Below are positions 1-25,787 of a stretch of 25,787 nt of DNA, piece after piece. Source of the DNA: Oscillospiraceae bacterium (GTDB lineage Bacteria; Bacillota_A; Clostridia; Oscillospirales; Oscillospiraceae). Both the position numbers and the translations under genes were made by a program. The DNA lies in the NCBI GenBank assembly GCA_021771675.1, contig JAETOP010000051.1, positions 1-25,787 of the forward strand. The letters run 5' to 3'. How positions within the stretch are numbered: the stretch's first letter is position 1; each line of letters opens with the position of its first letter. The notes below the pieces were generated by a model. It was not told where the DNA came from, did not search any database, and saw nothing but the letters and a program-made list of their open reading frames with translations.

Positions 1-180
1 ATTGAACTCAATGTTATGACCCGCCAGTGCTTATCCCGTCGGATTGGTTCCTTGGAGCATCTGACTGCTGAACTCGCCGCATGGGAACAAAAACGCAATA
101 ACCAGACATCTAAAGTGAATTGGCATTTTCGGACCGAAGATGCTCGCCAGAAGCTTATTTCCCTATATCCTGAGCTCTGA
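1..180 (+). CDS. IS630-family transposase, C-terminal part (partial)
   Basis: The frame is open from base 1 and ends with TGA at 178-180, giving the last 59 residues of a protein that begins outside the window. It contains MTRQCLSRRIGS, a W-rich linker (AAWEQKRNNQ) and the ending FRTEDARQKLISLYPEL. This pattern is typical of the end of IS630-type DDE transposases, where the final part of the catalytic domain is followed by a short basic tail. The DDE residues lie mostly outside the window, so activity cannot be judged. An IS630 right end would be expected within a few dozen bases after the stop, but I could not delimit a terminal repeat with only one end visible. Family assignment rests on recall of the tail motif. 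Confidence 0.75.
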   Translation: MELNVMTRQCLSRRIGSLEHLTAELAAWEQKRNNQTSKVNWHFRTEDARQKLISLYPEL

Positions 181-211
181 CGTTTATTAACTTAGTTTGC
201 TTATCAACATG

Positions 212-406
212 TCAATACACTAGTATTTCGTCCAGATCGCAGTCCAGGGCTTCACAAATCAGGTCGAGGTGTTCCAAGTTGATACGTTCACACAGCTCAT
301 GGTACATTTCGTTGATGGTAGAGGCTCTGATGCCTGTAGCCCTTGCTAGGTCAGCCTGCGTCATTCTAAGCTCGCAAAGCTTTCGTGACAGTAAAATTTT
401 TATCAT
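212..406 (-). CDS. Small XRE/Cro-type HTH transcriptional regulator
   Basis: This 64-residue protein is a single helix-turn-helix domain. MTQADLARATGIRASTINEMYH (about residues 14-35) contains the Q-x-x-L-A recognition pattern of Cro/C1 proteins, and LDLICEALDCDLDEILVY is the usual last helix of the fold. There is no ligand or dimerisation domain. The ATG is preceded by AAAGGAG at good spacing. The upstream DNA holds a 61-bp inverted repeat (419-479) whose near arm overlaps the ribosome binding region, which suggests autoregulation; that is inference. It lies next to a transposase end and may be an accessory or element-linked regulator. Confidence 0.8.
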   Translation of the reverse strand: MIKILLSRKLCELRMTQADLARATGIRASTINEMYHELCERINLEHLDLICEALDCDLDEILVY

Positions 407-418
407 ACCAGCCGCTCC

Positions 419-479
419 TTTCGTAATAATCTACCAGATTTTGACGATTTTGTCTGGATTTTGTTAGATTATCACGAAA
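419..479. promoter_or_regulatory. Nested inverted repeat in front of the XRE gene, probable operator
   Basis: The outer arms are TTTCGTAATAATCTA (419-433) and TAGATTATCACGAAA (465-479), matching at 14 of 15 positions as an inverted repeat. Inside them lie CCAGA (434-438) and TCTGG (453-457). The left arm covers the Shine-Dalgarno region of the minus-strand XRE gene. An operator for that regulator, or a cruciform or hairpin in its leader, would fit. I see no convincing -35/-10 pair here. Confidence 0.55.
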
Positions 480-566
480 TGGGTTATAAGAAATAACCGC
501 CACAAAGTAACACCTGAAACTCTGCGGCGCTCATTTTTGCAATTTATGAATAGTTCAGCGGACAAA

Positions 567-619
567 CCAAAACGAACCCGGTTGCAGTGATATAAATCAC
601 AGCATCTGGGTTCGTTTGG
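567..619 (-). terminator. Hairpin terminator downstream of tRNA-Gln
   Basis: CCAAAACGAACCCGG at 567-581 pairs with CTGGGTTCGTTTGG ending at 619, and an inner GTGAT/ATCAC stem closes the loop. Read on the minus strand the stem is followed by TTTTGGTTTG. It lies just after the CCA end of the tRNA, where a terminator is expected. Confidence 0.6.
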
Positions 620-627
620 CTCTCTTT

Positions 628-701
628 TGGCAGAGGATGAGGGATTCGAACCCCCGCAAACGGAGTCAGAGTCCGGTGTGCTACCGTTACACAAATCCTC
701 T
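628..701 (-). tRNA. tRNA-Gln (anticodon CUG)
   Basis: The minus strand folds as a full cloverleaf. The acceptor AGAGGAT pairs with ATCCTCT, the D stem is GTG/CAC, the anticodon stem is CCGGA/TCCGT with one end mismatch, and the anticodon loop is CTCTGAC, giving anticodon CTG. The T arm is GGGGG TTCGAAT CCCTC. The discriminator is G, and CCA is encoded (628-630). The D arm and anticodon arm layout follow bacterial tRNA-Gln closely. The gene has its own promoter upstream and a hairpin downstream, so it looks like a single-gene transcription unit. CUG is the second glutamine isoacceptor beside UUG. Confidence 0.95.
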
Positions 702-717
702 GTGTTCAACCTTAGAT

Positions 718-745
718 ATTATAGCGTATTTTTTCGGAATGTCAA
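718..745 (-). promoter_or_regulatory. Promoter of tRNA-Gln
   Basis: On the minus strand TTGACA (740-745) and TATAAT (718-723) are separated by 16 bp, both perfect sigma-70/SigA consensus. The tRNA starts 17 bases further on, as expected for a stable RNA gene. Confidence 0.85.
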
Positions 746-803
746 GTGGAAGATATGCCATTTCCTGCAATATCTTTTTGGAAAATACAATTCACCATTC
801 CTA

Positions 804-852
804 TTGACAGATGGGTAACTTGTTGCTATAATTAAGTAGGTAACAAGTTACC
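804..852 (+). promoter_or_regulatory. Promoter with two MarR-type operators
   Basis: TTGACA (804-809) and TATAAT (827-832) are perfect consensus boxes 17 bp apart. GGTAACTTGTT (814-824) lies in the spacer. GGTAACAAGTTACC (839-852), an almost perfect palindrome, lies just after the -10 box and before the ribosome binding site. The first copy matches the reverse complement of the second at 11 positions. Repressor bound to either site would block RNA polymerase. The adjoining MarR gene is the likely repressor, which is inference from position and symmetry. Confidence 0.85.
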
Positions 853-867
853 AAAAGGGAGGACGGT

Positions 868-1362
868 ATGAATTTAGATGATTTAATTGCAAGATTTTCA
901 AATTCCACCGAGAACCAGAGAAAGGCTATTTTTAGCACCTTGTTTATTGCCGGGAACAGGTTGCAGACTCTTTTTGATGCCCGTATTCCGGAGGTGTCCT
1001 TAAAGCAATTCATGCTGCTATCAATTGTCAGGCAGTCGAAGGAAGAGCTGACTTTTACTCAATTGGGGGATTTGCTGGGGTGTTCACGGCAAAATATCAA
1101 AAAAATTGCGGATGTTTTGATGAAAAAAGGATTTATCACCATTGAGCAAAGTCCAAACGATACAAGGGCAATGTGCATCTGCCCGACAGAAAAAGCAAAT
1201 GACTATTTTACAAAGGATTTTTCAAAATACCAGGAAGAGCTGAAATATCTTTTTGAAGTTTACACGGATAAAGAGATTGAGACGCTTTTCATTCTTTTAT
1301 CAAAGCTCTATGGGGGAATCGAGAATCTGGAAAAGAGAGTTACGGATGAAAAGCAAAAATAA
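868..1362 (+). CDS. MarR-family transcriptional regulator
   Basis: This 164-residue protein has the MarR winged-helix layout. FTQLGDLLGCSRQNIKKIADVL (about residues 64-85) is the HTH, MKKGFITIEQSPNDTRAMCICPTEKA (about 86-111) is the beta wing with the conserved D-x-R, and helices on both sides form the dimer interface. GGGAGG precedes the ATG. Its own promoter carries two copies of a GTAAC-type palindrome, so autorepression is likely. The stop codon overlaps the Shine-Dalgarno of the next gene, a flavodoxin-like protein, so the two form an operon. MarR proteins next to flavodoxin-like genes often respond to oxidants or phenolic compounds; the ligand here is unknown. Base use is AT-richer than the housekeeping genes further right, which hints at transfer. 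Confidence 0.9.
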   Translation: MNLDDLIARFSNSTENQRKAIFSTLFIAGNRLQTLFDARIPEVSLKQFMLLSIVRQSKEELTFTQLGDLLGCSRQNIKKIADVLMKKGFITIEQSPNDTRAMCICPTEKANDYFTKDFSKYQEELKYLFEVYTDKEIETLFILLSKLYGGIENLEKRVTDEKQK

Positions 1363-1378
1363 GGAGGAGAATGTGCAT

Positions 1379-1903
1379 ATGAAAACAGTTGTCATTTATA
1401 ATTCACAGACAGGTTTCACAAGGCGCTATGCTGAGTGGATAGCGGAAGCGGCGGGGGCTGACTGCCTTGAACTATCAGATGCCAAAAAGAAGGATTTTAG
1501 CGCATATGAGGCAATCATTTTCGGGAGCTGGGCCTGTGCTGGCGGTATCAGCAAAATTCGCTGGTTTAAGGAGAGGATTGATGGATGGGAAGGTAAGAAG
1601 CTGATTGCCTTTTGCGTTGGAGGAAGCCCAATGGAAAACCCGGATGTTGAGGCCGCTCTGAACCGGAATTTCAGTGAGCCGGAGCGGAAAAAGGTGAAGG
1701 TATTTTACTGCCCCGGAGGGTTTTGCTATGAAAAAATGTCCACAATTTCCAAACTGATGATGAAAATGTTCCTGAAAACCCTGAAGGCAAAAAAGGAGAA
1801 AACCCAGGACGAAGAGGCAATGATAAAAATGATTTCCTCGTCCTACGATATTTCGGACAAAAAGTATATTGAGCCTATTTTGAATTTTTTAAGGAACTGC
1901 TGA
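1379..1903 (+). CDS. Flavodoxin-domain protein
   Basis: I choose the ATG at 1379 because AAGGAGGA lies about ten bases before it. The frame stays open further upstream but would run through the MarR gene. The product has 174 residues. It opens with KTVVIYNSQTGFTRRYAEWI, a beta strand and S-x-T-G-x-T phosphate-binding loop of flavodoxins, followed by AIIFGSWACAGGIS and KLIAFCVGGSP, which fit the second and third FMN-contacting loops. The Lys-rich helical tail (about residues 118-150) resembles the HemG/flavodoxin_5 group. It probably binds FMN and transfers electrons in the cytoplasm; partner and substrate are unknown. It is co-transcribed with marR and would be induced when the repressor is released. 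Confidence 0.8.
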   Translation: MKTVVIYNSQTGFTRRYAEWIAEAAGADCLELSDAKKKDFSAYEAIIFGSWACAGGISKIRWFKERIDGWEGKKLIAFCVGGSPMENPDVEAALNRNFSEPERKKVKVFYCPGGFCYEKMSTISKLMMKMFLKTLKAKKEKTQDEEAMIKMISSSYDISDKKYIEPILNFLRNC

Positions 1904-1925
1904 GAAAGTCAGCTAAAACAGGCTG

Positions 1926-1959
1926 CCCCCATGCCGCAAAAATTTTTGAGGCATGGGGG
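1926..1959. terminator. Hairpin between convergent genes
   Basis: CCCCCATGCC (1926-1935) pairs perfectly with GGCATGGGGG (1950-1959) around a 14-base AT-rich loop. It lies between the ends of the flavodoxin gene (plus) and the SGNH hydrolase gene (minus). There is no long T run on either side, so it is a weak or bidirectional terminator. Confidence 0.6.
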
Positions 1960-1970
1960 TTGATTCCATT

Positions 1971-2723
1971 TTACTGTGAATCGGATGCTTCCGTCGTGGA
2001 TGCGGTAAGGTGCCGGTGGATTTCTGCAGCAATCACCCTGTTCCCAAAGCTGTTGGGATGGACGCCATCCGTAAAGTAATCTCCGTGCCCTTCGGTGAGG
2101 GAATAGAGGTCGATGCACTCTACCTCGTTTTCCGCAGCGCATTTCTTCACAGCGGGGACGATTTTGTCCCGGATGATTTCATTCTGGATGTCAAAGGCCA
2201 CCACGTCGCTGCCGTTGGCGGGACAGGCGAAGGGCGGGCATATGAGAATCAGGCGCTTTACGGCCTGCTTGAGCTCTTTCACCCGCTGATCCAGCTGGGC
2301 ATCGAACCGCTCCTGGTTCCAGTTGTAGGGCTTGGAATCGTTGGTTCCCAGCATCAAAATGACAATTTCCGGATTCAGGGCCAGAGCAGCTTCAGGATAC
2401 CCACGCAGCGCTTTTTCCGCCATGCTCCAATAGGGACGGTCCCCCTCATTTTGCAGCGTGGCGCCGGAAACGCCATAGTTCAGCACCTGGTAGCTCCCAC
2501 CCAGAAGCTTTTCCAGCTTGGATTCCCAGCTGTCGATGGCTCTGGTTTTCACCACACCGGAGCCGAAGGTAATGCTGTCACCCAGCGCCACGATAATGGG
2601 GGCATCGCCGTGGGGTTTTTCCTTGGACGGAAGGGCAAGTTCCCGCATCCTTACCACGGCGTAAGCAGCCGCCGTCAGGGCAACGGGCACGCCCACTTTT
2701 AGAATTGCTTTGATTAGGCTCAT
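1971..2723 (-). CDS. Membrane-anchored SGNH/GDSL-family hydrolase
   Basis: The start at 2723 is chosen because AAGGAGG lies before it and because an upstream ATG would fall on the -10 box. The product has 250 residues. Residues 4-24 form an uncleaved-looking hydrophobic helix. The SGNH blocks follow: ALGDSITFG with nucleophile Ser50 (block I), NYGVSGAT near residue 82 (block II, Gly), GTND at 126-129 (block III, Asn128), and DGVHPN with Asp219 and His222 (block V). All catalytic residues are present. The family removes acyl or acetyl groups from lipids or glycans. Membrane attachment with an outside catalytic domain suggests action on cell-wall or imported glycans, but the substrate cannot be read from sequence. 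It is divergent from tag, with its own promoter. Confidence 0.85.
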   Translation of the reverse strand: MSLIKAILKVGVPVALTAAAYAVVRMRELALPSKEKPHGDAPIIVALGDSITFGSGVVKTRAIDSWESKLEKLLGGSYQVLNYGVSGATLQNEGDRPYWSMAEKALRGYPEAALALNPEIVILMLGTNDSKPYNWNQERFDAQLDQRVKELKQAVKRLILICPPFACPANGSDVVAFDIQNEIIRDKIVPAVKKCAAENEVECIDLYSLTEGHGDYFTDGVHPNSFGNRVIAAEIHRHLTASTTEASDSQ

Positions 2724-2752
2724 CAGTTGGCCTCCTTTTTCTGTTTGGAACA

Positions 2753-2781
2753 AGTATACCCGAATTTTCCTCCAAATGCAA
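2753..2781 (-). promoter_or_regulatory. Promoter of the SGNH hydrolase gene
   Basis: On the minus strand TTGCAT (2776-2781) and TATACT (2753-2758) are 17 bp apart. The spacing and boxes fit SigA. The transcript would start about 20-25 bases before the chosen ATG. Confidence 0.65.
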
Positions 2782-2800
2782 GGGAAAGAATTCCTCCGGG

Positions 2801-2829
2801 TTGCAAACTGAACCGTAAGATGATATACT
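2801..2829 (+). promoter_or_regulatory. Promoter of tag
   Basis: TTGCAA (2801-2806) and TATACT (2824-2829) are 17 bp apart, with AAAGGAGG and the tag ATG just downstream. It lies back to back with the SGNH hydrolase promoter. Confidence 0.7.
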
Positions 2830-2850
2830 CAAAAAAAGGAGGTTGGAGAG

Positions 2851-3453
2851 ATGAACCGCTGTCCCTGGTGCCTGGGCACCGAGAAGATGATCCGCTATCA
2901 TGATGAGGAGTGGGGGGCGCCTGTGCACGATGACCGAAAACAATTTGAATTTCTCATGTTGGAGGCCATGCAGTGCGGCCTAAGCTGGAATCTGATGATT
3001 GAAAAACGGGAAATTTTTCGGGCATGCTTTTCGGATTTTGATTATGATGATATTGCCGCATTCAACGAGGAGGATGTGCAGAGAATCCTGGAGTATCCCG
3101 GCATGATCCGCTCTCCACGGAAAATCCGGGCCATTATCAACAATGCCCGCTGCTTCCAGCAGGTTCGGCGGGAATTCGGTTCCTTCGACGGATGGCTCTG
3201 GGGGTTTGCCCAGGGGAAAACAATCCTCTACGACGGACACGAAAACGGAAATCTCCCTGCCGCCAACGGCCTGTCCGACAAAGTCGCCAGGGAACTGAAA
3301 CGCCGGGGGTTCAAATATCTGGGCAGCGTCACCGTCTACGCCCATTTGCAGGCCTGCGGTATCATCAACGACCATTTGAAAAGCTGCTTCCGATATAACG
3401 AAATCATCAAAAACCATCCGATCATCCGGCTCTTGCCGGAGAATGAGCGGTAA
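2851..3453 (+). CDS. tag: DNA-3-methyladenine glycosylase I
   Basis: This 200-residue protein excises 3-methyladenine from alkylated DNA, opening base excision repair. Key residues align with the well-studied E. coli enzyme at the same positions: zinc ligands Cys4, His17, His175 and Cys179, catalytic-site Glu38, and Trp46 in LSW. The opening CPWC and the YHDEEWG motif are family signatures. AAAGGAGG precedes the ATG, and the gene has its own promoter. It appears monocistronic and divergent from the SGNH hydrolase gene. The length is normal and no anomaly is seen. Function is assigned by family knowledge and intact residues. Confidence 0.95.
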   Translation: MNRCPWCLGTEKMIRYHDEEWGAPVHDDRKQFEFLMLEAMQCGLSWNLMIEKREIFRACFSDFDYDDIAAFNEEDVQRILEYPGMIRSPRKIRAIINNARCFQQVRREFGSFDGWLWGFAQGKTILYDGHENGNLPAANGLSDKVARELKRRGFKYLGSVTVYAHLQACGIINDHLKSCFRYNEIIKNHPIIRLLPENER

Positions 3454-3501
3454 AGGATGGGAAACTGACCCTTTCCATAGGAAAGAGAATGTGGATTTTT
3501 C

Positions 3502-3530
3502 GTGACTTCTGCGTTTATTTGTGATATACT
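3502..3530 (+). promoter_or_regulatory. Possible promoter of the homocysteine synthesis genes
   Basis: TATACT (3525-3530) is a good -10 box. At 17 bp upstream lies GTGACT (3502-3507), a weak -35 box. The leader of about 65 bases ends in GGAGG before the ATG at 3603. I found no SAM riboswitch or T-box features in it. Confidence 0.45.
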
Positions 3531-3602
3531 GCAAACTGCCGCAGGACGCCCTTTTTGACAGGGAGGGCGGCGGCGCCATCGCTGATTTTGGAGGAAAACA
3601 AT

Positions 3603-4880
3603 ATGTCCGATTACCAATTTGACACCAAGTGCATCCAGTCCGGCTACAAGCCTGGCAATTCCCAGCCCCGGACGCTGCCTATTTACCAGAGCACCACCTA
3701 TAAATACGATGATGCCGATGCTCTGGGAAAGCTTTTTGACCTGAAGGCCGAGGGGCATATGTACTCCCGGATTTCCAATCCAACCTTGGCGGCGGTGGAA
3801 GAGAAGCTTTCAGATTTGGAGGGCGGCGTGGGTGCAATGCTGGTTTCCTCCGGACAGTCGGCAAATCTGCTGGCGGTATTCAACATCTGCTCCGCTGGCC
3901 AAAATCTGATTGCGATGAACAATATCTATGGCGGCACCATCAATCTGCTGTCCGTGACCATGGCGAGAATGGGGATTGAGGTGCGCTATGCCAACGACAA
4001 GATGACCGATGAAGAGGTGGAGGCGCTTTTTGACGAAAACACCCGCTTGGTCTTCGGCGAGACCATTGCGAATCCGGCCCTGACGGTGTTTGATATTTCC
4101 AGGTTCGCCGCCATTGCTCACCGGCATCAGGTTCCTCTGATTGTGGACAACACCTTTGCCACGCCCTGCCTCTGCCGTCCCTTTGAGCACGGGGCGGACA
4201 TTGTGACCCACTCCACCAGCAAATACATGGACGGCCACGCCAACGTACTGGGCGGTGTGGTGATTGACGGCGGCAGTTTTGACTGGGAGGCCTCCGGCAA
4301 ATTCCCGGAACTCACCACCCCCGACGAGAGCTACCACGGCGTGGTATATACCAAGCAGTTCGGCCCGGCGGCCTATGTCACCAAGGCGAGGGTGCAGCTG
4401 CTGCGGGACTTCGGCTGCACCATGGCCCCCATTTCCGCCTACCTTTTGAATCTGGGCCTGGAATCCATGGCCCTGCGGGTTCGCAAGCACAGCGAAAACG
4501 CTTTGGAGGTGGCCAAATTCCTGGAAACCCAGCCCCAGGTGCTCTGGGTCAACTATCCGGCGCTTCCCTCCAGCCCCTACCATGCCCTGGCCGAAAAATA
4601 TCTGCCCCTGGGAGCCTCCGGCGTTGTCTCCTTCGGCGTGAAGGGGGGCAGGGAGGCGGCCATGAAGCTGATGAACAGTCTGCGCCTGGCCCAGATTGTG
4701 GTGCATGTGGCGGATGCCAGAACCTGTGTGCTCCATCCTGCCAGCACCACCCACCGGCAGCTCACCGATCAGCAGCTGGCGGACTCCGGCATTGGGCCCG
4801 AGTTCATCCGCTTCTCCGTGGGCATCGAGGATGTCCAGGACATCATCCAGGATTTGAAGCAGGCCCTAGGGAACCTCTGA
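3603..4880 (+). CDS. O-acetylhomoserine sulfhydrylase (PLP-dependent)
   Basis: The start at 3603 has GGAGGAAAACAAT directly before it; the frame is open further upstream without a good site. The 425-residue product belongs to the Cys/Met-metabolism PLP family. YSRISNPT (54-61) carries the phosphate-contacting Tyr and Arg of the neighbouring subunit, VDNTFATP (181-188) holds the PLP-ring Asp182, and HSTSKYMDGH (203-212) holds the Schiff-base Lys207. Long insertions around TPDESYHGVVY are typical of MetY-type O-acetylhomoserine sulfhydrylases rather than cystathionine enzymes. The next gene makes O-acetylhomoserine, which supports direct conversion with sulfide to homocysteine. The last residues (GNL) and the TGA are encoded by the end of an inserted foldback element (4869-5031), so the original C-terminus has been replaced. 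Confidence 0.9.
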   Translation: MSDYQFDTKCIQSGYKPGNSQPRTLPIYQSTTYKYDDADALGKLFDLKAEGHMYSRISNPTLAAVEEKLSDLEGGVGAMLVSSGQSANLLAVFNICSAGQNLIAMNNIYGGTINLLSVTMARMGIEVRYANDKMTDEEVEALFDENTRLVFGETIANPALTVFDISRFAAIAHRHQVPLIVDNTFATPCLCRPFEHGADIVTHSTSKYMDGHANVLGGVVIDGGSFDWEASGKFPELTTPDESYHGVVYTKQFGPAAYVTKARVQLLRDFGCTMAPISAYLLNLGLESMALRVRKHSENALEVAKFLETQPQVLWVNYPALPSSPYHALAEKYLPLGASGVVSFGVKGGREAAMKLMNSLRLAQIVVHVADARTCVLHPASTTHRQLTDQQLADSGIGPEFIRFSVGIEDVQDIIQDLKQALGNL

Positions 4881-5031
4881 ATAATTCGCCTGCGGCTGAA
4901 CAGCGGGTCTTTTGCCCCACCCGTGCAGTATCAAAATTGGGAAATACACAAAGTATTCCCACAATTTTGATACTTTCGGTTGAGCCAAAATCCCTCGCTG
5001 TCAGCTCTTGCCGAATTAATCAGAGGTTCCC
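4869..5031. repeat. 163-bp foldback (MITE-like) element
   Basis: The whole segment is one long imperfect palindrome. The ends are GGGAACCTCTGAATAATTCG (4869-4888) and, reverse-complemented, GGGAACCTCTGATTAATTCG (5012-5031), 19 of 20 identical. The arms keep aligning inward (GCTGAACAGCGGG against GCTGACAGCGAGG) to a strong central hairpin, AGTATCAAAATTG (4927-4939) with CAATTTTGATACT (4962-4974), around a loop of about five bases. No coding sequence fits inside. The structure resembles a MITE or foldback repeat that a transposase could move in trans. It begins inside the last codons of the sulfhydrylase gene and ends 41 bases before the next gene. Confidence 0.8.
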
Positions 5032-5072
5032 CTGGGGCAGCTGAACTGATCTGATACAAAGGAGAGCCCCCA

Positions 5073-6014
5073 ATGCCAATTCGTATTCCCAACAATCTCC
5101 CGGCCAGAGGCGTTCTGGAGGGGGAGAACATCTTTGTCATGACCCAGGCCCGGGCAGAGTCCCAGCAGATTCGCCCCCTTCGCATTGGTCTGCTGAATTT
5201 GATGCCCACCAAAATCACCACGGAAACCCAGCTGTCCCGGCTCTTGGGAAATACCCCGCTGCAAGTGGAGCTGTTTTTGATCCAGGTTTCTTCCCACCAG
5301 CCCAAGAATACTCCCCAGGAGCACATGATTGCCTTTTACCGGACTTTTGAAGAGATCAAAGAAGAATACTTTGACGGCTTCATCATCACAGGAGCGCCGG
5401 TGGAGCAGCTGCCCTTTGAGCAGGTGGAATACTGGCAGGAGCTGTGCGGCATCATGGAGTGGACCAAGACCCATGTCCACAGTACCCTGCACATCTGCTG
5501 GGGGGCCCAGGCGGCGCTGTACTACCATTTCGGGGTGGAGAAGATTCCCTTGGAGGAGAAGCTCTTCGGTGTGTTTCCTCACCGAGTGCTCTATAAGAAT
5601 CCGATTTTACTGCGAGGCTTTGATGATGAATTCTGGGCGCCCCACTCCCGGCACACCACCGTCCGGTGGGAGGATGTGGCGGCCATCCCGGAAATCAAAA
5701 TCCTGGCAGGCTCGGAGCAGGCGGGGCTCTATGCCATGTCCACCCAGTATGGCCATCAGCTGTTCATCACCGGGCATTCCGAATATGACGCCGATACGCT
5801 GAAGCTGGAATACCTCCGGGACAAAAACGCCGGAAAGCCCATCCGTGTGCCGGAGAATTACTTTCCCAACGACGATGAAACCCAGCCCCCCAGAGTTACC
5901 TGGCGGGGACACGCCAACCTGCTGTTTTCCAATTGGCTGAACTACATCGTCTATCAGACGGTGCCCTATGATGTGATGGCCGTGGGCAGGGGAGAGCGAA
6001 CCGATGAAAAATAA
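5073..6014 (+). CDS. metAA: Homoserine O-acetyltransferase (MetA type)
   Basis: This 313-residue enzyme belongs to the MetA/HTS glutamine-amidotransferase-like fold. The active-site residues sit at the reference numbers: Cys142 in HICWGAQ, His235 and Glu237 in TGHSEYD. Residue 111 in [11 protein letters not shown] is Glu. In this family Glu111 goes with acetyl-CoA use and Gly with succinyl-CoA, so the enzyme is predicted to acetylate homoserine. It acts in the cytoplasm, and its product feeds the sulfhydrylase encoded just upstream. The start has AAGGAGAG before it. The two genes are probably co-transcribed, although the intergenic space is largely filled by the foldback element, whose RNA hairpin could lower expression of this gene. 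Confidence 0.93.
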
Positions 6015-6079
6015 GGCAACGCCGCATAATGGGGCAAAAGATCCGGCGAAAGCCGAAGCTCCCGTTGTGCGGCGTGGCC
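6015..6079. repeat. 65-bp palindromic repeat with GAAA-capped core
   Basis: Starting one base after the metAA stop, GGCAACGCCGCATAATGGG is matched in inverted orientation by CCCGTTGTGCGGCGTGGCC at the right end, about 16 of 19 paired. The centre is CGGC GAAA GCCG, a perfect GNRA-type tetraloop hairpin. It resembles an extragenic palindromic (REP-like) repeat and is unlike the 4869-5031 element. A normal terminator follows separately, so it is not simply the terminator. Confidence 0.65.
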
Positions 6080-6084
6080 ATAAT

Positions 6085-6130
6085 AAAAGACCTGAGAAGC
6101 ATTATCCTTGCTTCCCAGGCCTTTTCTTTT
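6085..6130. terminator. Bidirectional terminator between convergent genes
   Basis: AAAAGACCTGAGAAGC (6085-6100) pairs with GCTTCCCAGGCCTTTT (6110-6125) with single mismatches. The plus strand continues CTTTTCTTTT, and the minus strand ends in TCTTTTATT. It serves metAA (plus) and the small membrane protein gene (minus). Confidence 0.8.
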
Positions 6131-6135
6131 GGAGA

Positions 6136-6396
6136 TTATTCCTCTTCTTCGTCCTCGGCGTCTTCGGAAGTTTCCCCTTCCAACTTCACGGAAGGGGAAC
6201 CGGCGTTGTTGTTGCCGTTGTGGCTGCCGATGGTGACGGACTTCTTCGGAGCGAGGATGATGCCCACCAGGATTCCCACGGCGGTGCAGGCCACGGCACC
6301 GAAGACCAGCTCCCGGTTGGTGCGAATACAGGTCTTGTCCAGATCGGACAGGCTGGCCTGAACATTTTTCTTGATGGTTCTCCAAATTTCTCTCAT
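6136..6396 (-). CDS. Small membrane protein of unknown function, acidic tail
   Basis: This 86-residue protein is not recognised as a characterised family. Residues 1-28 are charged. Residues about 29-49 (ELVFGAVACTAVGILVGIILA) form one Gly/Ala-rich transmembrane segment, followed by PKKS, loosely like the YtxH group of small stress-linked membrane proteins. The tail is Asn/Gly-rich and ends in a run of Glu and Asp. AGGAGG lies before the ATG. It begins 20 bases after the AraC stop codon, so the two are probably one transcript and the protein may belong to the same control module. A shared terminator follows. Confidence 0.7.
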   Translation of the reverse strand: MREIWRTIKKNVQASLSDLDKTCIRTNRELVFGAVACTAVGILVGIILAPKKSVTIGSHNGNNNAGSPSVKLEGETSEDAEDEEEE

Positions 6397-6416
6397 GATA
6401 AAACCTCCTGAATGAT

Positions 6417-7568
6417 TTATCGAACGGATTTTGCGTACTCGGTTGGTGTGATCCCGAACTTTTCCTTGAACTGCCTGGAAAAATGATGGACGGTGGAGTA
6501 TTGCAGGGCGGAAGCAATTTGGGTAAAATTCAGGTTGTTTTCCCGAATCATCTGCTTGCTCTCCTGGAGCTTGATCCTGCGGATGTACTCCCCGGGGGAG
6601 ATTTGCAGATTTTTGTGGAAGAGGACTGTCAGATAGCTGGGGCTCACTCCAACCTGACCGGCTACCATGGGGACGGACAGCTTTTCCCGGATGTGGGTGG
6701 CCACATACTGCTGGGCCTGGCGGATGATCTCATTCTCATTCTGCACCACATTAGCGTTTTTAATCCGGCTTCCGGTGGGCTGAACGGATTCCCGCAGCAG
6801 ATACAGAAGCAGCAGGGTCAGCTGGGATACGATGATGTCAGAAGAAAAGCCGTCCATCTTCTCCTGCTCCCGGAGCATGTTTTGCAGAAGATTTGCTGTC
6901 TGCTGGGGAGCGGTAAATTTTCGGTTCAGCAGGGGCGTGAGCTTTACCCCGTCCACATCGAAGGAGATGGTCACAAAACGGGGAGCAATGCCGATGTCAG
7001 CGTATTGCATGTGCCATTGATTGGGGCCGTAAATTACCAGGTCTCCCTGCTTCAGCAGCAGATCCTGCCCGTCTACCACGGAGTGCAGCTCTCCCTGATC
7101 CACATAGGTCAGCTCCGGCATGGGATGGGACTCCCCGGGGAAGAGAAAGCCCTGCTCCTTTTCCTGGTAAAAGAAAGTGAAAATTCGGTTTATCCGCACC
7201 TGCGAGGTCAGCTGGGTGTCCCGATCCGGCCCGGGCCCTATGGGCACGGGGGCAGTGGGGCTGTATAGCTGCACACTGACTTCCCCTTGGAAAGTGCTCA
7301 GTCCGAAGAGTACATCTCCATTCAGCTGAACGGTCTTGTCCAGATAATAGTGGAGATAGTGATCCTCATGGTCGCAGACCGACAGAACGGCCATGCCGCC
7401 GACACAGGAAATCCAGGTACTTTCCACTGTTCGGAAGAGCATCAGTTCAGAACTGGCAGGATGAATTACCAGGGCGGAATCCTTGGGATAGGGGTCGGCG
7501 CTCTGTGCCCGCTCGGAGTGGACAACGCCGAAATTCTTCAGCGCAATTTGATTCAGATTTTGGATCAT
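6417..7568 (-). CDS. AraC-family regulator with cupin sensor domain
   Basis: The product has 383 residues. Residues about 1-130 form an uncharacterised N-terminal region. Residues about 145-200 (GFLFPGESHPMPELTYVDQGELHSVV and following QGDLVIYGPNQWH) are a cupin-type sugar-sensing barrel. The last 100 residues carry the two HTH motifs of AraC proteins, with VAGQVGVSPSYLTVLFHKN and IASALQYSTVHHFSRQFKEKFGITP as signature. GGGAGG lies before the ATG. It is divergent from the sugar ABC operon at 8203-12454, across a 630-bp region that holds a perfect palindrome and several related CCGGA/AAA motifs, so control of that operon is likely. The inducer is unknown; an amino sugar would fit the kinase in the operon. 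Confidence 0.9.
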   Translation of the reverse strand: MIQNLNQIALKNFGVVHSERAQSADPYPKDSALVIHPASSELMLFRTVESTWISCVGGMAVLSVCDHEDHYLHYYLDKTVQLNGDVLFGLSTFQGEVSVQLYSPTAPVPIGPGPDRDTQLTSQVRINRIFTFFYQEKEQGFLFPGESHPMPELTYVDQGELHSVVDGQDLLLKQGDLVIYGPNQWHMQYADIGIAPRFVTISFDVDGVKLTPLLNRKFTAPQQTANLLQNMLREQEKMDGFSSDIIVSQLTLLLLYLLRESVQPTGSRIKNANVVQNENEIIRQAQQYVATHIREKLSVPMVAGQVGVSPSYLTVLFHKNLQISPGEYIRRIKLQESKQMIRENNLNFTQIASALQYSTVHHFSRQFKEKFGITPTEYAKSVR

Positions 7569-7614
7569 AGCATCAAACCTCCCATGCCCGAAAAGTAACC
7601 CTCACACCAATCTC

Positions 7615-7643
7615 ATTATAAGGTGAAACCGAAAAAAAGGCAA
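7615..7643 (-). promoter_or_regulatory. Promoter of the AraC gene
   Basis: On the minus strand TTGCCT (7638-7643) and TATAAT (7615-7620) are 17 bp apart. The ATG follows after a leader of about 40 bases. Confidence 0.7.
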
Positions 7644-7686
7644 TGGTTTTTTAGGCCGTAAGTGAAAACCGTCAACACGCCCAAAC

Positions 7687-7722
7687 AGCGGCAGCCTTTC
7701 TCTACCCCGGCGCCGCTTTTTT
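7687..7722 (+). terminator. Terminator-like hairpin in the AraC/ABC control region
   Basis: AGCGGC (7687-7692) pairs with GCCGCT (7712-7717), followed directly by a six-T run (7717-7722). The stem is short and the loop long (19 bases). No plus-strand gene lies just upstream, so it would end a short unannotated transcript or antisense RNA, or be fortuitous. Confidence 0.3.
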
Positions 7723-7749
7723 AAGAATTTTCCGAGAAAAAGATGGCAA

Positions 7750-7781
7750 TTTCTCCGGAAAATGACTCAATTCCGGAGAAA
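7750..7781. promoter_or_regulatory. Perfect 11-bp inverted repeat, probable operator
   Basis: TTTCTCCGGAA (7750-7760) and TTCCGGAGAAA (7771-7781) are perfect inverted copies separated by 10 bp, so the half-site centres are two helical turns apart. Related motifs occur at 7730-7739 (CCGAGAAAA), 7992-8000 (CCGGAGAAA) and 8008-8016 (CCGGAAAAA). A regulator site, most likely for the adjacent AraC protein, is the simplest reading. The hairpin has no T run. Confidence 0.55.
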
Positions 7782-7842
7782 CCCCGGGGCTTAAAGGGAA
7801 CTTTGACTTGTAGACATAACATCCAACCCGGGGGTGACAAAA

Positions 7843-7857
7843 ATGGAAGCGCTTTCT
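7843..7857. promoter_or_regulatory. cre-like catabolite control site
   Basis: ATGGAAGCGCTTTCT matches the Firmicutes CcpA cre consensus WTGNAARCGNWWNCA at all but the last position, with a palindromic AAGCGCTT core. It lies about 235 bp before the -35 box of the sugar ABC operon. A LacI/GalR-type operator would look the same. Carbon catabolite repression of the operon is inferred. Confidence 0.6.
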
Positions 7858-8091
7858 TGTGTAATATGACCAGGAAGCAGCTCCAAAAGAGAAATCGGAA
7901 AAGACCGGACACCCCTTTCGACGGAGGAAAGAAATGAAAATGGTACATTTAGGCAAGATTATGAGAAATTGACGGCTGGAAAAGGGACCTGCCGGAGAAA
8001 AATCCCGCCGGAAAAAGCAGCCGGATCAAAGGAAGAAGGGGGAGACATGAAAATAATTGACAAAAAAGGAGGATAATCAAAAAAATTTTTG

Positions 8092-8119
8092 TTGACAACG
8101 ACGGCTTGTGATGTATAAT
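8092..8119 (+). promoter_or_regulatory. Promoter of the sugar ABC transporter operon
   Basis: TTGACA (8092-8097) and TATAAT (8114-8119) are perfect consensus boxes 16 bp apart. The leader of about 75 bases ends in AGGAGGAG before the ATG. The rest of the 7569-8202 gap holds the AraC promoter, the palindrome, the cre-like site and no coding gene that I can support. Confidence 0.85.
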
Positions 8120-8202
8120 GGAGTTATGCAGAGGAAAAACCTGACATTCAAGAAATTGATAAATTTTCCGCTGCACAGTATTTAACAGGAGGAGAACAAA
8201 GA

Positions 8203-9432
8203 ATGATGAAAATGAAGAGGTTCCTTGCAATGCTGCTGGTTCTGGTTATGATGCTGGCAGTTTGCGGCGTGTCTGCCTATGCTGAGGGCGAGAAGGTCAC
8301 GGTCACCATGATCGCTGCACAGTACGGCCCCAAGACTGGTGATTGGTGGGCTGACTTTGAAGCCAAGTTTGAGGAAAGCCACTCCGACATCGATCTGGTT
8401 GTTGATGTTGTTTCCTGGAACGACATCTACACCGTCGTGAACACCCGCCTGTCCAATGGCAACGCTCCCGACCTGCTGAACATTGACACCTTCGCTGATT
8501 ACCAGGCTGATGACCTGCTGCTCCCGGCTCAGGATTTTGTCTCCCCTGAGACCTACGCCAAGATGTACCCCGCTTTCCTGGAGCAGTCCATTGTTGATGG
8601 TGTTGTTTGGGCTGTCCCCGATCTGGCATCCGCCCGGGCCATGTACTACAACAAGGACATCCTGGAAGCCGCCGGTGTGGAAGTTCCCACCACCTGGGAA
8701 GAGCTGACCGCCGCCTGCGAAGCCATCAAGGCCTACAACCCCGATATTTATCCCTGGGGCATTGACATGACCACCGACGAAGGTCAGGCTGCGTTTGCCT
8801 ACTATACCTGGGGCAACGGCGGCGGCTTTGTGGATGAAGAGGGCAACTGGGCTCTGAATTCCGAGGAAAATATCGCTGCTATTGAGTATGAGATCGGCCT
8901 GGTAAAGGCTGGCCTGACCAACTCCGACCCCGCTACCAACACCCGTTATGATCTTCAGGATCTGTTCTGCGCTGGCAAGCTGGCAATGATGATCGCTCCC
9001 AATGCGCTGTCCAGCCAGGCTGGTGAAGCCGGTATCAACTATGGCTTTGCCGCCATCCCCAACAATACTGGTGTTTCTGTTTCTGCCGGCGTTATGGATC
9101 GCATTATGTGCTTCGACAATGGCCAGTCCGAAGAGCAGATGGCTGCCATCACCGCTGTGGTGGATGCCTTCTATGACGATGTTCCCTATTCCGAGTGGGT
9201 CCTGATGGAGGGCTTCCTGCCCGCCACCTCCGCCGGTGGTGAGGCCTGTGCCGCCGCCGATCCCGCCATGGGCGCTTGGATTGACATCGTTGGTTCTGCC
9301 AAGTTCTATCCCACTGCCAAGGCTGAGTGGGCAGACGTCAAGCAGGGCGTTATCAATGTTGAGCAGCGTGCCCTCCTGGGTGAGAATGTTGCAGACCTGC
9401 TCAACGAGCTTCAGGAAGAGATCGCTGGCTAA
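8203..9432 (+). CDS. Sugar ABC transporter substrate-binding protein (CUT1 type)
   Basis: This 409-residue protein captures a sugar outside the cell for the two permeases encoded downstream. It starts with a signal peptide (KMKRF, then a hydrophobic core to about residue 25). The mature part has the extracellular binding protein fold: DWWADFEAKFEESHSDI, NAPDLLNIDT, and the hinge segment MYYNKDILEAAGVEVPTTWEEL, typical of the MalE/UgpB group. The one Cys in the signal region lies in LAVCGV, where Val at -1 breaks the lipobox rule. Cleavage after AYA looks more likely, which is unusual for a Gram-positive binding protein. AGGAGG precedes two consecutive ATGs. A strong hairpin after the gene probably raises its expression over the permeases. 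Confidence 0.9.
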   Translation: MMKMKRFLAMLLVLVMMLAVCGVSAYAEGEKVTVTMIAAQYGPKTGDWWADFEAKFEESHSDIDLVVDVVSWNDIYTVVNTRLSNGNAPDLLNIDTFADYQADDLLLPAQDFVSPETYAKMYPAFLEQSIVDGVVWAVPDLASARAMYYNKDILEAAGVEVPTTWEELTAACEAIKAYNPDIYPWGIDMTTDEGQAAFAYYTWGNGGGFVDEEGNWALNSEENIAAIEYEIGLVKAGLTNSDPATNTRYDLQDLFCAGKLAMMIAPNALSSQAGEAGINYGFAAIPNNTGVSVSAGVMDRIMCFDNGQSEEQMAAITAVVDAFYDDVPYSEWVLMEGFLPATSAGGEACAAADPAMGAWIDIVGSAKFYPTAKAEWADVKQGVINVEQRALLGENVADLLNELQEEIAG

Positions 9433-9480
9433 TTCCATAGGGTTGTTTCCCAACCGTTTTCCATAGTTTACTTCACAACG

Positions 9481-9509
9481 GCGGGCCGGACCCATGTGGC
9501 CCGGCCCGC
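9481..9509 (+). terminator. Intercistronic GC hairpin after the binding-protein gene
   Basis: GCGGGCCGG (9481-9489) pairs perfectly with CCGGCCCGC (9501-9509). No T run follows. Hairpins here commonly give partial termination or protect the 3' end, so that the binding protein is made in excess over the permeases. Confidence 0.6.
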
Positions 9510-9528
9510 TGTCTGTATAATATAATGA

Positions 9529-9599
9529 GAAATCAGGCACCAGACATCAGACTCTTTTTGCAGTTGGGTGCTGATGCCTGGTTCCTGGTTTCTGATTTC
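9529..9599. repeat. 71-bp foldback repeat between binding protein and permease genes
   Basis: GAAATCAG (9529-9536) is inverted at CTGATTTC (9592-9599), and inner CACCAGACATCAG (9539-9551) matches the complement of CTGATGCCTGG (9571-9581) with shifts. The sequence is built from short CAGACATCAG / CCTGGTTTCTGATTTC-like units. It looks like an inserted or expanded intergenic repeat rather than part of the transporter operon. Confidence 0.5.
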
Positions 9600-9617
9600 A
9601 TTTAAGGGGGTATTTGC

Positions 9618-10511
9618 GTGCGTTCCAAGAAACATTCCTCTTTGCAAAACCGAGCGGAGCCCTATCTGTGGATTCTTCCCAGTGTTCTGCTGATGTCAAT
9701 TTTTATTATTGTTCCCATCGGCTGCGTTTTTTACATGGCTTTCAGTAAAATTACCAAGGCCGGTATGGTAAAGGGCTTCAATGGAATTGAAAATTTTGCC
9801 AAAGTTTTGAAAAGCAGAGCCTTTGGTGTGGCGCTGTCCAATACGCTGATTTGGACAGTTGTGGTTGTGGTTTTGTCCACAGTGCTGGGCTTTATCCTGG
9901 CGCTGCTGCTCAACAACAAGTTTAAGGGCAGGAAGATTGCCAGAGCCATTATCGTTTTCCCCTGGGCGACAACTCTGGTCATCCAGGCCAGCGCTTGGAA
10001 ATTCATCATCGATACGGATTACGGAGCTCTGAATACGCTTCTGAAATCTCTGGGCATCATCTCCAGTAACGTCAACTGGACGCCGACTCCCGGTGCTTTC
10101 TTTGCCTGGGAAATTGCCTGCGGCATTTTTGTTACCATTCCCTTCGTCTGCTTCACAGCGCTGTCTGGATTGCAGAGTATCGATCAATCCTACTATGAGG
10201 CGGCGACGGTGGACGGCGGAAGCTACTGGCAGCAGATGTTCCACATCACGCTGCCGCTGGTCAAGCCCAGCCTGACGGTGGCCACGGTACTGAACATCAT
10301 CTATGTGTTCAATTCCTTCCCCATTGTCTGGACGATTACCAAGGGCGATCCGGCAAACCGCACCGACACCCTGGTCACATATCTGTATAAGCTGGCCTTC
10401 TATAACGGCAAGCAGGGGGAAGCGGCTGCCGTATCTGTCATTGGCTTTCTGATCCTGCTGGTCTGCGCCAGCCTATACATGATTTCCACTTTGAGGAAAG
10501 GGGATGAATGA
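9618..10511 (+). CDS. Sugar ABC transporter permease (MalF type)
   Basis: This 297-residue inner-membrane protein has about six transmembrane segments. The first is at residues 17-40 (WILPSVLLMSIFIIVPIGC). The EAA loop that docks the ATPase reads EAATVDGGSYWQQMFHITLP followed by LVKPSL, near residue 194. It starts with GTG, supported by AAGGGGG upstream; the next ATG lies inside the conserved first helix. It overlaps the next permease by four bases (ATGA), a sign of coupled translation. No ATPase gene lies in the operon, as in other CUT1 systems that share a MsmX-type ATPase. Confidence 0.9.
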   Translation: MRSKKHSSLQNRAEPYLWILPSVLLMSIFIIVPIGCVFYMAFSKITKAGMVKGFNGIENFAKVLKSRAFGVALSNTLIWTVVVVVLSTVLGFILALLLNNKFKGRKIARAIIVFPWATTLVIQASAWKFIIDTDYGALNTLLKSLGIISSNVNWTPTPGAFFAWEIACGIFVTIPFVCFTALSGLQSIDQSYYEAATVDGGSYWQQMFHITLPLVKPSLTVATVLNIIYVFNSFPIVWTITKGDPANRTDTLVTYLYKLAFYNGKQGEAAAVSVIGFLILLVCASLYMISTLRKGDE

Positions 10512-11362
10512 TTATGGAATCTCGCCAAATCAATCGAAAAAAGGCCCTGCTGCGGGTGCTATTGTACTTTGTGGTCTTCGACATCTGCCTGGCCACCCTG
10601 TATCCCTATTTCGTCATGCTGACCACCGCGTTGAAGAGCCGCCCCGAAATCTTCGCCATGGATGGCAAGGTCTTCCCTGTCAAGGCGGTGTGGAGCAACT
10701 TCGTTGACATCTGGCAGAAGGCCCCCATGGCCAAGTATATGTTCAACTCCATCATCATCGCCACCGGCTCCACCATCATTGCCATGGTCTGCGGCATCCC
10801 CGCGGCCTATGCCCTGGCCCGGATGAAGTTCAAGGGGCAGACGGCCTTCCTGGGCTTTATCATCGTATCCCAGATGTTCGCCCCTGTGGTTCTGCTCATC
10901 GGTATTTATAAGGTGATGCAGTTCCTGAAGCTGACCAACAGCCTTCTGGGCCTGATTTTCATCAATGCGGCCTTCAACCAGGCCTTCACCATCTGGCTCC
11001 TGCGGGGCACCTTCCTGAGCATTTCCCCCGAGATGGAGCAGGCTGCCACCATCGACGGCTGCAACCGGGTTCAGGCCCTGCTGCGGGTGCTGCTGCCTGT
11101 GGCCGCTCCCGGCATCGTCACCACCCTGATTTTCATTTTCATCAATGCCTGGAATGAATACACCGTGGCCCTGTGCCTGATTTCCTCCGATACCCTGAAA
11201 CCCTTGACCGTGGGCATCAACATCTTCAATGGCTACAACATGATCGAGTGGCAGTATCTGTTTGCTGCGTCGCTGTTTGCCATTATGCCCGTTGTCATCC
11301 TGTTTATGTCCATCGAGAAGAATTTGACCAGCGGCCTTACCGCCGGCGGTGTCAAGGGCTAG
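10508..11362 (+). CDS. Sugar ABC transporter permease (MalG type)
   Basis: This 284-residue partner permease has about six transmembrane segments. The first is near residues 14-35 (VLLYFVVFDICLATLYPYF), followed by the family's MLTTALKSRPEIF segment. The EAA loop reads EQAATIDGCNRVQALLRVLLP near residue 178, and WNEYTVAL is typical of MalG-type proteins. It overlaps the upstream permease gene by ATGA. The next gene, a NahK-like kinase, begins nine bases after its stop, so all four genes from 8203 to 12454 form one operon. Confidence 0.9.
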   Translation: MIMESRQINRKKALLRVLLYFVVFDICLATLYPYFVMLTTALKSRPEIFAMDGKVFPVKAVWSNFVDIWQKAPMAKYMFNSIIIATGSTIIAMVCGIPAAYALARMKFKGQTAFLGFIIVSQMFAPVVLLIGIYKVMQFLKLTNSLLGLIFINAAFNQAFTIWLLRGTFLSISPEMEQAATIDGCNRVQALLRVLLPVAAPGIVTTLIFIFINAWNEYTVALCLISSDTLKPLTVGINIFNGYNMIEWQYLFAASLFAIMPVVILFMSIEKNLTSGLTAGGVKG

Positions 11363-11371
11363 GGGGTACAA

Positions 11372-12454
11372 ATGGAAGCACTGCACAAGTTCGTTTTGGA
11401 GCAGTTCCGCCTGGATGCACCCGCAGTCAGCTGTGAGCGCTACGGCTTCGGACATATCAACGAGACCTACCTGGTGGTTACGGAATCCGGGCGGCGGTAC
11501 ATCCTCCAGAAGATCAGCAACCGGGCTTTCCCGGATGTGGCGGGCCTGCAGGAAAACATTGCGGCGGTTACCGCCCATCTGCGCAGACAGAACGATGAAC
11601 CCAACAGCGCATTGAACCTGATTTTTACCGGGGCAGGGGAGAGCTGGTATCACCACGGGGAAAACAGCGACTGGCGAGTCTACGATTTTATCGAAAACAG
11701 CATCTGCCTTCAAGCGCCCGAGGGGCCGGAGGATTTCTACCAGAGCGCCATTGCCTTTGGAAGCTTTCAGCAGCAGCTGAGCACCTTCCCGGCGGAGACC
11801 CTCCACGAGACCATCCGGAATTTCCACAACACGCCGGATCGCTATCGTCTGTTCCGTCAGACCTTGGAGGCGGATTCCGAGGGCAGGGCGGCGGAGGTGC
11901 AGCCGGAAATTGAATTTGCCCTCTCCCATGAGGCGGTGGGCGGTCAGCTGACCCGGATGCTCCGGGACGGAGAGCTTCCCCTGCGTGTCACCCATAACGA
12001 TACCAAGCTGAACAACGTGATGCTCAGCAGCGAAACCCGCATGCCCCTCTGCGTCATCGATTTGGACACCACCATGCCCGGCCTCAGCGCCTATGACTTT
12101 GGCGATTCCATCCGGTTCGGCGCTGCAACGGCGGCGGAGGATGAGAAGAATTTGGAGAAAGTCACCATGTCCCTGGAGCTGTTCCGGATTTTCACCCGGG
12201 GATTCCTGAAAGCCTGCCCGGGGCTGACGGAGAAGGAGCGTCAGGCTCTCCCCCTGGGAGCGCTGACCATGACGCTGGAATGCGGCCTCCGATTCCTGAC
12301 GGATTACCTGGCGGGGGATCACTATTTCGGCATCCACTACCCGGAGCATAATCTGGATCGCTGCCGTACTCAGTTTAAGCTGGTTGCGGATATGGAAGCG
12401 AAGATGACGCAAATGCAGCAGATTGTGAAAGAAGAGTACGAGAAAAAAACATAA
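11372..12454 (+). CDS. N-acetylhexosamine 1-kinase (NahK-like)
   Basis: This 360-residue protein has the aminoglycoside-phosphotransferase-like kinase fold. It matches the pattern I recall for Bifidobacterium NahK (LnpB) along its length: YGFGHINETYLV (residues 24-35), RRYILQKIS, AFPDVAGLQENI, RVTHNDTKLNNVM with catalytic Asp210, VIDLDTTMPG with metal-binding Asp232, DFGDSIRFG, MTLECGLRFL and YPEHNLDRCRTQFKLV. NahK phosphorylates GlcNAc or GalNAc at C1, producing sugar 1-phosphates for nucleotide-sugar synthesis or glycolysis. Position at the end of a sugar ABC operon suggests the transporter brings in an amino sugar or a glycan containing it. No GH112 lacto-N-biose phosphorylase is visible. 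Exact sugar specificity is not readable from sequence. Confidence 0.85.
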   Translation: MEALHKFVLEQFRLDAPAVSCERYGFGHINETYLVVTESGRRYILQKISNRAFPDVAGLQENIAAVTAHLRRQNDEPNSALNLIFTGAGESWYHHGENSDWRVYDFIENSICLQAPEGPEDFYQSAIAFGSFQQQLSTFPAETLHETIRNFHNTPDRYRLFRQTLEADSEGRAAEVQPEIEFALSHEAVGGQLTRMLRDGELPLRVTHNDTKLNNVMLSSETRMPLCVIDLDTTMPGLSAYDFGDSIRFGAATAAEDEKNLEKVTMSLELFRIFTRGFLKACPGLTEKERQALPLGALTMTLECGLRFLTDYLAGDHYFGIHYPEHNLDRCRTQFKLVADMEAKMTQMQQIVKEEYEKKT

Positions 12455-12458
12455 AAAA

Positions 12459-12489
12459 CCCGGCTGCCTCTTTTTTGGAGGCAGCCGGG
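12459..12489. terminator. Strong terminator between NahK-like gene and obgE
   Basis: CCCGGCTGCCTC (12459-12470) pairs perfectly with GAGGCAGCCGGG (12478-12489) around a seven-base loop. On the minus strand a six-T run follows, so it mainly ends obgE. On the plus strand it can act as the 3' end of the ABC/kinase operon, though without a T run. Confidence 0.9.
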
Positions 12490-12505
12490 ACATTTGTGCG
12501 TTGCA

Positions 12506-13780
12506 TCAGCGCTGGTAGTCAAATTGCAGATCGTAGATGTCTACGGTATCGCCGTCTTGAATGCCCATCTCTTCCAGACGAGTGAAGAGGCCGCATTTGC
12601 GCAGCTGATGGTCAAAGTAGTTCCGGGATTCGTAGTCGTCGAAGTTGATGTTCATGACGAGACGCTCCAACCAGTCACCGGTAATAACCCAGGTGCTGCC
12701 CAGATGTTCAATAGACAGCTCACTGGGGTCTCCTGCCTCCGCTGCCTGGTCCACGTATTCCGGTTCGTAGATGGTAACCGGTGGAAGGGTGCGGAGCTTT
12801 TCAGCAATAATGCGTACCAGGTTCCGGGTGCCCTGGGTGGTTCCGGCGGAAATCTCATAGAGCTCATAGCCCGCTGCCTCTACACAGGCGCGGAGCTGGG
12901 ACAGGTTGTCGCTGTCGGGAGGAAGCAGGTCAATTTTATTGGCGGCGACGATCATGGGACGATTGCTCAAATCCACGCTGTAGCTTGCCAGCTCATCGCA
13001 GATGGCATTAAAATCCTCCACAGGATCCCGGCCTTCGCTGCCAGAAACGTCCACCACATGGACCAGCAGACGGCAGCGGTCGATATGACGCAGAAAGTCG
13101 TGACCCAGTCCCGCCCCTTCTGCGGCGCCTTCAATGATACCGGGAATGTCAGCCATGATGAAGGAAACACCCTCGTCCACATAGATCACACCCAGATTTG
13201 GAAATAGGGTGGTGAAATGGTAGTTTGCAATCTTCGGTCGGGCGTTGGAGGTGACGGAGAGCAGGGTTGATTTTCCCACGTTTGGGAAGCCCACCAGGCC
13301 AACATCTGCTAGGAGCTTCAGTTCCAAAACGATCTCCCGCTCCTGGCCCTTCAGGCCCGCTTTGGCGAACCGTGGAACCTGGCGGGTGGCGGTGGCGTAA
13401 TGAGCGTTGCCCCAGCCTCCCCGGCCCCCCTTGGCGATAATAAAATCCTCTCCGGTGGACATGTCCACAATGATCTGATTGGATGCGGCATCCCGGACAA
13501 CGGTGCCCCTGGGCACGTCGATGACCAGGGGTTCCCCTCGCTTGCCGCTCATTTTCCGGCCCAAGCCGTTTGCCCCCCCTTGGGCAGCATATTTGCGCTT
13601 GTAGCGGAAGTCCAGCAGGGTGGACATATTGTCGTTGACGTGAAGAATGACGCTTCCCCCGTGGCCGCCGTCGCCGCCGTCAGGGCCGCCGGAGGCCACA
13701 TACTTCTCCCGGTGAAAGGCTACGGCACCATCGCCGCCCCGGCCACCTAGCACGGTGATTCGGACTTTATCTACAAACAT
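12506..13780 (-). CDS. obgE: GTPase Obg (CgtA)
   Basis: This 424-residue ribosome-associated GTPase is needed for 50S maturation and linked to the stringent response. The Gly-rich Obg domain covers residues 1-158, with the six-turn glycine helices (GGRGGDG, GGPDGGDGGHGG). The G domain has P-loop GFPNVGKS (164-171), DIPG (211-214) and NKID (281-284). The C-terminal OCT domain runs from about 345 to 424. AAGGAG precedes the ATG. It lies 45 bases after the TIM-barrel gene and shares the region with rplU and rpmA, the usual Firmicutes neighbourhood. A strong terminator follows. Confidence 0.97.
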   Translation of the reverse strand: MFVDKVRITVLGGRGGDGAVAFHREKYVASGGPDGGDGGHGGSVILHVNDNMSTLLDFRYKRKYAAQGGANGLGRKMSGKRGEPLVIDVPRGTVVRDAASNQIIVDMSTGEDFIIAKGGRGGWGNAHYATATRQVPRFAKAGLKGQEREIVLELKLLADVGLVGFPNVGKSTLLSVTSNARPKIANYHFTTLFPNLGVIYVDEGVSFIMADIPGIIEGAAEGAGLGHDFLRHIDRCRLLVHVVDVSGSEGRDPVEDFNAICDELASYSVDLSNRPMIVAANKIDLLPPDSDNLSQLRACVEAAGYELYEISAGTTQGTRNLVRIIAEKLRTLPPVTIYEPEYVDQAAEAGDPSELSIEHLGSTWVITGDWLERLVMNINFDDYESRNYFDHQLRKCGLFTRLEEMGIQDGDTVDIYDLQFDYQR

Positions 13781-13825
13781 AACATTTCTCCTTTTGATAC
13801 CCGCCTGCCGGGAGAAAGGCTGCTG

Positions 13826-14497
13826 TCAGTTCTCCCGATACCGGTTCATCATGATTTTGAACATTTCCTGGGTAGAAGGCGGCGTATAGGTAATGGCATT
13901 GGCACCGGCATCAATGGTAGCGAGAATGGTATCCGGTTTGTTCCCGCCGGTGGCAATGATGGGAATGTCCGGGAACTGACGTCGAATCTGGCGAACCAGG
14001 TCCGGAGTTTTCTCTGCTGCGGCCACGTTCAGAATGGAAGCGCCGCACTCAATTCTGGATGCCACATTGGTTTTTTCGTCGGTAATGGTGATGACTGTGG
14101 GGATGTCTACCGACCGGGAAACTGCCAGCAGGTTCACATCGGAGATGGGGGCGTTCAGAACCACACCCATGGCCCCCTGACTCTCCACATCCTTGGCCAG
14201 GGAAATGGTACGTACCCCTTTGGTGGTGCCGCCGCCCACCCCGCAGAAAACAGGGATGTAGGAAGCTTTGATGATGGCATCGCTGATGGACTGCTGGGGT
14301 GTAAAGGGGTAGACCGCAAACACGGCATCAGCGTCACAATTCTTAATGATCGCCAAATCCGTGGTGAAGACCAGACTCTTGATCCTTCTGCCAAAAATAG
14401 CAATTCCGCTGGCCTTCAGAATTTCCTTTGGCATTTCCAGGATATTGTGCCGCAGACGGCTCTCCACGGCGGGAATCTGCTTCTTACCTTGTTCCAT
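13826..14497 (-). CDS. TIM-barrel protein of unknown function
   Basis: I choose the ATG at 14497; one three codons upstream sits on top of the AAAGGA ribosome binding site. The 223-residue product looks like a beta/alpha barrel. Alternating strands and helices lead to VFCGVGGGTTKG, VVLNAPISDVNL, IPTVITITDEKTNV and finally IPIIATGGNKPDTI with AGANAITYTPPS, a pattern close to the phosphate-binding end of flavin or nucleotide barrels. I do not recognise an exact family or reaction; databases often label such proteins 'hydrolase' without proof. It sits between rpmA and obgE and is probably co-transcribed with obgE. This could mean a housekeeping role. Confidence 0.75.
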   Translation of the reverse strand: MEQGKKQIPAVESRLRHNILEMPKEILKASGIAIFGRRIKSLVFTTDLAIIKNCDADAVFAVYPFTPQQSISDAIIKASYIPVFCGVGGGTTKGVRTISLAKDVESQGAMGVVLNAPISDVNLLAVSRSVDIPTVITITDEKTNVASRIECGASILNVAAAEKTPDLVRQIRRQFPDIPIIATGGNKPDTILATIDAGANAITYTPPSTQEMFKIMMNRYREN

Positions 14498-14529
14498 GGG
14501 GTTCATCCTTTCATAATCAAATAAGCACC

Positions 14530-14560
14530 ATTATATGGAAAAAGAATGAACCGGATTGAA
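14530..14560 (-). promoter_or_regulatory. Possible promoter of the TIM-barrel/obgE transcript
   Basis: TATAAT on the minus strand (14530-14535) is a perfect -10 box. Upstream only TTCAAT (14555-14560, spacing 19 bp) resembles a -35 box. A promoter is expected here because a terminator separates this pair from rpmA. Confidence 0.4.
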
Positions 14561-14601
14561 AGAAAGGATAAACAAAACGTTACAATTCCGGGGATGGGGC
14601 T

Positions 14602-14636
14602 AAAAAAGGACTGCCGCATTGGTTGCAGCAGTCCTT
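14602..14636 (-). terminator. Terminator of the rplU-prp-rpmA operon
   Basis: AAGGACTGC (14606-14614) pairs perfectly with GCAGTCCTT (14628-14636). On the minus strand the stem runs into a six-T stretch (14602-14607). It lies 18 bases after the rpmA stop. Confidence 0.9.
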
Positions 14637-14653
14637 CTGAGGGCTATACGGAA

Positions 14654-14935
14654 TTACTGCTCAGCGTAAACGGAGCACTTCCGGCGATCCTTACCCATGC
14701 GCTCGAACTTGACGGTACCGTCAATCAGGGCAAACAGGGTGTCGTCCTTGCCGATACCAACATTGGTGCCGGGATGGATGTGGGTGCCTCTCTGGCGAAC
14801 CAAGATGTTGCCAGCCAGAACAAACTGACCGTCAGCACGCTTGCAGCCCAGTCTCTTGGACTCGGAATCACGGCCGTTCTTGGTGGAACCGCCGCCCTTG
14901 TGGTGAGCGAAGAACTGAATACCAATCTTCAGCAT
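14654..14935 (-). CDS. rpmA: 50S ribosomal protein L27
   Basis: The start at 14935 follows GGAGGTG; an earlier in-frame ATG would overlap the end of prp and has no site. The product has 93 residues. It begins [21 protein letters not shown]. The first nine residues are the Firmicutes-type extension that must be cut after Phe9 by the Prp protease, leaving the AHHKGGG end that reaches the peptidyl transferase centre. The rest ([33 protein letters not shown]) is standard L27. It is the last gene of the rplU-prp-rpmA operon. Confidence 0.97.
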
Positions 14936-14939
14936 TTTG

Positions 14940-15263
14940 TTACACCTCCAAAACTTCGATATAATCAGGATAATCATCCCGCAGACTGCAAAGTGTCAGC
15001 ATCATTCCGGCGAGAACCGCCTGGACGCTTTCCTCTTCATCGCAGGAAGCGGGGAGGGTCAGGGTAATGCGGGCATCCGCATCCTTGACACGCACCTTAG
15101 CCTTGGCGCCGCACACGTCATTGATGGTGGCTTCGGCCATGGTGACAACAGCGGAGATGGCTGCGCAGACGATGTCACTGCCTGCCTCGGCGTAGCCGCT
15201 GTGACCCGAAATGGAGAATCCGGTGATTCTGTCATTTTCGGAGAAAAACTCGCATTTTGTCAT
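14940..15263 (-). CDS. prp: Ribosomal-processing cysteine protease Prp
   Basis: This 107-residue protein removes the N-terminal extension of L27. The signature [18 protein letters not shown] carries catalytic His21 and Cys33, one residue off the His22/Cys34 of the staphylococcal enzyme. Its start lies three bases after the rplU stop and its stop four bases before rpmA, so translation is tightly coupled. The presence of the FF/AHHKGGG cleavage site in the neighbouring L27 confirms the assignment by context. Confidence 0.93.
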
Positions 15264-15266
15264 AAA

Positions 15267-15578
15267 TTACAGAGCGATCTTGGTGATCTCAACCTTGGTG
15301 TAGGGCTGACGGTGACCGATCTTCTTCTTCTCGTTCTTCTTTGCCTTGTACTTCAGAACGTGAATCTTCTTGCCTCTGCCGTTCTTCACGACCTTGGCCT
15401 CGACCACGGCACCCTCCACAGTGGGAGCGCCGATCTTGGAGTTCTCACCGTCCAGAACGGCCAGAACCTGATCGAACTTCACGGCCTGGTCGGCCTCGAC
15501 GCCCAGCTTCTCGACGAAGAGGACATCTCCCTCAGACACGGTGTACTGCTTGCCTCCGGTAACGATAACTGCCTTCAT
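15267..15578 (-). CDS. rplU: 50S ribosomal protein L21
   Basis: This 103-residue protein has the standard L21 length and motifs: [18 protein letters not shown] at the start, VAVLDGEN-like [20 protein letters not shown] in the middle, and [20 protein letters not shown] at the end, which contacts 23S rRNA. It is the first gene of the operon with prp and rpmA, with a good promoter and a structured leader upstream. The ribosome binding site (AGGTG) is modest, which fits leader-based control. Confidence 0.97.
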
Positions 15579-15664
15579 GTTTGTTTCACCTACTTTATAA
15601 TGTGTAGTCTCGCTCTTGAGGCGGGGACGCCGGGGCGCACCAACTTAAGCCTCTTCAATGCGGC
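15579..15664 (-). promoter_or_regulatory. rplU 5' leader, probable L21 autoregulatory leader
   Basis: The transcript leader of about 85 bases contains GC-rich segments that can pair (GGTGCGCC, GGCG, and a short CGCCTC/GAGCG hairpin) just before the rplU start. Firmicutes rplU genes carry a conserved L21 leader RNA through which the operon is controlled. Position and size fit, but I could not score it against the known model. Confidence 0.5.
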
Positions 15665-15670
15665 CTGTCC

Positions 15671-15699
15671 ATTTTAGCATGGGAAGGTTAGAAAGTCAA
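15671..15699 (-). promoter_or_regulatory. Promoter of rplU-prp-rpmA
   Basis: On the minus strand TTGACT (15694-15699) and TAAAAT (15671-15676) are 17 bp apart. The remaining stretch to 15897 is AT-rich and shows no gene that I can support. Confidence 0.75.
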
Positions 15700-15897
15700 G
15701 GATTTTTTGAAGCTTTTCTTTGATTTTTCCATGAGAGAGCATAGGAATCGAAAGCAATCCGGTAGGGAGCTCCTTTGATACAGAATAGGCTGCCTTTTTG
15801 CGAATATTTCCCTATCTGCTTTCGGATCGGGAAGAATTGCCATGTTCAGACAGACGGTATTTTATGTTCCTTTTCGACAACCACTTATTCTTTTTCG

Positions 15898-15926
15898 TTG
15901 CTATATGCCGAATAATCCATTATGAT
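15898..15926 (+). promoter_or_regulatory. Promoter remnant of the broken kinase gene
   Basis: TTGCTA (15898-15903) and TATGAT (15921-15926) are 17 bp apart, and GAGGAGGA precedes the kinase ATG at 15965. The signals look intact, so the broken gene may still be transcribed. Confidence 0.55.
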
Positions 15927-15964
15927 ATATCTGCAGTGATTTGCGCAGAGGAGGATTGTTGAGT

Positions 15965-16985
15965 ATGTTTGACTATTTTCTGGAGTACTATCTGGGTATG
16001 GCGCAGGGTATCAGCTATGTTCCGGCTCAGATCACTACGATTTTTGCGGTAATATTTCTCCTGAATGATACGCAGTGGACGGCTCGGGGGATTTTGCGTA
16101 AGCTGGGGGAGTGCACTGCTTGGTTTGCGGCGGTTTTGGCGGTGACCAGTGTCGTATATTGGAGATTCGGAGACTATCAGCTGGATAAGATCATGCTTGT
16201 GCTTTTTACCGTAGTGTATGCCTGTTTTTTTCAAAGTACCCGCCGAGGATCCGATTGGTTCGCAGTGTGGTGTACTTGGCGGGATATATGGTTGCGTTTT
16301 CCATCTCAGAGCCTCTTGGCGTGATCCTTCAAATGGTGGACGAGCGTTACTGGGTATGGGCACAGCATTTGACCTGGATTTGTGTGATCCTGCTGATTTG
16401 TGGAATTGTCTGGTTTCTGCGCCACTTTTCCAGTCCCCGGGGAAGTGTGGTGCATCCTCAGTTTGTCACACTGCTGTGTGTGGTTTCCGGAATGATTATT
16501 GCCTCTCAGGTTTTTACCTGAAGCTGTCCGGGGTGGAGAAGCTCAGTGATATTCCCACCAACTATAAGCTGTATAATCAGGTGGTCAGTCTGTTCCTGCT
16601 GATCATCGAAATGCTGACCTACTACCTGTATTACTCCGTGGCGACTGTCACACGGCAAAATGAACAGCTTCTGATGCTCCGGCACAAAAGTGAAATGGAA
16701 GAAGAGAAATATGAAGCGAACCGTGTCAACTATGAGGATTTGCGGATGCTTCGGCATGAATTGAAAAATCACAGCTTTTATATGCGATCCCTTCTGGAGG
16801 CGGGAAAATATGAGCAGCTGCGGGAGTACCTGAGCCATACGGCGGATGCGGAGGTAGACAAATTGCAGAGCTTTGACTGCGGAAATTATATGGTGGATGT
16901 TGTCATCAATCATGCGGTCAATGCGGCACGCCAGCAGGGTGTTTATGTGCAGACACAGATCGTTGTGCCCAGTCGGCTGCCCTAG
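15965..16985 (+). pseudogene. Broken AgrC-like sensor histidine kinase (two frameshifts, 3' truncated)
   Basis: Three consecutive reading frames together give one coherent protein. Membrane helices are encoded from 15965 to about 16228 (ending VVYACFF). They continue one base back as SKYPPRIRLVRSVVYLAGYM up to about 16515 (SGMIIASQVF), then shift back again into YLKLSGVEKLSDIPTNYK. Both joins lie in T runs (T7 at 16224-16230 and T5 at 16510-16516), each explained by loss of one T. The third part carries the kinase dimerisation helix with RHELKNH, the histidine box of AgrC/GHKL sensors. The frame stops at 16985, before the N, G1 and G2 boxes of the ATPase domain, which are absent. The following DNA belongs to a different gene. 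Not a duplicate of the intact kinase at 17415. Confidence 0.8.
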
Positions 16986-16987
16986 CG

Positions 16988-17272
16988 GTGCGGTGGTCAG
17001 TGCCTTCCATACCTATGACATTGATGGATGTGGTCAGCGAGGATGTGGATTTGATGGAGCAGGTGGCGGGGCAGGAGTCCATCGAGCAGCTTCGCTGGGT
17101 GGTGGATACCTGCCTGACCGACCAGGAGAGGCTGGTGATCCGCCTGCGGTACGGGCTGGACACGGAAACAGCCCTCCGCCAAAGAGAGGTGGCCGACCGC
17201 ACCGGCATCAGCTATGTATCCCGGATTGAAAAGCGGGTGCTGAAAAAGCTCCGGACGGCTCTGGAGGAATAG
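16988..17272 (+). pseudogene. 3' fragment of a sporulation-type sigma factor (SigK/SigE-like)
   Basis: The frame encodes TLMDVVSEDVDLMEQV, LTDQERLVIRLRYGL, QREVADRTGIS and YVSRIEKRVLKKL: the linker and region 4 of a sigma-70 factor, closest in pattern to SigK/SigE of endospore formers. Regions 1-3 are missing. Between GIS and YVSRIEK two residues (normally R-S, in the -35 recognition helix) are absent without a frame change. There is no ribosome binding site for a start at 16988, and the upstream sequence is the broken kinase. I read it as a dead remnant of a gene joined to the kinase by deletion or recombination. A skin-type split sigK half is a less likely alternative. Confidence 0.7.
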
Positions 17273-17335
17273 GGGCCAACTGTCGGCGTCCCCCCATGTA
17301 CGCTGGATGAAAAAACATCTTTCCTACGTAAATGA

Positions 17336-17372
17336 TGCCCGAACGCCCTTGGAAAGCAGGGCCGTTCGGGCA
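17336..17372. terminator. Hairpin downstream of the GHKL kinase gene
   Basis: TGCCCGAACGCCCT (17336-17349) pairs with AGGGCCGTTCGGGCA (17358-17372) with one bulged base. It separates the sigma remnant (plus) from the kinase gene (minus). T runs are weak on both strands. Confidence 0.6.
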
Positions 17373-17414
17373 TTTGTTCAGCTTGCCGCCGGGCAGACAG
17401 GGAATCGCCCGAGC

Positions 17415-18713
17415 TCAGCCCTTTTTGAGGGGGAAAAGCATGTTGACGGCAAAGGTGCCGGCGTTGGGCCGGAAGGAGATGGTCCCGCCGTATTTGGAGG
17501 TGATGGCGGCAATGCTCTTAGTGCCGAAGCCGTGGTACCGGGGGTCCCCGGGAGAGACGGGACGCCCGTTTTCCATGGTGATAGTGCCCTCATAGCAGTT
17601 GTGAATGTTGATGGAGAGCAGCTCGTCATGTCGGCGGATGGAAAGATCGATGGTGCGCAGGTCTTCCTCCAGCCCCTTCACAGCGTTGAAGGCGTTTTCC
17701 AGCAGATTGCCGAAGAGGGAATAGATGTCCGAGTCCTCCATGAAATCCAGGCTGCTGCCGTCGGCAATGCAGTTGATGGTGACGCCGCTTTCCTGGTAGG
17801 ATAGATTTTTCTCGGTGAGGATCACGTCCAGTGCCCGGGAGCCGGTTTGGAACATGGAGTCATAGATGCGGATAGCCTGCTCCATTTCTTTCAGGGCCCC
17901 GGCATCCACCTTGGCGCTGCTGCCGATGGTGCGGATCTGGTGGCGCATGTCGTGGCATTTCCGGTTGATCTGGTCGATGGTCTCGCTGGAGATCCGGTAC
18001 TGCTCCTGATCCTTTATCCACATCTGGGAGAGGATTGCCATTTCGTTTTCCAGATTGTGCTTGAGCATCAGGTTGAACTGCACCGCCAGGATGCACATTG
18101 TGGAGACGATCAGCAGAATGCTGTCGCAGAGCATATACAGCCAATCGCCGCTGGCCCGCCACTGAATCCGCATCCAGTAGCAGATCACGATCTCCACAAT
18201 GACCACCACGAAGATCAGCGCCAGAAGGCTGCTGTGATTCAGGTCGAAGTTCTGGCCCCGCTGCAGGTGGCGGCCATATATCCAGTAGTAGGCGGCATAG
18301 ATCCCGGCTGTGATGAGAAACAGCAAAGCCTCCGTGAACACAGAAGAGGGAAGGAGGGTATGCACGCATTCCCGAACCATGGAGCCCAAAAACTGGACGC
18401 AGTAGCCTGCCAGGGAGCAGAACAGGGCCTCGCTGATGCTTACCTGGAAGCAGCTGCGGGCCAGCACCCACATGAGCCCCAGAGCGGCGGTGTAAATAAT
18501 TATGTTTCGAATGTGGGACGGGTAGACATCGGAAACCATCATCAGCATAAACGCAACACCTGACAAGGTAATGGCAGCAAAGCGAAGGGGCATCAGCCGC
18601 TTCCGCTTTTGCTGGATCAGAAACATCAGTGTCCCCGTAATCAGGTAAAAATAGAATTCGCCGACAAAAAGGAGAGCGGATTTGGCGCTCATATAGGTAA
18701 ATTTGAAGGTCAT
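17415..18713 (-). CDS. GHKL-domain sensor histidine kinase (AgrC-like)
   Basis: This 432-residue protein has six or more transmembrane segments in residues 1-215, no large outside domain, then a cytoplasmic kinase part. The dimerisation helix carries CHDMRHQ with phospho-acceptor His254. The ATPase domain has NLLENA (N box, Asn336 and Asn340) and GFGTKS (G2 box, 395-400). All catalytic motifs are present. This layout is that of AgrC-type sensors, which often respond to peptides or small molecules; the signal is unknown. Its ATG overlaps the stop of the LytTR regulator gene by four bases, with GGGAGG inside that gene's end, so the two are a cognate pair. Confidence 0.9.
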   Translation of the reverse strand: MTFKFTYMSAKSALLFVGEFYFYLITGTLMFLIQQKRKRLMPLRFAAITLSGVAFMLMMVSDVYPSHIRNIIIYTAALGLMWVLARSCFQVSISEALFCSLAGYCVQFLGSMVRECVHTLLPSSVFTEALLFLITAGIYAAYYWIYGRHLQRGQNFDLNHSSLLALIFVVVIVEIVICYWMRIQWRASGDWLYMLCDSILLIVSTMCILAVQFNLMLKHNLENEMAILSQMWIKDQEQYRISSETIDQINRKCHDMRHQIRTIGSSAKVDAGALKEMEQAIRIYDSMFQTGSRALDVILTEKNLSYQESGVTINCIADGSSLDFMEDSDIYSLFGNLLENAFNAVKGLEEDLRTIDLSIRRHDELLSINIHNCYEGTITMENGRPVSPGDPRYHGFGTKSIAAITSKYGGTISFRPNAGTFAVNMLFPLKKG

Positions 18714-19420
18714 ACGCTGCCTCCCAAGTAGTCATTCAGGGTCTCCAGAACAGCATTCCGCTTGGGACGGCTGATTTGAAGCTCCTCTCCATCCACCACC
18801 AGGGTATAGCCCCGAACGGCCCGGACAAAGGCAAGATTCACCAGATAGCACCGATTGCAGCGGACGAACTGGGTCTTGTCCAGCTTCTCCTCCACATCCT
18901 TCAGCTTGCCGTAGGTATTCAGGTTCCCTTCGGTGGTGTGGTAGACCAGGCAGTGGTCCGCCACCTCCACATATTTGATGCGGGAGGAGGCAATGCGGTA
19001 GACCCCGTCGGAAACATTGATGAGGATGGTCTGGGCCTGTTCCTGGCGGCATTTGCTCAGGGCCTGCTGAATCCGGGAGGAGAACCTGGGGTAAGAGACG
19101 GGCTTGAGCAGATAATCCATGGCATCTACTTCATAACCCCGGATGGCGTAGCGGGCCAGGCTGGTAATGAAAATCAGGGTCACCAGCTTGTCCAGCCGCC
19201 GCAGCCGGGTGGCGGTGTCCATGCCGTTCATGGCGGGCAGATTGATGTCCATCAGCACCAGATCATATACCGGCTGGTATTCCAGCAGGAACTTTTCCCC
19301 CTCCGAAAACCACCTTACCTCAATATCGACGGAATTTTCCTGGCAGTAACGCCGAAAAAACTTCTGGATCAGCTCCGCTTCCGCGGGACTGTCTTCCACC
19401 AGAGCAACCAAATATGTCAT
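18710..19420 (-). CDS. LytTR-family response regulator (AgrA-like)
   Basis: This 236-residue protein has two domains. The receiver (residues 1-122) has acidic pocket Glu9/Asp10, phospho-acceptor Asp58 in LVLMDINLPAMNG, Ser87 and Lys106 in YLLKPV. The LytTR DNA-binding domain (about 132-232) includes IKYVEVADHCLVYHTTEG, FVRCNRCYLVNL and GEELQISRPKRNAVLETLNDYL. LytTR proteins bind two direct repeats about 21 bp apart. Such a pair lies at 19490-19531 in the promoter of the divergent GH3 glycosidase cluster, which is therefore the probable target. GGGAGGA precedes the ATG. The kinase gene follows with ATGA overlap. Confidence 0.93.
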   Translation of the reverse strand: MTYLVALVEDSPAEAELIQKFFRRYCQENSVDIEVRWFSEGEKFLLEYQPVYDLVLMDINLPAMNGMDTATRLRRLDKLVTLIFITSLARYAIRGYEVDAMDYLLKPVSYPRFSSRIQQALSKCRQEQAQTILINVSDGVYRIASSRIKYVEVADHCLVYHTTEGNLNTYGKLKDVEEKLDKTQFVRCNRCYLVNLAFVRAVRGYTLVVDGEELQISRPKRNAVLETLNDYLGGSV

Positions 19421-19489
19421 ATGTCAATCCTCCCATATTTCACATATCATTCCAAAATATAGTATAGCACATTCGTCAATGCTGTGGGC

Positions 19490-19531
19490 ACAATTCACGA
19501 AAGAAAGCGACAATTGGCGAAAAAAAGCTGA
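19490..19531 (+). promoter_or_regulatory. Two 21-bp direct repeats, probable LytTR operator of the GH3 cluster
   Basis: The two units (19490-19510 and 19511-19531) are identical at 17 of 21 positions. Both begin ACAATT and continue with nCGAAAA, then an A-rich part ending in AAAGC. The repeat length of 21 bp places both half-sites on one face of the helix. ACAATT-type half-sites with about two-turn spacing next to a -35 box are the known arrangement for LytTR activators such as ComE and AgrA. The second unit reaches the -35 box. The LytTR gene itself lies 70 bp away. Confidence 0.7.
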
Positions 19532-19557
19532 CAGACTGACAAAGCTGGGTTATGATG
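19529..19557 (+). promoter_or_regulatory. Promoter of the GH3 glycosidase cluster
   Basis: CTGACA (19529-19534) and TATGAT (19552-19557) are 17 bp apart. The -35 box abuts the direct repeats, as in activator-dependent promoters. The leader of about 45 bases ends in AAAGGAG before the ATG at 19612. Confidence 0.75.
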
Positions 19558-19611
19558 AATTTGCAAAAGCGGGGAGCCCCGCAAAAGCGAAATATGAAAG
19601 GAGCGCACACT

Positions 19612-22044
19612 ATGAAAAAGATGAACAAAGCTCTTGCCCTTCTGCTGGCTGCGTCCATGGTCCTCTCTGTCGGCGTACAGGGTGTCCATGCCGACGGCGC
19701 CAAGTGGTCCGAGCAGGAAACCGCCGATGGCTGGGTACTGGTCACCAACGAAGGCGGCAAGAACCTGGGCTACTCCAAGGATTCCGGAGTCACCCTAATT
19801 GAGGATGACGGCTTTGCCTTCAAGGATCTGAACCGAAACGGCGAGCTGGACGTTTACGAAGACTGGCGTCTGGACTACGAGACCCGTGCCCGGGATCTGG
19901 CCAATCAGATGTCCGGCGAAGAGATTGCTCCCTACCTGACCCACGGCGGTCTGGGCACCTTTACCACCAACCGCAATTCCTTCCGCAGTGATTCCAACTC
20001 CGGCTATGCCTACATCCTGGGCGGCGGCCGTGGCGGCGTTACCCGGAATACCGGCACCACCACCCAGGAAGCCGTTGACCACGCCAAGTGGGTCAATCTG
20101 GTCCAGGAGCTCTGCGAGGAGCTGGACTACGGCATCCCCGCCATTGTCTCAATTGACCCCAACAACCAGGCCGGTCTGGTTCAGGGCCTGTCCCTGTCCT
20201 CCACTATGGATCCGGAGATGGCAGTCAATGTGGGCAAGGCTTATTCAGAGCAGTACCGTGCAATGGGTGTCAACGCTCTGCTGGGGCCCCAGATCGACCT
20301 GATGGGTTCCCCCACCATGGAGCGTGGCTTTGAAACCTACGGCGAAGACCCGGCCCTTAGCCGTGACATTACTGAGGCCTTTGTATCCGGTATGCAGTCC
20401 ACCTGGGACGGCAATACCGACCTGGGCTGGGGCAGTGACTCCGTGATGACCATTATGAAGCACTACTCCGGCGCTGGTGCTTCCGAGGGCGGCCGTGATG
20501 ACCACACCGCATCCGGCAAGTACTCCATCTTCCCCAACAACAACTACGAGGCCCATTTGATTGCCTTCCATGACGGCGCTTTCAATCTGACCCACAGCTC
20601 CACCAAATCCGCTGGCGGTGTCATGATGAACTATTCCGCCAACTACTCCGAGGACGGCTCCCTGGGCGATATGGTCGGCGGCGCCTTCTGCCAGTGGAAG
20701 TATGACACCCTGTTCGGCTCCGGCTGGACCGGATTCATCATCTCCGACTGGGGTCCCCTGTCCGGCGGCGGCGGTTCCTGGGGTATGCAGGACTACACCG
20801 ATGCCGAGCGGATCATGATCGCCATCCAGCTGGGCATGACCCAGATGGGCGGCTATTCCAACCTGGAAAACATGCAGGAGGCCTATGAGCTGCTGGTAGA
20901 CGAGCTGGACGAGGATGAAGCTCTGAGCATCATGCGTGACCGTGCCTACGAGAACATTCTTGTCTCCATGCGGCTTGGTCAGTTCGAGAACCCCTACTGC
21001 TCCACCGAGCATACCCGTGAGGTCTGCGGCACCGAGGCGGCCTATGCCTACGGCCTGGAGACCGAGGTGAACTCCATTGTCATGCTGAAAAACAGCGGTG
21101 TCATTGGTGCTGCCAGCGAAAAGAAGACTGTGTACATCCCCTATACCTATACCCCTGCCTATAGCATGAGAGTTGGCCCCGCCATGCAGAATTTTGAAGC
21201 ATCCTGTGTGCCCTGCGTGGATGTGGACCTGGCTTCCAAGTACTTCAATGTGGTCACCGACTCCCTGGGCGAGCCCACCGGTGAGGACGGCGGCTATGTC
21301 GAGAACGACATCATCCGGGCCTCTTCTGAGGAAATTGCCGCTTGCGACATGATCCTGCTCTACATGATCGCTCCCCAGGTTGACTCCGTGGCTGTCTATG
21401 CGGACGATGCTAATACCGAGCTGCTGTACTACTCCGCTCCCTCCATCCAGTATGAGCCTTACACGGCGACTACCGCAAGAGAGGTTTCCATCTCCGGCGA
21501 CATCACTGTGGAGACCTTCAGCGACGGTTATACCATGCAGACCAAGGAAACCAAGGAAAATCGCTCCTATCGCAACCAGGCTGCCGGTGCGCTCCTTCCC
21601 AGTGTGCAGGCTACCTACGAAACCTTCAAGTACGTCACCGGCCTTAGCACCGAAACTCCCCTGGTGGTTCTGATGCAGCAGGGCATTGAGCGGCAGTGCG
21701 GCGGCAGCGGCTCCATGGTTTGGAGCGAGGTTGAGCCCTATGCCGATGCGATCCTGAACGGTTTCGTCTATGTGACTGATGAAGCATTCCTGAAAATCGC
21801 CGCCGGTGAAGCGGAGCCCAGAGGCCTGCTTCCTGTTCAGCAGCCCGCATCCATGGAGGCTGTCGAGGCCCAGTTCGAGGATCTTCCCCGTGACTGCGAG
21901 GTCTATGTGGATGCCAACGGCAATGCCTATGACTTTGCTTTCGGCATGAACTGGTCCGGCGTGATTGACGATGAGCGTGTTGCCACCTATTCCGCAGAAC
22001 CTCTGACCAAGTGCTCCTCCTTCGAGTTCCACTACGCTGACTAA
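19612..22044 (+). CDS. Secreted family 3 glycoside hydrolase
   Basis: The start at 19612 has AAAGGAG eight bases before it; an upstream in-frame ATG at 19552 lies on the -10 box. The 810-residue product begins with a signal peptide (MKKMNKALALLLAASMVLSV, probable cut after VHA). An EF-hand-like DLNRNGELDVYEDWR segment is followed by the GH3 barrel: ERGFETYGEDP, IMKHYSGAGASEGGRDDH, GVMMNYSAN and TGFIISDWG with probable nucleophile Asp379. The C-terminal alpha/beta domain begins around SIVMLKNSG (near residue 492) and continues to the end. This is the normal GH3 order. Family members release beta-linked glucose, xylose or GlcNAc; the sugar cannot be fixed here. The protein would act outside the cell. 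Confidence 0.88.
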   Translation: MKKMNKALALLLAASMVLSVGVQGVHADGAKWSEQETADGWVLVTNEGGKNLGYSKDSGVTLIEDDGFAFKDLNRNGELDVYEDWRLDYETRARDLANQMSGEEIAPYLTHGGLGTFTTNRNSFRSDSNSGYAYILGGGRGGVTRNTGTTTQEAVDHAKWVNLVQELCEELDYGIPAIVSIDPNNQAGLVQGLSLSSTMDPEMAVNVGKAYSEQYRAMGVNALLGPQIDLMGSPTMERGFETYGEDPALSRDITEAFVSGMQSTWDGNTDLGWGSDSVMTIMKHYSGAGASEGGRDDHTASGKYSIFPNNNYEAHLIAFHDGAFNLTHSSTKSAGGVMMNYSANYSEDGSLGDMVGGAFCQWKYDTLFGSGWTGFIISDWGPLSGGGGSWGMQDYTDAERIMIAIQLGMTQMGGYSNLENMQEAYELLVDELDEDEALSIMRDRAYENILVSMRLGQFENPYCSTEHTREVCGTEAAYAYGLETEVNSIVMLKNSGVIGAASEKKTVYIPYTYTPAYSMRVGPAMQNFEASCVPCVDVDLASKYFNVVTDSLGEPTGEDGGYVENDIIRASSEEIAACDMILLYMIAPQVDSVAVYADDANTELLYYSAPSIQYEPYTATTAREVSISGDITVETFSDGYTMQTKETKENRSYRNQAAGALLPSVQATYETFKYVTGLSTETPLVVLMQQGIERQCGGSGSMVWSEVEPYADAILNGFVYVTDEAFLKIAAGEAEPRGLLPVQQPASMEAVEAQFEDLPRDCEVYVDANGNAYDFAFGMNWSGVIDDERVATYSAEPLTKCSSFEFHYAD

Positions 22045-22062
22045 AAATTCCTCCACACCATT

Positions 22063-22093
22063 GCGGAGAGCGGAGCGCAGCTCTGCTCTCCGC
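22063..22093 (+). terminator. Strong intercistronic hairpin between two GH3 genes
   Basis: Fourteen bases from 22063 pair with fourteen ending at 22093 around a three-base loop, with one G-T pair inside (GCGGAGAGC against GCTCTCCGC at the ends). CTTTTC follows. The second GH3 gene begins 40 bases later without a clear promoter, so this is probably a partial terminator or 3'-end stabiliser within one operon. Confidence 0.75.
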
Positions 22094-22133
22094 CTTTTCA
22101 TGAAATCATTTTGTACCATAAAGGAGGAAAACA

Positions 22134-25100
22134 ATGATTCAATTCCTGTTACGGCTGATTACACCCATCGCAGAGTCTATGGGTGCGGAGGCCAGTATGG
22201 TGGAAAGCGTGCTCAAGCAGTGCGCCACCCAGGTCAATGTGATCTGTTGGGGCCTGGTGGCTCTGGTGGTATTCCTGGTTGCCTGCCACTGGCTGATGAA
22301 AAAAGGAAACCGTGCCCCCGTCCGGTGGACGGCGGTGATTGCCTGGGTTCTGGTGGTCTTAATGATGGGAAACCAGATCGTCTACGGCCCTATGTACACC
22401 CTGCTGGATACCTTCATGAGCTCTTCCAAGGCGGATATTGCCGAGGAGACTGTGGAAGGCAGCTACAATGTGATCGAGGAAGTGGGCAAGGAGGGCCTGG
22501 TCCTTCTGAAAAATGACGGCCTGCTTCCCCTGGATACGTCCGTCTCCAAGCTGAATGTGTTCGGCTGGACCTCCACCAATACGGTGTTCTCCGGCACCGG
22601 CTCCTCTGCGGCGGGAGAGCTGAACGCCAACCCGGTCTCCATTCTGGACAGCCTCCATGCTGCAGGCTTTGAAACCAATACCGAGCTGAGCGACATGTAT
22701 GCGGCTTACCGGGAGGACCGTCCTGCCATCACCATGAACAATCAGGACTGGACCCTGCCCGAGCCCACCATGGATCACTACACCGATGCCATCATGGGCA
22801 ATGCCAAGGCCTTCTCCGATACGGCGGTAATCGTTGTGGGCCGCAGCGGCGGTGAAAATGCCGACCTGCCTGCCGATATGAATGCTGTGATCCACGGAAC
22901 CTATGACATTTCCACCAACGATGCCTATGTCATGTCCGACGCCGTGAACCAGTACGGTTACTTCAAGGGGCACTACACCAATAACGGCGACTACGACGAT
23001 TTTGAGCCCGGTGAACACTACCTGGAGCTCTCCGTTACCGAGGAAAAGCTGGTTGACCTGGTTGCCTCCAATTTTGAAAATGTCATCCTGGTCGTCAACA
23101 CCAACAACACCATGGAGCTGGGCTGGATCAATGATTATCCCCAGATCAGGGGCGTGATTCTGGCCCCCGGCACCGGCGCCTCCGGCATGACCGCCCTGGG
23201 CCAGATCCTCAACGGCTCCGTGAATCCCTCCGGCAAGACCGTTGACACGTATCTCTATGACCTGAAAGCGGCTCCCACCTGGAACAATGCCGGTAATGCT
23301 GTGCCGGAAATTTACTCCAACTACACGGACCTTTCCAAGAAAACCCGCCGGGAGGATGTCTCCTACCTGGGCACCGCCTCCTATGTGTTCTATAACGAGG
23401 GAATTTACCAGGGCTATAAGTTCTACGAAACCGCTGCCGCCGAGAAACTGATCGATTATGACCAGGTTGTTCAGTTCCCCTTCGGCTACGGCCTGTCCTA
23501 CACCACCTTTGAGCAGACCATGTCTGAGGCCGAGCGAACGGACACCGCAGTCACCGTCAGCGTCACCGTGAAGAATACCGGGAGCGTGCCTGGTAAGGAT
23601 GTGGTGGAGCTGTATGTCACCGCTCCTTACACCAACGGCGGCATTGAAAAATCCGCCGTGAATCTGGTTGATTTTGGAAAGACCAGGATGCTGGCCCCTG
23701 GGGAAGAGGAAACTCTGAGCTTTACCCTTCCCCTGGAGGATATGGCTTCCTTCGATTCTTCCGAGGTGAAGGTGGCAGGGGGCGGATACATCCTGGAAGC
23801 CGGGGAATATACCCTCAGCGCCCGCTCTAGCTCCCACACTGTTTTGGACGAAAAGTCCTTCACCCTGGATTCTGACATCGTCTACAGCGAGGGCCGTCCC
23901 TCCGACCACACTGTCGCTACAAATCAGTTTGACTATGCCGCTCCCAAGCAGGAGGTCCTGTCCCGCAAGGATGGCTTCGCCAACTACGAAGCTGCCATTG
24001 CAGCCCCCTCCGCCGAGACCCTGACCTTGTCCAAGGATGAGACAAAGGCCATCCAGGCCATCTCCATTTCCCGGTACAAGCCCGAGGATCACGACGATCC
24101 CGATGCCGTCATGCCCACCACCGGCGCTTCCAATGGACTGAAGCTGGCGGATCTCACCGGCAAGTCCTACAACGATCCCATGTGGGATCAGCTGCTGGAC
24201 CAGATGACTGTGGAGGATATGGTCACCCTGGTGAGCAACGGCGGCTGGGCCACTGCCCAGATTGATTCCGTGGGCAAGGTCCGCACCTCCGAATGCGACG
24301 GCCCTGCGGGCCTGTCCAACTACCTGACTGGCTCTATGGGCACCCAGTTCCCCACGGAAGTGCTGATGGCCCAGACCTGGAGTCCTAGGATCGCCGAGCT
24401 GGTGGGCGAGGCCATGGGTGCCGAGTTTGCCGCCGCCGAAAACTTCGGCTGGTACGGCCCCGCTGTGAATATCCATCGCTTTGCCTTTGGCGGACGGAAC
24501 TATGAGTACTATTCCGAGGATCCCGTGCTCTCTGGTAAGTTCGCCTCCGCCCAGGTCAATGCCGCTTCCAGACAGGGCGTGTATGCCTATCTGAAGCACT
24601 TTGCCGTAAACGATCAGGAGACCAACCGCTGTGCCTTTCTGACCAGCTACCTGACAGAGCAGACTCTGCGGGAATCTGTTTTGAAGCCCTTCGAGATCGT
24701 GGTCAAGAACTTTGACTTTGATAACTGCGTCATGGGCATGATGAGCTCCTACACCTGGTTGGGCACCGTCCCCTGCGTCTCCAATCCCCAGCTGCTGACC
24801 ACGGTGCTGCGGGACGAGTGGGGCTTCACCGGCGCGGTGATCTCCGACTTTGACGGCGGCTATGGCTACATGCTCACCGACGCTGCCGTTCGGGCCGGAA
24901 ACGATCTGATGCTGGCAACCATCACTCCCGCCACCGGCACTGTGGATACCGGCTCTGCAACCATGGTGAATTCCCTGCGGCGGGCCTGCAAGAACATTCT
25001 GTACGTTGTGGGCAACTCCGGATACTACAAGGACTTCTCCAATTTGGAGGAAGCCGAAACCCCCGAGACCGCCCTGGTGGAGGCAGGAACCTCTGTCAGG

Positions 25101-25220
25101 AAGGTGGATCAGATCATGAGATCCGTAAACGTCGCTGTCGTTGTGGCCTGCGTTGTCCTTCTGGTGCTGGCCTGGGGCCTGTGGTTCCTCCGCAAAAAGA
25201 AAAGGACAGCCAAGGCATAA
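22134..25220 (+). CDS. Membrane-anchored GH3 glycosidase with swapped domain order
   Basis: This 1028-residue protein carries GH3 domains in reverse order. Residues about 34-52 and 66-86 are membrane helices. The GH3 C-type alpha/beta domain follows (GLVLLKNDGLLPL near 121, GRSGGENADLP near 240, to about 430), then QFPFGYGLSYTTFE and a fibronectin-III-like domain (about 445-580). The catalytic barrel comes last: ECDGPAGLS, EYYSEDPVLSG, YLKHFAVNDQE and TGAVISDFDG with probable nucleophile Asp905. Residues about 998-1019 form a third helix, ending KKKRTAKA. By the positive-inside rule both the KKGNRAPVR loop and the tail are cytoplasmic, placing the enzyme outside. AAGGAGG precedes the ATG. Swapped-order GH3 enzymes are known in rumen and gut Clostridia; anchoring at both ends is less usual. 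Confidence 0.88.
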   Translation: MIQFLLRLITPIAESMGAEASMVESVLKQCATQVNVICWGLVALVVFLVACHWLMKKGNRAPVRWTAVIAWVLVVLMMGNQIVYGPMYTLLDTFMSSSKADIAEETVEGSYNVIEEVGKEGLVLLKNDGLLPLDTSVSKLNVFGWTSTNTVFSGTGSSAAGELNANPVSILDSLHAAGFETNTELSDMYAAYREDRPAITMNNQDWTLPEPTMDHYTDAIMGNAKAFSDTAVIVVGRSGGENADLPADMNAVIHGTYDISTNDAYVMSDAVNQYGYFKGHYTNNGDYDDFEPGEHYLELSVTEEKLVDLVASNFENVILVVNTNNTMELGWINDYPQIRGVILAPGTGASGMTALGQILNGSVNPSGKTVDTYLYDLKAAPTWNNAGNAVPEIYSNYTDLSKKTRREDVSYLGTASYVFYNEGIYQGYKFYETAAAEKLIDYDQVVQFPFGYGLSYTTFEQTMSEAERTDTAVTVSVTVKNTGSVPGKDVVELYVTAPYTNGGIEKSAVNLVDFGKTRMLAPGEEETLSFTLPLEDMASFDSSEVKVAGGGYILEAGEYTLSARSSSHTVLDEKSFTLDSDIVYSEGRPSDHTVATNQFDYAAPKQEVLSRKDGFANYEAAIAAPSAETLTLSKDETKAIQAISISRYKPEDHDDPDAVMPTTGASNGLKLADLTGKSYNDPMWDQLLDQMTVEDMVTLVSNGGWATAQIDSVGKVRTSECDGPAGLSNYLTGSMGTQFPTEVLMAQTWSPRIAELVGEAMGAEFAAAENFGWYGPAVNIHRFAFGGRNYEYYSEDPVLSGKFASAQVNAASRQGVYAYLKHFAVNDQETNRCAFLTSYLTEQTLRESVLKPFEIVVKNFDFDNCVMGMMSSYTWLGTVPCVSNPQLLTTVLRDEWGFTGAVISDFDGGYGYMLTDAAVRAGNDLMLATITPATGTVDTGSATMVNSLRRACKNILYVVGNSGYYKDFSNLEEAETPETALVEAGTSVRKVDQIMRSVNVAVVVACVVLLVLAWGLWFLRKKKRTAKA

Positions 25221-25259
25221 TTTCTTCCGCTTCACTTCCCTCTCCTTACCATACTTCTG

Positions 25260-25279
25260 CCCCCGCCTTCGGGCGGGGG
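25260..25279. terminator. UUCG-type hairpin after the anchored GH3 gene
   Basis: CCCCCGCC (25260-25267) pairs perfectly with GGCGGGGG (25272-25279) around a TTCG tetraloop. No T run follows, so it is more likely a stabilising or attenuating hairpin than a full terminator. Confidence 0.55.
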
Positions 25280-25299
25280 AGAAGATGGATTGTATTTCC

Positions 25300-25344
25300 T
25301 TGTGCAAATGGGAAGGCCGGGGTCCGACCCTGCCATTTGTACAA
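25300..25344. repeat. 45-bp inverted repeat before the third GH3 gene
   Basis: TTGTGCAAATGG (25300-25311) and CCATTTGTACAA (25333-25344) match as inverted arms at 11 of 12 positions, with a GC-rich centre that can also pair (GGGTC/GACCC). It ends 21 bases before the next ATG. It may be an operator, an RNA attenuator or a small palindromic repeat. Confidence 0.45.
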
Positions 25345-25365
25345 TGAACGTGTGAGGTGCATGAT

Positions 25366-25787
25366 ATGAATGGCAAACAGCATATTGACCTTCTGACCCT
25401 GGAGGAGAAAGCTGCCCTGCTGCAAGGGTGGGGGGAGTGGAACACGCTTGCGTTGCAGGAGGCGGGCATCCCGTCCATCTTCCTGTCCGACGGGCCTCAC
25501 GGCCTGCGCAAGCAGGCGGGGGCGGGGGATCACCTGGGCCTGAACGCCTCCATACCTGCCACCTGCTTCCCCAGTGCCGCCACCATGGCCAACTCCTGGG
25601 ATGAGGCCCTGGGAGAGGAGCTGGGAAAGGCGCTGGGCCAGGAAGCGGCGGCGGAGAATGTCAACATCCTTCTGGGCCCGGGCCTGAACATGAAGCGCTC
25701 CCCCCTGTGCGGGCGGAACTTCGAGTACTTCTCCGAGGATCCCTACCTGGCCGGCAAAATGGCCGCCGCCTACATCCGGGGCATCCA
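25366..25787 (+). CDS. Family 3 glycoside hydrolase, N-terminal part (runs off window)
   Basis: The frame is open from an ATG at 25366, preceded by GAGGTG, to the right edge, covering about 140 residues. It starts directly with the GH3 barrel: [64 protein letters not shown] in pieces that are hallmarks of GH3 beta-glucosidases with normal domain order. There is no signal peptide or membrane helix, so it is predicted cytoplasmic, unlike the two preceding GH3 proteins. The catalytic Asp lies beyond the window. It probably belongs to the same cluster and could finish breakdown of imported oligosaccharides. Confidence 0.88.

Follow-up and report, generated by a model that had tools for sequence, protein, structure and literature searches.

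Gene content of the locus

The window, meaning the whole stretch of 25,787 nt analysed here, carries a gene for a LytTR-type response regulator and a GH3 family gene (GH3A) in divergent orientation, with a pair of direct repeats and a candidate promoter located between the two. The regulator (236 aa; 18710–19420, minus strand) consists of a receiver followed by a LytTR domain, both matched over the cut-off (Response_reg, PF00072, 1.4e-17; LytTR, PF04397, 3.7e-17). Residue D58, presumably the phospho-acceptor aspartate of the receiver, is invariant in an alignment of 32 sequences (the window protein and 31 relatives). In a search of solved structures the DNA-binding half of the regulator matched 3d6w (‘methyl-accepting/DNA response regulator’) at 6.9e-5 and AgrA weakly, with E about 0.03. 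The gene overlaps by 4 bp with that of a GHKL sensor kinase (432 aa; 17415–18713, minus strand), in which several segments of a hydrophobic N-terminal half precede a full-length match to the GHKL ATPase domain. The regulator gene starts 70 bp from the first repeat; thus the divergent LytTR regulator with an intact kinase, as described in the original prediction of this locus, is confirmed by the domain matches. Beyond the kinase gene, the region 15941–17272 appears by eye to hold the remains of another GHKL-type kinase, split over two frames (15941–16324 and 16218–16985). The second of these pieces has no Pfam match, and a SigK/SigE-like sigma region 4 piece follows directly after it (16988–17272).

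GH3A (810 aa; 19612–22044, plus strand) has a signal-peptide-like start and matches only the N-terminal GH3 domain (PF00933). The ATG at 19552, given as its start in the list of ORFs, was rejected, as it lies inside the −10 hexamer; the ATG at 19612, which follows the ribosome-binding site AAAGGAG (19597–19603, plus strand), should be the start. Within the leader of GH3A (19563–19589), GCAAAAGCG is found on both sides of GGGGAGCCCC, a possible small hairpin. In GH3B (1028 aa; 22134–25220, plus strand) the domain order is permuted to GH3_C, Fn3, GH3_N, and hydrophobic segments are found at each terminus. GH3C (25357–25785, plus strand) is present as an N-terminal part cut by the end of the window. 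The three-enzyme GH3 cluster originally proposed is therefore there as far as the window extends, but its third member lies outside the conserved core: no GH3C counterpart follows GH3B in the related loci L098, L099 and L100, where GH3C matches fall within GH3B. A terminator-like hairpin of 14 pairs (22063–22093, plus strand) stands between GH3A and GH3B. Among the three loci scanned for it, the hairpin is present in the window and in L098 and absent from L099, so that the place of GH3B in the transcript is unsure. By eye, GH3A of L098, L099 and L100 begins with a lipobox-like ...LAAC sequence; in the window protein the signal peptide is a plain one that lacks this cysteine. No relatives of GH3A were found in viral contigs. 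A Gram-positive polysaccharide utilization locus would unite glycosidases, a transporter and a regulator within a single cluster; here the regulator, kinase and GH3 genes are adjacent, and genes for a solute-binding protein and two permease-like proteins (the latter by eye) are located at 8203–11362, parted from the regulator, kinase and GH3 genes by Obg and, by eye, ribosomal protein genes.

Direct repeats and promoter between the divergent genes

The intergenic region contains two direct repeats of the form ACAATTnnCGAAAnAAAGC on the plus strand: ACAATTCACGAAAGAAAGC at 19490–19508, with the core half-site ACAATTCAC(G), and ACAATTGGCGAAAAAAAGC at 19510–19528, with the core half-site ACAATTGGC(G). 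Both are kept in relatives. They are followed by a candidate −35 CTGACA of the GH3A promoter (19528–19533, plus strand), which is not conserved in relatives, and by a −10 TATGAT (19551–19556, plus strand), located at a conserved distance of 41 bases past the first base of the second ACAATT. Tandem ACAATT repeats beside a CTGACA/TATGAT promoter are thus present as predicted, although the repeat unit had been given as 21 bp and the start-to-start spacing is 20 bp. Written out, the arrangement is ACAATTCAC-11-ACAATTGGC-32-TATGAT, that is, half-sites in a 9-11-9 pattern and 32 bp to the −10.

The common repeat pattern occurs twice in the window at up to 3 mismatches, with 0.21 occurrences expected and two or more copies in 0/100 shuffles; the pattern was derived from the repeats themselves, and the shuffle test therefore measures repetition, not function. 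CTGACA-17-TATGAT agrees with the sigma-70 consensus at 10/12 positions and is one of the two best of 9 matches in 15.5–25.8 kb, but 5.4 such matches are expected by chance, which makes the promoter alone weak evidence.

As described in the relevant passage, the streptococcal ComE box reads aCAnTTcaG-12-aCAgTTgaG, a 9-12-9 arrangement that lies mostly 31 or 32 bp before a −10 TATAAT, with one gene at 42 (PMC6001120). Elsewhere the spacing of ComE boxes is given as 11–13, with a mode of 11 (PMC6560143, in the part concerned with the boxes). In the window there are likewise two ACAnTT half-sites of about 9 bp with a period in the range of about 20–22, and the 32 bp from the second half-site to the −10 agree with the about 31/32 bp of the ComE type. 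Judged by these features, the repeat pair has the architecture of a LytTR operator and is a predicted binding site. It differs from the ComE box in that the spacer is 11 in the window and in the related loci L001, L002 and L028, and 12 in the other divergent loci; in addition, CG follows the half-site.

Conservation of the site where GH3A is divergent from the regulator

A search of 5.8 billion proteins returned 2774 candidate relatives of the regulator, 2393 of them at E <= 1e-20, of which 120 were listed. A profile built from the window regulator and 31 relatives was scanned against one genome each of 84,980 species; at least 524 places encode a relative, and the best 80 loci were kept. GH3A is divergent from the regulator in 7 of these 80 loci (L001, L002, L005, L006, L007, L008 and L028). 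The regulators of the divergent loci are 48–62 % identical to that of the window, and relatives of 70–94 % identity are known from the protein search only. No regulator above 62 % identity was found in nearer genomes (matches in 5/400 of the family at 1e-75, in 1/394 of the order, this one being G001, and in 6/42 of the genus).

When the intergenic regions of the window and the seven loci are aligned, the flanks differ, and the direct repeat, the −10 and the ribosome-binding site are nearly all that is common. In all eight, the −10 lies 41 bases past the first base of the second half-site; the repeat period is 20 in the window, L001, L002 and L028 and 21 in L005, L006, L007 and L008. L092 and L102, two loci identified subsequently in further genomes, also keep both the site and the 41-base spacing, bringing the count to 10/10 distinct divergent loci; L103 was left out of these because its intergenic sequence is that of L006. 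The contig of L003 stops short of any divergent gene, and the site is present there at a distance of 42. L004 (regulator 54 % identical, no GH3 match in the locus) is without such a site over the 420 bp that precede its regulator. Conservation of the repeats among relatives with the same gene order, a consequence of the original prediction, is thus borne out. By eye, other repeats of the GACAGGGGACGG type, on both strands, occupy the region upstream of the L004 regulator instead of a LytTR site.

The −35 hexamer behaves differently from the rest of the promoter. It agrees with TTGACA at 5/6 positions in the window, at 0–2/6 at spacings of 16–18 in L001, L002, L028 and L008, and at best at 4/6, at spacing 17, in L005–L007. 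A constitutive promoter explained by CTGACA alone was considered and rejected, the −35 being poorly kept in the divergent relatives. A fixed operator and −10 combined with a dispensable −35 suggest activation. Since the −35 of the window itself is good, part of the transcription may be independent of the regulator.

Equivalent sites downstream of the kinase gene

Direct control of a three-enzyme GH3 cluster had been taken, in the original prediction, for an unusual output of a LytTR circuit. In Clostridia such an output is not unusual: a GH3 match is found somewhere in the fetched stretch of 63 of the 80 kept loci, and proximity of LytTR and GH3 genes had already been remarked upon in a passage of an earlier study (PMC2914790). 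GH3 is directly beside the regulator–kinase pair in 43/80 (7 divergent within 600 bp and 38 within 1.5 kb after the kinase gene, with L006 and L007 having both), elsewhere in the stretch in 20/80 and absent from it in 17/80.

The 260 bp following the kinase gene were scanned for repeats without any motif. Period 21 with at least 9/11 matches occurred in 24/72 loci, against 1–12 of 72 for the 19 other periods (14 to 33). A half-site model built from the 8 divergent loci only exceeded the 95 % level of shuffles in 40/67 other loci and the 99 % level in 23; after a length filter, 40/66 kinase-downstream regions were above the 95 % level and 26/66 below. Simple base shuffles served for the period scan and two-base-block shuffles for the half-site model. 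Control regions scored far more rarely: 1/63 and 1/63 before the regulator on either strand, 4/66 inside the kinase gene and 4/60 at 2 kb on. The opposite strand of the kinase-downstream regions gave 12/66, which is above the other controls and unexplained. With one locus per cluster at 75 % regulator identity, 27/50 pass the model. The period is 21 in 31/40 of the kinase-downstream matches, versus 20 in the window clade.

A −10-like hexamer, which was not used in choosing the regions, is located at +41 or +42 in 27/40 of those that pass, compared with at most 7/40 at any other offset from 25 to 64. The peak among these other offsets, at +63, is made up of L013–L015, L025, L029, L055 and L056; in the last four the register is one unit off due to a third repeat. 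These same four loci seemingly have three half-sites 21 bp apart, rather than two, before a GH78 rhamnosidase gene. In 8/40 the site match is located at or beyond the earliest start that the next ORF could have. Most of these ORFs likely have a later true start, and the match of L060 is probably inside the gene.

The gene after the site encodes a glycosidase in 37/40 passing loci: GH3 in 27, counted as a GH3 match within 1.5 kb after the kinase, GH78 in 7, GH2 in 2 and GH10 in 1. By Pfam, the next ORF of the 13 passing loci without such a GH3 match is a GH78 rhamnosidase (L025, L029, L055, L056, L059, L062 and L065), GH2 (L039 and L060), GH10 (L076) or a protein with an Ig-like Big_3 domain (L010), with no Pfam match in L040 and L079. 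Other next ORFs were assigned to GH2 (L043, L066 and L080), Big_3 (L011, L018, L033 with CBM6, L038 and L051), GH3_C (L021) and the purine-permease family (L042), with no Pfam match in L001, L009 and L023. Since the regulator gene is usually without a site before it, the target is probably the gene that follows the kinase gene.

These distributions bear on two alternative explanations of the repeats. That a tandem A-rich repeat without function has arisen by chance might be suggested by there being only two copies, both short. Yet the repeat is kept at a fixed spacing in 10/10 divergent loci despite their differing flanks, and the period scan and the control regions of the half-site model also speak against chance; we regard this explanation as scarcely credible and reject it. 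Alternatively, the regulator may read the site mainly for its own gene, with GH3A controlled otherwise. The regulator gene has a candidate −10 TATACT (19461–19466, minus strand) whose −35 position, lacking a consensus, abuts the first repeat, so that autoregulation of either sign through the same site is possible. However, the fixed distance runs to the −10 on the GH3 side, and where there is no divergent GH3A the site is found after the kinase gene and before a hydrolase gene and hardly ever before the regulator (the 1/63 on either strand noted above). Autoregulation as the main role of the site is therefore quite improbable.

Occurrence of the site across genomes and its likely reader

At up to 3 mismatches, the window-type pattern matches once each in the genomes G001, G002 and G003 (2.6, 2.8 and 3.8 Mb), in every case between the divergent genes of this locus, and has 0 matches in five other genomes and 0 in a backwards control. 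The pattern was written from these very sites, and the news is hence the absence of other matches; among the five, G004, G005 and G050 carry their own diverged version of the site, beyond the reach of the window-type pattern. A pattern of period 21, with the gap one base longer, gave a single match in 8 genomes that was not chosen by its neighbours. This match closely follows the gene of a further GHKL kinase (191 bits in tblastn), and a TATACT comes 41 bases later. GH3_C matches the next ORF weakly, at 6e-6 and 26.8 bits, where the cut-off is 31.

The genomes G001–G005 contain 16, 14, 23, 12 and 49 LytTR domains, respectively, and with 12–49 candidates per genome a paralog encoded elsewhere could be the reader of the site, its adjacency to this regulator being inherited rather than functional. 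Against such a paralog stands the occurrence of one window-type site per genome, beside this regulator, in G001–G003. A weaker argument is that the site varies with the adjacent LytTR domain more than with the REC domain. Across 39 loci, differences between sites correlate with differences between LytTR domains, given those between REC domains, with a partial r of 0.29 (p 0.0005, 2000 permutations); the reverse partial correlation (REC given LytTR domain) is 0.16, and the effect is modest. The set comprised the 8 divergent loci and 31 of the 40 passing kinase-downstream regions (L014, L015, L034, L040, L056, L060, L065, L069 and L076 were left out), with sites registered by hand and those of L025, L029 and L055 shifted by one repeat unit by hand. 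Co-variation together with a single site per genome favours the adjacent regulator as the reader, and we give a distant paralog only a slim chance.

Proposed circuit

The repeats are very probably the operator of the adjacent LytTR regulator, which would exert a kinase-driven, ComE-like activation of GH3A and probably GH3B. The membrane kinase (17415–18713) would sense an extracellular cue, most likely a glycan-linked one, and phosphorylate the regulator. A regulator dimer, predicted to occupy both ACAATT half-sites from the same side of the helix, may then recruit sigma-A RNA polymerase, in the manner of ComE, to the −10 at 19551. The outcome would be that GH3A is switched on, and GH3B probably too. 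The regulator–GH3 circuit of the original prediction is in this respect supported by the comparison of sequences, with the site observed in 10/10 divergent loci and only here in G001–G003; from these patterns we infer binding and activation.

The signal could also be of another kind. A quorum-type system, in which the kinase senses a secreted peptide and the glycosidases are controlled by cell density, would fit a GHKL kinase whose N-terminal half is hydrophobic and which is paired with a LytTR regulator; such a system is compatible with reading the repeats as the operator. We take the window kinase to be of a class resembling AgrC of AgrC/AgrA and ComD of ComD/ComE, which sense a secreted peptide. 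However, no signal-peptide gene was apparent among ATG ORFs of at least 20 aa, which are absent from the three gaps 17230–17430, 19421–19611 and 22045–22133, and the partner genes in relatives are mostly glycosidases. A fourth gap, 25221–25356, contains two unremarkable ATG ORFs of 20 and 34 aa. A peptide signal is thus unlikely, though less so than either of the other readers or roles considered above, and a glycan-linked cue is preferred.

Relation to known LytTR systems

The locus resembles the ComDE system of Streptococcus pneumoniae and S. mitis, as far as the passage on the ComE box describes it (PMC6001120), in the direct repeat, its distance to the −10 and the combination of a LytTR regulator with a kinase. 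Its neighbours are glycosidases rather than competence genes, and the gaps searched showed no gene for a peptide. In HdrRM/BrsRM, of the class of LytTR Regulatory Systems (LRS), the direct repeats, mostly 9-12-9, are located a short way before the −35. A membrane protein acting as inhibitor is paired there with the regulator, which according to the passage acts on its own operon and on bacteriocins (PMC6193735). The window system is set apart from this class by its kinase partner with a GHKL ATPase domain, and its regulator has a receiver.

Closer in gene content is Butyrivibrio proteoclasticus. Three of its LytTR regulators each lie near a secreted GH3 that carries a membrane helix at its C-terminus, and the three were suggested to share a function (Kelly et al. 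2010, PMC2914790). That account concerns one genome, and the passage in question gives neither a binding site nor a promoter (PMC2914790). In Cellulosilyticum ruminicola the LytTR gene Crum_2623 is likewise beside glycosidase genes, in this case for an endoglucanase and a cellobiohydrolase, and was 11.5-fold up on xylan versus cellobiose; the passage mentions no site (PMC5733062). One LytTR regulator is also listed for a Roseburia arabinoxylan locus in the section describing it (PMC5320581). Among open-licence papers, judged by title or abstract, none describing this operator or testing such a circuit was found.

The unit of regulator, site and enzyme recurs in many gut and rumen Clostridia, and on sequence grounds this looks like a widespread LytTR–GHKL family for glycan loci. 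To our knowledge, the regulators of fibre-degrading loci in these gut Clostridia are poorly known. We lean towards a broader picture in which gut and rumen Clostridia and some Bacilli have a large, expanded LytTR–GHKL family, up to dozens per genome. Each pair would read its own variant of a ComE-style repeat, placed at a fixed distance from the −10 of the membrane-bound or secreted glycosidase that belongs to it (GH3, GH78, GH2 or GH10), and the family would be to Gram-positives what the local regulators of polysaccharide loci are to Bacteroides. The breakdown of nutrients would thereby join quorum sensing, competence and bacteriocins among the outputs of LytTR–GHKL systems. The operator signature (a direct repeat of period 20–21 with 41/42 bases to the −10) beside such a pair would then predict the glycosidase target of uncharacterised LytTR systems, and the paralogous regulator–site pairs would be material for working out a LytTR recognition code.

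Linkage between the two families is also visible without reference to the site. Across 12 genomes, 35/150 listed LytTR domains are located within 5 kb of a listed GH3 domain, versus 2/150 OmpR-type domains (Fisher p 1.4e-9), although up to 12 of the 35 neighbours may reflect selection, as the presence of a relative of the regulator was the criterion by which the 12 genomes had been chosen. The 150 listed per family come from totals of 234 GH3, 167 LytTR and 250 OmpR-type domains, and many of the entries are from one genome, G005 (13/47). In this genome, that of L008, both families are strikingly expanded, with 49 matches to LytTR and 88 to GH3 domains in 3.7 Mb.
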